Shown here: positions 1 through 64,000 of the stretch, piece after piece
How positions within the stretch are numbered: the first letter of the stretch is position 1
How the letters are laid out: each line of letters opens with the position of its first letter
From: Nordella sp. HKS 07
GTDB lineage: Bacteria > Pseudomonadota > Alphaproteobacteria > Rhizobiales > Aestuariivirgaceae
Assembly: GCF_011046735.1 (NCBI RefSeq)
Contig: NZ_CP049258.1
Location: forward strand, 3,800,001 to 3,864,000
Direction of reading: 5' to 3'
Length of the DNA: 64,000 nucleotides
Translations under genes and position numbers: made by a program
Notes under the pieces: model-generated
The model's database searches: none
What the model was told of the DNA's origin: nothing
Seen by the model: only the letters and a program-made list of their open reading frames with translations

Positions 1-5
1 ATCTA

Positions 6-416
6 ATGTCGCTCGAACTCATCAATCCAGATGATCTGCCAATTCCAGAGATGTACACACAGGTTGTCGTCGCGACCGGATCCAAGCTGGTATTCGTCTC
101 AGGTCAGCAGCCCGAAGACATACACGGCAAGCTCGTTGGGCATGGTAATTTTGCGGTGCAAGCGCGCCTGGCATTCGGCAATCTCGGCCGAGCGCTCAGT
201 GCGGCAGGGGCACGGCCTGAGCAAGTTTGCAAGATCACGATCTACATTGTCGATTATAAGCGCGATGAACACGTTCCTGTCATCGAGGAAGCGCAGATTT
301 CGCTGTTTGGAGATCACAAGCCAGCGAATGTCGTGGTCGGAGTAGCGATTATGTCTCCAGGCTACCTCATAGAGGTCGACGCGATAGCGGTCATTGACGA
401 GGCCGCCAGAAGCTAA
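6..416 (+). CDS. RidA/YjgF-family protein
   Basis: This 136-residue protein has the length and fold signature of the RidA (YjgF/YER057c/UK114) family. Family members deaminate reactive enamine/imine intermediates released by PLP enzymes, and many paralogues have unknown substrates. Visible signatures are the VSGQQPEDIHG stretch after the first strand, the KITIYIVD strand and the C-terminal YLIEVDAIAVI strand. The arginine that precedes the last strand in canonical RidA is replaced here (SPGYLIEVDA), so classical imine deaminase activity is uncertain. The gene is followed 170 bases on by a cyclase gene on the same strand, with no evident functional link. Product class is sure, substrate is not. 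Confidence 0.9.
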   Translation: MSLELINPDDLPIPEMYTQVVVATGSKLVFVSGQQPEDIHGKLVGHGNFAVQARLAFGNLGRALSAAGARPEQVCKITIYIVDYKRDEHVPVIEEAQISLFGDHKPANVVVGVAIMSPGYLIEVDAIAVIDEAARS

Positions 417-585
417 TGTCCCAAATCCGATGTTCGCCACTGCGAACGGGACCTTCCGAGCGAACCTCGGATTCGGAATGACACTAGATATCAGGAAATG
501 GCCTCAGCCGCCGTCAAACCGACGTGCCCGAAGTATCGAACTCCTCGTCCTATCATTCGCGCTGTGAGTGGCGTAGGCTATTGGC

Positions 586-1764
586 ATGGATATCGAGACC
601 GGCGAGTTGACCGGGACTGCGGCGGCTGTCGAAGCTCAGATTACGACGTGGCTGATCGGACCGGCACGGCGATCTTGTACGCCGGTCGAGATTGTCAACG
701 GGCTGGTGGAGCGGCTCGTTGGTGCCGGCATCCCGCTTTGGCGCGTACGAATCGCCCAGCAGGTCGCCAATCCTCTGATCGCGGCCTGGGGTGCCATGTG
801 GACGCGCGATGCCGGTGCCGAGCTTTACACGGTGCCGCGCGGCATGCTGCGGACGAATTCATTCTATGGCAGCCCGTTTGAACATGTCATCAAGACACGA
901 ACGAAATTCCGCAAGTCGCTTGCGAGGCTCGAGGCTGGCCGTGACCATGAGGTGCTGTTCGAGCTCGCCGCTGCCGGCGGCACAGAGTACCTTGCGCTCC
1001 CGGTTGAGTACGGCGACGGCTCAGTCCAGGCGAGCGCCTTTACGACCGACCGGCCCGACGGTTTCCACGATGAGGAAGCCCTGCTGATCGAGAGGCTGAT
1101 GCCGGCGCTGGCCGCGGCCATGGAGCCTGCCGCCATGCGCCATTCGATGGCGAGCCTCCTTGAGGTCTATCTCGGCACGGGTCCGGCAGGGCGCGTGGCC
1201 GGCGGCGCCTTCCATCGCGGCGCCATGACGGAGATTGATGCGGTGGTCATGCTCACCGATCTGCGCGGCTTCACCGATCTATCGGAAAGACTCGCCCCCG
1301 ACCGGCTCCTGCAGCGTCTGGGCGCCTATTTCGAGATCGTCGTCGAGGCCGTGCGGTCGGAAGGCGGCGATGTGCTCAAATTCATTGGCGACGGCGTGCT
1401 GGCGCTGTTTTCCGTGGACGGAGCCGCACAACCTGAGGCCTGTGCCCGAGCGGTCCGCAGTACGACGCGCGCCTTCACGCGCAATACAGATCCGGAGCTG
1501 CGCTTTGTCAGCGCGATTCACATGGGGCCGGTCGTCTATGGTAATATCGGCAGCCTCGACCGGCTTGATTTCACTGTCGTCGGTCCGACCGTCAACTATG
1601 TGAGCCGGCTCGAGAGCGCCGCCAAGTTGCTCGACAAGCCGGCCATATGCTCCGCCGCAGTTGCCAGATGGCTGCCGGCCAGCATGGTCGAAAGCCTCGG
1701 CCACCACCAGTTGAAGGGCTTTTCGGACCCGCAGATGCTCTACGAACTGAAGACCGCTTCCTGA
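586..1764 (+). CDS. class III adenylate/guanylate cyclase
   Basis: This is a 392-residue soluble nucleotidyl cyclase that would make cAMP or cGMP from the NTP. The C-terminal half is a CHD-type class III domain. The two metal-binding aspartates are visible: D225 in MLTDLRGFTDLSE and D269 in KFIGDGVLALF, and VVGPTVNYVSRLE follows as the usual late motif. Residues 1-200 form a soluble sensor-like region with no transmembrane segment and no domain I can name. The ATG at 586 follows the nearest upstream stop closely. Multiple class III cyclases per genome are typical of Bradyrhizobium-like bacteria. Substrate choice (ATP or GTP) cannot be decided by eye. Confidence 0.9.
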   Translation: MDIETGELTGTAAAVEAQITTWLIGPARRSCTPVEIVNGLVERLVGAGIPLWRVRIAQQVANPLIAAWGAMWTRDAGAELYTVPRGMLRTNSFYGSPFEHVIKTRTKFRKSLARLEAGRDHEVLFELAAAGGTEYLALPVEYGDGSVQASAFTTDRPDGFHDEEALLIERLMPALAAAMEPAAMRHSMASLLEVYLGTGPAGRVAGGAFHRGAMTEIDAVVMLTDLRGFTDLSERLAPDRLLQRLGAYFEIVVEAVRSEGGDVLKFIGDGVLALFSVDGAAQPEACARAVRSTTRAFTRNTDPELRFVSAIHMGPVVYGNIGSLDRLDFTVVGPTVNYVSRLESAAKLLDKPAICSAAVARWLPASMVESLGHHQLKGFSDPQMLYELKTAS

Positions 1765-2096
1765 CTGCTCCCCATAATCCTCTTCGTTTAGATGAATCCA
1801 ACACTACGATGACGGCCGCCCATTCCCGGTGATCAGCGCTTTCGATGAAATTGGGAATACACGTCGGAGCGCTCGCGGCGTTTGTGGGATGAGATGATCA
1901 GGAGTCCGGCGCGCAGGATCAGTTGCCGCCTGACGACGACCTATGCCGGTTTCAGCGGCGGGAGCGTGCTGCTCGATGCGTTGCACAAGCGCGACATGGC
2001 GCCGGCCGAGGCTGGATCACACTTGGCGTGGGTTGCGGGACGTGAATCATCCCGTGTCGCCATATTCTTTGACTGATAATCTGTTCACAGGAAAAA

Positions 2097-2127
2097 GGCC
2101 GGTCCCGATCAGTCATCCGGACCGGCC
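2097..2127 (-). terminator. rho-independent terminator of the type I secretion substrate gene
   Basis: A perfect 9-bp inverted repeat (GGCCGGTCC / GGACCGGCC) with a 13-base loop is followed on the minus strand by a run of T (2092-2096). It lies about 55 bases downstream of the minus-strand gene ending at 2181, so it probably ends that transcript. Confidence 0.8.
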
Positions 2128-2180
2128 CTTACCGTTAGTCAATGGACGAAATAGGGAATACTTCCCTTGACCCCGTCAGA

Positions 2181-3176
2181 TCAGACGGCCCAGTCGTGGA
2201 TCTGGATGCTGTCAATCAAAAGCCCTTGCGGGTTGCTGTTGGTGCCGTGCGACATGATCGAAAAACTATCTTCGCCCGCAACACCGTCGAAGACCAGATC
2301 GAACTTCACGAACTCGTTGCCCGGTTGGATGTCGCTAGCGTGTACGGCCAGCACCTTGTCGTTGAACCGGAACTCGACCCAGGCATTCGGATCGGTGCCA
2401 GCGTGTCCCGCAGCGACTGCCGCCGGATCGTTGGAGTAATCCTGTCTGGCGATCATCACTTCGGCATGATACTGCTTGCCCGCCACCAGATCAGGCATGG
2501 TAGCGGCAGCACCGCCTCGCCCTTCCGGAATGGCTTGCAGGAAGATGTTGCCGGGTGATGCCGCGGTGTCGAGCGCACGGTGACCATCGACACCATGCAC
2601 TTGCGTATACCCGGCAAATCCGGTGCCCGCGTCCTCACCGAACGAGAAACCTGGATGGCTCGCCTCGTAGCTGGCCGAATATTGGCTTAAATCCCAAAAA
2701 CCGGTTGGGATGCCAACCTCATCCCCGTTAGCTTGCGTGTGGCTTTCAAAATTCCACTCAGCCACAAGCGCGCCGTTGTGATGAGTGTCGACTGGCGGCG
2801 GCACCGGGGCCGTTACGTGAACATCAGCCTGCGACCACGTACCCTTGTTGCCGATCTGGACCATGTACTCGAAGTCGGTACCGCCGACACCGATCGTAAA
2901 CTCGGTGAAAGCAGCGTTGGACACGATGTTATGGCTGAGCAGATAAGCCTTCTGCTGCTCGATGGACGGAAGGCCACCATGAGCAAAGTCAATACCGACA
3001 TAGTCGGTGGTATTGCCGAAGAAGAACTGCGTGGCAGTGGAGACCTTGGCGGCACCGCCGGGGTCATTCGCCAGCAAGTCAGCGAGGGTAAACGTGTAAT
3101 CGCCGTTGAGGCCGACAACGTCGTCCTTGGCTGCGTTATTGACTGGAGCAGATTTGCTCGTTGGAGTTTGTGCCAT
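2181..3176 (-). CDS. secreted protein, probable type I secretion substrate
   Basis: This 331-residue protein starts at the ATG at 3176, preceded by a GAAAGA ribosome site; an upstream in-frame codon would add 24 unlikely residues. It has no Sec signal peptide. The N-terminus (DDVVGLNGDYTFTLADLLANDP) looks like the cadherin/VCBS-like segments of alphaproteobacterial type I exported proteins. The C-terminal half (VAEWNFESH ... LIDSIQIHDW) resembles a beta-sandwich carbohydrate-binding module. It lacks glycine-rich RTX nonapeptides. Its gene lies directly downstream of the HlyD and ABC exporter genes on the same strand, so it is probably the cognate cargo. The enzymatic role, if any, is unknown. 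Confidence 0.75.
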   Translation of the reverse strand: MAQTPTSKSAPVNNAAKDDVVGLNGDYTFTLADLLANDPGGAAKVSTATQFFFGNTTDYVGIDFAHGGLPSIEQQKAYLLSHNIVSNAAFTEFTIGVGGTDFEYMVQIGNKGTWSQADVHVTAPVPPPVDTHHNGALVAEWNFESHTQANGDEVGIPTGFWDLSQYSASYEASHPGFSFGEDAGTGFAGYTQVHGVDGHRALDTAASPGNIFLQAIPEGRGGAAATMPDLVAGKQYHAEVMIARQDYSNDPAAVAAGHAGTDPNAWVEFRFNDKVLAVHASDIQPGNEFVKFDLVFDGVAGEDSFSIMSHGTNSNPQGLLIDSIQIHDWAV

Positions 3177-3335
3177 GCTATTTGGTCTTTCCAATATAAT
3201 TAAGGCTGTTTGCGTACTAAACCACCGGCCCGTCGTCGCCTTGTTCACGGCAAGCTAGGTATACGTTTGTGAATGGTCGCCAGTGGACTGTGTCTGTCAC
3301 TCGAGGGGCGTGAACACGATCCGGATTGCTCATTC

Positions 3336-4649
3336 TCATTCCCTGAACGCACGGTGCATCTGGTCCGACAGCGGCTTCAGGACATAGGACAACACCTTGC
3401 GCTCTCCGGTCTGGATGTGGACCTCCGCTGGCATGCCCGGTTGCAGGCGTTTGGCGTCCTTGAGGCAGGCGGCCTGATCGTCGAGGACCGTCCTGGCGAC
3501 AAAGTAGGACACTTGCCGCTGTGGGTCCTTGATGAGATCGGCCGAAACTCTCTGGACGGTGCCTTTGCACTCCGGCGTGGTGGCGACATCGAACGCCGGG
3601 AAGCGGATCGACGCCGGCTGTCCCGGCTTGACGTCGTCGATGCTGGCCGGAGCCACCATGGCGTCGACGACCAGTCGGTCTTGCTCAGGAACAATCAGCA
3701 TGAGCGTTTCGCCGGGCGCGATGACGCCGCCGACGGTATGGACCGCCAGCTCCTGTACGAAGCCAGACTGCGGGGCGCGGATTTCGGTGCGCGCGAGCTG
3801 GTCCTGCGCGACTACCTTGCGCTCGACCAGTTCGACCTCTTTGCCGTCGAGTTCGCGGAGTTCCTCATTTACGTCCTTGCGCATGTCCTCATCGACCTGC
3901 AGGGCCTGCAGCTTCGTCTCGCTGATTTTGCCTTCGGTCTCGGCGATGGCGGCCGCGAGGCGTCCGGACTCGCCGTGCAGCCGGGACAGGTCAAGTTGCA
4001 GCTGACTCACGCGCTCCAGCGGGGTGAGTTTCTTCTCGTAGAGCTTCTGAAGGGTGTTGAAGTCCCTCTCCACCAGCGAAGCCGCGTCGTCGGTCGCCTT
4101 GCGCTGGGCGGTCAGGCCCTCGATCTGCCGCTTGAGCTGTCCCGACCGCGCCTCGAGCTGCGACTTCAGTCCCGTGGAAGCCCTGGCGCGACTTTCGAAC
4201 AGCGCTTTCTCGCCGGCAATCACGGTCTCAAGGTCGGGGTCGGTCGCACGCTTTGCGATGTCTTCCGGAAATGCGATTTCAGAAAGCCCGAGACGCTCTG
4301 CTTGCAGCCGCGCCTGACGCGCGACGGTGCGGTCATATTGCTGGGCGATGATCTGCAGGCTGGCGCGCGACGTGGTCTCGTCGAGCCGCACGATCACGTC
4401 GCCGGCCGACACGCGGTCGCCTTCCTTGACCAGGATTTGTCCTATGATGCCGCCGGTCTGGTGCTGCACCTTCTTCGCATTGCTCTCTACGACAACGGAG
4501 CCCTGTGAGATGACGGCCCCTGCCAGTGAGGTTGCCGCTGCCCACGCCACGACTCCGCCGACGAGCAGGATCGAAACCGAAAGACCAAACAGGATATTGG
4601 CCCGGATGCCTTCACCGGAGTCGGCGCGCTTTTCTGAAGCGGATGACAT
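3336..4649 (-). CDS. type I secretion periplasmic adaptor (HlyD/PrtE family)
   Basis: A 437-residue membrane-fusion protein. An N-terminal cytoplasmic tail is followed by one transmembrane helix (about residues 20-43, ILFGLSVSILLVGGVVAWAA). Next come a lipoyl-like segment (GGIIGQILVKEGDRVSAGDVI), a long coiled-coil hairpin (about 105-295) and a C-terminal beta-barrel region (IRAPQSGFVQELAVHTVGG onward). It bridges the inner-membrane ABC exporter and an outer-membrane TolC-like channel, which is not in this window. Its start overlaps the last base of the exporter gene, so the two are translationally coupled. Family assignment is secure. Confidence 0.93.
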   Translation of the reverse strand: MSSASEKRADSGEGIRANILFGLSVSILLVGGVVAWAAATSLAGAVISQGSVVVESNAKKVQHQTGGIIGQILVKEGDRVSAGDVIVRLDETTSRASLQIIAQQYDRTVARQARLQAERLGLSEIAFPEDIAKRATDPDLETVIAGEKALFESRARASTGLKSQLEARSGQLKRQIEGLTAQRKATDDAASLVERDFNTLQKLYEKKLTPLERVSQLQLDLSRLHGESGRLAAAIAETEGKISETKLQALQVDEDMRKDVNEELRELDGKEVELVERKVVAQDQLARTEIRAPQSGFVQELAVHTVGGVIAPGETLMLIVPEQDRLVVDAMVAPASIDDVKPGQPASIRFPAFDVATTPECKGTVQRVSADLIKDPQRQVSYFVARTVLDDQAACLKDAKRLQPGMPAEVHIQTGERKVLSYVLKPLSDQMHRAFRE

Positions 4650-6436
4650 TAGGATCCCTTTCGATCGTACATGGAAACTACAGTCGAGGTTGGCCCCGAT
4701 GCGGCATGAGCTGCCGGCTGAGCATGAGCCTGGGCCGCGGGCCGGGTCATGTTGGCAAGCACTTCGTTCTTCGGCCCGAATGCCCGCATCGTCCCGCCCC
4801 CCATCACCAACACCTGGTCGACATTGGCGAGCCCTGACGGGCGGTGGGCGACCACCACGACGATACCGCCACGCTGGCGCACGCCCTGGATCGCTTTTGC
4901 CAGCGAGAGATCGCCGTCAGTGTCGAGATTGGAGTTGGGCTCGTCGAGCACTACAAGGAACGGATCGCCATAGAGCGCGCGCGCCAGCCCGACCAGCTGT
5001 CGCTGTCCCGCCGAGAGTGCCGCGCCACCGTCACCGACCCGGGTCTGGAAGCCGTCCGGCAGCCTGAGAATCATTTGATCGACGCCGGCCGCCTGCGCCG
5101 CAGCGAGGATGTTCTGACCCTTGGCCTCGGGATCGAAGCGGGAGATGTTTTCGGCGACCGTGCCGTCAAACAGTTCGATGTCCTGCGGCAGGTAGCCGAT
5201 GTCACGGCCGAGCGCCTCGACATCCCACTGCTCGAGCGCCGCGTGGTCGAGCCGGACCGTGCCGCGTAACGCCGGCCAGGCACCCACGAGGGCGCGCGAC
5301 AGCGTCGACTTTCCAGATGCGCTCGGACCGATCACGCCTAGTCCGGCTCCAGCCTGGAGGGTGAAGGTAACGTTGTTGATGAGCGCCTTCTGCTGGCCAG
5401 GCGCGGCGACCGTCAGGGATTCCACCGACAGGCACTGCTTCGGCCGCGGCAGCGCCATTGGCTGATGCCGGTCGGCAAAGGCCGTCAGTGTCTTTGACAG
5501 CTGCGCGTAGCTCTGCCTTGCCGACATAAAGCCCCGCCAGTTGGCGATGGCGATATCGACGGGGGCGAGCGATCTTGCCAACATGATCGAGGACGCAATC
5601 ATGATGCCCGACGAGGCTTCGCCAGACATCACCAAATAAGCACCGAGACCGAGCATGAGCGATTGCAGCATCATCCTCAGCATCCGCGACAACGTGCCGG
5701 CCGCGCCGACCACGTCGGAGATCCGCCGCTGGTCTCCGAGGAAGCGCCGGCTCTGCTCGCTCCATAGGTGGCCGAACCGGGTGGAAAGACCCATCGCGCG
5801 AATGACCTCGGCGTTGCGTCGGCCGGCGTCGGCGTAGGAGTTGCGCAAGGTCACCGATTGCGTCGCTCGCTTCGACGGCGCACGCCCGAGACCCTCGGCC
5901 GCCAGGGTCAAAAGTACGCTGACGACCGCGCCAACCGTCGCCAGGATTCCAAGCGACGGATGCAACATGTAGATGATGACCAGGTAAAACGGCAGCCATG
6001 GCAGGTCAAAGAAAGCGGTTGGCCCGGTTCCGGAAACGAAGCTGCGGATCTGGTCGAGGTCGCGGATCGGCTGCACGTGCGATCCTTCCCGTCCCGCCCT
6101 GAGCGGCAAAAGCAGCGATGCGGCGAACACCTTCTCGTGCAGCTTGCGGTCGAGCGCATTGCCGATACGGACCAGAAGCCGCATGCGGACGAAGTCGAGC
6201 AAGCCATAGGCGGCATAGAGCCAGACCATGATAATGGTGATGCCGACCAGCGTCGGCACGCTCTTCGACGGCAGTACGCGGTCGTAGACCTGCAGCATGT
6301 AGAGAGAGCCGGTAAGACCGAGGACATTGACCACGCCGGAGAAGATCCCGACGCCCAACAACGCACCGGCACTGTGCCGGAAAGCTGCCCGCAGTTCGTT
6401 ACCTACTGTTTGCGCGCCGTACGACTGTTCTCTCAT
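4649..6436 (-). CDS. type I secretion ABC transporter, PrtD family
   Basis: A 595-residue permease-ATPase half transporter that powers type I export. The start at 6436 (MREQSYGAQ) is preferred over an in-frame codon 66 bases upstream because the extra residues do not look like protein. Several transmembrane helices occupy roughly residues 25-310. The ATPase domain shows Walker A (GPSASGKST, near residue 370), the signature LSAGQRQLVGLARAL and Walker B LVVLDEPNSNLD. No C39 peptidase domain is present, as expected for PrtD-type exporters of RTX-like cargo. It forms an operon with the adaptor and substrate genes downstream. Confidence 0.93.
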   Translation of the reverse strand: MREQSYGAQTVGNELRAAFRHSAGALLGVGIFSGVVNVLGLTGSLYMLQVYDRVLPSKSVPTLVGITIIMVWLYAAYGLLDFVRMRLLVRIGNALDRKLHEKVFAASLLLPLRAGREGSHVQPIRDLDQIRSFVSGTGPTAFFDLPWLPFYLVIIYMLHPSLGILATVGAVVSVLLTLAAEGLGRAPSKRATQSVTLRNSYADAGRRNAEVIRAMGLSTRFGHLWSEQSRRFLGDQRRISDVVGAAGTLSRMLRMMLQSLMLGLGAYLVMSGEASSGIMIASSIMLARSLAPVDIAIANWRGFMSARQSYAQLSKTLTAFADRHQPMALPRPKQCLSVESLTVAAPGQQKALINNVTFTLQAGAGLGVIGPSASGKSTLSRALVGAWPALRGTVRLDHAALEQWDVEALGRDIGYLPQDIELFDGTVAENISRFDPEAKGQNILAAAQAAGVDQMILRLPDGFQTRVGDGGAALSAGQRQLVGLARALYGDPFLVVLDEPNSNLDTDGDLSLAKAIQGVRQRGGIVVVVAHRPSGLANVDQVLVMGGGTMRAFGPKNEVLANMTRPAAQAHAQPAAHAASGPTSTVVSMYDRKGS

Positions 6437-6556
6437 GGAGATGTTCCAATCCAAAGGCCTGGCGTACAATCGGCGGCAGGTTTCCCAGCCGCCGCATTGC
6501 ATCGTCTTGTACTCCGGTCATTTGGAGTGCTGACCTCGGGAAAACCACCGTCAGGA

Positions 6557-6575
6557 CTTACTCTTTGACGCCAAT
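6557..6575 (+). promoter_or_regulatory. candidate AraC-family operator, copy 1
   Basis: This 19-bp box matches 15 of 19 positions of the copy at 6744 and shares the exact core TTGACGCCAA with it. It lies about 120 bases upstream of the start of the exporter gene (6436, minus strand), a plausible promoter position. Binding by the AraC-like protein encoded next door is inference. Confidence 0.45.
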
Positions 6576-6743
6576 CTTGCGTCTGGTCGTGACCAGATCA
6601 GCGGAATTGCGGTGGTATCTCTACCGGCTCAAAGCTCGTCGGATGCGCAAGTCCCATTATCTGTGCGGCGACCGCCAGCCAGCCGCTTTGGCCTCAGCTT
6701 CATTGCAGAACCACCGCCGGTGAATTCACAGGGTCGCCATATA

Positions 6744-6762
6744 CTTATTAGTTGACGCCAAC
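6744..6762 (+). promoter_or_regulatory. candidate AraC-family operator, copy 2
   Basis: This 19-bp box has core TTGACGCCAA. It shares 16 of 19 positions with the box upstream of the 2-hydroxy-acid oxidase gene (8655) and 15 of 19 with the box at 6557. It lies in the gap between the AraC-family gene and the type I secretion operon. Confidence 0.45.
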
Positions 6763-6807
6763 TGTGAGAGGGGGAGGGACGTGAAACCGTTCGGCAGTCG
6801 GCACTCC

Positions 6808-7821
6808 CTAAGCGGCCCTCAGTTCCCGGGGCGCCTTGCCCGTCCAGCGACGGCACGCAGTACTGAAGGCGCTCTGGTTCGAGTAGCCCAGAAGAAAGGC
6901 TATGTGCGTAAGGCTCAGCTCCCTCTGGCGCAAATACTTGCTGGCGAGGTCATGTCGCAGACGGTCCACGATATCGGCAAATGAAGTGTCATTATCGGCA
7001 AGCCGGCGTACCAGGGTGCGCTCGCTCATGCCAAGTTCAGCAGCAACGATTTTGACCCGCGCCTCGCCAGTAGGAATGAGCTCGATCAATCGCCGCTCCA
7101 GCTTCTGAATGAGCTCCGGACGCCGCTTCGGTCGGCCGCGGAGAGTTTCCTCGGCATAAGTGCGCAGGATTGCCAGAAGGCGGTGGTCAGCGGAAGTGAT
7201 CGGCGTGGCGAGCTCGTTCTTGCTGAAGATGATCCGCTCGTGGCTTTGGCCAAACTTCACCGGACATCCGAACAACTCCACTAGACTGGCCACCCCTTTG
7301 CGGCGCTGATGAATGAAGTGGACAGCGCGCGGCGTTATTTGCTTGCCGGTGAAGGACCGACAGGCGAGCACGATAAGGGAGTGTCTGAACTCGGAGGCCT
7401 GACAATATTCAGAAAGTGACGGGTGCTGAGCCGTAAAGTTCAGAGTGCCGAAACCGTCATCAAGATCGAGCTCGACCTGGAAGGCCTCAGAGAACACCGT
7501 AGAGTAGCGCGCCATGTTTCGTAACGCCGCTTCGACTGAGTGAGAAGCGACACCCAGATAGGCAAACACATCCCCGTCGCGCACATCGACCCGCTGGGCC
7601 AGGGTCATTCCGTAACAGTCGTTCTTGAGTTCGCGAGCAGCGATTTCGAATAGCTCGGCATGACGCACAAACGGTATCCATCCGTCGGCCTTGTTAAGCG
7701 AACGCCAATCTAAGCCGGATGCAGCAAGAGCGGCGTCGACATCCGCTCCCTCGTTCTTCAGCTCGGTAGCAATGCAGCGCGTCCACAGGGGTCTGACCAA
7801 CAAAGAGACGTCACTTGCCAT
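6808..7821 (-). CDS. AraC-family transcriptional regulator (OruR-like)
   Basis: A 337-residue regulator. Residues 1-200 match the arabinose-binding-like N-terminal domain found in OruR/ArgR-type AraC proteins (WIPFVRHAELFEIAARELKNDCYGMTLA). The C-terminal 100 residues carry the double helix-turn-helix, with AAELGMSERTLVRRLA for the first and HIAFLLGYSNQSAFSTACRRWTGKAPRE for the second. Such proteins usually sense a small metabolite and activate adjacent operons. The neighbours are a secretion operon and a 2-hydroxy-acid oxidase, and three similar 19-bp boxes occur in front of them. The effector is unknown. Confidence 0.9.
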   Translation of the reverse strand: MASDVSLLVRPLWTRCIATELKNEGADVDAALAASGLDWRSLNKADGWIPFVRHAELFEIAARELKNDCYGMTLAQRVDVRDGDVFAYLGVASHSVEAALRNMARYSTVFSEAFQVELDLDDGFGTLNFTAQHPSLSEYCQASEFRHSLIVLACRSFTGKQITPRAVHFIHQRRKGVASLVELFGCPVKFGQSHERIIFSKNELATPITSADHRLLAILRTYAEETLRGRPKRRPELIQKLERRLIELIPTGEARVKIVAAELGMSERTLVRRLADNDTSFADIVDRLRHDLASKYLRQRELSLTHIAFLLGYSNQSAFSTACRRWTGKAPRELRAA

Positions 7822-8155
7822 GGAGCCCCTTCATTCTTCCCGTCCAGCGGGAGCAATGACGCCGTCCCACGGGAGTTAAAGCCTTTTCGCGTCGAATCGC
7901 AAGGTATCGGCGGGTAGCCGGAAGTATTTCTGATGCGCCTCGCTTAGCAGGTAGCCGCTGGCGTATCGATCTTCGCCCGCGCCGCGGGCAGGCGGTGAGG
8001 CTCAAAAAAGCAACGCTCAGAGCTGCCCAACAGCTCCGATCTCAACTCCATCGAAATGGCTGCGCCAAGCTCAAGGCTGATCTGCGGGCATGGGCGAAGA
8101 TGAAGTTGGCGATCTGGTTGTCGCGGAAGCGGGGCAGACCTGGCCCCTCAAGTGA
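7822..8155. other. intergenic, nothing recognised
   Basis: This 334-base stretch holds the promoter side of the AraC-family gene and the end of the small membrane-protein gene. I see no gene, hairpin with T-run, or repeat. Confidence 0.5.
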
Positions 8156-8545
8156 TTACGCCCGTAGACGCGATGGACGTCGCACCGGATCAGCTGTCGG
8201 TCGCGCACGAGGATGTGCCGCGAGAGGAGACCGAGGCCGCCGATCTTCACTTGCCTGGACTGATCGACGAGGAAGTTCGGATTCGAGGCCTGTTGAGTGT
8301 GTAGCGTCAGGATGGCGCCTACGAACCAGCCTAAGGATGACAAGGCAGCTCAACCATCCCAGAAAACAAAGGAGGATAGCCGTCAGAACATCCCCCAGGA
8401 TCATATTCCACGGTACGCCGTGATTGAGCCCGGAGGCCGAGGAATAGATAAGCCCGGTGATCGGCCAGCAGATCACCATTAAGTAAAAGCCCAATACCCG
8501 CGGAAAGCGAAGGCGGCGACGGGGGCTCGGGGAAAGGCGGCTCAT
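8156..8545 (-). CDS. small predicted membrane protein
   Basis: This 129-residue protein is unrecognised. Two hydrophobic segments are visible at about residues 17-40 (VLGFYLMVICWPITGLIY) and 47-72 (MILGDVLTAILLCFLGWLSC). A basic, proline- and arginine-rich tail of about 55 residues follows and may be partly out-of-gene. An AGGTG ribosome site precedes the ATG at 8545. Function is unknown. Confidence 0.45.
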   Translation of the reverse strand: MSRLSPSPRRRLRFPRVLGFYLMVICWPITGLIYSSASGLNHGVPWNMILGDVLTAILLCFLGWLSCLVILRLVRRRHPDATHSTGLESELPRRSVQASEDRRPRSPLAAHPRARPTADPVRRPSRLRA

Positions 8546-8654
8546 GATACACCTTACTATTGGCTCGGTCCGCGGCGCGGACCAGGATCGATATGTCAGC
8601 GCTTATTCAGGTAAGCGACGCGCATTGGAAATACCTATGCGGGTTAGCCAATAT

Positions 8655-8673
8655 CTTATTATTTCACGCCAAA
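8655..8673 (+). promoter_or_regulatory. candidate AraC-family operator, copy 3
   Basis: This box matches the one at 6744 in 16 of 19 positions (core TTCACGCCAA against TTGACGCCAA). It lies 79 bases upstream of the first possible start of the 2-hydroxy-acid oxidase gene. Confidence 0.45.
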
Positions 8674-8751
8674 CGGTATCTGGCGGCCATGTAGCCTAAG
8701 CTCGCTGTCCGGCGTGCCGCGCCGCCTTGCGGCCAGCGGCGACTTGCGCGA

Positions 8752-9861
8752 ATGTTGACTCTGGATCAGCCGACTTTCTTGAGACGCGGACGAGATTGGT
8801 CCATGCGGCCTGACATCGAAACCCGGTTTCTCTCCCTGGCGGATTTTGAACCGGCGGCGCGGGAGGTATTGCCGCACGCGGTTTACGAGTACATTGCCGC
8901 CGGTGCTGGCGACGAAATCACCAAGCGTGACAATGAAGCCGCATTCGACCGCATCAGGCTAAGGCCGCGCGTGCTGCGCGATGTGACGAGACTTGATACC
9001 GGGATCACACTCTTCAGGCAAAATCTGCCGCATCCGATCATCCTGGCGCCAATAGCATATCAGCGGCTGGCGCATCTGGAAGGCGAGGTGGCGGCGGCGC
9101 GCGGCGCCGGAGCGGCTGAAGCGGTGTTCACTCTGGGTACCACGGCAACGGCAACAATCGAGGATTGCGTGGCGGTGAGCCAATCCCCAGTCTGGTTCCT
9201 GCTCTATTGGCAAAGCGATCGCGGTTTCAATGGCGAGCTCGTATCGCGCATGGCGGCACTGGGGGCAAAGGCGATCATCGTGACGGTCGACACCCCGACA
9301 CCAGGCGATCGCCGCAGACAGTTCCGGGCAGGACTCAAAATTCCAGATAGCCTCGCAACGCCATACTTCAAGGACCGGAACACCGGCGTGATCAAAGCTG
9401 GCACTGCGCAGCGGCGGGCCATGCCGACCTGGGCGGATATTACCTGGCTGCGTTCGCTGACAACCCTGCCGCTTATCCTGAAGGGCATCCTCGATCCTGA
9501 CGATGCCGAGCAGGCGATCGGAACCGGTGTCGATGCCATCGCGGTCTCGAACCACGGTTCGCGTAACCTCGACACCCTGCCGGCGACCATCGACGCCTTG
9601 CCCGCCATCGCGGAGCGGGTGGCCGGACGGATTCCCATCATCTTCGACGGCGGCGTGAGGCGTGGCACCGACGTTATGAAGGCGATTGCCCTTGGGGCGA
9701 GCGCAGTCATGATTGGCCGCCCCTATGTCTACGCCCTGGCAACAGGTGGTGCCGAGGGCGTAGCCCATTGTGTCAACCTGCTTCGACGGGACTTCGAGTT
9801 GGCCATGGCGCTAACCGGCCGGGCGCGCATCGGCGAGATCGACCGGTCGCTGATCTGGTGA
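8752..9861 (+). CDS. FMN-dependent alpha-hydroxy-acid oxidase/dehydrogenase
   Basis: A 369-residue TIM-barrel flavoenzyme of the lactate oxidase/glycolate oxidase/lactate dehydrogenase family, oxidising a 2-hydroxy acid to the 2-oxo acid. Visible active-site elements are Y46 in YEYIAAGAGDE, K244 in LILKGIL, the catalytic H268 with R271 in SNHGSRNLD, and the phosphate-binding D299GG and GRP motifs. The usual GGRQLD is GSRNLD here, and FQLY is FLLY. The ATG at 8803 (MRPDIETRFL) would give a start closer to the family norm than 8752. A conserved box upstream is shared with the secretion operon. The exact substrate is not predictable. Confidence 0.9.
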   Translation: MLTLDQPTFLRRGRDWSMRPDIETRFLSLADFEPAAREVLPHAVYEYIAAGAGDEITKRDNEAAFDRIRLRPRVLRDVTRLDTGITLFRQNLPHPIILAPIAYQRLAHLEGEVAAARGAGAAEAVFTLGTTATATIEDCVAVSQSPVWFLLYWQSDRGFNGELVSRMAALGAKAIIVTVDTPTPGDRRRQFRAGLKIPDSLATPYFKDRNTGVIKAGTAQRRAMPTWADITWLRSLTTLPLILKGILDPDDAEQAIGTGVDAIAVSNHGSRNLDTLPATIDALPAIAERVAGRIPIIFDGGVRRGTDVMKAIALGASAVMIGRPYVYALATGGAEGVAHCVNLLRRDFELAMALTGRARIGEIDRSLIW

Positions 9862-10283
9862 AGCCCTTATCTAGCTCTGTTCTGACCCCTTCCGAGGAGT
9901 CTCGTCGCTTGTCGAGACCGACCTATCGGCAGCGGGACAATCAACACCGATCATCGAGGCAATTCAGTAATTTGGATCGAATTTCGCACGTCGTTGGGAC
10001 TGTCAAAATCAAGGCCTGCGGTTGTTCGAGTCCTCCATCTCCACCATTATTGCTGACGCAACGCATCTTTCCGGCCAGCTTGAGGCTCTATCGAAAGATA
10101 TATTCTCCCGCAGGTGGGCCCGCTCTAGTCTTGCGCCGCGTGTTAGTTTTGAACGGATTCGACCATTCAACTTTGAGAAAAACCCGATCCTAGTTCGCAA
10201 GTAAGGCGCTTCCCCCGTTGGGAATGTGAGCGAAATCGCAAGGGTTACAAAGCCGAAATACGGCCGGCGTAAGGAGCTGAGTC
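9862..10283. other. intergenic, nothing recognised
   Basis: About 420 bases separate the oxidase and the RTX gene. Short open frames exist on both strands but none has a coding-like composition or a family match. An AAGGAG ribosome site for the RTX gene is at 10270-10275. Confidence 0.5.
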
Positions 10284-11651
10284 ATGCCAAATTTTTTCAA
10301 CAAGTTGGGAAGTTTCACAGTCGTTGGCACGAGTCTGCAGGATGGATTTTTCGCATTCACTTCCGACGCCAATCTTGACCACATATTGCCGGACGCGACC
10401 TTGCGCACCCTCAACTGGGCCACTGGAATCAAGAATTCCAATGGCTCTTCCTATGTGGTCAACATGACCAATGTCCAGGTTTCCACGGACCTCCTTCAGG
10501 GTGGAGACAAGTCGGATGTTCTCTATGGTTCAAACCTCAGCGACGCCGTTTTCTACAACAACGGAACACTCGGCAGCGGGGTCGGCGGGTTCGATTCAAT
10601 AGAACAGTTCTTTCTTGGCGGCGGCAACGACTTCCTCGATCTCACTGGTCATGGCGTCGGCGGCGTAGACTATGCGAAGGATGTCGTTGTTAATGGGGGG
10701 GCCGGTGACGACATCATTATCGGAGGCGCCGGTAAAGACACCATTGATGGCGATGCAGGCAATGACACGATATTCGGCTATCGCGGTTCTGACACCATAA
10801 GAGGTGGAGCGGGCAACGATACGCTGTATGGCGACGATCTGGGCTTTAACGGCATATCAGGTGACGACTTGCTCCAGGGCGGGGCAGGGAATGACACTCT
10901 CTATGGCGGCGCCGGAACGGACCGTCTCGAAGGTGGCGATGATAATGACGTGCTTTACGGCGGGCGTGGCGGCGACAATCTGTTTGGCGAAGCCGGCGAT
11001 GATACTCTTTATGGCGATGACGCAGGCACCAATGGCAACGACAAGCTGGACGGCGGATCCGGCAATGATACGATTTTTGCCGGCGGAGGTGATGACGAAA
11101 GTTATGGCGGCATCGGCAATGATATCATCAACGGAGAAGCCGGAAACGACTTCCTGCGCGGCGATGCCGGTGATGATCTGCTGGATGGAGGGGCTGGCAA
11201 CGACACGATCAACGGCGGCGTAGGAACCGACACATTGAAAGGCCAGGCCGGAACCGACCGGCTGATTGGCGGAACTGGCAAGGACACAATGACGGGTGGG
11301 ACCGAGGCGGACACCTTCGTCTTCAACGTCGGGGACACTTCACTTAACAGTTCGACCTATGACCGGATTACCGATTTTAAGACCGGAGTGGATTCAGTCG
11401 ATCTCTCATTCGTGGCCGGGCCATTGGCATCTTCCGCCTACGCTGAGGGGACAATTTCGACCAATGTTTACGCGACGGCGCTCGCCACGGCCAACTCCCT
11501 GATGTCCAGCGGAACAACGGCAGTATTTGTTGCCGGTACGGTTGATGGTTGGCTCTTCTGGGATTCAAACAACGACTCAATACTCGATCAGGCCGCGCTC
11601 ATGCAGGGTCTTAACGCTACCGCGAAATTCGACTATCTGGATATCACGTGA
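10284..11651 (+). CDS. RTX-type calcium-binding protein
   Basis: A 455-residue acidic protein with many glycine-rich nonapeptides of the GGxGxDxxx type between about residues 138 and 345 (GGAGNDTLYG, GGSGNDTIFA and similar). These fold as a parallel beta-roll binding calcium outside the cell. A C-terminal segment (TGGTEADTFVFNVG onward, about 110 residues) resembles the M10-type serralysin C-terminal region used as a type I secretion signal. No catalytic domain is visible in the first 135 residues. It could be exported by the PrtD-like system at 3.3-6.4 kb. The AAGGAG ribosome site and ATG at 10284 are clear. Confidence 0.88.
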   Translation: MPNFFNKLGSFTVVGTSLQDGFFAFTSDANLDHILPDATLRTLNWATGIKNSNGSSYVVNMTNVQVSTDLLQGGDKSDVLYGSNLSDAVFYNNGTLGSGVGGFDSIEQFFLGGGNDFLDLTGHGVGGVDYAKDVVVNGGAGDDIIIGGAGKDTIDGDAGNDTIFGYRGSDTIRGGAGNDTLYGDDLGFNGISGDDLLQGGAGNDTLYGGAGTDRLEGGDDNDVLYGGRGGDNLFGEAGDDTLYGDDAGTNGNDKLDGGSGNDTIFAGGGDDESYGGIGNDIINGEAGNDFLRGDAGDDLLDGGAGNDTINGGVGTDTLKGQAGTDRLIGGTGKDTMTGGTEADTFVFNVGDTSLNSSTYDRITDFKTGVDSVDLSFVAGPLASSAYAEGTISTNVYATALATANSLMSSGTTAVFVAGTVDGWLFWDSNNDSILDQAALMQGLNATAKFDYLDIT

Positions 11652-11816
11652 CATGATCCGGGTCGGACGCCATACCCAGACCGGAGAATGTAACCGCCCC
11701 CTCGAGAACGGCGAATCCGGCTGGGCCGCTTTTCCGGGGCATCGGCTGCAAGACCGCACGTAGTGTGTGCACGAAAGTAGCGCATTTGAAGCGCTCGGGC
11801 CAATGTGCAAGTGTAA

Positions 11817-11963
11817 CGTTCGCTCGCCCTTCGATGGGTCAACTCTCGTCTTGGCATAGTGCCGCGACCATGGGGCGTGATAAAGGCGCTGGCCCTTAGC
11901 GTTGATATTGCCCTTGATCGGGCCGCCGGTTGACGTGATTTGCGTCGCGATTTCCCAACGCCT
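11817..11963 (-). pseudogene. fragment of a sunset-domain (thermonuclease-associated) protein
   Basis: The minus-strand frame reads GPIKGNINAKGQRLYHAPWS followed by a RVDPSKGER segment. This matches the sunset domain that often ends secreted thermonuclease-like proteins in Rhizobiales. After GER the expected W/MFC...EAEARAAGW continuation is lost or shifted to another frame (ERYTCTLARAL), and no start or full domain remains. This is a decayed remnant. Confidence 0.6.
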
Positions 11964-12178
11964 GGCGCGATGCTCCCAGCGTCTCCGACTACTAGATGCC
12001 GATTTTTTGGCTCGCGGCCCCTTCTCGTCCGACAAGACAAGTTTTGCACCCATACAGGGCTCGTCTTCAGAACTCAGTAGTCGCGATATGGAACGACTTC
12101 GTCTGGATCGTCCATGGACCTCAATGAGGAGATCAGATCCAGCGCCGATCCTAGGGCGTGAAAAAAGGCATGGTTAGA

Positions 12179-12307
12179 TCACGCATGCATGTCCGCTCCC
12201 GAGGTGATAGCGGTGCCTTCCTCGTCCGCGCCTATGAGGCGCGAATAGCCGACAACGTCGGCGGCGAGGACAGCAGCGAGACGGCGCTGGGCGCGTTCTT
12301 CGGCCAT
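12179..12307 (-). pseudogene. N-terminal remnant of a class III adenylate cyclase
   Basis: The minus-strand frame from the ATG at 12307 encodes 42 residues starting MAEERAQRRLAAVLAADVVG, then YSRLIGADEEG. This is the conserved N-terminus of a large rhizobial cyclase family. It then diverges and stops at 12179, so the catalytic core is missing. It is a fragment, not a functional enzyme. Confidence 0.75.
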
Positions 12308-12369
12308 GCGGTGCGATTGCTTTCAGACCAAGCAGACCGCATTGTATTGGTGTCCCGCTATGGAGTCTA

Positions 12370-12480
12370 ATGGGACAGATGCCCGCTATGGGTCAAACTC
12401 GGATTTGAGACGGGAACTTGGGGCAGTCCGCTTTCCACCCGGAAGCGGCCGCAAATGGCGCCGCTCGTCACTTCGCGTTT
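12370..12480. repeat. degenerate intergenic repeat, left of gltS
   Basis: This stretch (GATGCCCGCTATGGGTCAAA ... CCCGGAAGCGGCC) resembles the degenerate GTCCGCT...GGGTCA...CCCGAAAGCGGA element common between genes of rhizobia. A related stretch lies right of gltS at 13911-13985. Similarity was judged by eye. Confidence 0.35.
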
Positions 12481-12641
12481 GGGCCATAAGCAGACGTGCC
12501 AAGGCTTAATCCGGTCCATCGGGCTATGTGGGACAGCCCTTCTCATTAACCGCAGCGAAGAATAGGATAACCAAGGTTCCAGATCGGGTTAAGCTGGGAC
12601 CGCGCAGTTCCGGCAATTCATGAGCCTATCAAAAGGATAGC

Positions 12642-13862
12642 ATGCTCGAGCTCGATGCGGCGCAGGTGCTGCACGTCCGACCGTTCCTTTCGGTCACTGC
12701 AGGGATTCTTGTGCTTTTCGTTGGCAAGTTGCTCACCCAGCGTCTGGCGATTCTGCGCGAGTACAACATCCCAGAGCCGGTAACCGGTGGGCTCCTCTTC
12801 TCGATTGCGTTCGGCCTAGTCTATTTTATCTCTGGTATAAAAGTCGACTTTGAATTGACGGCGCGCGACATACTGCTTGTCTATTTCTTTACGGTGATCG
12901 GCCTGAACGCCCGTATCGGTGATCTTGCGAAGGGTGGGAAACCGCTCGCAATACTCCTCGCCGTGACTGTGGCGTTCATGTTGGTTGAGAACTTCGTCGG
13001 TGTAGGCTCAGTCCGCCTCCTCGGACTGGACCCGTCGGTCGGATTGCTCGCAGGCAGCATTTCTATGACCGGGGGTCACGGCACCGCGATCGCATGGGCT
13101 CCTGTCGTCGCTGAAACACGAGGGGTCACCAATGCAATGGAAATTGGTATTGTCTGCGCTACCATGGGGCTCGTCCTTGCGAGCCTTGTTGGAGGTCCGG
13201 TCGCCCGCTTCCTCATTCAGCGGTACCGTCTCGAAGCACCACCCGAACAACTGTTTGATGTTGGGGTGCGCACTGAAGCACAACATCCGCAAATCGACTA
13301 TTTCTCTTTCCTGCGCGCCATCCTCGCCATTCACGTTGCTGGGATTATCGGTATTATTGGCCACAGAGCTTTGGAGGATATCGGCGTCAAGGTTCCACTG
13401 TTTCTTCCTTGCCTTGCAGCCGGAATCATCCTCACAAACCTGCTACCTCGCATCTTGCCAGTCGGTGCTTGGCCTAGTCGTACGCCCGCGCTCGCACTCA
13501 TCGCCGAGGTCTCACTCGGTGTGTTCCTCGCGATGTCACTTATGAGCATGAAGCTATGGACTCTTGCCGATCTCGCGGGTCCTCTCTCCGTGCTGCTTGC
13601 GCTACAGCTCGTGCTGGCTCTGCTATTTGCCGTCTATGTCTGTTTCCGCGCACTGGGGCGAACGTATGATGCGGCAGTAGTGTCTGCGGGCTTCATCGGC
13701 TTCGCTCTCGGTGCGACGCCAACAGCAATGGCGAACATGACCGCGGTAACGCAAAGACACGGGCCTTCGCATGTGGCGTTCCTCATCGTGCCGCTTGTAG
13801 GCGCGTTCTTCATCGATATTGCCAATGCAATCATTATCCAGATGTTTCTTGCTGCCTTCTGA
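12642..13862 (+). CDS. gltS: sodium/glutamate symporter GltS
   Basis: A 406-residue inner-membrane carrier of the ESS family, close to the length of E. coli GltS (about 401). It takes up glutamate with sodium. Evidence includes about ten hydrophobic helices and two inverted halves with the family's glycine-rich re-entrant loops: SMTGGHGTAIAWAPV in the first half and GFALGATPTAMANM in the second. The PEPVTGG motif lies near residue 47. An AAAAGGATAG ribosome site precedes the ATG. Both flanks carry degenerate intergenic repeats and pseudogene fragments, but the gene itself is intact. Confidence 0.95.
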   Translation: MLELDAAQVLHVRPFLSVTAGILVLFVGKLLTQRLAILREYNIPEPVTGGLLFSIAFGLVYFISGIKVDFELTARDILLVYFFTVIGLNARIGDLAKGGKPLAILLAVTVAFMLVENFVGVGSVRLLGLDPSVGLLAGSISMTGGHGTAIAWAPVVAETRGVTNAMEIGIVCATMGLVLASLVGGPVARFLIQRYRLEAPPEQLFDVGVRTEAQHPQIDYFSFLRAILAIHVAGIIGIIGHRALEDIGVKVPLFLPCLAAGIILTNLLPRILPVGAWPSRTPALALIAEVSLGVFLAMSLMSMKLWTLADLAGPLSVLLALQLVLALLFAVYVCFRALGRTYDAAVVSAGFIGFALGATPTAMANMTAVTQRHGPSHVAFLIVPLVGAFFIDIANAIIIQMFLAAF

Positions 13863-13910
13863 CGGATCACCTCAAGATTCCGTTATGATGTAGAGCAGTT
13901 GCTAGGAGGC

Positions 13911-13985
13911 GATGTCTGCTTTGGGTCATAAGCGGAACTCAACGGCCTGAGCAAAGATGTCCGCTACGCACCCGAAAGCGGATAT
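13911..13985. repeat. degenerate intergenic repeat, right of gltS
   Basis: The pattern GATGTCTGCTTTGGGTCATA ... ATGTCCGCTACGCACCCGAA followed by AGCGGA is related to the stretch at 12370-12480. I take it as a decayed copy of a rhizobial intergenic repeat. Confidence 0.35.
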
Positions 13986-14036
13986 TCGGAACTGCGGTTT
14001 AGGGGCTAAATCAGCGAACAAGGTGGGAACACACGA

Positions 14037-14054
14037 ACACTCCTAAAGGAGTGT
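14037..14054. promoter_or_regulatory. hairpin upstream of a broken TIR gene
   Basis: A 7-bp inverted repeat (ACACTCC TAAA GGAGTGT) is embedded in a stretch rich in GTTC/GAAC words (14017-14122), including the palindrome GAACAATGTTC at 14094-14104. It could be an operator of the former TIR gene. The spacing does not match the GTTC-N7-GTTC LexA box of alphaproteobacteria. Confidence 0.3.
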
Positions 14055-15163
14055 GTTCGTGTTCGTTCGCTCCGAACACCTGCGAAATTCGGCGAACAAT
14101 GTTCGGCATGTTCGCTTCCATGGCCCTGAAGAGAGGAGTGACATCTTCCTCAGCTATGCCCATGAAGATTTGGAGCGAGTGAAGGGTATCGTCGCGGCTT
14201 GTGAGGCAAAGGGGTGGTCGGTATTCTGGGATCGGACCATCCCGTCGGCGAGACTTGGCGTGACAACATCGGTAAGTCGTTGGATGAGGCCGGTTGCGTA
14301 GTGGTCGCGTGGTCAAGTAATTCGATCAATTCCCGTTGGGTGCAAGAAGAAGCTGATGAGGCCCGCGAGCGAAGAATCCTTATTCCACTTCTTCTTGACC
14401 GTGTTAAGCCGCCAATGGGTTTCCGCGACCTGCAAGCCGCGAACCTTGCTCATGTGAACCTTACCACTGCGGCGCTCGCGCCTGTCCTCGCCAGCATCGA
14501 AGCGGTCCTCGACACCACTTCTCGGACTAGACCTGGCATAAGACCCGCGGCGCCGGATGCCTCCGCCAATGGGCGGAGAGACAGCACGGCATTTGGTCGG
14601 ACAGTGGGTGTTCCGGTACTCGTGTCTGTGGCTGGCTGAGTTGCCGGTGGAGCACTCGGCCTCGGTATCACCTTCAGTATCGTGATCATAAGACTGTTCG
14701 GACCGTCGTTCGCCGGGGTGTTGGTTGGACCATCGGTGGCATATTTGGCGGATATGCCATCGGCAAAGGGTTGCAGTTGGTCGATCCGCTCGTACGTGGC
14801 GAGCAACTCATAATGATCACGGTTGGTTGGGCAGTCGCCGCAGGTATTGGCCGACTCCTCAGTTAGGAAATGGCTTCCGTGGGTGGTGGCTTTGCCTTCG
14901 GAGCCCTCGCCGGGGCGATCGGCGGTGCGGTCACGGCCCTCAGCCTCCACATGGTTCGACCATCCTTAACGTGGCTCGGGATGGGATTGGTCATTCTCGG
15001 CTGGACTATTGCAGGAGGCTTAGCCGCCGCATTGACCTGGGCTTTTCTCGGCTATCAATACTCTTTGGGTTTCTATGCGGTAACTGGTGCTGCAATGGGG
15101 ACAGTACTTGGCCTGATAGGCGGGCTCTTAATGTTCACATATTTAAATTTGGTCTCCAGGTAG
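14053..15163 (+). pseudogene. TIR-domain membrane protein, multiply broken
   Basis: Read across four lesions, this is one gene. The TIR part begins DIFLSYAHEDLERVK (from about 14137) and continues CEAKGWSVFWDRTIP. A missing base near 14248 shifts the frame, which resumes as VGETWRDNIGKSLDEAG and then SINSRWVQEEADEARER. The frame meets a TGA at 14637, reads on as VAGGALGLGITFSIVIIRLF, shifts again near 14731 and meets a TAG near 14862. It ends with hydrophobic helices to 15163. Intact homologues would be TIR sensors/NADases anchored by C-terminal membrane helices. The glutamate region of the TIR core is retained but the protein cannot be made whole. Confidence 0.75.
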
Positions 15164-15289
15164 CTATCAATTTCGGCTACTTTAAATCAGAGGGTCGATG
15201 GTTCGAACCCATCCGGGCTCAGGTGCACCGATCATGGCTTTGGGTCTCGGTGCCCCACGCGGTGCTGTCATAATGGAGGACTCTTCTAC

Positions 15290-16104
15290 TTCCGACACTA
15301 TCGGCGAGGTGATCGGCTATGCCGCCGAACCGGGCATGCGGCGCTCGATGGAGCGGTAGGCGCGAACAGCCCTTATGCGGCTGCGCTCCTCAAACACCTA
15401 GCCGCCAATGCCGGCTATGATTTCGGCCAGGTCATGACCATGGTGACGGAAGAGGTTTACCTGAGCACCCAGACGCGCCAGCGGCCGTGGACCAATGCCA
15501 GCCTGAGACGGATTCTGGCTTTTGGCGGCAAGGTGGAGGAGATCTCCGCATATGAGACGCTCATCGAGGGCGAGCGGCGCAAGCTCCTGCTCACCATCGC
15601 GGCGACCCCCAAGGAGACGCGCAGCTTCGTGGAGGCATTGACGCGCGAAGAGCGGCACGGCGCGGTTCGAGGAGCGGTGGCCACCTATCGCGCGGCACTG
15701 CAAGAGAGCGCACGCGAGCGCCGTTCCAATGGGCTATGACTCAGGGCGACCTGGGCAATGCCCTTCGGACGCTCGGCGAGCGGGAGAGCGGCACGGCGCG
15801 GCTCGAGGAATCAGTTGTCGCATGTCGCGCGGCGCTAGAGGAGAGGACCCGAGAGCGGGTGCCGCTAGAGTGGGCGAAGACCCAGAACGATCTCGGCCTT
15901 GTGCTTTGGACGCTCGGCAAGCGCGAGAGTGGGACTGCGCGGCTCGAGGAAGCGGTTGCGGCCTATGGCGCGGCGCTGGAGGAGATGACCCGCGAGCGCG
16001 TACCGCTCCAATGGGCCCTGACCCAGAAGAATCTCGGCAACGCGCTTCAGACGCTCGGCGAGCGTGAGCAACAACATGGGTCCATAGCAGTCGCCGGTGA
16101 CTGA
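15290..16104 (+). pseudogene. caspase-like (C14) peptidase with TPR repeats, broken
   Basis: The frames YAAEPG, then (shifted near 15337) ALDGAVGANSPYAAALLKHL, match the end of the caspase-like peptidase domain in rhizobial caspase-TPR proteins. The next part reads to about 15720, where a second shift leads to QWAMTQ and TPR-like units repeating NLGNALRTLGERESGTARLE. These are cut off at 16104 by unrelated sequence. The catalytic His-Cys part is upstream and absent, so it is inactive. Such proteins are usually conflict or programmed-death effectors. Confidence 0.7.
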
Positions 16105-16130
16105 CCCCTTTGATTCCTGCTGGAATTGGC

Positions 16131-19100
16131 TCAATAGCCCCAAAGCGTCTGGGTAGAGGGCACAAAGTTCTTCGGATCCATGCTGAATCGCATACCGTTG
16201 TTGCCACAGAAAGCATCGCCTGCCGCCCAGTCGGGAGACCATGATGAAAGGCCGGTCTGCGGATGTGATTTCAGTGCCCGGCAAATCGTGGCTTCGAGTA
16301 TTTTGAACTGATTGGTCGGCTTGTACTGCATTTTCAAGATGCCGTCAGCGAAGGGGAGAAACTGCAGGGCACCATCTGCATCGACATACGCTTCCTTGAG
16401 CGACGTTACGAAAGAGTCGGAGTAGTAGGCGATGCCGGTGACCCCGTAGATTGGGTGCCCCTGGTTCGGAAAGGCTCTTATCCCCCTGTCGAAGGTCAGA
16501 TACGCCGACGGCTTCCGGGTCGCGCTGAGCGCCGTGGGCTTGCCGTTCACCGTTCCGCTGTTCAAGGTCACGACAGCAGGCCCGCCGCAGTTCAGATAGG
16601 TTAGATAGAAGTGACCCTTGCCTGCTTGAAGGATATCGCCTGAGCTATTGACGGCCTCCTGGAACCTGAAGCCAATTTTCTGACCGAGTGTCGAGCAATT
16701 CCCGTTCGGGAGAGCTGTGCTCGTGATGTCCACCCACTTCTCGCTTGCTGGATCAAGCTTGTAAATGCTGCCGGTTCCGCGACTGTTGTGGAAGAAGAGG
16801 AACGTCTCGCGCGCCAAGCTTCCGGTCATCCCTGTCCCCCAAGACGCGAGCGAGAGGGATGAATTGTCATGCGCAACAAGGCCGACTGAAGGGCTCGCGT
16901 CGTTCCAGAGTGCGCCGCGCAGGATCGGCACCTGAGTCGTACCAGCAGGCTTGCTTGCCCACCGAAGTTCCCTGGTATTGGTGTCGATCCAAAACAACGC
17001 CAGGTGCTCATTGACCTTGTCACCGGTAAGAAGGGGAGCCCGTACAATCTCGTATTGCAGGTCGCTTCTCGGTGAAGAACTGAGTTTGAGACCGCCGACA
17101 AGGGAGGGGCCGGTGCCCATCAATCCTGTGGAGTTGTTCTGACTGGAGAGATGATAGAAGTGGATATTGCTATCGCTCGAGTTGCTGGCGGCAATTTCAA
17201 TTCGGTCCGACAACGCTGTCACGGCGAAGCGTTTGAGACCGTGTATCAGAGAAACAAGTGCCGCGTTCGACCAGGTGATGCACGGAGTCGTTGTGCCAGG
17301 GCCCCAGCCGTTTCCCAGGAACTCCATGCCCGCGCTGCTCGCGCATCCACCAATCGACTTGTCACTGCCGACTCTGCCCGCTCGGTAATAGAGCCTCGTC
17401 CCATATGAAGGATCCGTTTTCGCATAGAAGATGTACAAGAAGCTGTTGGGGGCGCTGCCCAGGCGAACCATCTGGGGAGCGCCAACAATGGTGCCAACGA
17501 CGTCGCCCGAGCCCACCCCGAAGCTCCCGCCCGCGGTCCCGTCGGTCTTCGAGATGGTCTGCTCGCCCTGAACCGGGGCATCGTTGTCGGTTGGACCCGC
17601 CGAGAGGTTCGCCTTTACCCGACCGCCGGTGGCGCAATTGGTGATGACTCCATCCCGGTTCCAATCAACGGTATTGGCGTCAGACCAGATTCCGTGTTTG
17701 TTTAGCAAGTAGGTCTGGTAGCTCGGGTCTGAGAGCGCCGTTCCGATCTCATTGCTCGACTCGCAAAGACTCGAAGAGTTGATCCCACTTTCCAGGAATT
17801 GGTTCCCGAGGAACTTGGCATCCGGATTTCTCCATTGGGTATAGGAAACCAGTGCGGGCGTCACCACCGAACTGTTCAGCCCACCCCTAACGCTCTCGTG
17901 GCCAATAAGCAGCGTATGGTTGAACTCATGCCAGGTCTGGTCGTTAAATCCGAAACTGCCTGTGCCTGCTGTCCCATACTCCACGACGGGGAAGAACCAG
18001 GGCTCCTTTCGATTGTCGTGGCCCGGATACTGGAGCTGCCAAGTGCTGCGAGCAGCTGCCGCTCCGTGCGTTCCGCCATTGCCCCAATTGCCATAGAGCG
18101 TTTCATAACCGGCCTGAGGGGCACGCCCAATGTCAAGGTGAACGTTGATTCCATCTTGGTTGTCCTTATTGCCGATTTCCGAGGCGAGCGCTCCGGAAAA
18201 GAGCCCCTGGACTGCCAAAGCATAGGCATGTGTGAAGGGGTTTACGCCAATCTCGTCTATATAGTCGAGTTCGAAGAAGATGTCCTTGTGGCGCGGATTG
18301 GCCCCCCATTTGGGAAAGAGGAAGGATGCGGCTGGCGCAGTTTGGCCGTTCTGTACATTAGGCGGAACATCCACCCCAAGTACCTCGACTCGGTCCTCAA
18401 TCCCGTCGCGGTCCGTGTCGCTTAGGTTGAAGACTGTCGCACATCGTGCTTGGACATTCTTCATGTCGCATATACCGAGTTCGCGCTCCAAACCGTACCC
18501 TAATCCATCGCCGTCATTGTCGCGAAACACATCGTTCACGTATAACACCGAGGGTCCGCTGATCCCATTCACGGTGCCAACCACAATTCGAGATGTCCCT
18601 GCACCAGTGATCCGAGAGGCTCGACCTATTCCACTATCATCATCAAATCCCTTAAGATAATTCAAGTTGTCGAGCGCAAGGATGAATGTGTCATCAACTC
18701 CGCCGGGCAACGCGACAGTCTCATATCGAAACGGGGATAAGTTGGTTGAGCGAGGAACATCGACTACGGTTCCCCCAAACGAGAAGTTCACATTTTGCCT
18801 AACGACTGAACCATTCTCCCGAACGGTCAGTGTGGCCGTGCCAGGCGCGGCTCCAGGAGCTGCGTGAACGAATAAGGTATATGCCCCTCCTTTACCGGCA
18901 GGAACCACGTAACTCAAAGTGGGAACCCTTGAGGCAAGCATGTTCTGCCCCAGAGGCGTAACGTTTCCGTGGACGTTGCTCCAGAGATGCATGAAAGGAA
19001 CAACTCCAACAAGATTGGATAGTGAAAAGGAGTAGGACTGACCATCTCGGAGAGAGATGGGGTGACGTCCGATGGGAGTCGCAGATACCTGAAAACTATA

Positions 19101-19610
19101 AGGCCCACTAGGTGCGTATACCCAGCGCTGATTGCGACCCAAATGACAAGGGTATTGCTGGATCAACACCGCATCCTGAGTACTGCCCGAAGGAACATCA
19201 AGACAATAACCCGAATGCTTTGCAACGATGCGCACTCCGCCCGCCGGGTCCGCCTGCGGCTCAAGGCGGAATAGCTGATTGTCACGGTAGTGGCAGGTAT
19301 ACTGCTGCAGCGTCCCACCCTGTGCTCCACCAATGCGGACATCAAGACATAGGCCGCTGTTTTGATTCACGAAGTACACATATCCTGGTGCGCTTGCGTC
19401 TCGTGCCATCCATTTCTGGTTTGCGCCTTCGTAACAACTGTATTGCCTCACATCTGCGCCAGAAGTCAGACTGCCATTCCCGACGTCCAGACATTTTTCC
19501 GCTGTTAAACTAACGATTTCTGTTCCAATGTCGGGCTGCGCGTGACTCTCTCGCAGATCAGAAATTATAGAAGTGAATATGGCCAAAAAGACAATCACTC
19601 CCTTAGCCAT
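16131..19610 (-). CDS. large secreted ricin-lectin protein with metzincin-like zinc motif
   Basis: A 1159-residue protein with an N-terminal signal peptide (residues 1-24, MAKGVIVFLAIFTSIISDLR then ESHA). A ricin B-type beta-trefoil spans about residues 28-170, with repeated CLDV...QQY.C..N..W units. Residues 360-415 hold calcium-binding DxDxDG loops (DNDGDGLGYG, DTDRDGIEDRVE) of thrombospondin type 3 character. H561, E562, H565 and H571 form HEFNHTLLIGHE, which has metzincin spacing HExxHxxxxxH although the conserved glycine is leucine. The C-terminal 400 residues resemble a beta-propeller. I infer an exported, glycan-binding metalloprotease-like protein. Peptidase activity is uncertain. Confidence 0.7.
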   Translation of the reverse strand: MAKGVIVFLAIFTSIISDLRESHAQPDIGTEIVSLTAEKCLDVGNGSLTSGADVRQYSCYEGANQKWMARDASAPGYVYFVNQNSGLCLDVRIGGAQGGTLQQYTCHYRDNQLFRLEPQADPAGGVRIVAKHSGYCLDVPSGSTQDAVLIQQYPCHLGRNQRWVYAPSGPYSFQVSATPIGRHPISLRDGQSYSFSLSNLVGVVPFMHLWSNVHGNVTPLGQNMLASRVPTLSYVVPAGKGGAYTLFVHAAPGAAPGTATLTVRENGSVVRQNVNFSFGGTVVDVPRSTNLSPFRYETVALPGGVDDTFILALDNLNYLKGFDDDSGIGRASRITGAGTSRIVVGTVNGISGPSVLYVNDVFRDNDGDGLGYGLERELGICDMKNVQARCATVFNLSDTDRDGIEDRVEVLGVDVPPNVQNGQTAPAASFLFPKWGANPRHKDIFFELDYIDEIGVNPFTHAYALAVQGLFSGALASEIGNKDNQDGINVHLDIGRAPQAGYETLYGNWGNGGTHGAAAARSTWQLQYPGHDNRKEPWFFPVVEYGTAGTGSFGFNDQTWHEFNHTLLIGHESVRGGLNSSVVTPALVSYTQWRNPDAKFLGNQFLESGINSSSLCESSNEIGTALSDPSYQTYLLNKHGIWSDANTVDWNRDGVITNCATGGRVKANLSAGPTDNDAPVQGEQTISKTDGTAGGSFGVGSGDVVGTIVGAPQMVRLGSAPNSFLYIFYAKTDPSYGTRLYYRAGRVGSDKSIGGCASSAGMEFLGNGWGPGTTTPCITWSNAALVSLIHGLKRFAVTALSDRIEIAASNSSDSNIHFYHLSSQNNSTGLMGTGPSLVGGLKLSSSPRSDLQYEIVRAPLLTGDKVNEHLALFWIDTNTRELRWASKPAGTTQVPILRGALWNDASPSVGLVAHDNSSLSLASWGTGMTGSLARETFLFFHNSRGTGSIYKLDPASEKWVDITSTALPNGNCSTLGQKIGFRFQEAVNSSGDILQAGKGHFYLTYLNCGGPAVVTLNSGTVNGKPTALSATRKPSAYLTFDRGIRAFPNQGHPIYGVTGIAYYSDSFVTSLKEAYVDADGALQFLPFADGILKMQYKPTNQFKILEATICRALKSHPQTGLSSWSPDWAAGDAFCGNNGMRFSMDPKNFVPSTQTLWGY

Positions 19611-19689
19611 GTTTACCTCCTACATTTCGATTGTTGGTGGCGGTGCGGAAGGCTGAGAGAAAAGATTTAATTGCGGAAAGCGAGACTTG

Positions 19690-19941
19690 GAGTGCCCCAT
19701 CGGGAACATGCCTATGGGCTTCGCGATGCAAGCATTGCTACGCTGGCGCCTCAATAAGACAGAATGTCGTGCCACGTCTCTCATCGAACCAATAGGTGAG
19801 GAACTTCACCCCAAACTTAACCTGAATTTCCAGGTCCTTGCGGTGCGCCTCTGGCACCTCGTCCGCGGTTCCTCCGGCTATATCGCGCCGGTCCATAAAG
19901 TGGGCAAGTCGGCTCCGACCGTGATTGGTGCGGGCCTCCAT
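19690..19941 (-). pseudogene. DUF4242-like domain remnant
   Basis: The minus-strand frame reads FMDRRDIAGGTADEVPEAHR, then VKFGVKFLTYWFDERRGTTF and CLIEAPA. It meets an in-frame stop and continues QCLHREAHRH. This matches the DUF4242 (SCO4226-type nickel-binding-like) domain that is often fused to class III cyclases. No start and no partner domain remain. Confidence 0.65.
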
Positions 19942-19979
19942 TATCCATAGAGCAGCACAAACATCTTATGGTTCGGCCC

Positions 19980-20727
19980 ATGGAGTCGTCTGTGACATTC
20001 CCCACAGTTGTCATCGAACTTGCCCTTCATCTGAATCACAGGGCCGTCATCGAGACCCACTGCCGCCAACCGCTGCAGTTGGGGTTGATCGATGCGGCAC
20101 AGGCCGTTGAGCCAACGAAGAAGTTGGGATTAATCTGGAGGGTATGGACATCTGCTGCCAGCGGGCCGGTATTGCCGATTTGTCCGCTCTCGCTGGTCAC
20201 GCCGGTAATGGTGAATGATCCCGTAGTGGACGAGATCGCACCGGATGGGCCGTGGCCGCGATGTCATCGGTGTTTAATTTCGTACTTGTCTCGGTGGTCA
20301 TGCAATCCCATCTAGCGCGGCGTCGTACATCAAGAAAAGTCCAACTTTGGCTACCGATACGCGAAGAGCATTTTGGTGCGGGCGCTTACCGACGACGAGT
20401 GGCCGAGGGCCCTGGCGGGGTGGCATCGGAATATCTGGAGCCTTTACGCATAGAACCTCCTTCCATTCGGGATTCGGATACCTTGCCTCAAAGCAGCCTT
20501 TCTTGGGGCGGCGCGAGCTCAATGGCGTACTGCCATTCTTCGCGCTCCTGGGCGTTACGAGCTCGCGGGGTTTGTTGATCTTTGGGGATGGGAATTTCAC
20601 CGTTTCCCACGGCGGTTACTTGCCCCGCAAACGTTTCCGTCGAGGAGGTCGCCAACGGGAAGAGGATCGTCGACGACGTGGCGACAAATCTCGCCCAGCC
20701 GGCGAGATGTTGAAGCATGGCCCTCAT
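19980..20727 (-). pseudogene. conserved secreted protein, frameshifted
   Basis: From the ATG at 20727 (MRAMLQHLAGWARFVATSST, a possible signal sequence) one frame runs to about 20505. A second frame carries YPNPEWKEVLCVKAPDIPMP. A third, from about 20245 to 20060, carries GSFTITGVTSESG, HTLQINPNFFVGSTAC and NCSGWRQWV. Together these match a family of exported proteins with a TEW..VPC..P segment and a C-terminal beta-sheet domain. At least two frameshifts plus a degraded tail (FDDNCGE) make it a pseudogene. Family function is unknown to me. Confidence 0.5.
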
Positions 20728-21552
20728 GTCAGCTACTCCATCCTTCTTGATCAAAAGCGAGCTTAGGTTTCTCGCCGGTTTTCCACATGAGAGATTTCCG
20801 GCGATAGAGCGGTGTGCGCCAGACTTATGGCCAATGTCGGCGTTGGGTCGGAAGCGTGGCTGGAGCAATCGGGCACTGTCCACTTGGCCAAGGGACTGTT
20901 TCACTCCTTCAGGGCCGCAGGTTTTTTTGCGGATCTCGGCCTATTGCTGCGCGTTGTTCTGGTGACCGCAGCGCAAGAAAATTGATTTGACGTGAGGACG
21001 TCTTGCATTCAAGGTTTTGCAGTCAGACAACGACCGTGACCTCTCGTGACGTCGAGGCGGCAGGTCGGAGAATCGCTGCGCCAGTTACGTGACAAGGTTC
21101 GGTGGTCGAATGTGCCCAGTTCATCTGTGCACTGGAGCTATGGAGCGAGGAGCCCTGAAACTCTTTACCGGAAACACAATGGACGTAATGCGTCCATGGT
21201 AGCTGTCGTCGTGGATGGCCTTGCGCGTGCAGCAAGCGTGCCGCAGCCCTTCAGGAGTGAACGCCGCCGATAATCAGCGACGTTGACAGCAGATGTGTTC
21301 GCCTGTGTCCGGCTGGGAGGGTCCCTCTATGCCCACAATCGACGCATTCAATTACAGCCTGTTGAGTTCAGCGGAATCGTCAACCAACCACATCCGGCTC
21401 GACTCGAAGAAGGCACCCACCATTTTTTCATTCAGTACCTGACAGGAGAATTCTTTTTTCTCAGCATGACCGTCTGGAGAATCATGGAGACACAATCATG
21501 AATTCTATTTCGCAATTCTTACCACGACTGTTAATGAGCGAGGACGTCTGAC
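20728..21552. other. gene-poor stretch
   Basis: About 825 bases without a gene I can support. Short frames exist but have poor codon composition and no family resemblance. The right end precedes the tandem pair at 21553 and 22044 and should hold their promoter. Confidence 0.45.
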
Positions 21553-22020
21553 ATGGTAAAACCACCGGTAAAACTTCCCACAAAACCACTCCCGATCAAA
21601 CCAGATGTGCCTCCGCCTGACCGCGATCCGCTCTTGACCAGGGCAAGCATAAGCTTTCACACGAACGACGATGATAAGAACACCAACACTCAGGTAAACG
21701 TAGCTGTGAGAGTAGATGAGGACCGCATAGCTGTGGCCGCAATTTCAGGACACTTCAATCGGTTCGGAGACCACAGCGACGCAGGACCATTCACCTTGCT
21801 AATTCTGGCACCGGTTCGAATGGAGAGGCTCAAGAGCGGACGCGTCGAGGTCCACCTAACTGCCTCGGCCGCAGATGGATTGACCCTCCCGGACGACACC
21901 TGGAAATTCAATTTTTTTCTGGACCTACTTTTCGCTGACGGTGGGCACCTCATTGCTGAAGCTAACGGATTGGAGCTAGGTATACTGACCAACCCATCCC
22001 AATCCTTCCTCATTAATTAG
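21553..22020 (+). CDS. hypothetical protein, first of a tandem paralogous pair
   Basis: A 155-residue acidic protein with a proline-rich N-terminus (residues 1-28). A compact domain follows with motifs SISFHTNDDDKNTNTQV, FGDHSDAGPFTL, DDTWKFNFFLDL and GGHLIAEANGLEL. The next gene, 23 bases downstream, repeats every motif, so the pair arose by duplication. It has no signal peptide or transmembrane segment. The beta-strand-like pattern with DDDK and DxSDAGPF loops suggests a metal-binding beta-sandwich such as PLAT/C2-like, but I cannot name a family. Base composition is lower in GC than neighbouring metabolic genes. Confidence 0.75.
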   Translation: MVKPPVKLPTKPLPIKPDVPPPDRDPLLTRASISFHTNDDDKNTNTQVNVAVRVDEDRIAVAAISGHFNRFGDHSDAGPFTLLILAPVRMERLKSGRVEVHLTASAADGLTLPDDTWKFNFFLDLLFADGGHLIAEANGLELGILTNPSQSFLIN

Positions 22021-22043
22021 AGATTCGTTCAGGAGAAGACAAA

Positions 22044-22421
22044 ATGGCCGACGATGCGGGTTTGGAGCGTGTTAGTATCACGTTTCATACAAACGATGAA
22101 GATAAGGACACTGACACTCATGTTGAAGTTAGCGTCGAGATGTTTGACAACACCGTCGTGGCCATCCTTTCAGATGATCTCGGGCATTTCGACGACAACA
22201 GTGACGCTGGTCCGTTCTTTCTGGAACACATTTCACCAACAACTAGAGGTGCGATGAAGTCGGGTCATGTTTCCATTAAGTCCGTCCCCAACGGCGATGA
22301 TACTTGGCGCTTCAACTTTTTACTTAATCTCCAGTTTCAGGATGGGTCACATCTCATTGCCAGAGCCAATGGCCTTGAGTTGAGTGAGACGCTTCCAAAA
22401 CTGTCATTCGGAATTGAATGA
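22044..22421 (+). CDS. hypothetical protein, second of a tandem paralogous pair
   Basis: A 125-residue protein that aligns with the C-terminal domain of the gene at 21553. Matching motifs are SITFHTNDEDKDTDTHV, FDDNSDAGPFFL, GDDTWRFNFLLNLQF and GSHLIARANGLEL. It lacks the proline-rich leader of its paralogue. The AGGAGA ribosome site (22031-22036) and 23-base spacing indicate co-transcription. The two may form a heteromer. Function is unknown. Confidence 0.78.
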   Translation: MADDAGLERVSITFHTNDEDKDTDTHVEVSVEMFDNTVVAILSDDLGHFDDNSDAGPFFLEHISPTTRGAMKSGHVSIKSVPNGDDTWRFNFLLNLQFQDGSHLIARANGLELSETLPKLSFGIE

Positions 22422-22608
22422 TTGTGATCAGGGCCAGTCTTATGAAGGCCCAGACCGCTTGCCTTGCGGTACAGGACCAGCGCCTCGTTGGCGTTGCCCT
22501 GGGATTTTGAGCAAGCGGCCAACGCTGTACTGGGATGCTCATTGCCGGCTTCGGCGGAATCTTGAGTTGGACTACTATGACCTTTGGCCAAGTCCGAGTT
22601 GGGCGATT

Positions 22609-23373
22609 CTAGCCTCCTCCTTCGTCGCGGCGATCTTGGGGTGCCGTGACGATGCCGCGGTTCGCACCTCCCTCCGGGATGACGCACTTGTCTTTCTGTA
22701 ACGGCTTTTCGGCATGGCCGTCGCAAAGATCGGCTACCGGTTCGCCCTCCATGCCGACGAGATGTAGTTCATCGTCCGTCGGCTTCGCCGACCCCCCTAG
22801 ATAATGCGCGCAGACAAGTCGCGCGAGTTCGTCAAGCTTCAGGACCACCGCCCGCCTCACATCCCAGATGCGGGCGGTCTTGTCCCGAGAAGCCGTCACC
22901 ACCCGCGTGCCGTCCGGCGAGAAGGCGGCTGACCAGACAGCGCTCTCATGGTGCAGGGGCTCGCCCAAGGGCTTGCCCGTCGCTACATCCCAGAGGCGGG
23001 CTGTCTTGTCCGAAGACGCCGTCACAACCCGCGTGCCATCCGGCGAGAAGGCGGAAGAGCGCACCCCTTGATCATGCACCAATGCGAAAAGTTGGGGTAT
23101 TTTCTGCAGGCTGTTCGCCAGTGCGATTTCAGCAAAGTGGTTGGCATCAAACGGAACTGCCTCGTCGCCAAAACAGACACCAATTGGCCGTCGAGCATCC
23201 CGCATCACCACCGCGAAGGGCGACTCGTCACTCTTCTGCAAGGCAAGCAATGCAAGGCGCAAGCTTGAATCAAAATACCCAAGCGTAGTCTAGCCGCGGG
23301 GGGAAACGTGGTTTGGTCGATCCGGCAGGTCGATCTTATGCCCAGTAAAGACGAGCGATTGGGGAAGGCCCAT
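22609..23373 (-). pseudogene. WD40-repeat conflict protein, middle deleted
   Basis: An ATG at 23373 opens a 27-residue frame (LVFTGHKIDLPDRPNHVSP) that resembles the start of an effector domain found at the N-terminus of bacterial WD40/STAND proteins, then stops at 23290. From 23262 a second open segment of 217 residues carries a linker (LRLALLALQKSDESP) and two WD40 units (SAFSPDGTRVVTAS.DKTARLWD). It ends with the usual tail DELARLVCAHYLGG. Intact relatives have an NTPase and many more repeats, so about 1000 residues are gone. It lies 46 bases downstream of the giant gene at 23419-28071. Confidence 0.65.
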
Positions 23374-23418
23374 TATCACTTCTCTTCATTCTGATTTGGA
23401 CCGCTTGCAGGTGAAATC

Positions 23419-26400
23419 CTATCGCCAGCAGCGTCCGACACTGTCGGTTACGTCCACGATCTCCGACGCAACCGACTCTCCGCCCAGTTCAATCACGACA
23501 GAGGCCAGTTTCCCTAGGTCGTTCAGCAGGTCACCCCGTGTGTACTGGGCAATGGCGGGAAGGAACTTTCCCCACGCCTCCGCAATCAGGGCAGGCTTAG
23601 GCCGGAAGGCTTGATCGGCAAGCCACCTGAGCGCGTCTGCCGGTGGCGCGTGTTTGATTAAACACCTCATGGCTACGTTCGCGAAACCGAGTTCTGCAAG
23701 GCGTGTGCCAGCAGCAAACAATATGTCAGTATTGCCTTCTTTTATGATCGCAGCCAGCTGCGATCGCAGAAGTGGCTCGGACAAGTGGCGCGCTAGCGGG
23801 CGCGCCGATGCGGCACCATGAACTTCAATCATCCGGCTCACCAACGCTGTCCGTTCCGAATCGGGCAAGTGTTCCAGCACGTGGTTGAGGAAGTGAGCCA
23901 GTTGTTTCGGATCCTGTTCCATATCCGAGAAATATGAGCGCACTTCCGCCAACGTGTCTTCAGGAGCAGAGGACAGCGCGGCTGTTAGGATTTGATCAAA
24001 GGCCTCTTCCCGAAGCTCCGGCCCCATCCTGGACTTATGCTCGCGCCAGAGCATAAGAGCCTCCTTGGCCGCGCGCGAGCGCTCGGGTTCCTCCAGCTGC
24101 GGCGCCAGTTGGCCGAGCAGCAGCATTCGAGGAATCCAGGAAAAATCCTGAACGGGAACCTTGTAGGCCTTAGCGAGGGCGGCTTTTCGCAAGTGCATCG
24201 GCAAATAGGGTGCCAGCGTCGCGTACAGCCTCTCGGTAGCGCGGTTCAGAGGCTCGATGGCGTCAGCAGCCGCGAGTGCCTCCGCAAGGCCTCGTTCCGA
24301 CAGGGCGGGAGCCAGCGCGGCCATCGCTCGGGCGCGATACACGATCATTTCCTTTCCCATTGATCTGGCAACGGAAGCGAGGGCTTCGTCCTCATAACCT
24401 AGCTCCGCCAGCCTGCGTCCAAGCAAGGCCGCGGCGCCTGCCCGCTCTTCCATTCCCAGGCTGCTGCTGAAGCGGCCGCCAGGGTCGATGAAGCCTCCGG
24501 GGTCGATGTATCCAAGGTCCTTTCCAATTCTGCGGGTCCGGATCAGCAGTGACGCCACGTGGTTTGCGGGCAGGAAGCGCGCGAATCGAGCCAACGCGGA
24601 CGTCTGCTCCTCGCCATCATCGATGACGCGGGCCAGACCGAGGAGAATTTTCAGTTGTGCTGCGGGCAGATGTGGCGCCATGGCCTCAAGGAGCTGCACC
24701 CATTGGTCGGTATGATCGGTGCTGGTAAGCGAGCGTACGATGAACAGGGCCTCCTCGACGCGTCCCAATGCAGCCAAGCGAGGGGCCAGCCCTAGCATCG
24801 CGGGTATCCGAGCGTTCGCTATGTCCCGGGACTTGGCGGTTGCTTCGTTGTAGACGCGCCGCCGCACGTCTCGGTCGAGTGAATCGGAAAGACGCAAGGC
24901 CGGATCCAACCAAGGCGCCGGCAGGTAGGGTGCCATCCGGCCGAGAGCCACGTCCCTGCGGACGTTGAGCTTCTGCACCAGCGCGAAGGCCCGCGCGCAG
25001 TCGCCCGTCTGGGCGCAGCGCACCGCGACGGTGATCATGCCTTCAGGATTCCAGAGTTCGATGTCGCCCAGCTTTCTACTGATGAAGCTGTCCGCGAGCC
25101 GCCGCAAAGGATCGCCGTCGAGCTTCGGCGCCAGATGGCCGAGCGCTTCGGACTGATACACCGGCACGGTGCAACTGAGAACATCGTCTACGAGGCTTTT
25201 CCAATGCTCGGCCTTGTCCTCGTCCGACGCGGCTTCCGCAAGACGAATGCGCGCCACCGTCCCCTTGACCGGATATTCGTACCGCGCGGCGGCTGCGTGT
25301 CGCAGGGCTTCAGCGATCACGGCCTTCCGCTGCTCTCCTTCCAGGTAGGGAGCAATCGTCGCCTGAATCCCGTAGCTACGGCTGTCGCTCAGGCGCTTGA
25401 CGATCGCGTCGAAGTCACCGCGGACCCTGCGCTGGCACGCGGCCGGCGCGTTGTTCGCGAGTGTCTCCATGATGTCGAAACGTCCCTCCCAATCATCCCG
25501 ACCAAGGGCGAACTGCATGGCATGTCGACATCCGGCCGATGTCAGGAATGGGGCAACGCGCTCGATGCAGCCCTTCATATCCGTCAGCTTTTCGATCTGG
25601 AGCGCCGCGTCGAGTGCAGCCTCCGATGCACCAGCTGGGACGAGTTTGCCGGCGCTCGCCAACAATTCTGTGATGGACTGACAGCGTTGCCCGGGATCTT
25701 CAATCTGACGTGCTGTATCGTAGGCCTCCCTAACTGCCCCCGCTCTGTGAGCATCCGGAATGTATGCAGCAAGAACGGTCAAGGCTCTGGCACGCTGGAT
25801 CGGGTCCAATATCCGGCGCGCATACATCAATGCGTGGTCGACCGGCCATACTTCCCTCTGAACCAGCGCCGACAAGATGGCCGGCGGCAAGCGACCGGCC
25901 ATGCTGTTGATGGATGCCTTGATCAGGGCATATCGAATCTCCCAAGCTACTGTGGAAGACTTCTTACCGCTTCTGACACGTTCCTTGGTGATTGTCCTGG
26001 CCAGGTGCCAGGCATGGTGGAGATCCGCGAGGTAGTTGTCGAGCAGCGCGGTTTCCTCATGGGCCGTGTACCAAGCGTTCTCGACGCGCCAATGGTGCAC
26101 TTCATGTAATCTGCCGATGATCCTGTCGAACAGCCCCAGCCAGCCAGATCGTCGCCGGCGGGTAATCTCCTCGTGGCGCCATTCAAGTGCGAGCAGGGCG
26201 TGCAGCTCATCGTGGCGCGCGGCACGCTCGAGATGCACCACCAGGTGTTTCAATCCATATCGCTCATCGAGTTCGCGCAGCGAGACATCCCGCAGTCCTG
26301 GAAGGTGGTTCTTCAAGCCGCCCCACGCATTCAGGTAACGATTCGTGATCGCGGAGTGAGTAGAGCGCACGGCATTTGCTAGGGAGCGAGTAAAGCTTTG

Positions 26401-28071
26401 CTCCGGCGCCGTCAGTTGCTTCATGTTGACGTGGCCTTCGAGGAATTCGCGAAGGCTCGCGTGATGCAGGCCGTAGCGCGGCGGAACGCTCTCGTAAACG
26501 TTCAGGAACGGAAGCCAGTGTTGCTCCAACAGTTTTGTTAACCCGGGCTCGGGGACATTTGCGAGGGCCGCGAGGACTTGCCCGGATACGGCTTCCTGTG
26601 CCGCTGCCAACGCCGCTAGAACCGGCAGGTGCAGCTTGTTCCAGTCCTCGGAATGCCTGGCGCTCCAGGCAAGCCAGTGCCGCGCATAGTATTGCCAGAG
26701 CCCATTCGGCAACGATTGCAGATCGTCGAGCTTCCGCTCGCCGCTTTGGATCTCCGCAATGACGTGGTGCAGGTAGATCCAGTTGCCGTCAGATTTGTCC
26801 AGGAGAGCGTCGATCGCGGCCTGCACGTCTGCGAATGCCAAGCTTCCAGCGGCCTGGAGCGTCGAGGTCACGTAGACCTCGGCGTCGTGCCGGTTGTCTG
26901 TGTTACCCGCTTCAATCTTGAAGACTGTTCGGGGAGCCTGAACGTTGAGACTTACCCCGACGGGTTGTTGCGAAACTACAAGGTAGACCCCGCGGGGAAG
27001 CACCTGCGGCAGGCCGAGCACATTTTGACCTTCCGGCGTCCCGGCCTCGTCGAGAGCGTCGACAACAATAATGATTGACCTGCCTGGATCGGTTTCATCG
27101 CGGTGTGCCGCAATCCGGAACAACAGCGACTGCAAGTCTGGCCTGTCCGCCGGTTCGGCGAGGTGCGCCGTCGCTAGATCGCGCGGGAGCCGCCATCGAT
27201 TCACAAGCTGCGCGGCGATGTTGCGGATCGTTTGTGTGATACCCGTGGATCCCCGCGCCTGTTCGCAGAAGTGGTGCACGCAATCGACGTGCTGCGCGTA
27301 GTGCGCCAGATAGGCCGTCTTGCCCATGCCGCTTTTAGCTTCGAGCACGAAGTAGCCGCAATCGTTCGACTGTTGAAACGCTTCGATTGCCGCCGTGATC
27401 CACTCCCGGCCGACGAATTGCTCCAGTTTGACGCGTCTAAAGACTGGAGTCGGGTCAATATAGGCGTCCGCGAGCTGGGCACTTACGAGGCCGGCGGTTT
27501 GGAGCCGCGATACGAGGTCCTTCCCCAGCGCGCTCAGCTCCCGAACGGCGCCGAGGAGCGCGTCGAGATCCCCTTCCGGGCGTCCACCCTGCAGCAATGC
27601 TTCAAGCCGGGGACCGAGATATTTGTCGAAAAGCCAGTTATGCAGGTCGGTTGCGACCATGGCTGCAAGATCGTCCGGGCCCGCGAAATAGGTCTTTACT
27701 GTGTGCTGTTTTTTTAGTTCCTTCTTTAGCGCACGCAACTTCGCCGCGCTGGCCTTGTCGCGGTCCCGTTGGGTGCTGCGGTCATCCCGTTTGAAATAGA
27801 TCAAGCACGGCAGCTGCCGCTCGATGGCTCTGCGGTACTCCTGTTCCGTGATTCCGCTACCGTAGCGCCCACCCAGGATCCCGATATACAGCTGGCAGCG
27901 GCCAACCTCGGCGAGAGAGGCTTCGGCTGTCGTTTCGTCGCGGCTCCCGAAATATTCCATGCCGACGAATTTCGTCGCTCGCATCTGGTTGACAACCGTT
28001 TCCACGGCCTTCCGCTCGGGGCGGAGATCCTTTTTCGTGGAGCTCACGAACACGTGAACGGTCGCTTGCAT
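23419..28071 (-). CDS. DUF4062-NTPase (STAND-like) protein with C-terminal helical repeats
   Basis: An intact 1550-residue protein. Residues 1-95 are a DUF4062 domain (VHVFVSSTKKDLRPERKAVE, CQLYIGILGGRYGSGITEQE). Residues 215-500 are a STAND-type NTPase with Walker A EAKSGMGKT (244-252) and Walker B IIIVVDALDE (D338, D341). From about 650 to the end are tandem alpha-helical repeats such as ALAALAPALSERGLAEALAA, a likely sensor arm. This effector-NTPase-sensor layout is that of bacterial NLR-like antiphage proteins (Avs and relatives) and of signalling STANDs. Defence is inferred from architecture and from decayed conflict genes on both sides. The role of DUF4062 here is unknown. Confidence 0.8.
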   Translation of the reverse strand: MQATVHVFVSSTKKDLRPERKAVETVVNQMRATKFVGMEYFGSRDETTAEASLAEVGRCQLYIGILGGRYGSGITEQEYRRAIERQLPCLIYFKRDDRSTQRDRDKASAAKLRALKKELKKQHTVKTYFAGPDDLAAMVATDLHNWLFDKYLGPRLEALLQGGRPEGDLDALLGAVRELSALGKDLVSRLQTAGLVSAQLADAYIDPTPVFRRVKLEQFVGREWITAAIEAFQQSNDCGYFVLEAKSGMGKTAYLAHYAQHVDCVHHFCEQARGSTGITQTIRNIAAQLVNRWRLPRDLATAHLAEPADRPDLQSLLFRIAAHRDETDPGRSIIIVVDALDEAGTPEGQNVLGLPQVLPRGVYLVVSQQPVGVSLNVQAPRTVFKIEAGNTDNRHDAEVYVTSTLQAAGSLAFADVQAAIDALLDKSDGNWIYLHHVIAEIQSGERKLDDLQSLPNGLWQYYARHWLAWSARHSEDWNKLHLPVLAALAAAQEAVSGQVLAALANVPEPGLTKLLEQHWLPFLNVYESVPPRYGLHHASLREFLEGHVNMKQLTAPEQSFTRSLANAVRSTHSAITNRYLNAWGGLKNHLPGLRDVSLRELDERYGLKHLVVHLERAARHDELHALLALEWRHEEITRRRRSGWLGLFDRIIGRLHEVHHWRVENAWYTAHEETALLDNYLADLHHAWHLARTITKERVRSGKKSSTVAWEIRYALIKASINSMAGRLPPAILSALVQREVWPVDHALMYARRILDPIQRARALTVLAAYIPDAHRAGAVREAYDTARQIEDPGQRCQSITELLASAGKLVPAGASEAALDAALQIEKLTDMKGCIERVAPFLTSAGCRHAMQFALGRDDWEGRFDIMETLANNAPAACQRRVRGDFDAIVKRLSDSRSYGIQATIAPYLEGEQRKAVIAEALRHAAAARYEYPVKGTVARIRLAEAASDEDKAEHWKSLVDDVLSCTVPVYQSEALGHLAPKLDGDPLRRLADSFISRKLGDIELWNPEGMITVAVRCAQTGDCARAFALVQKLNVRRDVALGRMAPYLPAPWLDPALRLSDSLDRDVRRRVYNEATAKSRDIANARIPAMLGLAPRLAALGRVEEALFIVRSLTSTDHTDQWVQLLEAMAPHLPAAQLKILLGLARVIDDGEEQTSALARFARFLPANHVASLLIRTRRIGKDLGYIDPGGFIDPGGRFSSSLGMEERAGAAALLGRRLAELGYEDEALASVARSMGKEMIVYRARAMAALAPALSERGLAEALAAADAIEPLNRATERLYATLAPYLPMHLRKAALAKAYKVPVQDFSWIPRMLLLGQLAPQLEEPERSRAAKEALMLWREHKSRMGPELREEAFDQILTAALSSAPEDTLAEVRSYFSDMEQDPKQLAHFLNHVLEHLPDSERTALVSRMIEVHGAASARPLARHLSEPLLRSQLAAIIKEGNTDILFAAGTRLAELGFANVAMRCLIKHAPPADALRWLADQAFRPKPALIAEAWGKFLPAIAQYTRGDLLNDLGKLASVVIELGGESVASEIVDVTDSVGRCWR

Positions 28072-28477
28072 TCACTCGATTATGCACCCGAGATGACCGT
28101 AGATAAAGCTCTCTCCCCAACGGTCCGCATCCTGAGCAACGCTTTCGCAGGCCGGTCCGCGGCTTCTCCTCGATCGGCAAATTCCTCGCGACGCGCCGCA
28201 TGTTGCGCGCCTCCGGGCTTTCAACCTCACGCAGATGAACCGGGGTTGAAACGCCTACGTTGCGAGCCACTCCTACAGTTTGGCAATTCAGAATGCAGCC
28301 TCGGCCATATTGGCGCTGCTTGCCTGACGCGGCCGCCCTTGAAATCTGGGACCGTCGCGCTCCTGCGCCGGTCCGATGACCATGCCAAGCGCGTGCGACT
28401 GGCTTAAATGAGAGAAATCGAACCTAACGCTGACCGACTATGATATTGTGATCGAGTCGGAATGGGCTGCGCTTCCA
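28072..28477. other. intergenic between divergent conflict genes
   Basis: About 400 bases upstream of the giant STAND-like gene, which reads leftward, and of the broken hydrolase gene, which reads rightward. No gene is supported. It should contain the STAND promoter. Confidence 0.45.
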
Positions 28478-29040
28478 ATGACTGATCTAGTCAGGATTGC
28501 CGAACCAAAGGCTTGCCGCTCGGGAGCGTCGTGTTCGTGCATGGTCTCGGTGGAGATGCCTATGGAACGTGGCGGTACGATAAGACGGATGGCGCTTTCT
28601 GGCCGCGCGGGCTCGCTGAAGAAATCCCGGGGCTCGGCGTCTATTCCCTCCAATATGCCGCAAGTGCATCACGCTTGCGCGGAACGGTGATGCATTTGCA
28701 GGACCGCAGCATCAATGTCTTTGAACGACTAATTCTCGGACCGGGCCTGAAAACGGGACCAATTGCTTTTGCTTGTTATAGTCTGGGCGGTCTTGTTGCT
28801 AAGCAGCTCCTTCGCCACGCTCACGACAAGTCCCAGTCACGTGACGAAGTTCTTCAGTTTTTGGACCGTGTCACTAAAGTGGTTTTTCTTGCGACACCCC
28901 ACATGGGGTCAGGGATTGCATCGCTCACGGATCGATCTGCATGCCCTGAATCGATGGTATCGGGATTGGTCTCATGAGACTGGCATCAATCATCTACAAG
29001 CCGATTCTAATCCGGGCTATGTCAAAGCGACGATAGCATG
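28478..29040 (+). pseudogene. alpha/beta hydrolase (STAND effector type), frameshifted and truncated
   Basis: The ATG at 28478 opens MTDLVRIAEP, then the frame shifts near 28505 into LGSVVFVHGLGGDAYGTWRY. The oxyanion-type HGLGG and nucleophile ACYSLGGLVAKQLL are present. A second shift follows ATPHMGSG (about 28915), and the other frame carries IDLHALNRWYRDWSHETGI before unrelated sequence. This hydrolase type commonly forms the N-terminal effector of STAND proteins, and the NTPase part is missing here. Inactive as it stands. Confidence 0.65.
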
Positions 29041-29057
29041 TTGCTCCGGTGTTACCG

Positions 29058-29528
29058 TCAACGCTTGTCGTCTGGTATTGGGATTTTGTCTGGTGGTTTC
29101 AGCACGATAAAACAGTCGGTGAGGACATTGTCTTCTATGTTTGACTCGAAGACTTCCCCATAGGGTCGTTCGTTAGTGGGCGGATCGACAACCACGGTCA
29201 CGCACGTCTCTTGCCCGCCTGCGTTCTCAAGAACTGTGAGCACCAGATCGATGGCCGTGCCCGGTGCTAACCCATCGACTCGCTGAAACAGGGGCGGATC
29301 GGGCGGAATAATTGTCATGACGTTGAACGGGCCAGCGGCGACGGTCCCGACATTTGCGATGTTTGCGCCGATCTGAAGCTGAGTCAGATTAAAATCGATG
29401 AAAATTGTGGTTATTCTATTAATGCGGAGATTGGGCAGGGGGAGAATATGCCGTGGCGTCCCAAATTCCGCTCTGAACCTCTGAGCGAACCGATCCAGCT
29501 CGCCGAGCGTCAAATCTATGCTGGGCAT
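29058..29528 (-). CDS. CARDB-like domain protein
   Basis: A 156-residue protein with a strong GGGAGG ribosome site before the ATG at 29528. The central part (TTIFIDFNLTQLQIGANIAN, then VGTVAAGPFNVMTIIPPDPP) has the pattern of a CARDB-type immunoglobulin-like fold, with the ..ANVGTVAAGPF.. strand turn typical of that domain. The end (EVFESNIEDNVLTDCF) fits the final strands (E.NEDNN-like). No signal peptide or membrane helix is visible. CARDB domains mediate adhesion or act as spacers. This one stands alone, so its role is open. Confidence 0.65.
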   Translation of the reverse strand: MPSIDLTLGELDRFAQRFRAEFGTPRHILPLPNLRINRITTIFIDFNLTQLQIGANIANVGTVAAGPFNVMTIIPPDPPLFQRVDGLAPGTAIDLVLTVLENAGGQETCVTVVVDPPTNERPYGEVFESNIEDNVLTDCFIVLKPPDKIPIPDDKR

Positions 29529-29965
29529 AGTCGCCTCCCTTTTAGAGGATAACGCAATATACCAGACACGACGCAGCTAAGAAAGCGAGTCGACCTAGCC
29601 TCGTGGGTCCTGAGGGCCGAAAGTGTGCCTTCATCCGGCCACAGACTTCCGTCCCCATCCCAATGCGCGCCCGGAGAAGAATGATGGTGACGGATGAGTC
29701 GCAGACCATCTGCGAAAGGTGGCCGGGGTGGGAGCGTCCCAAGTCGACCTGAATCGCCCCAGGGTCCCAGATCGTTTCGGGCTCCTCGCTTGCCGGCTAT
29801 GGTAAGATTCCTATTGGCATAACGATCTCCGCCACCAGCAATGGCCGATCACCAATGCGAATGTCACACCGAGCCGGATCGCCGTGTCTCTCACAGGACG
29901 AGGGCTCCTGTGGCCGGATGTGAGTGTGGAGAGGCGTATTATTGTGACAGACGATCCGTGGATCG
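29529..29965. other. intergenic, nothing recognised
   Basis: About 435 bases with only short overlapping frames. A frame reading RRIIVTDDPWIDVEHD just before 29966 may belong to the next gene if that gene is frameshifted, but I cannot prove it. Confidence 0.4.
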
Positions 29966-30403
29966 ATGTCGAACATGACCTCAACCCCGGTCCAGGTGAC
30001 CGGACCCTATCCTGCTCCTGCATTCTGGTTCTCGAGCGTCGTCCGGGGACGCGGCCATACATTTGTGCCGAGCGCGGTTTGCGTGCTCGACCTGCCACGC
30101 TGGCCGCAGGACCAGTCCTGGTGCCACGAGCCGACCGAGGGCTGGATGGCCTGGCTCGACCAGGCCGGAGGCCTCGCCTTCGTGACCGATCCAGTGCATC
30201 TCCGTCACGTGCGGATACCGCACCACCGCACAGATCGGGTGGAATGGATTCGCCGTCGACTGGATACGACAGAACACACGATGGTTCGCCTCATCCCCTT
30301 TACGGGCCTTTCGCGCGTCGACGATATCGGAGAGACAGGCATCATGGCATTGCAACTCTGCGACGGCGCTCGAACTTCACTTCTATGGGCTGCGCAGCGG
30401 TAG
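29966..30403 (+). CDS. hypothetical protein
   Basis: A 145-residue frame chosen over the overlapping minus-strand frames because its third codon positions are overwhelmingly G or C, as in genuine genes of this genome. It is tryptophan-rich (SWCHEPTEGWMAWLDQAGG) and has no signal peptide or transmembrane helix. No family was recognised. It may be the remainder of a longer frameshifted gene. Confidence 0.4.
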   Translation: MSNMTSTPVQVTGPYPAPAFWFSSVVRGRGHTFVPSAVCVLDLPRWPQDQSWCHEPTEGWMAWLDQAGGLAFVTDPVHLRHVRIPHHRTDRVEWIRRRLDTTEHTMVRLIPFTGLSRVDDIGETGIMALQLCDGARTSLLWAAQR

Positions 30404-30581
30404 AGCCAATATAGAGGTTCAGGCAAGCGAGGCAGGAATCTCGGTTCAAACGCTCTTTACATCCACCGCGCCAGTGCGGGCCGGCAATGTCGAAGCGCGG
30501 TTAGCGTGTTACCCCCGTGTTACCCCGAAAGGTCGACGACATTATGGTTCCAAAAAATATTACCACGTTTCAACTATTTAA

Positions 30582-30626
30582 TGGCGCGCCCGAAAGGATT
30601 CGAACCTCTGACCCCCAGATTCGTAG
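30582..30626 (-). other. attachment-site copy: 3' half of tRNA-Arg(ACG)
   Basis: On the minus strand this 45-bp block runs from the anticodon loop (CTACGAA) through the T arm (GGTTCGAATCC) to the acceptor end with an encoded CCA. The 5' half of the tRNA is absent. An identical 45-bp block lies at 32789-32833. Identity ends exactly in the anticodon loop, the classic crossover position of tyrosine integrases, so this is an old attachment site. Confidence 0.85.
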
Positions 30627-31035
30627 GCTAGTTTGGCAATAGTCACTGAGGTTCACGAATTATAACTTTATGTCACGAAATCAGCCGCTTAGCCAAGGTC
30701 GAACTCACGCAACATCATCGTAAATACGCTCAAAATCCCGGGCCTTTGCGCCCGACCTACGCCCGAAATTGCGCCGCTTTTAGATTACCAGACTGAGCCA
30801 TGGCGGCCGCGGTCTGGTGGTCTGTCCGGTGACCTGGCTCGATGTTCTGATCGTTAGATTCCCGTCTGGATGTCAATGGTCGGCCAGACACTTTAATCGA
30901 AATTGGGGCTATCGGCTTAGTCGTAGATTTTCCGGTCTGCTGCACCGCCCATTCAGTGAATGTCGCGAAAATAGGTCAAATGGGACCCTAAGCTATGACC
31001 TATTGATTTCGGGATGGATCGCGTAGAGTCCTTGG
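30627..31035. other. left end of a small integrated segment
   Basis: About 400 bases inside the segment bounded by the two tRNA-Arg half copies. No gene or strong structure is visible. Confidence 0.4.
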
Positions 31036-31821
31036 ATGGCCAGCGATTCCGAGGGATCGTATCCCGTCATCAAATCCATCAAGGTGCACGACAGGCAGTA
31101 CGACCTGCTCAAGACTTTCTGTAGTTCCTGCAACAAAGAGCATTTCGAGGTTCTTCGCTTTTGTGGCCCAACCTTTGCTCGATATTGGTTTCCCTCCGAT
31201 CTCACCGAGGATAATTTCGCCGAGTTTGTCGAAGTAATCGATGAGAAGCTGCTGGAAACATCGGCTGATATGCTGAACTATTTTTACGGCGAGCTCGAGA
31301 AGGTCAACTCACCAACCGGCATTGAAGCGAATTTCAGTATGGAGTTTCGGCTGCTCGAATATGGGCGTCAGCGAGCGTCTGAACTGGGCAAAATGAATGT
31401 TATGGATGCGCTGCTTAGCCGTGAGCCGCCCGCGACCGATATGGAAAAAGCCTTGCGCCTGGCGTTTGAATTTGGCGCGGCCGTCGCTGAGCATATGACA
31501 ATGACTTGCTACGAAGATTATATGTGGGACGGCATTGCCATGTCTGAATGGAGGGAGAGCGGCTTGCCCACGGCCAGGGAGGAACGGCTGCGGCAAGGTG
31601 TCAAGACACGCAATGCGATCGCAGCGGCTGCGAAGGCGCTGTTCAAGCAATCGCCAGAGCTTATACGGAATGATAGCGAAACGGCGCGAGCAATTCTGAA
31701 AATGCGCCTGCCTGAGCTTCAGAAGAGCAATGGCACCCAACTTACAGTGGATGCCGTGACAAGGCATTTGCGGGCGTTGCGAAAAGGCCATCTCGCGGCG
31801 CTTGCCGAAACGGCCGTATAG
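31036..31821 (+). CDS. hypothetical protein between two attachment-site copies
   Basis: A 261-residue soluble protein, unrecognised. An N-terminal part has CSSCNKEHFEVLRFC, with a CxxC pair that may bind a metal. The C-terminal half is helical (KTRNAIAAAAKALFKQSPEL, then LTVDAVTRHLRALRKGHLAA) and looks like a DNA-binding or regulatory helical domain. It is the only sizeable gene in the 2.2-kb segment flanked by identical tRNA halves, so it is cargo of a small or collapsed element. Confidence 0.7.
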   Translation: MASDSEGSYPVIKSIKVHDRQYDLLKTFCSSCNKEHFEVLRFCGPTFARYWFPSDLTEDNFAEFVEVIDEKLLETSADMLNYFYGELEKVNSPTGIEANFSMEFRLLEYGRQRASELGKMNVMDALLSREPPATDMEKALRLAFEFGAAVAEHMTMTCYEDYMWDGIAMSEWRESGLPTAREERLRQGVKTRNAIAAAAKALFKQSPELIRNDSETARAILKMRLPELQKSNGTQLTVDAVTRHLRALRKGHLAALAETAV

Positions 31822-31987
31822 TAAAAGCAGGAACGCCTTGATGCGAAGGTCGGAAATTCTACAAGGATTTTCCGAGATTCAGAAAATCATCTGCGTGTGC
31901 CGAAGTCCGGAAACTCCTCTCTGAAAGTCCGGCACAAAGCATCTAGTTTCTTCTGGTTGCTGATTCTCGGCAGAGGAGAAAACTGGA

Positions 31988-32284
31988 ATGCGGACAGGCT
32001 TGAGCGCCAGCAAGCGCCGGAGGCTAAGAACACTCCAAGCGGCGCGATATACGGGCTTGGCGAAAGCGTTGCACGCGATTGTAAGTACGCAACGGCAGTC
32101 TTCCGTGCATCGTGAGGCAACTCTAACCAACCAGCAGCTCCGAACGATGCCAAAGAGAAACAAATTGTCAGTCCGTATCCCATTCCTGATGGAGGCCGCG
32201 GCTGAAGGTAATCTCGCCATCGTGCTCTTGTTTGCGCTCGTCCTCGCGGTGGTCGCAGTCTTTGGCCCATCGGTTGGAAACTAA
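31988..32284 (+). CDS. small membrane protein
   Basis: A 98-residue frame with a GAGGAG ribosome site before the ATG at 31988. The last 45 residues (starting MPKRNKLSVRIPFLMEAAAE at 32147) are the convincing part: a basic stretch then one hydrophobic helix, AIVLLFALVLAVVAVFG. Either start is possible. Function is unknown. Confidence 0.45.
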   Translation: MRTGLSASKRRRLRTLQAARYTGLAKALHAIVSTQRQSSVHREATLTNQQLRTMPKRNKLSVRIPFLMEAAAEGNLAIVLLFALVLAVVAVFGPSVGN

Positions 32285-32451
32285 GCGGTGCTTACACCAC
32301 CTAACTGGTCCAGCTCGCGCTGCGCTCGCCGCCGATCCTCTTCCGTCTTCGCCTCGTTGATCCGCAGCAGCAGGATGCGCCGCAGCTTCTCAGGCAACGG
32401 CATCTGTTCGTCTGGGTCGGCGGACTTGGATTTTAGGAAGAGGATCAGCAC
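32281..32451 (-). CDS. small hypothetical protein
   Basis: A 56-residue frame from a GTG at 32451, or 40 residues from the ATG at 32403. It contains MPLPEKLRRILLLRINEAKT followed by EEDRRRAQRELDQLGG, a charged helical pair resembling short rhizobial proteins of unknown function. Third codon positions are GC-rich. Its stop overlaps the end of the plus-strand gene at 31988. Confidence 0.45.
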   Translation of the reverse strand: MLILFLKSKSADPDEQMPLPEKLRRILLLRINEAKTEEDRRRAQRELDQLGGVSTA

Positions 32452-32788
32452 GCGGGAATTATGGCGTCACGACAAGCCGCCTCTCGACGGCTACCGATCG
32501 CGCGCTGGCCCGTCTGAAGACCGTGCCTGTAGACGTTAACGTATCGCCAGATGGACGTCGGAGATTCGATGACTCGCAGTGTCGTTGCGAGTTAGCCTGA
32601 CCACCTGATTGGAAATCAGAGTCATGCCCGATGGCTAGAGAAAGACAATGAAAATCAATAGCCTAATAATCTAAGTTGCGCCCTACCTGCGCCCGAGGTT
32701 GTTTCTCTCCAACATATCTCGACCCGTTGACAGAGGAGTCACCGGTATGCAAAGCATTGATTTGCAAGTGATTTTTCGTGGAGAAATT

Positions 32789-32833
32789 TGGCGCGCCCGA
32801 AAGGATTCGAACCTCTGACCCCCAGATTCGTAG
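32789..32833 (-). other. attachment-site copy next to the integrase: 3' half of tRNA-Arg(ACG)
   Basis: This is identical over 45 bp to 30582-30626. On the minus strand it encodes the anticodon loop to 3' end of tRNA-Arg(ACG) including CCA. The 5' half, which should lie to the right, is missing, so this is the displaced half and marks the left end of the island that begins with the integrase at 32985. It predicts an intact tRNA-Arg at the right end, beyond the window. Confidence 0.85.
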
Positions 32834-32984
32834 TCTGTTGTATCTGAAACAAGGAGAACAATTATGGAACACGTTGAAACAGCAGAAGCCAATAATAACA
32901 GCATTTTGGGCTTTCTGGTTGTTTCAGCCTGTGGCACCATGTTGCGTCACAGTGGAACCCCAGCGGAACCCCGGAGGTCTTTGA

Positions 32985-34250
32985 ATGCCGGAAGTCGATC
33001 TTAAGTGGACAGCTCGAGGTATCGAGGCCATCAGCGTCAAAGATAGGCACGACTTCACGGACACCCAGACCAAAGGGCTAACGCTCAGGGTGACCCCGAA
33101 CGGCGCCAAGTCGTGGGCCTTGCTGTATCGCCGCCGGAGCGATGGAAAGAGGAGAAGGACCACGATCGGCCCATGGCCCGAAATTGGCTTGGCCGAGGCC
33201 CGTGCCAGGGCCGCTGAGCTAAAGGTTAACATTCAGAGGGGATCAGACCCCGCGGGCGACGTTACGGCCTATAAAAAGGCCGACACCGTCGATCAACTAT
33301 TGGATCAATTCCTTGCCCATCATCCGCGACCGACGGCGGCCTGGACCCAGGAGGTTACCCGCATCTTCAAGAAGGATGTTCGACCTCTGATCGGCAGCGT
33401 CAAATTGCCCGATCTGTCGCGAGCGCACATTCGGGGCGTTTTAGATGCCGTCAGGAAGCGAGGGGCGACGGTCACCGTGAACCGGACGCTTGCAGCTATC
33501 AGGCGAGCTTTGTCCTGGGCCGTCAGCAAAGACCTTATCGACGCAAATCCGGCAATGAACATGCCGACCGATATTGAGGAAAGGCACAAGGAGCGCGCCC
33601 TGGGCATCGAGGAAATCCGCGGCTTCTGGACTGGGCTCGAGGTAGCAAAAATGTCAGCGCGATCCAGAATAGCTCTCCGGCTGGTGCTTGTGACAGGGCA
33701 AAGACCGGGTGAGGTCTGTGGCGTCAGGCATGACGAGCTCGATCTGGAAAATGCGACCTGGATTATTCCCGCGGCGCGAACGAAGAACCGCAAGCCACAC
33801 CTTGTTCCCTTGTCTGGTCTGGCAGTTGAGCTGCTCCGTCAGGCTATCGAGCTCGGAAAGCGCGGGGATTATTTGTTTCCAAGCCGTCCCAGGTCATCTG
33901 GATCAGGAAAACCCCATGAAAAGCCCGTGGAATCGCACGCGCTCTCACACGCGATGCGTGGTGAGCTAACAAGCCTCGGATTGTCAAAGGATCCGGCGAC
34001 ACCTCATGACCTTCGTCGGACGGCCGCCTCCCAGATGGCACGCTTGGGCATTCCCGACCGAATTGTAGGGCGCGTTCTCAATCACGGTTCGGAACTCCGG
34101 CGGACGATAACGAGCCAGGTCTATATCCATCACGACTATGCTGCCGAGAAGCGGCAGGCATTGGAAGCTTGGGCTTCCGAATTGGAGCGCATTTTTGCCG
34201 GAACTCAAAGGTTAAACAACGTTGTTGCTCTGGGGCGCCGAGGCGAGTGA
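32985..34250 (+). CDS. tyrosine recombinase, P4-type integrase
   Basis: A 421-residue site-specific recombinase. The N-terminus (FTDTQTKGLTLRVTPNGAKS then WALLYRR) is the DUF4102-like arm-binding domain of P4-type integrases, followed by a core-binding helical domain (about 100-195). Catalytic residues are R240 (TGQRPGEV), H341 and R344 (HDLRR), H367 (LNHGS) and a tyrosine at Y380 or Y385 (VYIHHDY). It starts 152 bases from the tRNA-Arg half site, which it presumably recognises. It overlaps the next gene by four bases (GTGA). It appears intact. Confidence 0.95.
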   Translation: MPEVDLKWTARGIEAISVKDRHDFTDTQTKGLTLRVTPNGAKSWALLYRRRSDGKRRRTTIGPWPEIGLAEARARAAELKVNIQRGSDPAGDVTAYKKADTVDQLLDQFLAHHPRPTAAWTQEVTRIFKKDVRPLIGSVKLPDLSRAHIRGVLDAVRKRGATVTVNRTLAAIRRALSWAVSKDLIDANPAMNMPTDIEERHKERALGIEEIRGFWTGLEVAKMSARSRIALRLVLVTGQRPGEVCGVRHDELDLENATWIIPAARTKNRKPHLVPLSGLAVELLRQAIELGKRGDYLFPSRPRSSGSGKPHEKPVESHALSHAMRGELTSLGLSKDPATPHDLRRTAASQMARLGIPDRIVGRVLNHGSELRRTITSQVYIHHDYAAEKRQALEAWASELERIFAGTQRLNNVVALGRRGE

Positions 34251-34960
34251 ATACGAAGCGAGACATATCCCTCGATCAGTTGCTCGCCCAGATGGGAGCC
34301 AAAAGACGAGTAACCGAATCGCAACCTCCTCTCCGAGCCGAGGATCTTGAGTCTCGAGATGACTTACTGCCTGATAAAAAATGGCAGGGGCTGTTAGATC
34401 AGGAGCGGAGGCTCCGATCTGCGGCCCTGGAGATTAAGCGGCGAAACATGACCGATAAGATTCTGCTGCGACACTGGTGGAAATCTGTCGGGCTCATTCT
34501 TCAGTATTACGAGCGGCAGGTGGCATTGAATCTAACGGCTGAACTTCTGACAGTGATCAAGAGAATGGCATTTAGCTTGGCTGATGGATCGATCCCGAAA
34601 TTTATCACGGACGCAGCTGCAAAGGGAAGCCCGTCTGCTGGCGATTTGGAGAAACAGGATATTGGGTATGCGCTCGCCTATTGGAAAGCGTGCGAGGGTC
34701 GATTGAAGCACAATGAGGTAGTCATTCAGATAAAGGTGGATCCTCACCCCAAGAAGACCATTTGTATGGCGTTTGGGATCGATGAAAGCACGGCGCGGGG
34801 TTGGCGGCACAAGTACAAGCCAGCCTTTTTGGGGGTGAACGACACAAATGGGGAAATACTGACAGCCAGAATGTGGAAGGCTGGCGAGCGCTACCGCGGT
34901 GGCGCTGGCCGCTCGAATGCGGCGCGGCTCGCCCGAGGACGGAAGAAGAAAAGGGCATAA
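34247..34960 (+). CDS. hypothetical island protein coupled to the integrase
   Basis: A 237-residue protein. The GTG at 34247 overlaps the integrase stop codon, which supports this start over an upstream frame inside the integrase gene. It is mainly helical and charged. The C-terminal half contains PKKTICMAFGIDESTARGWR and a basic end (NAARLARGRKKKRA), consistent with a helix-turn-helix DNA-binding role. Translational coupling to the integrase suggests a part in excision or its control. Family not recognised. Confidence 0.7.
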   Translation: MNTKRDISLDQLLAQMGAKRRVTESQPPLRAEDLESRDDLLPDKKWQGLLDQERRLRSAALEIKRRNMTDKILLRHWWKSVGLILQYYERQVALNLTAELLTVIKRMAFSLADGSIPKFITDAAAKGSPSAGDLEKQDIGYALAYWKACEGRLKHNEVVIQIKVDPHPKKTICMAFGIDESTARGWRHKYKPAFLGVNDTNGEILTARMWKAGERYRGGAGRSNAARLARGRKKKRA

Positions 34961-35069
34961 CGGGCCACCTAGGGAGCAAATCGCGAATTCGCCCCTACTG
35001 CCGATAACACTCGGATCATGTGAAACATCCTGCAGCGTGACGCAGCACATCGCGGCACACTGACACAGG

Positions 35070-35318
35070 GTGATGACAATGGCGCAAACAGCTAACCATG
35101 CCAGCCAATTGGTCGAGGAGTCAGCGCAGCCCGATCGGTTGATCTCAGAGTCAGAGTTGCTCGACCAAATGGGAGGCATCTCTCGCTCAACGCTCTGGCG
35201 CCTCAGGCGTGCGAAAGACTTCCCCGAGCCGATCAAGCTCAGCCCTGGTCGAAATGCCTGGTTCAGGTCTGAGTACAAGGCTTGGCTTATTTCTCGAGCG
35301 CAAAACCGCACCGCCTAA
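35070..35318 (+). CDS. AlpA-family excisionase/regulator
   Basis: An 82-residue winged-helix protein with the AlpA signature LISESELLDQMGGISRSTLW, then RAKDFPEPIKLSPGRNAWF and SEYKAWL. AlpA proteins act as directionality factors or activate integrase and excision genes of P4/CP4-type elements. Possible starts are GTG 35070, ATG 35073 and ATG 35079. It sits between the integrase and the replication module, as in many integrative elements. Confidence 0.88.
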   Translation: MMTMAQTANHASQLVEESAQPDRLISESELLDQMGGISRSTLWRLRRAKDFPEPIKLSPGRNAWFRSEYKAWLISRAQNRTA

Positions 35319-35503
35319 GCCCCATCCCTCAAGCTCAGCAAGGATAAAGCCCCGCATCGAGCTTGGGGCAACGAGCGGGGCGAAGGATGATTGCAATGAT
35401 TGCTATACCCTCAGCTTTCCTGCCGTTCAACAGCCATTTGCGCTTAACCAGCCGCAAGATCGCTCGATCTGCTCGTCGAGGGCGTATGAATGCAATGTGC
35501 GCC

Positions 35504-35848
35504 ATGAGCGCTGAAGCCATCGCCAGCGCCCTCGCCTGGCGCAAAGTCAGCGCCTCCTCGATGGCGCAGTGTCCGGCACACGACGATCGCGAGCCGAGCT
35601 TGGCGATAAGGAGCGCCGGCAACGGTAAAGTACTCGTCCGGTGCCATGCGGACTGCGGTCGGTGGAAGGTGACTGCGGCACTTCAGTCGCTCGTGTTGTG
35701 GGATGAACTGGCCCGACCCAATCGTCTTCATGCGAGAAAGGTTACCTCACCGGACGAGCGGTTGGGTCGGGACGATTATAGACGAACTGAGACAACGATC
35801 GCCATCTCGGGCAACGTCTGGCCAGCAATTGTGACGCTAGTGACATGA
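35504..35848 (+). CDS. zinc-finger part of a split toprim primase
   Basis: A 114-residue protein from the ATG at 35504 (MSAEAIASALAWRK); an ATG at 35486 is also possible. CPAHDDREPSLAI followed by VLVRCHADC is the zinc-binding start of bacteriophage/island toprim primases. The C-terminus NVWPAIVTLVT matches a strand that normally continues into the toprim domain of such primases, but here a stop follows. The last bases overlap the start of the next gene (ATGA). It looks like the N-terminal piece of a primase whose toprim part was separated. It may act in trans or be decayed. Confidence 0.75.
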   Translation: MSAEAIASALAWRKVSASSMAQCPAHDDREPSLAIRSAGNGKVLVRCHADCGRWKVTAALQSLVLWDELARPNRLHARKVTSPDERLGRDDYRRTETTIAISGNVWPAIVTLVT

Positions 35849-36705
35849 CCGTTTATCAGGCTAGTCACATAAAACGGTCTCGCTCCACAAAAGCGGAAAT
35901 CGAGGAAAGACGGCAAGCTCTATTCGACATCGTGGCCGAGATGAAGCCGATGACCGTGCGCCAAGTGTTTTACCAGGCAACTGTCCGGGGCATCGTCGAG
36001 AAGTCGGAGGCCGGCTATGCGAAGGTCCAGACCGACCTTGTGCACATGCGCCGTACCGGTGAGATGCCCTACTACTGGCTTGCCGACAACACCCGTTGGC
36101 AGCGCAAGCCACGGAGCTATGACAGCATCGAGGAAGCACTCAACGACACCGCCAGGCTATACCGGAAAGCCCTATGGCATGACGTCGACGCTTATTGCGA
36201 AATCTGGCTGGAAAAGGATGCGCTTTCTGGCGTCGTGTACCCGATTACGAGTCTCTATGACGTGCCGCTCATGGTTTCTCGCGGCTATGCCAGCCTGTCT
36301 TTCCTGCATAGTTCGGCCGAGTGTATCAATGACCTGGACGTCCCCGTTTTCATCTATCACCTCGGCGACTTCGATCCATCTGGTGTCAATGCCGGCGAGA
36401 AGATTGAAGAGACCCTCAAGGAGCTGGCGCCGGAAGCCGACATCGTTTTTGAGCGCATCGCCGTCACCCCTGAGCAGATAGAAACTTGGAATCTACCGAC
36501 GCGTCCCACAAAGGCATCAGACACCCGTGCTAAGAATTTCGGCGCTATCTCAGTCGAACTCGATGCCATCGCGCCCGACGATCTTCGCGATCTCGTCGAA
36601 AGCGCAATCAACGAGCACTTGCCACAAGATCAGCTTGAAATCCTCAAGATCGCCGAGGAGGAGGAGCGCAAGCAGCTCAAGATCTTTGCGGGTAAACGGA
36701 CATGA
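35845..36705 (+). CDS. Topo VI-A/Spo11-like TOPRIM protein
   Basis: A 286-residue protein. An N-terminal winged-helix-like part has MTVRQVFYQATVRG, reminiscent of the R..(F/Y)Y motif of Topo VI subunit A and Spo11. A TOPRIM domain follows, with the glutamate in IWLEKDALSG (E123) and the acidic pair in HLGDFDPSG (D175, D177). No Topo VI-B partner is encoded nearby. Four-base overlaps on both sides place it in the replication operon between two primase pieces. A DNA-nicking or relaxing role in element replication is inference. Confidence 0.75.
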   Translation: MTVYQASHIKRSRSTKAEIEERRQALFDIVAEMKPMTVRQVFYQATVRGIVEKSEAGYAKVQTDLVHMRRTGEMPYYWLADNTRWQRKPRSYDSIEEALNDTARLYRKALWHDVDAYCEIWLEKDALSGVVYPITSLYDVPLMVSRGYASLSFLHSSAECINDLDVPVFIYHLGDFDPSGVNAGEKIEETLKELAPEADIVFERIAVTPEQIETWNLPTRPTKASDTRAKNFGAISVELDAIAPDDLRDLVESAINEHLPQDQLEILKIAEEEERKQLKIFAGKRT

Positions 36706-36926
36706 CCGCGCGGGAGATCATCGCCGCACTTGGAGGGAAATGGCGCGGCACCACCGCTTCGAAAGCCGGCATCCAGTACTTTCCGGTGCTCGGCGGCGTC
36801 GAGGCTCTCACGATCTTTGCCGATCACGATGAGGACGGCGGCGGCCTGAAAGCGGCGCAGGTCTGTCGATCTCGTTGGCTTGCTGCTGGTCTCGAATGCG
36901 AAATCGAAGAGGCGCCTCATGGCTAA
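36702..36926 (+). CDS. deletion derivative of a toprim primase
   Basis: A 74-residue protein. The N-terminus MTAREIIAALGGKWRG resembles the first residues of zinc-finger toprim primases. The rest (FPVLGGVEALTIFADHDEDG, then LKAAQVCRSRWLAAG) is the end of a Toprim_3 domain with its acidic DHDEDG motif. The zinc finger and first half of the toprim fold are missing, so it looks internally deleted. It overlaps the helicase gene by eight bases. In full-length proteins the downstream GRDWNDAH motif, now at the start of the next gene, directly continues this domain. Confidence 0.65.
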   Translation: MTAREIIAALGGKWRGTTASKAGIQYFPVLGGVEALTIFADHDEDGGGLKAAQVCRSRWLAAGLECEIEEAPHG

Positions 36927-38310
36927 GGGTCGAGATTGGAATGATGCACATCTTGCCGGTGTGAACGCTCGCGAGAAAGCCGACGCGCGCTGGAACCGCA
37001 AGCGTCGCATCGAGGACGGTGCTCTTCGGCTTGAAGACTTCTATGCTTACATGCCCCAACATCGCTATTTATTCGCGCCGACGCGTGACCTGTGGCCCGG
37101 ATCAAGCGTGAACGCGAGAATTCCGCCGGTCAATATTGGCGGCGACAAACCAATCCCGGCAACGGCCTGGCTCGATCAACATCAACCGGTCGAGCAACTG
37201 ACATGGTTTCCGGGCGAGGAAATGCTGATCCGAGGTCTGTTGGTGGCCGATGGCGGGTTCATAGAGCGGCCAGGCACCACGATTTTCAATCTCTACCGAC
37301 CGCCGAATTGTCTTCCTGGAGATCCCCGTCAGGCCGGTCGCTGGCTTGACCATGTCCACAAGGTCTATCCCGATAACGCCGATCATATTCTTCTCTGGCT
37401 CGCGCACCGTGTTCAGAAGCCATTCGAGAAGATCAATCATGCACTCCTCCTCGGCGGGGCTCCGGGCATCGGCAAGGACACGATACTGGTCCCGCTAAGC
37501 TATGCGGTCGGATCCTGGAATATGATGGAAGTGACGCCGGTGCAGTTGCTCGGCCGCTTCAATGGCTTCATCAAGAGCGTCATCCTACGGATCAATGAGG
37601 CGCGCGATCTGGGCGAGATCAACCGCTACACCTTTTATGAACGTTGTAAGCCCCTGATAGCCGCGCCGCCTGACGTGCTTCGCTGCGATGAGAAGAACAT
37701 CCGTGAATACTCTGTACCGAACGTTGTCGGCGTTATCATCACGACCAACTACCTCACCGATGGTTGCTATTTGCCGTCCGACGATCGTCGCCACTATGTC
37801 GCATGGTCGCCGCTCGCGGCCGGTGCATTGGGCACGGAATATTTCGACGAGCTCTATCGCTGGTATCAAGACGGCGGAAATCGGCATGTCGCCGCTTGGC
37901 TGGCCGCACTCGATCTCACAGGGTTCAATCCGAAAGCGCCTCCGGCAAAGACGGAAGCGTTCTGGAGCGTCGTTGATGCCAATCAGGGTGGCGAGGAAGG
38001 CGGACTCGCCGATGTCATCGATGTAATGATGGTGAACGGCAAGCCCCCAGACGTCATCACCCTAGAGAAGCTAGCACTCTTCGCCTCGGCGGAGATAGGC
38101 ATATGGATCAAGGATCCGAAAAACCGTCGGATTGTGCCGAAGCTTCTGGAGAGGGTTGGATACCTGCGCGTCGCCAATCCCATGGCCGACGACGGCAGAT
38201 GGAAGATCGACGGCAAGCGCCAGACCCTCTATGGCTACAAGAATTTAACACCAGGGGAACGCATTGATGCCGCACGCGGCTTCCTGGGATGGCGAGAGCA
38301 TGAACCGTGA
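36919..38310 (+). CDS. D5-like primase-helicase (DUF5906 type)
   Basis: A 463-residue protein from the ATG at 36919. It begins with KGRDWNDAHLAG, a toprim-end motif, then has an SF3/D5-type AAA+ helicase with Walker A LLGGAPGIGKDT, arginine-rich SVILRINEARD and sensor VVGVIITTNYLTDG. A C-terminal winged-helix-like region (about 370-455) follows. Such proteins unwind the element's origin during replication of phages and integrative elements. It follows the primase pieces in an overlapping operon and appears intact. Confidence 0.85.
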   Translation: MAKGRDWNDAHLAGVNAREKADARWNRKRRIEDGALRLEDFYAYMPQHRYLFAPTRDLWPGSSVNARIPPVNIGGDKPIPATAWLDQHQPVEQLTWFPGEEMLIRGLLVADGGFIERPGTTIFNLYRPPNCLPGDPRQAGRWLDHVHKVYPDNADHILLWLAHRVQKPFEKINHALLLGGAPGIGKDTILVPLSYAVGSWNMMEVTPVQLLGRFNGFIKSVILRINEARDLGEINRYTFYERCKPLIAAPPDVLRCDEKNIREYSVPNVVGVIITTNYLTDGCYLPSDDRRHYVAWSPLAAGALGTEYFDELYRWYQDGGNRHVAAWLAALDLTGFNPKAPPAKTEAFWSVVDANQGGEEGGLADVIDVMMVNGKPPDVITLEKLALFASAEIGIWIKDPKNRRIVPKLLERVGYLRVANPMADDGRWKIDGKRQTLYGYKNLTPGERIDAARGFLGWREHEP

Positions 38311-38312
38311 AA

Positions 38313-38389
38313 TCCTAGAAGTCCTAGGTTCTGTAACTGCACTTCAGCACGCGAAATTGACCGAGATTGAAAACCTAGGACTTCTCGGA
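38313..38389. repeat. 16-bp inverted repeat after the helicase gene
   Basis: Arms at 38313-38328 (TCCTAGAAGTCCTAGG) and 38374-38389 (CCTAGGACTTCTCGGA) match in 15 of 16 positions with a 45-base spacer. The left arm begins three bases after the helicase stop. It has no T-run, so a simple terminator is unlikely. It could be an origin element or an mRNA stability structure. Confidence 0.55.
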
Positions 38390-38524
38390 CTTCAGGGACC
38401 AGACCCAGCGTCCGGCGGAGCCGCCGCACAATGCTCCGCCTGCGAAAGGAGACTGAACGAGCCTGCCGAAGCTCGAAATGTTCCACGTCAACGGCGCCCA
38501 GGTTGGCAATTAGGGGGAAGCTCC

Positions 38525-38854
38525 ATGACTCGAGCTCCTCTTCCAAACCGCCGACCATGCGAACACTTTGAATTTGAACATAATGGCGTCATGGCGATCG
38601 TCACCGTGGGCTTTCGCCTGCCCGACCTAACGCCGGTGGAACTTTTCCTGCACGCTGCCAAGGTTGGAACAGCGGTTGAAATCGAAGCGCGCGACGGCGG
38701 TATTGCCGTTTCGATCGCTCTGCAGCACGGCGCATCGCTAGACGGTCTTGCGCGTGGCCTGACCAAAACTTACGGCGGCCAACCCGCGAGTGTCCTTGGC
38801 GCGGCGATCGACGCCGTCCTGAGGTACTTGCAAAGGGAAAGGATAGGGTCATGA
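38525..38854 (+). CDS. TSCPD-domain protein
   Basis: A 109-residue protein from the ATG at 38525, preceded by GGGGGAAG. The pattern LPNRRPCEHFEFEHNG, AIVTVGFRLP, LFLHAAKVGTAVEIEARDGG and ALQHGASLDGLARGL matches the TSCPD domain (ribonucleotide-reductase-C-terminus-like). It occurs as a stand-alone gene in many rhizobial islands. The frame stays open upstream to 38264 but that part does not resemble protein. It overlaps the next gene by four bases. The molecular role of stand-alone TSCPD proteins is not known to me. Confidence 0.75.
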   Translation: MTRAPLPNRRPCEHFEFEHNGVMAIVTVGFRLPDLTPVELFLHAAKVGTAVEIEARDGGIAVSIALQHGASLDGLARGLTKTYGGQPASVLGAAIDAVLRYLQRERIGS

Positions 38855-39171
38855 ACGTGATCGATGCCAACGTGATCGCCACCGCCGTTTGTGCGGCGAT
38901 GGCAAAGCGGGCGGTGTGGACGGGAACGGCCTCGACGCTTTTGGTCGCCCTCTCCCCGATGGCGGGTGAACGGGCCGCCAAGTCCAAGGACTTGGCCGGG
39001 GAGTCCGGTGGCGCTGGCAGGACGATTGCGCCGGACTGCAAACTTCCTGTGCAAGATCCGCATCGAGAGTCCCTTTTGGCGGGATCGGCGGCGGCCCGCA
39101 CCATCAAACCTCACCACGATCCCGAGTTTTTCCACACCAGAAAATCCAGGTGCAGAGAGGCGGCCGGTTAG
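38851..39171 (+). pseudogene. winged-helix tail of an island helicase/primase, frameshifted
   Basis: The first frame reads MNVIDANVIATAVCAAMAKR ... AGERAAKSK. At about 38985 the expected continuation moves to the +1 frame: TWPGSPVALAGRLRRTANFL, then CKIRIESPFW and FSTPENPGAERR. This is the C-terminal winged-helix segment typical of island DUF3631-like helicase proteins, here as a separate short gene. The shift falls inside an 18-bp palindrome (38978-38995). As it stands the product ends in out-of-frame residues. Confidence 0.65.
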
Positions 39172-39825
39172 ATGGGCAAGCGATCCAACTTCGAACGCCG
39201 TGAGGCCGATTTCTATCCGACTCCACAGGCAGCGGTCGTGCCCCTGATCCCGCACCTTCGCGGCATAAACAGCTTTGCCGAGCCCTGTTCCGGCGACGGC
39301 ACCTTGGTGAGACATCTCGAGGAGATCGGCCTGCGCTGCGTCTATGCCGGTGACATCCGCACCGGCCAGGATGCGCTTGCGGTCGACAATTACGGCGAGA
39401 TCGATGCCATCATTACGAATCCGCCCTATTCCCGCCCGGTCATGCACGCCCTTATCAGTCACTTTGAGAAAATTGCGCCAACCTGGCTCCTGCTGGAATA
39501 CGATTGGACGGCAACAAAGCAGGCGCGGCCCTTCATGAGGAGGTGCAGCAATATTGTTGTGATTGGCCGCCTGAGATGGATTCCTGGCACGAAATACAGT
39601 GGCAAGGACAACTTCGCCTGGTGCCGTTTTGATGCAAGCCATGACAGCGGCCCAATCCTCCACAATGGCGAGCTCCCTTCACCGCGACGGACGCGGATGT
39701 GTGATGGTTGCCGCAAGCCCTTCCAGCCGAATCGAGCTGACGCAAGATTCTGCTCGAACGCCTGTCGCCAGCGCGCCTATCGCGACCGTGCATCTGACCG
39801 TTACAGCTTCGTTACGGATAACTAG
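39172..39825 (+). CDS. N6-adenine-type DNA methyltransferase with C-terminal zinc-finger-like motif
   Basis: A 217-residue SAM-dependent methylase. SAM-binding motif I is FAEPCSGDGTL (35-45) and the catalytic NPPY is at residues 83-86, typical of amino-methylation of adenine. The C-terminus adds CDGC (177-180) and CSNAC (194-198) in CRKPFQPNRADARFCSNACR, a zinc-finger-like motif that may bind nucleic acid. No target-recognition domain is visible, so sequence specificity is unclear. It is within the island's replication region, 16 kb from the DISARM genes, so a role in self-marking for DISARM is possible but unproven. Confidence 0.8.
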   Translation: MGKRSNFERREADFYPTPQAAVVPLIPHLRGINSFAEPCSGDGTLVRHLEEIGLRCVYAGDIRTGQDALAVDNYGEIDAIITNPPYSRPVMHALISHFEKIAPTWLLLEYDWTATKQARPFMRRCSNIVVIGRLRWIPGTKYSGKDNFAWCRFDASHDSGPILHNGELPSPRRTRMCDGCRKPFQPNRADARFCSNACRQRAYRDRASDRYSFVTDN

Positions 39826-39827
39826 CG

Positions 39828-40118
39828 GTGACTGATCGGCATCGCCTTCCCGGTCGCCGCGAGTGCTATGTCGGCAATATCTGCCGCTTTGGGGACGGTA
39901 CGCTCGCCGAAATTTTCCTCGGCCCGAGCGCGAAGAGCGGACCGGCCCTGTCGCATATGGTAGCGGCGCTGGCTGTCACCGCAAGCCGTCTGGTTGGCTG
40001 TCTACTACGGGCGTGCCCTGATGATATCGCTGCCAGTTTCGAACACCGCGCCCAATGTTTGCGCGTTCGCATGACTTTGCGCTCGCATCGTGTTAAGAGG
40101 GTTTTATATCTAGCTTAG
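39828..40118 (+). CDS. hypothetical protein, possibly a diverged TSCPD relative
   Basis: A 96-residue frame from a GTG at 39828, two bases after the methylase stop. The beginning (LPGRRECYVGNICRFGDGTL followed by AEIFLG) resembles the first part of TSCPD-domain proteins such as the one at 38525, but the rest does not follow the family. It may be a shortened paralogue or a decaying gene. Confidence 0.4.
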   Translation: MTDRHRLPGRRECYVGNICRFGDGTLAEIFLGPSAKSGPALSHMVAALAVTASRLVGCLLRACPDDIAASFEHRAQCLRVRMTLRSHRVKRVLYLA

Positions 40119-40239
40119 CCATAACGCTGCGATTGGCGTTACAGATCGATCATCTGAGGCATCGACCGAGTGCGAGACGCCGCGTAGTCGAAGTGCTGGT
40201 GGCGCATGGCCTGCAGCCGCCAACCGGATGGGAGGCATG

Positions 40240-41034
40240 ATGGCACTCAAACCTGTGCGGCAACGTTCGCATGTCGCGAGTAAGACTCTCGAGGCCGCGG
40301 CCCTCCATCGGGAAGCCTCGGTCATGGCAAAATACGGTGATCCTCTCAGCTCCACGATTCGCCGACAGGCGGAGCGCGCTGAAGCTGAGGCGCATACTCC
40401 GATTATCTATTCCGACCCGGTTGCAACCGTGGGAGGCGAGGCACCCCTCAACCCTTTGTCTCTCGTCGATATGCACGACAGGGAGACGGTCGACACGGTG
40501 CGGAGTCCGAACCTTGTCAGTTCCGCGGCTACACTGGAACGCTTGCGCCAGGCCGAGAAAGCCGGCTGCCTGGAGATAGCGCTCGACACTGCCGAGACGA
40601 TCAAGGCCAGTAACAACCTCGAGCGCATGCTGGCGCATCAGGTTGCGGCGGCTCATAGAGCAGCCATGACGTTGAACGGCGCCGCTATGTGGCACATCCA
40701 CAATGGGGCGGGGATGTCTGAGTGTCCCGATAACCTAGGCGTGCCTACACATGATCCGAGACGCGTGGAGCAAATGCGGGAACACAACTGCGAAGCGGCG
40801 CGTCTCTGCAATGCCTCTGCCCGAATGATGCAGGCATTCAACGATGGCCTCGTGGCGCTCGCACAGCTGCGCAGAGGCGGAAAGCAACATGTCGTTGTTC
40901 AGCATCAATACGTTAACGTCGGCGCCGGCGGGCAGGCCGTCGTTGCCGGCAGGATCACGGGCAGCGACAGGGGTAAGGGGGGCTCAAACGCAGAGGGGCC
41001 AAATGATGGAATTGGCGGGAGACCCTATGGCTAG
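40240..41034 (+). CDS. conserved hypothetical island protein
   Basis: A 264-residue soluble protein. The GGGAGG ribosome site precedes ATGs at 40237 and 40240. The middle contains a helical region (MLAHQVAAAHRAAMTLNGAA) and EQMREHNCEAARLCNASARM, resembling the small-terminase-adjacent or packaging-associated helical proteins often found in island gene sets. It ends in a glycine-rich tail (VVQHQYVNVGAGGQAVVAG). It overlaps the next gene by 32 bases. Function is unknown. Confidence 0.65.
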   Translation: MALKPVRQRSHVASKTLEAAALHREASVMAKYGDPLSSTIRRQAERAEAEAHTPIIYSDPVATVGGEAPLNPLSLVDMHDRETVDTVRSPNLVSSAATLERLRQAEKAGCLEIALDTAETIKASNNLERMLAHQVAAAHRAAMTLNGAAMWHIHNGAGMSECPDNLGVPTHDPRRVEQMREHNCEAARLCNASARMMQAFNDGLVALAQLRRGGKQHVVVQHQYVNVGAGGQAVVAGRITGSDRGKGGSNAEGPNDGIGGRPYG

Positions 41035-41335
41035 CGGGCTCGGGATGCTGTTGAACGGAAATCCTTCGTTCGACCTACGGAAGATCAAACGCTGTGGCGC
41101 CAAGAGACGTAAGCGGTCAGAATTGTGCCGTCAGCCAGCGATGCGGAACGGCCGCTGCAGCATCCACGGCGGCAAATCCACCGGCCCAAGGACCGCGGAA
41201 GGTATCGAGCGCATCCGGCGCGCGAGCACGAAGCATGGCCGGCGGAGCAAGGCCGCGATTGCGGAGCGAAAGCGAAACGCAGAGACCAAGCGGCGGATCC
41301 GAATCCTCGTAGACATGTGCCGGCGCAGCATTTGA
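41003..41335 (+). CDS. HGG-motif conserved island protein
   Basis: A 110-residue basic protein from the ATG at 41003 (MMELAGDPMASG). It contains CGAKRRKRSELCRQPAMRNG, then CSIHGGKSTGPRTAEG and RASTKHGRRSKAA. The C...C...C..HGG.S.GP pattern is a widespread small family in phages and integrative elements and probably binds zinc and nucleic acid. Its start lies inside the end of the preceding gene, which indicates coupling. Exact role is unknown. Confidence 0.75.
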   Translation: MMELAGDPMASGLGMLLNGNPSFDLRKIKRCGAKRRKRSELCRQPAMRNGRCSIHGGKSTGPRTAEGIERIRRASTKHGRRSKAAIAERKRNAETKRRIRILVDMCRRSI

Positions 41336-41381
41336 CCCGAAGGGCACGGTTAACCATACTTGCGCTTGGAATCCTGCTACC

Positions 41382-41867
41382 CTACCCGCGTATTGTGATT
41401 TCGACAGCCTCGGGTGGAACGCCGTAGGTATTTGAAAGGCCCTGCTTCGCCTCCGCAATGGTCAACCGGAGCGGTTTCTGTTCCCCGCGTTCGGATTGGT
41501 GATGGCTTTGGTTATCTCCTTGAGAGGGTGGCAAGCTGGGTGGCATGGGCTTAAAATCTAGCTTCTGCACATCGATGCCGAGTTCTTCGAGCGTAGTGTA
41601 TCTCACCGGATTACGCCCCTCCCAGACATGCGGAATATCCACCTCAGCATAGTCAGAAAAGGCGATCTGAAAACGACCGGCTGCCTCGGGATTTGGATCG
41701 ATCTGAGGTGTGACTGGAACAATATCCTGAATGCGTCCCACCAAGAATGCCGATCCATGCGGTTCAGAGCCTTCCGTGTGGGGGGGACCGAGCGTTGCGG
41801 GTGCATACCGCATACTCATACGTTCGGGCATGGGGTCTATTAAGGACCCAAGAGGCGGTACCTCCAA
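41382..41867 (-). CDS. hypothetical protein
   Basis: A 161-residue protein on the opposite strand to its neighbours. It contains HGSAFLVGRIQDIVPVTPQI, PHVWEGRNPVRYTTLEELGI and an end TIAEAKQGLSNTYGVPPEAV that looks helical and may be a small DNA-binding or partner-binding domain. No signal peptide or membrane helix. Family not recognised. Confidence 0.6.
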   Translation of the reverse strand: MEVPPLGSLIDPMPERMSMRYAPATLGPPHTEGSEPHGSAFLVGRIQDIVPVTPQIDPNPEAAGRFQIAFSDYAEVDIPHVWEGRNPVRYTTLEELGIDVQKLDFKPMPPSLPPSQGDNQSHHQSERGEQKPLRLTIAEAKQGLSNTYGVPPEAVEITIRG

Positions 41868-42083
41868 CCAGGAGTATATGATCGCGAGACTTAAAAGTGA
41901 AAACCACGATAGCTTTATTAGGCATGATGGGTACTTTTAGCCAGCTATTACGCCATAATTGGTAAAATGTATGCCAATCATTGGCAACAACTATTTCCAG
42001 CATTGCAAGGATTATCAAGTTGTGTTACTTTTTCTTGAGAATAAGTTACAGAACGCCGACTAAAGGCTTTGGAGGAAATGGTA

Positions 42084-42758
42084 ATGGCGAAGGAAATCCA
42101 AAAGGCTGTGGCCTATCTTCGGACCTCGAGCGCCGCGAATGTCGGAGCCGACAAAGACAGCGACAAGCGGCAGCGGGTCGCCATCGAAGCCTTCGCCAAA
42201 GCCAATGGCTTCGAGATCGTCGGTGAGTACTACGATGCTGCAGTGTCCGGCGCGGATCCGGTGACGGAGCGCAAAGGCTTCATGGAAATGCTCGGCCGCG
42301 TCGCCTCCAACGGGGCAAAGACGATCCTGGTCGAAAGCCCCGATCGTTTTGCGCGTGACCTGGCGGTGCAGCTCGCGGGTCACGACATGCTTAAGGGCAT
42401 GGGCATTGCGTTGATCCCCGCCACCGCACCAGATTTCTTCGTTGAGGACACGCCAACTGCTGTGCTCGTGCGCCAGGTGCTCGGAGCCATCGCACAATTC
42501 GACAAGGCCTCAACAGTTGCCAAGCTCGCTGCCGCTAGGAAGCGGAAGCGTGAGACCGCCGGCAAGTGCGAGGGGCGCAAGAGCCTTGCGGAGCTGCGGC
42601 CCGATGTGGTCGAGGCAGCGAAGCGGTTGCGGCGTAAGACGAAGGCGGGCCGGATGAGTCTTCGGGCGATCTCGGCCGAGCTGGCGGCTCAGGGGCATGT
42701 GAACGAGCGCGGCAAAGCCTTTAACCCGAAATCGGTGGCGGCTATGCTGGTGGCATGA
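42084..42758 (+). CDS. serine recombinase (resolvase family)
   Basis: A 224-residue recombinase from the ATG at 42084. The N-terminal resolvase domain has AVAYLRTSSAANVG with the nucleophilic serine, and ESPDRFARDLAVQ for the conserved SPDRFAR motif. The GAIAQFDKASTVAKLAAARK helix links to a short DNA-binding end (GRMSLRAISAELAAQGHVNE, then NPKSVAAML). Its 3' end (VAAMLVA plus stop) recurs in degenerate form at 43385, 45028 and 45135, which suggests that insertions by this family occur next to the gene's end. Confidence 0.88.
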   Translation: MAKEIQKAVAYLRTSSAANVGADKDSDKRQRVAIEAFAKANGFEIVGEYYDAAVSGADPVTERKGFMEMLGRVASNGAKTILVESPDRFARDLAVQLAGHDMLKGMGIALIPATAPDFFVEDTPTAVLVRQVLGAIAQFDKASTVAKLAAARKRKRETAGKCEGRKSLAELRPDVVEAAKRLRRKTKAGRMSLRAISAELAAQGHVNERGKAFNPKSVAAMLVA

Positions 42759-42770
42759 TGAGGAATGCAA

Positions 42771-43022
42771 ATGAGTGACATCATTAACATCGACATCGGA
42801 TCGATAGGCGAAGCCATCGCCAGCACCGCAGACAGAACCATGGGCTTCATCACAAGCAACGGCGTCAATGCATTCATCTCAGCCTATGTGCTGTTCTTGT
42901 TTGGCGGCTCGCTGTTCCTGATAATGGCTGGTGTTGGCCGCACTCACCAAGTGGCTGAGAGAAAGAGGCGGCTGATGAAAGGCTTCGGCCTGTTCACCCC
43001 GACGGGTACCCTTTGGAGATGA
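42771..43022 (+). CDS. small membrane protein
   Basis: An 83-residue protein (MSDIINIDIGSIG) with one hydrophobic helix, AFISAYVLFLFGGSLFLIMA, at about residues 37-56 and a basic C-terminal tail. An alternative ATG lies two codons upstream. It overlaps the next gene by four bases (ATGA). Function is unknown. Confidence 0.6.
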   Translation: MSDIINIDIGSIGEAIASTADRTMGFITSNGVNAFISAYVLFLFGGSLFLIMAGVGRTHQVAERKRRLMKGFGLFTPTGTLWR

Positions 43023-43249
43023 CGATGTCCAAGAAAGGGCACTATCCCGGTGGTCATACTGTGATTGGACCTGGATCAAGTTGGTTCTCGAAAAAGCGTG
43101 CACAGAGGGAGAGGGCCGAATTGAAGAAGGAGGTGGCGGCGGCCCGCAAGCTACCTCCAGGCCCGAAAATTTTGCCCAAAAGGCAAAGGCGGGCGCTCCA
43201 AGATAAGTTGCGAGCAGCCCGCAAGGCAGCCGCTGAGGACGGCAAATGA
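43019..43249 (+). CDS. small basic protein
   Basis: A 76-residue lysine/arginine-rich protein coupled by a four-base overlap to the membrane-protein gene. It contains SSWFSKKRAQRERAELKKEV and a second basic helix (RALQDKLRAARKAAAEDGK). It is probably helical and possibly nucleic-acid binding. No family recognised. Confidence 0.55.
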   Translation: MTMSKKGHYPGGHTVIGPGSSWFSKKRAQRERAELKKEVAAARKLPPGPKILPKRQRRALQDKLRAARKAAAEDGK

Positions 43250-43384
43250 GAGCGGGTCGAGAAGATCCAACCAGGTCCCGCCGCGTTGTGCTCTATTTCC
43301 CACTATTTTAGTGACGGCTCGGCAGACGCGCGGTTCAGGGCTGCAACGATGACCGTGCGCAGCCCGCACGCCGACCCCAAGAGC

Positions 43385-43522
43385 GTCGCGGCGATCCGGC
43401 CGCATGATCTCCGACGTTCCCCTGATAAAGCCCCGAAATTCAGTTCAGGCCATCATGCGCCGCATCGTCTTCTGTACCATATGTCGCCATTCAGTCTCGG
43501 AAGCCTAGGCGCGGTCGCCCGT
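43385..43522 (+). repeat. recombinase 3'-tail repeat, copy A
   Basis: The repeat begins with GTCGCGGCGATCCGGCCGCA plus TGA, a degenerate copy of the last codons of the serine recombinase. It continues with about 115 bases shared, apart from two small gaps, with 45028-45136, including CATGCGCCGCATCGTCTTCT. It carries no gene of its own that I can support. Confidence 0.7.
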
Positions 43523-43539
43523 CTTCATGTCGGACCTCC

Positions 43540-43836
43540 TCAGTGGCGCGGGCCGGCGGGTGGGTCGATCTCGGGGGTCAGATCAAGGGCCGCCTGGGCG
43601 ATCTCGCGGGCCTTGTCGGGGCGCTCCATGATCTCGTTGAGCGCCGTCTCGAAACGCTGGCTCTCAAAAGCATGGTAGGTGATCCAGATGGCGAGCGGCC
43701 CGGACGGATCGTCAAACTGGGTCATGAAGTCGGCCACGGCCAGGCGGGTGGGCTCCAAGGCTTTCAGCATGGCGGGGGTCGGCGCGTCGATCAATTGCCA
43801 GGGCGGCCCGATCACCAAAGGTTTAGGCTTCTTCAT
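43540..43836 (-). CDS. hypothetical protein
   Basis: A 98-residue protein with PWQLIDAPTPAMLKALEPTR, LAIWITYHAFESQRFETALN and a short proline-rich end. The GGAGA ribosome site precedes the ATG at 43836. The helical ALNEIMERPDKAREIAQAAL segment is soluble. It is the last gene of the minus-strand group or a separate unit. Function not recognised. Confidence 0.6.
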   Translation of the reverse strand: MKKPKPLVIGPPWQLIDAPTPAMLKALEPTRLAVADFMTQFDDPSGPLAIWITYHAFESQRFETALNEIMERPDKAREIAQAALDLTPEIDPPAGPRH

Positions 43837-43916
43837 GGTTGGGGGTCTCCTTTCTTCTTCTTGGCTCCTGGCGCCTTAGCCACCAGTGCACGGGGTCGAG
43901 GCTCGCGGTGCGGCTC

Positions 43917-44198
43917 CTAGTGGTGGCAGGGCTTGTAAATGTAGCCGTCCAATTTGTAGCCGCCGTTGGGCAGGTCTTCCCCATCCCTGAGGGGCTTCGA
44001 TGCACGGTCGAATTTCTCAACGTCCTCCATTGTCCACTCCCGGTTGGGAAGCGGGAAGTCAATGGGAACAATCCGGTAATCCGACGAGCTGTATTGGATG
44101 ATCCGCAAGCCCGCTTTTTTCGAGCACACTTCGAAATCGGCATGGGCCGCTGTCGCGCCGCACAATGAGAAGACCACAACGGCCATGAGTTTACGCAT
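43917..44198 (-). CDS. exported hypothetical protein
   Basis: A 93-residue protein with a clear signal peptide (MRKLMAVVVFSLCGATAAHA). The mature part has two cysteines (FEVCSKKAGL and YIYKPCHH) that could form a disulfide. The ATG at 44198 overlaps the stop of the upstream membrane-protein gene (TAATG). It is probably periplasmic. Function is unknown. Confidence 0.65.
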   Translation of the reverse strand: MRKLMAVVVFSLCGATAAHADFEVCSKKAGLRIIQYSSSDYRIVPIDFPLPNREWTMEDVEKFDRASKPLRDGEDLPNGGYKLDGYIYKPCHH

Positions 44199-44881
44199 TA
44201 TTTGCTCGCCTCCGCCATCGCAGATGAGCACTCACGAAGCTCTTTCGTTTGGAGTTGGACCAGATACTTCGAACCCACCGCTTTGTACTGATACTCGGCG
44301 ACGCTAGGGCATTCAGGTCGGTCCAGCAGTTTCCCATCCTTGTCGCCGACGAGCATGAACGATTGCCATTCCGCCGGACCGATCAACGGTAGGAAGGCCA
44401 TTCTTGGCGCATCAATGCCGACAATTTTGATCGCGTTGTTCGCCTCTTTGTCAAGGATGCGTTGAGCCGTGTTCTGCAACCCGGTCAAGAGGGCTGAGCG
44501 AACCATGTACCAGCTACTGCTAACCGCCAGCGCGATGATCCCAATTTTCACAGCGCGGCTCATGGGAACCCTATGCAACACCAACAGCGCGACGACATAC
44601 ATCCCCGCTGCGATGCCCATGCCTTCTAGGTTCAGCGGCTGAGCCGGATAGCCCTTCGCGAAGAAGAAGAACGAGGTGATGTAGCATACGCCGACGAAGA
44701 GGCCAGTGACGCGGCACGAAAGCCAGCCAACAAGCAGGATAAGACCGGCAAGGGCCGCCACAATCATGAAGCCGTCCCAAGGAGATTGGGCTGGCAGGCT
44801 GGCTGCGTCCTGTGCCCAAGCCGGGGTAGCGACGGCGCTTGTTGCAAGAATGGCGGTGACTATCCTGCCGGGCATGTACAT
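44198..44881 (-). CDS. multi-pass membrane protein of unknown function
   Basis: A 227-residue protein with a signal-like start (MPGRIVTAILATSAVATPAW) and three further hydrophobic helices (about 38-56, 60-76 and 90-130). A C-terminal extramembrane domain of about 90 residues follows, containing LDRPECPSVAEYQYKAVGSK. It is translationally coupled to the exported protein downstream. It may belong to a surface or transfer apparatus of the element, but no conjugation gene is recognisable beside it. Confidence 0.6.
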   Translation of the reverse strand: MYMPGRIVTAILATSAVATPAWAQDAASLPAQSPWDGFMIVAALAGLILLVGWLSCRVTGLFVGVCYITSFFFFAKGYPAQPLNLEGMGIAAGMYVVALLVLHRVPMSRAVKIGIIALAVSSSWYMVRSALLTGLQNTAQRILDKEANNAIKIVGIDAPRMAFLPLIGPAEWQSFMLVGDKDGKLLDRPECPSVAEYQYKAVGSKYLVQLQTKELRECSSAMAEASK

Positions 44882-45027
44882 GTCTTTCGATTTCCGCTGT
44901 CGAGGTGGCGTCAGGCGGCTCAGTCGATTTGAACCAACGGCGGTCGCGAATTAGCAGAAGAAAGCGAGTTCATCTTGTGATTGGACGCCAATCTCTTGCT
45001 GCGAGACGTCAATGTTTGTCGAAAAGC

Positions 45028-45136
45028 ATCGCGACGATGCTGGCCGCATGACTTCCGACGTTCAGTTCAGGCCATCATGCGCCGCATCGTCTTCTGTACC
45101 ACATGTCGCCATTCAGTCTTAGGCGCGGTCGCCCGT
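45028..45136 (+). repeat. recombinase 3'-tail repeat, copy B
   Basis: It starts with ATCGCGACGATGCTGGCCGC plus ATGA (encoding IATMLAA and stop in frame), the tail of a lost serine recombinase. It continues with the same downstream sequence as 43398-43522, lacking a 20-base and an 8-base segment. A third tail (VAAMLAA and stop) follows directly at 45135-45158. Confidence 0.7.
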
Positions 45137-45147
45137 AGCGGCCATGC

Positions 45148-45213
45148 TGGCGGCATAATCAGCTTCCCAGACTGCTGATTAAGAGTCAGCTGCTTTACCA
45201 CCCTCTGGCCGCC
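45148..45213 (-). tRNA. tRNA-Lys(CTT)-like sequence, T arm missing
   Basis: On the minus strand a 7-base acceptor strand (GGCGGCC), a D-arm-like AGGGTGGTAAAGCAGC and a perfect anticodon arm (CTGA CTCTTAA TCAG, anticodon CTT) are followed by 3' bases pairing 6 of 7 with the acceptor. The whole is only 66 bases and lacks a T arm. The 3' part coincides with a recombinase-tail repeat at 45135-45158, so the true 3' half was probably replaced. Likely non-functional. Confidence 0.5.
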
Positions 45214-45243
45214 GGACATGCATGACATCCGGGTGGTCGAGGG

Positions 45244-45322
45244 TGCGGGCGGAGGGACTTGAACCCCCACGGGTCCACAGGAACCTAAATCCTGCGAGTC
45301 TGCCAATTTCACCTGTGCCCCC
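45244..45322 (-). tRNA. divergent tRNA-Leu(TAG)
   Basis: The minus strand has GGTGAAATTGGCAGA as D arm and CAGGA TTTAGGT TCCTG as anticodon arm (anticodon TAG). A short variable loop follows, then T arm GGGGG TTCAAGT CCCTC and acceptor 3' strand CGCCCGC with A at the discriminator. The acceptor helix has two mismatches (positions 2 and 7). The 3' end is ACCC rather than encoded ACCA. Such compact divergent tRNAs are typical of mobile elements and phages. Confidence 0.65.
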
Positions 45323-45395
45323 TCCGGGGATCGAACCGGGACGCCTTGTGGGCTCAGGATTTTAAGTCCTGCGTGTGTGCATCTGACTTTTAATC
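45315..45395 (-). tRNA. divergent tRNA-Leu(TAA)-like sequence, overlapping the next tRNA
   Basis: On the minus strand the anticodon arm CAGGA CTTAAAA TCCTG (anticodon TAA), the variable loop GAGCCCACAAGGCGT and the T arm CCCGG TTCGATC CCCGG are clear. The 5' half (ATTAAAAGTCAGATGCACAC) is degraded relative to a canonical D arm. Its 3' acceptor bases GGGGGCACA are also the 5' bases of the tRNA-Leu(TAG), so the two overlap by about eight bases. Confidence 0.5.
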
Positions 45396-45444
45396 GGACG
45401 GTCGACGACGTCCATCCATGCGGTAGAGACATCCAACTCGGCCT

Positions 45445-46185
45445 TCATTGTGACTGATTGTCCTCTGCCGAAGCCGTGCCTCCTTTCAACCAGATGCACT
45501 TCCTTACGGCCTCGCTGAAGCGGCCGAGCATCAGACGGCCGTTTTTCGTGTGAGGTGTACCGTTAAGCGCGAGATCAATGCGTTGGACGCTACCGTCGTC
45601 CTTTGAATGGGAAAAATAGCAGTATTGGTTAGAAGGCTCCTTTGCCTTGCCGTTCGCGTATATCCATCCGGTTGTCACTTCGCCGTCGGCGAAGGGAACT
45701 GACGAGAAGACCGTAACCTCGCGCCTAATCGCTTCACCGTCCTCTGTTTTGTCTGGCTGTGATGAGACGTCCGGTCTGTCCGACACCGTGACGGTAGCTC
45801 CCGGTTCGAGGATGACGGTGCCCTCGACTGATACCGTTCCACCCTCTTTGATCCCGACTGTCGCTGACGGATCTATGCCGACCAGAGCACCCGGTTTCAG
45901 GGCAACCGACCCCTCCTTCATCTCGACGACTCCGTCTTTCATCGTGACCTGGCCGCTTGTCTCGACCTTGATCGGGGGCATGTCAGCAAGCGCCTGTTTG
46001 AGCGCGTCGGGGTCAACGCCTTGGTTCCAGGCCCAGATCATGGCCGCAAGACCGAGCCCCACTGCACCCACGACGGCAGCCGAACCGAATAGGACGTTGC
46101 GCGTGGTAAGTGAACGCAGATGGTTCGCGCGGTTGGCCGATTCCTGGGCCAGATTGCGCGTCAGCGTGATATCGTTCTCATACAT
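45445..46185 (-). CDS. single-pass membrane protein with beta-repeat region
   Basis: A 246-residue protein with one transmembrane helix at about residues 30-53 (VLFGSAAVVGAVGLGLAAMI). It is followed by an ordered series of short parallel strands (VTMKDGVVEMKEGSVALKPG, then ATVGIKEGGTVSVEGTVILE) that looks like a small beta-solenoid. A C-terminal domain (about 150-235) contains two cysteines. It lies in a minus-strand run with the coiled-coil membrane protein and the sigma factor. Possibly an envelope component. Function is unknown. Confidence 0.65.
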   Translation of the reverse strand: MYENDITLTRNLAQESANRANHLRSLTTRNVLFGSAAVVGAVGLGLAAMIWAWNQGVDPDALKQALADMPPIKVETSGQVTMKDGVVEMKEGSVALKPGALVGIDPSATVGIKEGGTVSVEGTVILEPGATVTVSDRPDVSSQPDKTEDGEAIRREVTVFSSVPFADGEVTTGWIYANGKAKEPSNQYCYFSHSKDDGSVQRIDLALNGTPHTKNGRLMLGRFSEAVRKCIWLKGGTASAEDNQSQ

Positions 46186-46199
46186 TGGGATTTCTCCAT

Positions 46200-47390
46200 T
46201 CAGACGGTCGCGAGCCGCTGGCGCCGTTCGTGCACCTCGTTATGGACGAGGTCGCGAAGGTGTTGGGCTATGGTGCCATCCTTCTCTTCGATCGAGAGGG
46301 TGGCGTTGATTTTCTCTTCGCGTTTGCGGACTGGCTCATAAGCTGACATCGCGAGGAGCGACGAGGCCACAGAGACAAAGATCGCCGGGAAGAAGACAAA
46401 CAGACGCAGAAACCAGTGAACTTCTCCGTCCATCACATTGGTCGGATCCTTCCCGAACACCATGGCCGTGAAGGAGTGCAACTGGCTGTCGTTAACGGCG
46501 TCACGGTGATCTCTTTCTCGGGTTGTGACCACCGCTTTCTGGTCGGCAACCGCCTGTTCGAATTCGGCGGTCTTCTCACCGGCCGCGTTGCGTTTAGTTA
46601 CGGCTTCTTCGCGCAGCCCGCGCAGCCCCTCCATCTGCTCAACGATGGCCTTTCCCTCCCATGGCACCGGCACGTATTTGGTCCGCGTCTCTTTGCGGTA
46701 GCCAGTAGTTTTACCACGCTTGTTGTGGATCGGGACTTTGACGGTGATCACGATCTTTCTGGCCGGCGGCGGTGGGCCGATGGTATCCAGATTGTCGTTC
46801 AGCTTCTTGATTTGTTCGTCGAGCGACTTGATCTGCTCGTCGAATGGACCTTCTGCAGTTTGGGCGTTGTCACGCTGTGCGATGACCTTGCTGAGTTCGG
46901 CTCGCGCAATCTCAAGGCTGGTCGCAGCCTTCTGAACCTCTCGCAGACGGGGGTGGAACATTTGCTCGGCAACCTGGCTCATCGACTTCACGGTGATGCC
47001 ACATGCCATCAGAATCCCGAGCAGGAGAAAGCCGCGCATGATCCACGAGTTGGCAGTTCGAAAGCCGTGGACGAGAGGCAGGCGCACTGCCTCTGCAACA
47101 CAAAAGGCGACGGTCGCGATGACCGCGATCCACCATGCTTCCGAATGGCCGGACAGGGAAAAATTCCAGCCACCGATCTGGGCGACCACTATTGATGACG
47201 GTCGATCGTCCGCGTAGCGGTTGGCAAACTGGATGCCCGCTGCCAGCGATGATCCGATGATGGCGACCTCGACGATGTAGGCAACCCCGAGAGCTTTCCA
47301 GTTTATGAGCCAGCCGCGCCTGGAATCGCGTATGGCGTTGAACATCCGCCGGCCACGCCGGGCCTTTCTGTAACTGGTGACAGCAGTCAT
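46200..47390 (-). CDS. coiled-coil membrane protein (DUF4407-like)
   Basis: A 396-residue protein. The ATG at 47390 (MTAVTSYRKARRG), preceded by GAAAGG, is preferred because the frame upstream lies inside the nuclease gene. Three transmembrane helices occupy roughly residues 25-135. A long coiled coil (about 145-320: EVQKAATSLEIARAELSKVI and further) and a last helix (WFLRLFVFFPAIFVSVASSL) follow. The order helices-coiled coil-helix resembles DUF4407 proteins. It is the middle gene of a sigma factor-nuclease-membrane protein run. Role not known. Confidence 0.7.
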   Translation of the reverse strand: MTAVTSYRKARRGRRMFNAIRDSRRGWLINWKALGVAYIVEVAIIGSSLAAGIQFANRYADDRPSSIVVAQIGGWNFSLSGHSEAWWIAVIATVAFCVAEAVRLPLVHGFRTANSWIMRGFLLLGILMACGITVKSMSQVAEQMFHPRLREVQKAATSLEIARAELSKVIAQRDNAQTAEGPFDEQIKSLDEQIKKLNDNLDTIGPPPPARKIVITVKVPIHNKRGKTTGYRKETRTKYVPVPWEGKAIVEQMEGLRGLREEAVTKRNAAGEKTAEFEQAVADQKAVVTTRERDHRDAVNDSQLHSFTAMVFGKDPTNVMDGEVHWFLRLFVFFPAIFVSVASSLLAMSAYEPVRKREEKINATLSIEEKDGTIAQHLRDLVHNEVHERRQRLATV

Positions 47391-47409
47391 TATCTGAAAC
47401 CTTTCAAAT

Positions 47410-48240
47410 CTAGCCATTGAGGCGGGCGTCAGGTCCACACCACGTTTGCAGTCGCTGCAGCTTGGCCGCACTTCCGGGTTTGTAGCGTTGAGCGAAGCCC
47501 TCGCGGACGAGAGTTTCGCCGATATCGATATCGCCCACGAACACCTTGGCGAGCGTCCGACGGTATCGATCCTCCCCATCGCGCTCGATGCGGACTTCGC
47601 CGCGGTTGAGCAGCTCACGCAGGCGCTGCTTCGCCTTGAGCCCAAGCACGAGTTCGTTCTCACAGCGGGAGTGAAATGTCTCTGGCGTATCGATCGATAG
47701 AATCCGGATGCGTTCGCGGCCGATGGCAATGGTGTCACCGTCGATGATGACGATGTTCGACGCAGCTGACGGAACCGACGTCTTCGACGAGGGCGCTTCG
47801 GCCATCGGCATCGGATTGGCGAATAACATCCTCGACGAGGGCGCGCGTGCGTCCATTGCGGCTCCCTGGGATTTCGAGGTAACCCGCATTTCCATTTCCT
47901 CGGGCACCTTGAGCACGGGCATATCTCGCAACGGCACGTCGAGTACCGTCTTCTGCGCCGGCAATACGGCGAACTGGCGTTCATTCAGTTGATGGAATAT
48001 TGCGAAGCTTCCGATCACCAGGGCAACAAGCCCGGGAAGCGCTGGCGCCGCGATGATCCCAATCCAGAGCCTGATTGCTCGTGTCCTAAGATGAAGACTG
48101 CGCCTCTTTCCTTGGGGAGCTGCGAAAATTTCTCCGGATCGGAAGGCGACGATCGCCGCCTGGATCGCGCGTGCCCTGGCCTCGGCGCGAGGCGCAGGCA
48201 CCGCGGCGCTCCTCAGGATATCGAATTCGTCTTTTGCCAT
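47410..48240 (-). CDS. anti-sigma-like N-terminus fused to a thermonuclease (SNase) domain
   Basis: A 276-residue protein starting at 48240, two bases after the sigma-factor stop. Residues 1-85 (FDILRSAAVPAPRAEARARA, then a basic stretch and the helix IIAAPALPGLVALVIGSFAI) look like the cytoplasmic and membrane part of proteins encoded next to ECF sigma factors. Residues 165-270 are a staphylococcal-nuclease fold: IIDGDTIAIGRERIRILSID, then TPETFHSRC and EVRIERDGEDRYRRTLAKV, with catalytic Arg and Glu positions present. This makes a membrane-anchored periplasmic nuclease with a possible sigma-binding cytoplasmic tail. The fusion is unusual. Confidence 0.7.
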   Translation of the reverse strand: MAKDEFDILRSAAVPAPRAEARARAIQAAIVAFRSGEIFAAPQGKRRSLHLRTRAIRLWIGIIAAPALPGLVALVIGSFAIFHQLNERQFAVLPAQKTVLDVPLRDMPVLKVPEEMEMRVTSKSQGAAMDARAPSSRMLFANPMPMAEAPSSKTSVPSAASNIVIIDGDTIAIGRERIRILSIDTPETFHSRCENELVLGLKAKQRLRELLNRGEVRIERDGEDRYRRTLAKVFVGDIDIGETLVREGFAQRYKPGSAAKLQRLQTWCGPDARLNG

Positions 48241-48242
48241 GA

Positions 48243-48798
48243 TCACACTTCCTCAAGCGAGCGCATCGCCCGCCTCAGTCGTTTCTTGGCTTCGTGAATG
48301 TGCCAGGAAATCGTTGCTTCCGCGCAAGCCATCATTTTGGCTGCCGCCGAATGGCTTAGGCCCTCGCTGTAGACCAGAAGCACGGCCTCGCGCTGTTTGT
48401 CGGGGAGCTGGCGGATGGCCGCCCAGAGCGCCTCGTTGCGATCGTCGGCCGCATGCAGCTCGGCACGTATCAGCACGCCATAAGCTTCCGCCTTAGCCGC
48501 TTCGCGTCTGCTCCTGCGGGCCAGGTCGCGCGCCGCATTCAGCGTTAGGGCATAGAGCCAGCTCGTCAACGCGCCGTTACCTTTGAAGCCCCGGATCGCG
48601 CGTCCGAGCCTGACGCAGACTTCCTGAGCAATGTCCTCTGCATCAACGCGGCTTCCGCTCCAGCGGTACGCGACACGATAGACGAAATCGTAGTGGCGTT
48701 CGACCAGAGCGCCGAAAGCCGCCTCGTCCCCCCCGACGCGCGCATTCGATCAATTCGCGGTCGGAGGTCTCGCCCTCTTCCTGAAAGATCGCCGTCAT
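48243..48798 (-). CDS. ECF sigma factor, frameshifted at a run of seven G
   Basis: From the ATG at 48798 one frame encodes MTAIFQEEGETSDRELIECA followed by RRG. A run of seven G (48728-48734, C on the plus strand) then shifts it. With six G the frame continues DEAAFGALVERHYDFVYRVA, then VDAEDIAQEVCVRLGRAIRG (region 2) and REAVLLVYSEGLSHSAAAKM (region 4). The second frame is open from 48569 to the stop at 48243 and could start at an internal codon. Either an error, a decayed gene or a phase-variable tract. It directly precedes the anti-sigma-like/nuclease gene. Confidence 0.75.
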
Positions 48799-49528
48799 TG
48801 CCCGTGAGACGCCGCTGTTGTGACGTTTCTTGGGGTGTTGCGACAAAATATTCTGCAGCCTGTCCGGACATGCCACGATCCACCGATCGGCGCTTCGGTG
48901 ACGAGCGCGGCAGCGAGCAGCTTCCACGCAAGGCCACCCGGTAGATGGGAAAGTTCGAGCACGGCTTACTCCTTTCCTGCGACGGATACGGCTCATGCCG
49001 TGCAGCCGATCTTTTTGTGCTTGAGGGCAGACAAAGCCGCCCTCACGGCGTTACCCATCCGGGTAAGCTCTTCATCGGGCGCGTATCGCTAGGTCACGCG
49101 CGCTGTATAAGGAGTTTTGCGGGGGAGGGGAGTCGAGCGCCCGCCAAATTCTTACGATTTCATGCCAGGGCAGTATCCATGCGTAGGAAACAAACAGCGG
49201 CAGGGTTCGGAAGCCCCAACAGCGCCGTTGGTGAATTCAGATGGCGGCCTCTGCCGTTCGACAAGCGCATTGAGGCTTAAAAGCCAGCACTTTGAATTTA
49301 TTACCCCATCGAGCCGCAGTAGCTGGTGACCTTGGGATTGGTCTGCGGGTTTTGCGGCGACTTCATATGCCTGCTTCTTGTTAAGCTTGTGCGGAAGACC
49401 TCTTCCTACGGAACCACGACTTGTAGTGTCCCCGGCAGTTGTACTACCTATGGCTGTTTGATCAGAAAGGAGGTGCTGGTGTGGCACGGCGTTGCTTTCG
49501 TGAAGATGTCCCGCCTGGAGGTCTTAAA
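48799..49528. other. gene-poor stretch upstream of the sigma factor
   Basis: About 730 bases with only short frames of poor composition. The left part should hold the promoter of the leftward sigma-factor operon. At 49121-49146 the minus strand reads GGCGGGCGCTCGACTCCCCT, faintly tRNA-like, but no acceptor partner was found. Confidence 0.4.
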
Positions 49529-49705
49529 ATGACCGGCCCGGAGGACGAACTGAGCGAAGAGCATGAGCGGCAAATCTGCCGGTTCATGAAGAAGGACTAT
49601 GTCCCCGGCGAGCGCTTGCGTATGCTGGGTCTTGGTCGTGCGATGGTGCTCAACCACCGTCTGATGGAAGAGGCCGCGAGGAAAAAGAAGGACGGCGGAG
49701 CCTAA
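49529..49705 (+). CDS. small hypothetical protein
   Basis: A 58-residue acidic-to-basic protein from the ATG at 49529 with a GGAGG ribosome site 9-13 bases upstream. It contains SEEHERQICRFMKKDYVPGE and a helical end LNHRLMEEAARKKKDGG. Composition is coding-like. No family recognised. Confidence 0.5.
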   Translation: MTGPEDELSEEHERQICRFMKKDYVPGERLRMLGLGRAMVLNHRLMEEAARKKKDGGA

Positions 49706-49777
49706 GACGCAGGCCTGCGGCCTTCACTACCGCCCCTCGCGTCTTATGGTGGCGGCATACCGGGCAAGCGGCCTAGT

Positions 49778-50056
49778 GTGGTCCTGTATAAGCAGCGCGC
49801 GTCGGAAGTCCGCAATACCGATTGGGGTGGCTGGCGGACGGCGCAAATTAGACGGAACACCCAGGGCACAATATTAGACCCTGGTCACGGCCCTCGGGCC
49901 AAGGCGATCCTGGATGGGTCTGGGCGCATCCGAGCGAAATTCTGCAAGCCACTCAAGGACGGCCGTTTGGTCCGGGGCTACCCCGGCAGCCAAAATCTGA
50001 AATTCGCCGTCCTTGCCGACCCGCGACAGCGGGAAATGACTTTCTTTTTGGGTTAA
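49778..50056 (+). CDS. possible small hypothetical protein
   Basis: A 92-residue frame from a GTG at 49778. It contains RKFCKPLKDGRLVRGYPG-like basic segments (actual: AKFCKPLKDGRLVRGYPG). No ribosome site or family match. It may be chance. Confidence 0.25.
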   Translation: MVLYKQRASEVRNTDWGGWRTAQIRRNTQGTILDPGHGPRAKAILDGSGRIRAKFCKPLKDGRLVRGYPGSQNLKFAVLADPRQREMTFFLG

Positions 50057-50062
50057 GTAGAC

Positions 50063-50290
50063 TCATTGCTGAGCCACGCGTTTGGCTACCTTGCTGAGCG
50101 TCGATCGGGAGCAACCGGTTGCGGCAACAATGTCATTCCAGCACTGCCCCTTCTTCAGCATCTGCAGGATGGCGGCGTTCCGCTCTGTGTCCTCCCTCCT
50201 CGCGCGAAACCCCGGCTGCCTTCGCCTTCGCTATCCCCTGAGCCTGGCGGCGGCGTCGGTCCTAGACCGTCTCGCACGCGCCTTCTTGGC
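50063..50290 (-). pseudogene. 3' remnant of a serine resolvase
   Basis: The minus strand reads QAQGIAKAKAAG, then in a shifted frame REDTERNAAILQMLKKGQ, CWNDIVAATGCSRSTLSKVA and KRVAQQ before a stop at 50063. This is the linker and C-terminal helix-turn-helix of a resolvase/invertase. The catalytic domain is gone and a frameshift separates the two parts. Confidence 0.65.
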
Positions 50291-50346
50291 GTCGATGGCT
50301 AAAAGGTGTCTTGCACTTTTATGTAGTTAGTATTACACACTACACA

Positions 50347-50697
50347 ATGGGTTTCGGTGACTATATTCGAAAGCGCCGTGAGGATCTCCAGGTGAGAAAC
50401 TCAGGCTTCTCGCTGCGCAAGATGGCAGGACGGATCGGTATTCAGCCGACCTACCTCAGCAAGATTGAACGGGGTGAGTTCGACCCGCCATCCGAACAGA
50501 CGATACGGGCCATCGCAAAGGAATTGGATGAAGATCAGGATGTCCTACTTGCAATGGGGGGAAAGGTTTCCAGCGATTTGCAGGAGATCATCCGCAAGCG
50601 CCCGCAAGTCTTCGCCAATCTGCTGCGCGAATTGAAGCAAGCCCCTGATCACGCAATTCTTCGCGTCGTTAGGGAGGTGCGGGATGGAGAATGGTAA
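50347..50697 (+). CDS. XRE-family transcriptional regulator
   Basis: A 116-residue DNA-binding protein from the ATG at 50347 (MGFGDYIRKRRED). Its Cro/C1-type helix-turn-helix reads SLRKMAGRIGIQPTYLSKIE, then RGEFDPPSEQTIRAIAKELD. The C-terminal part (LQEIIRKRPQVFANLLRELK) matches the tail of regulators of this subgroup. It is followed 21 bases later by the 479-residue gene, so it probably autoregulates and controls the operon that includes the SNF2-type helicase. Confidence 0.88.
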   Translation: MGFGDYIRKRREDLQVRNSGFSLRKMAGRIGIQPTYLSKIERGEFDPPSEQTIRAIAKELDEDQDVLLAMGGKVSSDLQEIIRKRPQVFANLLRELKQAPDHAILRVVREVRDGEW

Positions 50698-50718
50698 GAA
50701 TAAACGGAAGGGACGGCC

Positions 50719-52158
50719 ATGATTACGCTTGAAGACAATAGCCTTGTATTCCGCTTTCCTGACCTCGACGAGAAGGCTGAGTTCCGGTTGAATTTCCAGC
50801 GGACCTTGAGAATACCGGATGATGGCAGAACGTATCCGCTTCCAGCAGGGCTCGGACGATTCCCCATCGCCCATGTTGATGATCATGCGTCAAATCTGCC
50901 GCCCCGCCTGGTGAGACGTGGCGGAGTTCTCATCCCCATGTGGCAATCGGAAGCCATGTGGATCAATTTTTCAAACCGCGCAAACTATCACGGCAGCGCT
51001 AGCTATCCATTCGCCGTGAAGATCGCGACCGGCAAAATCAATGCGGTGACCGGAACGACGTGGTCAGAGGGTCTTTCGGACGATCCTCAGGACTACGTTG
51101 TGGTGACCAGGCAGCCCTGGCTCGACGGATATTGCGTGGAGAAAGGCATCATTCGGCAGTTCGTTGCGGTCCGCCTTGGAGAGGGCGTGACGATTGAGGA
51201 GCAGATCACCGGCGCGGCGGAGCATGGGGGCGTGCAGATCATTGCCTATCCAATGAAACCGGATGTGTATGAGCGACTATTCGGCCATCGGGATGTGATC
51301 TCGTACCTCGATGCTTGTGAAAAAAGCATCTCTGAGAACTCGTTGTCGATGATGGGACTCGCAGCTGGCGGCAAGATGCGGCAAGAGATCTTTGAAGATC
51401 CATACGGGATAGACGCTTGGGATCAAACCACGTCGTCGCGGTGCTTCATCACAATTGCCAGGGCAGAGGACTGGAAGACGATTACGGGCGCCGAAGCGCC
51501 CACCCAACCTCTGAACCGTAAGCAATACGCGTCGGCGGGTATACCCTGGTTCGACTACTATGATCCCAAATTGAAGGCACTCGGAGGCTCTTCTGTCCTG
51601 GCGAAGGTAATATCCGTCTTTGGCGGCAAAGAGGAAAATGGAGGAAAAATCTTTCCGCCGGTGAATATTGGCCCTTCTATCCGTCCGGTCAGGGAATTCG
51701 AATCTGACAGAAGCAACGAGCTTCAACGTCAACTGGATCAGTGCTTGGAAAAGTTTGGCGACATCGCCGACGCGCTGAAGGTGCTGCAGAAGCATGTTGC
51801 GGAAACCGTCGCTTCGCTGGAAGGCACCTTGAAGGAACGAGAGCGACCAAGAGGTCCCAAGACAATCCTTCAGGTCATATACAAGGGATCGCCCATCATT
51901 AGAGAGCACGCAGCAGATGTTCTTGCCGAGGTCATCCGGAAGGTTGGAGTCGACAGGGTCCATACTCTGAATCTCAAGCTGGGTGGATTGCCACTTGCTA
52001 GCAAGTCAATGCCTCCATCAGATCGAGGCTTCCGGAATGTCGATGGATATTTTGTAATTACTCACGCCAGCAATGCTGACAAGAAAGTTGTCTTGGAGGA
52101 GATCGCTAGGAGGCTTAGCCTGGACCTGCGGGTGGACGTTCTTCAAGCCGTCGCGTGA
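50719..52158 (+). CDS. conserved hypothetical protein of the XRE-SNF2 cassette
   Basis: A 479-residue soluble protein. The N-terminal half contains MWQSEAMWINFSNR, YPFAVKIATGKINAVTGTTW, DYVVVTRQPWLDGYCVEKGI and IRQFVAVRLGEGVTIEEQIT, a conserved globular domain I have seen only as an uncharacterised family. A helical segment (about 330-370, RSNELQRQLDQCLEKFGDIA) connects to a C-terminal domain (ILQVIYKGSPIIREHAADVL) with a possible Rossmann-like order. No catalytic motif is obvious. Operon position after an XRE regulator and before a helicase suggests a defence-linked role. Confidence 0.7.
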   Translation: MITLEDNSLVFRFPDLDEKAEFRLNFQRTLRIPDDGRTYPLPAGLGRFPIAHVDDHASNLPPRLVRRGGVLIPMWQSEAMWINFSNRANYHGSASYPFAVKIATGKINAVTGTTWSEGLSDDPQDYVVVTRQPWLDGYCVEKGIIRQFVAVRLGEGVTIEEQITGAAEHGGVQIIAYPMKPDVYERLFGHRDVISYLDACEKSISENSLSMMGLAAGGKMRQEIFEDPYGIDAWDQTTSSRCFITIARAEDWKTITGAEAPTQPLNRKQYASAGIPWFDYYDPKLKALGGSSVLAKVISVFGGKEENGGKIFPPVNIGPSIRPVREFESDRSNELQRQLDQCLEKFGDIADALKVLQKHVAETVASLEGTLKERERPRGPKTILQVIYKGSPIIREHAADVLAEVIRKVGVDRVHTLNLKLGGLPLASKSMPPSDRGFRNVDGYFVITHASNADKKVVLEEIARRLSLDLRVDVLQAVA

Positions 52159-52341
52159 GCCGGGGCTTCCCGCTATGGAAGGATCGACTATCGACCTCGT
52201 CTACGGGTCTCGCCAGCATTCTGAATCTGCCAAGCCGATGGCGTTAAATCGCAGAAAATTGGCGGTCCCCCGTAATAATATCTCGGTGCGCGAGCTTATC
52301 TAGTCTGCATGCGGTTGTAGGCCCAGCGTGGCTCACGGCCC

Positions 52342-54027
52342 GTGTTCGACGAGGAATCCATGATGTACACACAGGGCCTCCTTCAGGGTCTAGATCGTCT
52401 GAAAGGCGTCAGTCTGTTCCCGCATCAGGCCGACGGCGTCGCATTCCTGCTCTCGAAGAAGCGAGCGATCCTTGGCGATGACATGGGCCTCGGCAAGACC
52501 CGCCAGGCAATCGCAGCAATGGAGGTCGGCGCACCCGATGGGCCTATCCTTATCGTCTGCCCGGCAGCCCTGAAGCTCAACTGGCGCCGCGAGATCAAGA
52601 TGGTCTTCCCCAATGCCCTCATCGAGGTCATCGGATTCGACAGTCAGCCGGTCGAAGGTGCCCGCTGGATCATCGTAAACTACGACCTACTGCGGAAGAA
52701 CGCCGAGAGGCTTCGATCGATCGGATGGGAAGGCGTCATCCTGGACGAGGCCCACTTCATCAAGAACAATAGCCAAAGGACATCCGACTGCCTCAAGCTG
52801 CTCGGGGTACAAAATGAGAAGCACGCCCCGCTGATCGGCCCCGGCTTCGTGTTCCTGCTGACCGGGACGCCGATGACCAACCGGCCGCGCGACCTCTTCA
52901 ACCTGCTGCGCTGCGTCGGCCATCCTGCGTCTCGCTCCTTCCTCTCTTTCGCCAAGCGCTACTGCGAAGCCTATCGCAACGATTTCGGCTGGGTGACGAC
53001 GGGCGCCTCGAACCTTGCTGAGCTCAACCTGCTGATGAAGGAGGTCATGCTTCGGCGCACCAAGGATGAAGTGCTTGACCTGCCGCCGAAGTTGCGGAGC
53101 TGGATCCCGGTCGATGTGTCCGCGAAGCCATCGGTTCTGAGGGCTATCGAGACGTTCCTGTCGTGGTATCAAAGGACGGATCCTGCCAGGCCGAACGACA
53201 AGGAGTTTTTAGGCCGGCTCACCAAGGTGAGGACGCAACTCCATGCAGCCAAGCACGACGCCGTAGCCGAGCGGATCAGGGACATCGTCGCTGCAGGCGA
53301 GAAGGTGGTCGTCTTCACCTGCTACTCAGCAGGTATCGAACGCCACAAGAAGGTCTGGGGCGACGCGGCGGTGACTATCACTGGCAGCGACAGCTTGGAA
53401 TCCCGTCAGGCCGCGGTCGATCGCTTTCAGGATGATCCGGACGCGAAGGTGGCATTGTGCAACCTCATCGCAGGCGGCGTGGGCATTACTCTCACAGCTT
53501 CGCGTCATGTCCTGTTCCAGGATTTGGACTGGGTGCCCGCCAATCATGCTCAGGCCGAGGACCGATGCTACCGCCTCGGACAGACTAGAAGCGTTACGGT
53601 CGAATACTTCCAGGCGGCGAACTCGCTCGACGGGTACATTGCCGAGCTCCTCGAACGAAAGATGCAGCTAATCGCGGCGGTCGAGGCGGACGAGCTTCCC
53701 GATGCCTCAATCCTGGAGGAGCTTCAAGCTGGGTTGCGGGCGCTTGCACCGGCTATGTTCGAGGAGGTCAGGCTCGCTCGTAGCGGGGCGGCGCCTGCCG
53801 CGACCGTTGAGGCGCTGACCCGATCACTGCGGCCAAGTGCGCCTGTCGAGACCGAGATCGAAATAAATGGCTATTGGGAGTTCCCCAGTTCGCGCAGTCC
53901 GGCCGAAATCTATCGTGTGACCTTCGGACGCGCTGGGCATCTGGAGTGCACGTGCAAGGGCTTCGAGTTCCGGGGAAATTGCAAGCACGTGCAAGAGGTG
54001 CGGGCTACGGGAGCTGACGGCCAATGA
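52342..54027 (+). CDS. SNF2-family helicase with C-terminal SWIM zinc finger
   Basis: A 561-residue DNA translocase; the start may instead be the ATG at 52360. Walker A is GDDMGLGKT (45-53), DEAH is at 135-138 in GVILDEAHFIKN, and the second RecA lobe has VVFTCYSAGIERHKKVW, NLIAGGVGITLTAS and QAEDRCYRLGQTRSV. The last 25 residues form a SWIM finger, C536, C538, C547 and H549 (CTCKGFEFRGNCKH). It is much shorter than DISARM DrmD. It converges with the DISARM operon from the opposite strand. Confidence 0.85.
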   Translation: MFDEESMMYTQGLLQGLDRLKGVSLFPHQADGVAFLLSKKRAILGDDMGLGKTRQAIAAMEVGAPDGPILIVCPAALKLNWRREIKMVFPNALIEVIGFDSQPVEGARWIIVNYDLLRKNAERLRSIGWEGVILDEAHFIKNNSQRTSDCLKLLGVQNEKHAPLIGPGFVFLLTGTPMTNRPRDLFNLLRCVGHPASRSFLSFAKRYCEAYRNDFGWVTTGASNLAELNLLMKEVMLRRTKDEVLDLPPKLRSWIPVDVSAKPSVLRAIETFLSWYQRTDPARPNDKEFLGRLTKVRTQLHAAKHDAVAERIRDIVAAGEKVVVFTCYSAGIERHKKVWGDAAVTITGSDSLESRQAAVDRFQDDPDAKVALCNLIAGGVGITLTASRHVLFQDLDWVPANHAQAEDRCYRLGQTRSVTVEYFQAANSLDGYIAELLERKMQLIAAVEADELPDASILEELQAGLRALAPAMFEEVRLARSGAAPAATVEALTRSLRPSAPVETEIEINGYWEFPSSRSPAEIYRVTFGRAGHLECTCKGFEFRGNCKHVQEVRATGADGQ

Positions 54028-54137
54028 GGCGACACACTCCCAGACAGCGAGTTATCAATCTGCTGGCCGCGCGTTTGCGCTGTCGCCGATATTGTGGCAG
54101 CGGAACGAATTTAGGAACACGGACGCATAACGAGGTG

Positions 54138-54746
54138 ATGCCAGGTGCCACCTGGAAGTATGTGCGCAACTGGCTCGTCCAGCACGGCAAGCTTTTCGGC
54201 ACCATTTTCGTCTTATGCGGAACACTTCTCATGACGGACCAGGCGAACGGCGAAAGCATTTCCGTAGGCGGCGTCGCGTTAGACTCCGCTTACGCAGGAT
54301 TCAGCCGTGGGAAGGTCACAGATAATAGAAAAGAAAATCATAGATATGGCTATACCGTCACGTATCACGGTCACGAGAGTGAAGCTACGATCTACGTGTA
54401 CAGCAATAGCCAACGCGAGATTCCCAACGGCCCGGCATCGCAAGTGGTCATGGAGGAGTTTAATCAGGTGACACAAGACGTCGTTGCTTTTGGGCAATTG
54501 ACAGGTAGAAAGATTGAGCTTGTCGACCGATACGGGACAGGCTCCCCAGAGCGGGGTATGGAATTCTTGTGCGCTGAATTTGTCGTGAGCGACCAGTGGG
54601 GGTCGCGACGCACGTTTGCCTATGTGACAGGTGCGGCTAATCAGTTCGTGAAGATCAGGGTAACGCTGCGGACCAATGATCCGAGAGACCCTACGGCGCG
54701 CAATTTCGTGGATGCTGTTGCCAGCGGGCTTTGGCAAAGCAATTGA
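54138..54746 (+). CDS. exported or membrane-anchored hypothetical protein
   Basis: A 202-residue protein from the ATG at 54138; an in-frame ATG at 54024 overlaps the helicase stop but its extra residues look non-coding. A hydrophobic stretch (LFGTIFVLCGTLLMTDQANG, about residues 20-38) may be a signal peptide or anchor. The mature part (ESISVGGVALDSAYAGFSRG, then YGYTVTYHGHESEATIYVYS) is beta-rich. Function is unknown. Confidence 0.6.
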   Translation: MPGATWKYVRNWLVQHGKLFGTIFVLCGTLLMTDQANGESISVGGVALDSAYAGFSRGKVTDNRKENHRYGYTVTYHGHESEATIYVYSNSQREIPNGPASQVVMEEFNQVTQDVVAFGQLTGRKIELVDRYGTGSPERGMEFLCAEFVVSDQWGSRRTFAYVTGAANQFVKIRVTLRTNDPRDPTARNFVDAVASGLWQSN

Positions 54747-55054
54747 AAGCATGATGGCGGCGCCACTGATCGCGGTCCACAACGCTGCAATGGAAGCGCA
54801 ATTCTGCGAATCGCGTTGAGCGCTAGCCGTTCGACCCAATCATCACAACCTTCCCCACCCGCGCATTCGAAATCAATATCTGGAGTTTCTCGATGGCAAA
54901 AGGATTGGCACCTCTAAAGCTCAGGGGTGTTACTCAATAATTTCAAATAAATGCGTCAAAAATTGGCGGAGGGCGGTTCCTCCCTACAACCGGCGATGGA
55001 GTTCCACTGAATAAGGTCTGATTTGCGTACACGTTTGACCCCTCGCCATAGGGA
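54747..55054. other. convergent intergenic region
   Basis: About 308 bases between the ends of the rightward cassette and the leftward DISARM operon. No clear terminator hairpin with T-run was found. Confidence 0.4.
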
Positions 55055-55819
55055 TCAGACGCGCCTTATGACCTTTGTCTCGATCAGAGAATGCAGGTGA
55101 GCGCGGAGCCCCATTGGGATGTGTCCACCCTTGATTACGACGCCTGCTTCCATATTTTTCTCAAGCGCGTGGCCGGTCAAATTTGCACTGGTCAGGAATG
55201 CAATGCTCCCGTCGGCCACAGCCAACTTCGCATGAACCTTTCCTTCGGAAAACGGGGCTGATCTGCTGATCCAGCCATACATGGACGCCGTAGGCACAAG
55301 CCTCTTCATCGGGGCGATATGATCGACAGACAGACTTCCTCCATCGCTCGTAGACGTTTCCATAAGAATTCGAATCTCTATGTCGCGATGAGCAGCGGCA
55401 TTTAGTTCATCAACGATCGAGGAAACGCCGTGCGCGACGAAGCTGACGAGAAAGAGGTCGGTTCGGGCGTTCCGAATGATATCCAGGAGCACTTGTTCAG
55501 TGCGCCTCGTTGCCACGAACGGAGTCGTCGGACCCGTCCAGACGAATTCGACACTGGTCTCACGCAGCGTCTCTTGGCGGGCATGCGCAGCGCCCAGCAA
55601 TATGCCAGCCAGGACATCTCCGGCGATCGACGCCCGTTCCCAGGCAGTCAGAAGCCGATCCAGCGCGACCTGGGCAGCCGGTGTCCCTACTACTCGATAC
55701 AGCCCGTGATTTCTCATTAGCGGCGTCATTCTCCGAACGCGTGCGGCGATGACTCCGATCTTGGATGGAGACAGCAGGGAAACGAGTTCCATGACGGCAT
55801 TCAATAGAGGCTCCATCAC
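55055..55819 (-). CDS. drmC: DISARM protein DrmC (phospholipase D-like)
   Basis: A 254-residue PLD-superfamily protein, one of the three core DISARM components. The C-terminal HKD motif is H196, K198 and D203 (HAKLAVAD), followed by SANLTGHALEKNMEAGVV. The N-terminal half (MMEPLLNAVMELVSLLSPSK onward) is helical as in DrmC. The start overlaps the stop of drmB by four bases, so it is the last gene of the operon. PLD folds act as nucleases in many defence systems. DrmC's exact activity in DISARM is not established here. Confidence 0.85.
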   Translation of the reverse strand: MMEPLLNAVMELVSLLSPSKIGVIAARVRRMTPLMRNHGLYRVVGTPAAQVALDRLLTAWERASIAGDVLAGILLGAAHARQETLRETSVEFVWTGPTTPFVATRRTEQVLLDIIRNARTDLFLVSFVAHGVSSIVDELNAAAHRDIEIRILMETSTSDGGSLSVDHIAPMKRLVPTASMYGWISRSAPFSEGKVHAKLAVADGSIAFLTSANLTGHALEKNMEAGVVIKGGHIPMGLRAHLHSLIETKVIRRV

Positions 55820-57657
55820 ACGTTCCGAAAAAACGCAGCGTCGGGATATTCCAAGGTGGGAACCACTAATGCGCGATCAAGATGTCTGTTGCCCCGTTCG
55901 CAGGATGTCTCCGATACGAAGGAACAGGCGTGACAGGCCGCACCATGTAACGACTGATCCTTGCTAGGGTCGTGCTCGGAGCACAAGGGATCGGACGCGC
56001 AAATATGTGCCCGATCCAGAGCTTGGTGGAGCAGCCGCCCGAGATTCTCGGGTTTACCCAACTCGACCAATCCACCGAGCGTCCCGTCAGAGTCGGCGGC
56101 TGCGGTGTAGATGAGGAAGCCGGCCTGATCCTTGTCGCCGTCGACCTCGGCGTAAACCCGCTCGCGAATGCTGGCGGCATTGTAACCGCACTCGAGCGCC
56201 AGTTCCCTGATCAGCATGTGCGCGAGCGTATGGAGCATCACATACCGTGCACCAGGATAGCCTTCATTCGGATCCAGATTTCGCTTGTGCCGCCATCCGC
56301 GATGACCCGTGCGCAAACGAGCGTCGAGCGATTTGACCGCTTCCGTGTTCGCCCACGACTTCAGGGCGTCAGAGTCGAAGCGAACGAAAATTCCCTCGCC
56401 ATGGACCTGGGTCGCGGGCACCCAATCGGGAGCCGAACGCCCGAGCGGGGCACGTGGTGCCGCGGCGTCCCCCGTTCCTTCGTCAGGAGACTCGACACGC
56501 GTGAACCCCAGCAGCGCATTCACCTCGCGTAGCCGTTCGAGAAGCAGCACGCGTCTGACCGTCACTTCGAAGCCCGACGGAATTCCGACCTTCTTGCTCA
56601 TGAAATGTGGGTAGTCGGTCGGCGGATTCTCGGCGGTGAGGATATCCCATTCCGGACCCTTGAGATCACTTTGTCCGACTTCGGTCGTTCCATTCCGGTG
56701 TGCTACTATGGCGGACCATATCTGATCGTTCGTGAACTGCTCGATGCCGGGAAGCAGTGCGGCCTTTTTGAGCATCTTGACGGCGAGATCGACCTTGTCT
56801 GGAGACGAGACGTCTTCGAAGAATGTCCAGCCGTCTCCGACGAGTTGGATCAAGGGGCTGCCCGTTTGCGGGATGGCGAGGACCGACAAGGTCACAGGGA
56901 ACCAACTATTGGTGGCGCCGAGCAGAATGGCACGCGGCTCTTCGGCACAATCGTCGTCGAAGCGATCGACGTGCGAATGCCTTCCACGGCAGCCCGGGAG
57001 ATTATCCCGGCCAGCCTGTCCAAAGGCTTGGGCCATGTTCTTCGAGGCGCCGCAGCCATCGCATTTGACCCACAGATTCTCGGTCTGAAGCGATGCGCCG
57101 CTCTCGAAGAATCTCAGCGTCGCTCGACAATCGCTCGGTCCGCCGTGAACGAACCAATTCCACGCAAAATCGTCCAAATGCCCGGCACGACAAGCCATTA
57201 GAAAGCGGGCCGGCACGGCGTCGGCATCCCGCGCTCGCTGATCATTCTTCGAGCCACGGCAGCCCTCATGGACGAACCGGGTCAGCTCCGGGCGATATCT
57301 GTTTTCCTTCAGCTTGAACAAGCCGGCGTCGTATGGTGATAGCAGGCCGCATTTCACGCAGCGCAACCATCTCGGAAAAGGCTTCACTGGAACGCCGATC
57401 AGTGCAGCGGCGGAGAATGGATCAACGATGTCGCGTTCGCTGATCGGCGGCATACGCAAGGAGTCTACTTGCGGACCGAGCGCGCTTCGCACGTTCGCCA
57501 GCAGGCGAGCTTCCTGGATCGGTTGGCATCTATCCTTTTCCCAACGGTCGATCCCCATGGTGACCACCGAGAGGTTGGGCAGGTCTATCAGCGCACCGGG
57601 ACCGTAGGTCCACAGGAGCTGGCTCGGCCGGATCTCGCCTACGGGGGTCTTGCTCAT
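55816..57657 (-). CDS. drmB: DISARM protein DrmB (DUF1998)
   Basis: A 613-residue protein starting at the ATG at 57657 (MSKTPVGEIRPSQLLWTYGP), overlapping the drmA stop by four bases (ATGA). N-terminal GPGALIDLPNLSVV and the cysteine pairs in LRCVKCGLLS and VKCDGCGAS indicate zinc binding. The C-terminal DUF1998 domain shows YVMLHTLAHMLIRELALECG, GGLVELGKPENLGRLLHQAL and the CHACSFVSETSCERGN cysteines. DUF1998 partners DrmA in recognising and blocking incoming DNA. It appears intact. Confidence 0.9.
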   Translation of the reverse strand: MSKTPVGEIRPSQLLWTYGPGALIDLPNLSVVTMGIDRWEKDRCQPIQEARLLANVRSALGPQVDSLRMPPISERDIVDPFSAAALIGVPVKPFPRWLRCVKCGLLSPYDAGLFKLKENRYRPELTRFVHEGCRGSKNDQRARDADAVPARFLMACRAGHLDDFAWNWFVHGGPSDCRATLRFFESGASLQTENLWVKCDGCGASKNMAQAFGQAGRDNLPGCRGRHSHVDRFDDDCAEEPRAILLGATNSWFPVTLSVLAIPQTGSPLIQLVGDGWTFFEDVSSPDKVDLAVKMLKKAALLPGIEQFTNDQIWSAIVAHRNGTTEVGQSDLKGPEWDILTAENPPTDYPHFMSKKVGIPSGFEVTVRRVLLLERLREVNALLGFTRVESPDEGTGDAAAPRAPLGRSAPDWVPATQVHGEGIFVRFDSDALKSWANTEAVKSLDARLRTGHRGWRHKRNLDPNEGYPGARYVMLHTLAHMLIRELALECGYNAASIRERVYAEVDGDKDQAGFLIYTAAADSDGTLGGLVELGKPENLGRLLHQALDRAHICASDPLCSEHDPSKDQSLHGAACHACSFVSETSCERGNRHLDRALVVPTLEYPDAAFFRNV

Positions 57658-60600
57658 GCGTTGTCCTCGTCCGCTTGGGTCACCCGAGCTCGCCATGCCG
57701 GATCATTCGTCGAGCGAGCATCTTCCATCACCAATCTCACTCCGGGCTCGACCTCCCGCATCGACATCGGGACGGTCCAATCGGTCCAAGGCTTGACGCC
57801 AGGTGCTTCCAGCAGCGGATAAGCCGTTGGACCCGCACCATATTTCTGATAGACGAGCGTGCGACCGCCGACGCCGGCTTCCTTGGCCCATTCGTCTGCG
57901 CGGCTTTTCAGCTCCGCCTCCGTCAAAGTCTTCTTGCCGGCGTCTTCGGTGACCTCCCACGTCCGGGCAGCAACGGCTCGAATGGTTTCCCGCATTTCGC
58001 TGCGACTAGGGCTGTTCATCGCACCAGCACCAGTGTTCGGGGCGAACGGGTCGTAGGAGTGGCGCATGATCGAGAGCATCGCACCGGTGAGTCCGCGGTC
58101 CAGCGCTCGGGGGGAGAAGGGCGTGACCGACTGCGCCTCGACATGCTGATAAAAGGTCGCGTGATATTGTTCGAACGTCTCGTAATGCGAGAGATCACGC
58201 GGCCGCGCCCACGTGAGCACGGTGGCGACCAAGCCAGGAGGCGTGCGGCCCACGCGGCTGGTCGCTTGGATATATTCGGCTGTGCCCTTTGGCTGGCCGT
58301 TGACGACCATGACGCCTAACCGGTTCACGTCGACGCCGACCGAAAGCATATTCGTCGCCAGGACGACATCGATCGGACGGGGATCTCCGGGATTCCTGCT
58401 CGAGGCCCATTTGCCTGTCGCCGAATCGAATGTCCCGTCGAAGGGCACTTCGAGTTGATCGAGATAGCGCGGGATATCGTGACTGGAGACGCGCGACGTC
58501 AACTCGCGGACGTCGTCGACCCGACGTTGCGACAAGCCCGGTCGATCGACGAGGCTCATGCTCACGCGGAAGGAACGCGTCTGGACGTCGTCTTCTGCGA
58601 GGCGCTTCATCCCGCCGAGTTCACGCAGAGAGTTGAAGTAGCCGACGAGCGTCATGTAGGGGTCGGCCACCGGCCCAAACCGATCGAACAGTGCCTGCGC
58701 GGCGGTCAGGAACGCCGTGTAGGTCCTGATCAGCACCGCAGGACGCGAGCTGCCGGGTGCACAGATACCCATATACCGCCGCCCTGGCTTTTCGCTGATC
58801 GGTCTCTGAACCGAGAAGAAGTTGTCTTCGACGTCCAGGCCTGAAGGTGGGAACACCGAGATACGGCGCATGAACACATTGCGCACCTGATCATCGGCCC
58901 GCCGCACGGTCGCGGTGGAGGCGACGACCTTGGGGCGAACCTTCGTGTCGCCAAGAGTCCAGCTGCTCAGTTCGTCGACGGCCGTCTCGTACAGACCGAC
59001 CATAGTGCCTAGTGGGCCGCTTATGAGATGGAACTCGTCCTGGATGATGAGGTCTGGCGGCCTGATGGCACGTACCTGCTTTACGCTGGCGGCCGGATGT
59101 GAACCCGTCGCTCGGTGCCCGGTGCCACAGCCGTGGCTCGGCCAGAGCAAGCCATGGCGTCCACACTCCTGATCGACGCGGCCGAACAGGTTCCGCACCT
59201 CAGGGCGCCAGGCCATCATCGCGAACTTGTCCACGGTCGCGATCATCATCGTCGGTGGGCGGTGATAAATTTCCTCGTCGACGACCTTCACGGGAAGCCC
59301 CGGGTGAGACTGGCCGTTGGACTTCGCCTTCGAGAAATCGCAGCTACCGAGCTTGTCGCCGCAGTGGATCAGCGTTCTGCCGGCGATCCTGTCGACCTCG
59401 ATGTCGCGTCCACCGGAGATCTCCGAACCGCACCAAGGGCAGCTGGTCAGCTGTGCAGGCGAAGCGATACCCGCCTTGTTACGATCGTTGTTGCGAATGG
59501 CCTGGACCGCTTGGTGAGACGCTTCGGTCGTTCCCGGTGTCACACGATTGCCGACCCAGAGACCGAGCGTGAACGGTTCCTTGCCCCACGTCTTGTCGTC
59601 TGCACGACGGATGACTTCCATCGCGCAGAGTAGCGTCGTTGCCCTCTGGAACTGCTGCAGCGTCAGCAGCCGCAGCGTGTAGCGCATGATGACGGCGAGA
59701 CCGCGGGAAGCGTCGAGGCCGCCCAGATCATTCTTCAGGCGGCGCATGGCCATGGCGAACGCCGCCACGCCGAGATAGGCCTCGGTCTTGCCGCCACCCG
59801 TCGGGAACCAGAGCAGATCGGCGAACGCCTCGACCGGCTTCGTCCGGTCCGGATGAGTCGGATCGGCGAGCGACGGGATTGACAGTAGCAGGAATGCCAG
59901 CTGGAACGGGCGCCACGATCTGTTCTTCGTCACGTCCAACGTGGTCACATCCACGGTCTCGTTTCGTCTGCGCTTAAGAGCGTAGATGCTTCGGATACGC
60001 TGCATCGCCATGGACCGGTTGGCGAAGCGGAACGCCTCCAGCGCCTTGGGATCCGCAAAGAGAGTGTCCATGCCGTCCCGAAGGCGGCGCAGGATGTCCT
60101 CGCAGCGTTCTATGACGTCCTTTCCTGGATCGTCGAAGTCGGTGACCTCGGTTCCCAGCCGCGTTTTCTGCTCGACGATCCAAACCGCGTAGTCGTCGAC
60201 GAGGCACGAGAGAGCTTCTCGCAGCGCGTCCGGCGCCACCTCCGCCAACCAGGTCATGTCGAGCCAGTCGTCGTCGACCATACGCCGCGTGGCTGGGCGG
60301 TCCCTGGGATCAAGTCCGGGCGTTTCCGTTACAGCGACCTCGTATCGAGGGATGATTTCGGTACGGATAAGATGCGCCTTCGTCGAATTTTCGGGTGTCG
60401 TTTCAGCGTGGACCGACACGCCGTGCCCGACGGCAAATTCGAGGCGATTGCGATAGATCAGCGCCAGTCGGTCGCGTTCTGGATCGTCGACGATGATTTC
60501 GTTGGTCGGGCGCCGCCGGAAGACTGATTTTTCGTCGAGACCATCTGGGGCGGTAACAACGATTTCCGGTTGAAACAGCCAGGCGCGATCCTTGTTGTCG

Positions 60601-62825
60601 TCCGGCTCTACCTGGCCGTTGACCAGGAACAGTGTGATCAGCCGTTCCCCCTTATTGTTCGTCCGGACTGTGCCTTGGAGGCGGACGTCCGGCTGCTCCC
60701 GATCAGGCGTAGAAGGCCTTATCTGGCCGTCGTAGAGCGACAATGAGACGACACCACCGCACGGAATCCGCTTCCACACCCTGACCTTGTTTTCTTCCTC
60801 CTTGCCAGTCTCACGGTTCTTGCGGACCTTGACGACATCATGCTCTTCGTTGGGCACACGCTCGTAGCGCCCCCATCGGGCTTCGACCGCGATCGTGTTG
60901 ACATCCGGTGCGACGCAAAAAGTGAAACCCATACTGGACGGCACGAGGGATTGGTTGTTGGTAGTGTCGATCTCATCGAGTGCGTCACTTTCGGGCTCCA
61001 CCCGCCCAGATGCACTAGCGAATTCTGCGCCCGGTTCGTGGATCGGCGCCGTTCGTTCGTCCTCGAGATCGCCAACCTCATCCGCAGCGGCAGCCGGTTC
61101 GACTCGGGGCGCTTCATCGTCGTCCGGCCGACGCGGCGCGAGCTTCCCCACTAGGTAACGGTCGCGGACGCTCATGTCATTGATAAGCTCGTGCGGTCCT
61201 CCCGCCGGGCCGAGGAGATCGTCTCGTACGGCCAGCTCCAAAATATCCCGCACGTAAACGACGTCTTCGATCAGTGAAATCGTCTCGGGTGCATCGCCTG
61301 TCAGCTTCTGCGTCGCATAGACGAAAGAGGGCCAGTCGAGCCTTTGGATCCGTCCAGATGAGACGAGTGACAGCCCTAGGTCGTTCAATGAGGCTGTTTC
61401 TTCGATTATCGCATTTCGCGCGAGGAGGAGCATGGTTTTCGTCTCAGTCGAGCGAATGCGCAGCACTTGGCAGATGCGGGAGATCCTGTTCTCCACCGGC
61501 GAGACGACCAACACCCAATCCCCCTCGTGAATACCGCCGAAATGATTTGGATCGCCTTTGAACTCTAGGATATAAGGCGACTGGCTTCGGCCCTCGGCCA
61601 AATCCGGCGCTATCCAGGAATTCATCGCTGTTGCCACAGAGCTCTTCAAACTTGCCTCGTCTTCCAAACGCTGTCCGATAACATTATTTGCCATGTTCAC
61701 CTGCAATTCCGTGAGCCCAGTGACGATGATCCTCTCATTGAAGCGTTCATTGCCTAGTTGAGCATTGAGCCGGCCAAGCAGTTCATCGAGAAAGCTGCTT
61801 GAAAGCGATTTCACGCCAGTGAAATCGATTTTGATAGGCCCCTCGACCTCAGGTAACAGCGCGAGGACCTTTCGCCGGATTCGGGTTGCTGGAGGACGGC
61901 TGCCCGTGTGGCTGCACTCGTCGCGAATGATGATGCCGCGATCCGCCACCCGCTCTCCCTCAGAAAAAATGAAGACGGATCCACGCTCCCCGATCCAGGT
62001 CTCACCGAGAGGAACGGGATGGTCAAGATCGAAAGACATCAGTACACCGGTCCCCAAGATATGGGGTCCATTCCGAAAGTGACCGTCTCCACCTCCGCGC
62101 ATCTCGTATGTCGCCGAACCCGACCAGACGGAAAGCGAGCCGTGGTTCTTCCGAAGGATTTCGAGACTGCCGGCCATTCCGTTTCCCTGGCCAATCGCCT
62201 TGTCGCGCGTGATGCCCCGACGTAGAGCCATCTCGATCGCGTCTTTATCGCTGTCGAGGGAGAAGGATCCCGAGAGGGATCCTCGGATCCCGATCCCACC
62301 ATCGCAAATCGCTATGTCGAGGTGTTTCTCTTGGGGGAAAAGCTGCGCGCAGACCACACCGGGGCTCATGGAATTGGCATGGATAAAGATGTTGTCGATG
62401 ATTTCATTTACCGCCCATTCGAAGGCTGGCAGGAATGCGGGCGCGTCATCGAATTGCTGAAGCACCATATCGGCGATCCTGTTGACGGCCTCGAAGACCG
62501 CCTCGCCGTCCTTCACTAGGAGGATAGGAATGAAACGGCCGGCCTCCGGCAAACGTCGATGGTTAGGTTCCGCCAGCCCAAGAGACTGGTGGAAGTTCAT
62601 TCGCGCAAGATAAATGATAGATGGCCCATCGCCCGAAACATGAATCGTGCGTCCGGCAGACTTCTGGCTGAGCAGCCAACTCGTCAGGAGCCCAATTGCC
62701 CCTGTCTCTAGAAAGCAGTCGCTGGCGACGCGTACTACGATGGATTGGTCAGCGGGCTCACATTGTCCAATAGCCGCTTGAATCTCGTCAACGCCAGCCC
62801 TACCAGCAAGTGCGATCGTCGCCAT
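57654..62825 (-). CDS. drmA: DISARM helicase DrmA with N-terminal STAS-GHKL ATPase-DUF4325 module
   Basis: One uninterrupted 1723-residue protein. Residues 1-90 resemble a STAS domain (FLETGAIGLLTSWLL). Residues 110-270 are a GHKL ATPase: N box EWAVNEIIDN (E136-N145), DGGIGI (175-180) and GQGNGMAGS (212-220). Residues 280-385 match DUF4325 (IKIDFTGVKSLSSSFLDELL). After a linker, DrmA begins near 524 (VRDILELAVRDDLLGPAGGP) and has LLWFPTGGGKTEAYLG, QDEFHLISGPLG, a CPWC site and the helicase end NMLSVGVDVNRLGVMVVNGQ ... TSRVGR. DrmA unwinds or loads on DNA with DrmB. The fused front half is unusual and suggests ATP-dependent or partner-switching control. Confidence 0.88.
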   Translation of the reverse strand: MATIALAGRAGVDEIQAAIGQCEPADQSIVVRVASDCFLETGAIGLLTSWLLSQKSAGRTIHVSGDGPSIIYLARMNFHQSLGLAEPNHRRLPEAGRFIPILLVKDGEAVFEAVNRIADMVLQQFDDAPAFLPAFEWAVNEIIDNIFIHANSMSPGVVCAQLFPQEKHLDIAICDGGIGIRGSLSGSFSLDSDKDAIEMALRRGITRDKAIGQGNGMAGSLEILRKNHGSLSVWSGSATYEMRGGGDGHFRNGPHILGTGVLMSFDLDHPVPLGETWIGERGSVFIFSEGERVADRGIIIRDECSHTGSRPPATRIRRKVLALLPEVEGPIKIDFTGVKSLSSSFLDELLGRLNAQLGNERFNERIIVTGLTELQVNMANNVIGQRLEDEASLKSSVATAMNSWIAPDLAEGRSQSPYILEFKGDPNHFGGIHEGDWVLVVSPVENRISRICQVLRIRSTETKTMLLLARNAIIEETASLNDLGLSLVSSGRIQRLDWPSFVYATQKLTGDAPETISLIEDVVYVRDILELAVRDDLLGPAGGPHELINDMSVRDRYLVGKLAPRRPDDDEAPRVEPAAAADEVGDLEDERTAPIHEPGAEFASASGRVEPESDALDEIDTTNNQSLVPSSMGFTFCVAPDVNTIAVEARWGRYERVPNEEHDVVKVRKNRETGKEEENKVRVWKRIPCGGVVSLSLYDGQIRPSTPDREQPDVRLQGTVRTNNKGERLITLFLVNGQVEPDDNKDRAWLFQPEIVVTAPDGLDEKSVFRRRPTNEIIVDDPERDRLALIYRNRLEFAVGHGVSVHAETTPENSTKAHLIRTEIIPRYEVAVTETPGLDPRDRPATRRMVDDDWLDMTWLAEVAPDALREALSCLVDDYAVWIVEQKTRLGTEVTDFDDPGKDVIERCEDILRRLRDGMDTLFADPKALEAFRFANRSMAMQRIRSIYALKRRRNETVDVTTLDVTKNRSWRPFQLAFLLLSIPSLADPTHPDRTKPVEAFADLLWFPTGGGKTEAYLGVAAFAMAMRRLKNDLGGLDASRGLAVIMRYTLRLLTLQQFQRATTLLCAMEVIRRADDKTWGKEPFTLGLWVGNRVTPGTTEASHQAVQAIRNNDRNKAGIASPAQLTSCPWCGSEISGGRDIEVDRIAGRTLIHCGDKLGSCDFSKAKSNGQSHPGLPVKVVDEEIYHRPPTMMIATVDKFAMMAWRPEVRNLFGRVDQECGRHGLLWPSHGCGTGHRATGSHPAASVKQVRAIRPPDLIIQDEFHLISGPLGTMVGLYETAVDELSSWTLGDTKVRPKVVASTATVRRADDQVRNVFMRRISVFPPSGLDVEDNFFSVQRPISEKPGRRYMGICAPGSSRPAVLIRTYTAFLTAAQALFDRFGPVADPYMTLVGYFNSLRELGGMKRLAEDDVQTRSFRVSMSLVDRPGLSQRRVDDVRELTSRVSSHDIPRYLDQLEVPFDGTFDSATGKWASSRNPGDPRPIDVVLATNMLSVGVDVNRLGVMVVNGQPKGTAEYIQATSRVGRTPPGLVATVLTWARPRDLSHYETFEQYHATFYQHVEAQSVTPFSPRALDRGLTGAMLSIMRHSYDPFAPNTGAGAMNSPSRSEMRETIRAVAARTWEVTEDAGKKTLTEAELKSRADEWAKEAGVGGRTLVYQKYGAGPTAYPLLEAPGVKPWTDWTVPMSMREVEPGVRLVMEDARSTNDPAWRARVTQADEDNA

Positions 62826-62831
62826 GGGTCG

Positions 62832-64000
62832 CTATTCCAACGGAAACTCTGTATGGAGAAAGGCTCTTACACTGTCCAGCGTGTTGTAGCCATGAGTCAC
62901 CAGGATATCGGCAATGTCCTTGCCGGAAAGAAAGATGATCGGATGGCGATCTTCGCGGACTTCCTCATAAGCTTGCCTGGCAATCACCGACGTCGTGACT
63001 AGCACGCCGAATTGCCGGTGGCGAATGCGGGAGATCAACCGTGACACCTCCCTGATCCCGACCGTGTTAGGCCCTCGATCATCAAGTGGGGGGCGGTAAC
63101 ATTTGGCTTCGAGGGAAAACTCCGCATAGACGGGATCGTCCGACAAACCGAGCAGATAGCGTCCAACCGCATCGCGTCCGCCATCGACGCTTCCGCGTGT
63201 AATTTCATCGACTATGGCCCGCTGGTCATGCATCTGGAAGATGCGGGCCGCAAAGAATTCGAACGAATGGGGCGAGTTCTCAAAGTGGCTGTATACGATC
63301 CCCAGTATTGACTTCTTTGCGTCAGTTTCCGGCGTCTGCGCCTCCTGGCTTCGAATAACTGTCGTGCTTTCGGCGCAGAGTGGTCGGCTTCGGCCTGTAC
63401 GGACCCATTCGGTCCAAGTGCCTGGTGCATTTGCGGACATTGGGCTTCCGGCGGCTACGTCTGCCAGCCAGGCGCGTGGAACCACAGCTACGTCCAGCAC
63501 AGTGAAGACGGCTTGGTAGTTCTGAAAGCGCTTGCCTTCGGTCGTCTTCCAGACAGCGACGAGATCAGCATTTGATGTGAGCCCCGGAAAGCCGGGAATA
63601 GCCAGTCCTTTGAACTGCACGGATCTCGAGCTGATCGGCGTCGCATATTTTTGGAAAACAAGAAATGGTGGGATCGACGCGCGATCTGGTGGTGTGCCGT
63701 GGAGATTATCGAAAGCGCGCCGGAGGATCATATTGCCGCCCCGCCGTGTATCATGAAGCTCGTGACCGGGGCTTTTGTTGTCGCCGAAATAGCTGAATTT
63801 GCCAGTGCTCGTATCCAAATTGTCGGGCCAATCGGGATCCTCGCCGCTCGTATAAAGGATTACCAGGCTCTTTCTCTCACCACGGCCCGCAGCACGAAAG
63901 CCGCCTCGGTTTCCGATTCCAGGCAGTAGTCTCGAGAGCGCTTCGCCGACCAGCTGTCCGCCCGCATCACCTTCATAGACGGCATCAACAAAAAGGTCGG
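62832..64000 (-). CDS. AspBHI-like modification-dependent endonuclease, 5' end outside window
   Basis: At least 389 residues, open to the window edge; the codon at 63818 is internal. The visible N-terminal part (LVILYTSGEDPDWPDNLDTS, then FSYFGDNKSPG and LHDTRRGGN) matches the AspBHI-type recognition domain, which reads 5-methylcytosine. The C-terminal Mrr-like nuclease has FEFFAARIFQM, the catalytic D-(E)xK region GGRDAVGRYLLG ... SLEAKCYRP, and REVSRLISRIRHRQFGVLVT. It ends six bases before drmA and is thus co-transcribed with the DISARM genes. It would cut modified invading DNA. Confidence 0.82.
   Translation of the reverse strand, partial: DLFVDAVYEGDAGGQLVGEALSRLLPGIGNRGGFRAAGRGERKSLVILYTSGEDPDWPDNLDTSTGKFSYFGDNKSPGHELHDTRRGGNMILRRAFDNLHGTPPDRASIPPFLVFQKYATPISSRSVQFKGLAIPGFPGLTSNADLVAVWKTTEGKRFQNYQAVFTVLDVAVVPRAWLADVAAGSPMSANAPGTWTEWVRTGRSRPLCAESTTVIRSQEAQTPETDAKKSILGIVYSHFENSPHSFEFFAARIFQMHDQRAIVDEITRGSVDGGRDAVGRYLLGLSDDPVYAEFSLEAKCYRPPLDDRGPNTVGIREVSRLISRIRHRQFGVLVTTSVIARQAYEEVREDRHPIIFLSGKDIADILVTHGYNTLDSVRAFLHTEFPLE

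Follow-up and report, generated by a model that had tools for sequence, protein, structure and literature searches.

A STAS-GHKL-DUF4325 module fused to the class 1 DISARM helicase DrmA in Nordella as a candidate phosphorylation switch

The drmA gene of a DISARM operon in Nordella sp. HKS 07 encodes, in a single reading frame, a STAS-like domain, a GHKL domain and a DUF4325 domain ahead of DrmA. The gene lies in the window analysed here, a stretch of 64,000 nucleotides (NZ_CP049258.1, positions 3,800,001 to 3,864,000), and its features are summarized in Table 1. The fused protein is a variant of the known DISARM system. We interpret the additional domains as a kinase and its substrate, similar to CapK/VapK and CapS/VapS, that are fused in cis to gate DrmAB, and we assign this reading a probability of roughly 55%. 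More tentatively, and at somewhat below an even chance, we propose that a switch of the CapKS/VapKS kind gates the DISARM helicase by phosphorylation within the protein and, as a recombination cassette that swaps the N-terminal end of drmA and sometimes brings a methyl-dependent nuclease, passes from one DISARM operon to another.

Table 1. Features of the fused drmA gene and adjoining genes. Coordinates are those of the window; the location of the trigger loop in Serratia DrmA was taken from PMC9142583.
Feature	Coordinates	Strand	Basis or remark
drmC, PLD-like nuclease	55055..55819	-	NCBIfam NF038319, 238.1 bits, above cut-off
drmB	55816..57696	-	NCBIfam NF038324, 745.6 bits, above cut-off
drmA fusion gene, 1723 aa, STAS-GHKL-DUF4325-EVE-like-DrmA core	57654..62825	-	open frame and profile matches
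First STAS-like domain, residues 1-92	62550..62825	-	profile match and strand/helix pattern of the model
GHKL kinase-type domain, residues 95-269	62019..62543	-	N box E141/N145, G1 D175-G177-G179, G2 G214-G216
DUF4325 STAS-like domain, residues 290-396, probable phospho-acceptor	61638..61958	-	PF14213 and VapS profile match
Ser343-Ser344, candidate phosphorylation sites, start of predicted helix 343-357	61794..61799	-	alignment and model
EVE-like domain, residues 400-517, imported counterpart of the usual N-terminal domain of class 1 DrmA	61275..61628	-	
Recombination boundary, codon 518	61273..61275	-	DNA similarity of nine unfused relatives begins here
Segment aligned with the trigger loop of DrmA, about residues 565-626	60948..61133	-	aligned to Serratia DrmA residues 176-232
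Resident DrmA core, residues 518-1723	57654..61274	-	DNA/protein similarity to unfused relatives
AspBHI-type methyl-dependent nuclease gene, 401 aa	62832..64000, runs past the window to about 64037	-	on imported segment
orf150, 150-aa ORF, starts at the drmMI stop	about 64038-64490, just beyond the window end (L002:14038-14490)	-	

Residues 525-1700 of the fused protein are identified as DISARM_DrmAS by NCBIfam NF038325 (1464.9 bits, cut-off 950), and the PADLOC profile PDLC02567 matches residues 27-1719. Unfused DrmA proteins of alphaproteobacteria share up to 90% identity with the resident core. The first-pass annotation had placed about 520 extra residues in front of DrmA; this holds for the STAS, GHKL and DUF4325 domains (residues 1-399), but residues 400-517 are the ordinary EVE-like domain of DrmA. 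For the first STAS-like domain, the family profile matches the anti-sigma antagonist TM1442 (E 0.0012), and the pattern of strands and helices in the predicted structure fits STAS, with pLDDT values there of only about 52-71. The structure of the complete fused protein was predicted with middling confidence (mean pLDDT 75, pTM 0.57), and the rows of the structure comparison (VIA-align) barely cover residues 1-96 and 269-396, so that they have no bearing on the folds of these two regions. Searches with phmmer of residues 1-288 and 289-400 separately against PDB sequences gave no useful match, and profiles were needed. The DUF4325 domain matches PF14213 (E 2.4e-10, 40.4 bits against a gathering cut-off of 23); the best PDB match of its profile is Escherichia VapS (E 4.1e-5), and its alignment with CapS/VapS by hhalign has a probability of 93.2 (E 2.9e-7).

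The order of the first two domains, STAS followed by GHKL, is that of the CapK and VapK kinases. Structure comparison and alignment indicate a SpoIIAB/RsbW-type fold for the GHKL domain with the N, G1 and G2 boxes present; the family profile prefers two ordinary histidine kinases (E 0.0022 and 0.0026) over SpoIIAB (E 0.018). We aligned 18 STAS-GHKL proteins, comprising the two fused DrmA proteins found, nine proteins that carry DUF4325 or have it encoded by a partner gene, two CapK, two vapKSC-type kinases and three others. The N-box Glu and Asn, the Asp-Gly-Gly of G1 and the G2 glycines are kept in all 18, which bears out the earlier description of the boxes as intact. In another, unlikely reading, the module acts as an ATP-driven clamp or as a dimeriser, as in GHKL ATPases of the MutL/MORC type, and aids assembly of DrmA on DNA without phosphotransfer. 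MORC/MutL-type ATPases combine GHKL with an S5 domain; no S5-type Pfam match is listed for the fused protein, and topoisomerase ATPase domains are weaker structural matches of its model. More generally, the module may serve to dimerise the protein or as a scaffold instead of a switch.

The DUF4325 domain is the probable phospho-acceptor, judging from its alignments. Ser344 is present in all 11 aligned DUF4325 domains and Ser343 in nine, with Pro in one of the others and Glu in the other; the Glu occurs in a split GHKL and DUF4325 pair (L143:1273-2581), which keeps Ser at the Ser344 position. Ser344 pairs with CapS S54 in the hhalign alignment, and Ser343 with VapS S48 in the profile alignment, the latter position assuming an 18-residue tag on a 134-residue chain. 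In the model, helix 343-357 opens at these two serines. The partner-switch reading is well supported at the level of architecture and, where DUF4325 and the GHKL fold are concerned, of homology; gating of DISARM by the module is plausible on this analysis. We infer the kinase activity, the target serine, the direction of the switch and its effect on DrmAB.

The activating signal may differ from that of CapK. Mutation of CapK W68 abolishes activation by ssDNA, and VapK F54 has been equated with this residue (PMC13373217). To place W68, we used a capKS pair (L142) that carries the published numbering (W68, N-box N218, CapS S54). Neither fused protein has an aromatic residue in the corresponding residues 7-14, in a loop that aligns poorly; in the second fused protein, F6 lies just before it. 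CapK K237 and K239 are likewise not kept, being replaced by Pro/Gln and Pro/Leu. The absence of these residues suggests that the best-understood trigger, ssDNA, does not transfer to the fused proteins, a weak argument because there is no aromatic residue in the W68 column of the two vapKSC-type kinases either. F78 (in the motif RMNFHQ) was considered as the ssDNA-sensing aromatic and rejected, since W68 maps to another loop; position 78 is a general aromatic of the family (16 of the 18 proteins have F or W there, and L140 and L143 have Leu). The N-terminal HTH of CapK is also absent, as the fused protein begins at the first STAS strand.

We hypothesize the following mechanism. Residues 1 to about 399 would comprise a STAS-GHKL serine/threonine kinase and its own STAS-like substrate, DUF4325, so that a capK-capS or vapK-vapS pair, encoded elsewhere by separate genes, would have merged with the effector, DrmA, in a single polypeptide. 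In the resting state, unphosphorylated DUF4325 would dock on the GHKL domain or on DrmAB, where it would help to keep the EVE-like domain and trigger loop closed. A phage-related signal would turn the kinase on, Ser343/Ser344 would be phosphorylated in cis or across a dimer, and phosphorylated DUF4325 would undock, allowing DrmAB to load on DNA.

By its gene and domain content, the locus is assigned to class 1 DISARM: it contains the drmA/drmB/drmC triplet, upstream drmD and drmMI, and the EVE-like N-terminal domain of DrmA. Both upstream genes are on the same strand. The drmD product (1037 aa) matches NF038317 DISARM_DrmD with 1345.3 bits (cut-off 610), and the drmMI product (1369 aa) matches PADLOC DrmMI PDLC02643 with 1832.6 bits over residues 2-1344. 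The latter also scores high with a type IIG profile (1607.9 bits), contains Pfam Eco57I/MmeI domains, and gave no NCBIfam match at 1e-10. The interval from drmMI to drmA holds orf150 and the nuclease gene, which matches RE_AspBHI_N (E 1.3e-47), Mrr_cat and PADLOC mREase_II. AspBHI-type enzymes act on 5mC. A C5-cytosine methyltransferase gene is located farther upstream in the same direction (L147:10110-11264), and conflict or division of labour between the two enzymes is possible. Near the operon, a gene at 52342-54027 (+) encodes an SNF2-type helicase of 561 aa, whose match to a SWIM zinc finger is sub-threshold. On the drmC side there are a tyrosine integrase gene (32985-34250, +) and a tRNA-Leu (45242-45322, -), and the operon may be part of a genomic island.

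The fusion was created by recombination inside drmA. Among 14 loci that were compared, nine unfused relatives (L053, L054, L056, L075, L077, L119, L121, L125 and L127) share one breakpoint. Their DNA match to Nordella drmA begins at codon 518, with 81.9-83.3% identity. The start of their drmA genes matches orf150 over its first 77-86 codons, and for seven of these relatives the match continues from the end of drmMI. At the protein level, the first part of orf150 is 58-71% identical to the unfused DrmA N-termini of nine close relatives (63-80 aa aligned). Across the junction, identity to the protein of L053 changes from 32/120 (residues 391-510) to 43/45 (residues 526-570). Between the two matching stretches, Nordella has 2957-2986 nt, which encode the nuclease, the module and the EVE-like domain, compared with 108-139 nt of drmA in the relatives. 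An imported segment of approximately 3 kb has thus replaced 108-139 nt of the resident drmA, and orf150 is the stranded 5' end of this gene. The first-pass annotation had recognised neither the arrival of the segment with a methyl-dependent nuclease nor the presence of both a kinase and its probable substrate. In three other DISARM operons (L105, L106 and L131), a nuclease of the same family (63-65% identical) immediately precedes a drmA that is unfused, so that nuclease and module do not necessarily move as a unit.

The sharp junction in mid-gene and the remnant of the resident gene could also be expected of a degenerate, non-functional recombinant or of an assembly error. This explanation is very unlikely: all 1723 codons, inspected in frame, are free of stops, drmB, drmC and drmD have curated matches above cut-off, and drmMI has a near full-length PADLOC match. 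The genome consists of a single contig with one match to the fused protein, and a fused homologue is present in another genome (L073, described below). A sequencing error or missed stop near position 61260 had been named as a possible refutation. The junction lies within 14 bases of that position (codon 518, about 61274), and it is a recombination boundary, identical relative to all nine unfused relatives, and not a frameshift.

The fusion is rare, and two fused genes were found. Six peptide patterns searched over genome contigs gave 213 DrmA relatives, of which the best 80 were kept; the N-terminus could be judged in 78 of these. One of the 78, a 1736-aa DrmA from a Robiginitomaculum MAG (NORP61; L073), carries the module, and 77 do not. 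The proposed survey of DrmA homologues yielded this second case, and the partner-switch-type module on a DISARM helicase is backed both domain by domain and by a second genome. In the other 79 of the best 80 DrmA loci, some of which end at contig ends, no separate copy of the module was detected at E 1e-3. In a sample of the phylum, NF038325 matched 15 of 398 genomes at 1e-50 (six above cut-off), and any match to the module occurred in seven; in a sample of the order, PDLC02567 matched 15 of 397 genomes. Judged by open-frame length only, with several matches partial, one of the 15 DrmA-bearing genomes in each sample has the fused form, each time the Nordella genome itself. A DrmA fragment in genome G185 leaves its contig, with the N-terminus outside the sequence. 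In the order of L073, three of 249 genomes match the module, including that of L073. The fusion was absent from the two plasmid records examined (of three matching) and from the five relatives among 86 pattern matches in IMG/VR. The PADLOC DrmA profile is 1750 positions long and also matches free-standing modules, which suggests that other fused members entered this profile. Among the papers listed from a largely open-access literature, no title or abstract opening describes the fusion, and GHKL, histidine kinase and STAS are absent from the main text of PMC12458937.

The second fused gene also bears on the relationship between module and helicase. A cassette of the nuclease and a free-standing STAS-GHKL-DUF4325 function may have landed in drmA in frame, in which case the module would be autonomous and only tethered. 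The segment is clearly imported, and free-standing STAS-GHKL-DUF4325 proteins occur in phage contigs (L136-L139, IMG/VR), on a Nostoc plasmid and in G185. However, the fusion recurs in L073, which belongs to another DISARM lineage (module 59.9% identical to that of Nordella, core 62.0%, EVE-like domain 38.2%), in an operon drmD-drmMI-drmA-drmB-drmC (named by order, size and similarity) with neither nuclease nor remnant ORF. The two fused modules are 57-60% identical, whereas identity to free-standing modules is 24-27% (two proteins, whole module) or 22-33% (four others, DUF4325 only). Moreover, the imported EVE-like domain restores a complete DrmA N-terminus. Mere tethering is therefore quite unlikely.

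The module and related genes are found in several other contexts. The four genes in phage contigs appear to lie among or beside prophage genes, and may be accessory defence or control genes. Split GHKL/DUF4325 pairs occur on an Alicyclobacillus plasmid and in L140 and L143. In L134 (3395-9359), a STAS-GHKL gene immediately precedes two paired genes, one for a type III methyltransferase and one of ResIII type. In L133 (6065-9660), a STAS-GHKL gene overlaps a helicase gene by 4 bases, the two being neighbours and not fused; the best NCBIfam match of this helicase, which we take to be YprA-like, is TIGR03817 (195 bits, below the cut-off of 874.1). In a test of recurrence, three of 295 genomes matched, one of them that of L133. 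As the gene after L145 matches CoiA_N only below threshold and L146 is a fragment, L133 is a single case, and a recurrent link between STAS-GHKL and helicase neighbours was rejected.

Compared with known systems, the fused protein resembles Serratia DrmAB (class 1 DISARM, PDB 7S9V/7S9W) in its EVE-like domain, trigger-loop region and helicase core, and the operon resembles class 1 DISARM in having drmB and drmC adjoining drmA and drmD and drmMI upstream; it differs in the 399 extra N-terminal residues of DrmA and the nuclease gene inserted upstream. VapK-VapS-VapC (PMC13373217) offers the same sequence of a STAS-GHKL kinase, a STAS domain with a conserved Ser/Thr and an effector, with a DUF4325 profile match to VapS, but uses three genes instead of one chain, a PIN nuclease instead of DrmA, and a kinase with F54 where no aromatic was seen in fused DrmA. 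CapK-CapS (PMC13373217) is similar in combining a STAS-GHKL kinase having the N box with a STAS substrate tied to immune operons; fused DrmA lacks its HTH/wHTH, W68, K237 and K239, and would act on protein activity rather than transcription. CapS and VapS are separate proteins that bind effector or DNA, whereas DUF4325 is here in the same chain as DrmA. SpoIIAB/SpoIIAA and RsbW/RsbV share the GHKL fold and antagonist-type STAS domains, but in fused DrmA there is no sigma factor, and kinase and STAS are joined to a helicase. CapW/BrxR and CapH-CapP are DNA-damage-responsive regulators of operons including DISARM (PMC13373217); they also form a stress-responsive control layer beside an immune operon, but a transcriptional one, whereas the switch in fused DrmA would act within the protein.

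In the published DrmAB structures, restraint is attributed to a trigger loop that acts passively (PMC9142583). The fusion suggests a new mode of controlling DISARM, as partner switches elsewhere are separate proteins that turn immunity on, and it indicates that the drmA N-terminus can be rebuilt by recombination. Because one protein carries the putative kinase, its candidate target and the effector, a sharp test of whether phosphorylation licenses the DISARM helicase is possible. If the proposed gating is correct, the module would provide an active, signal-dependent safety catch on DISARM, and would tie this system to the newly described CapK/VapK switches.
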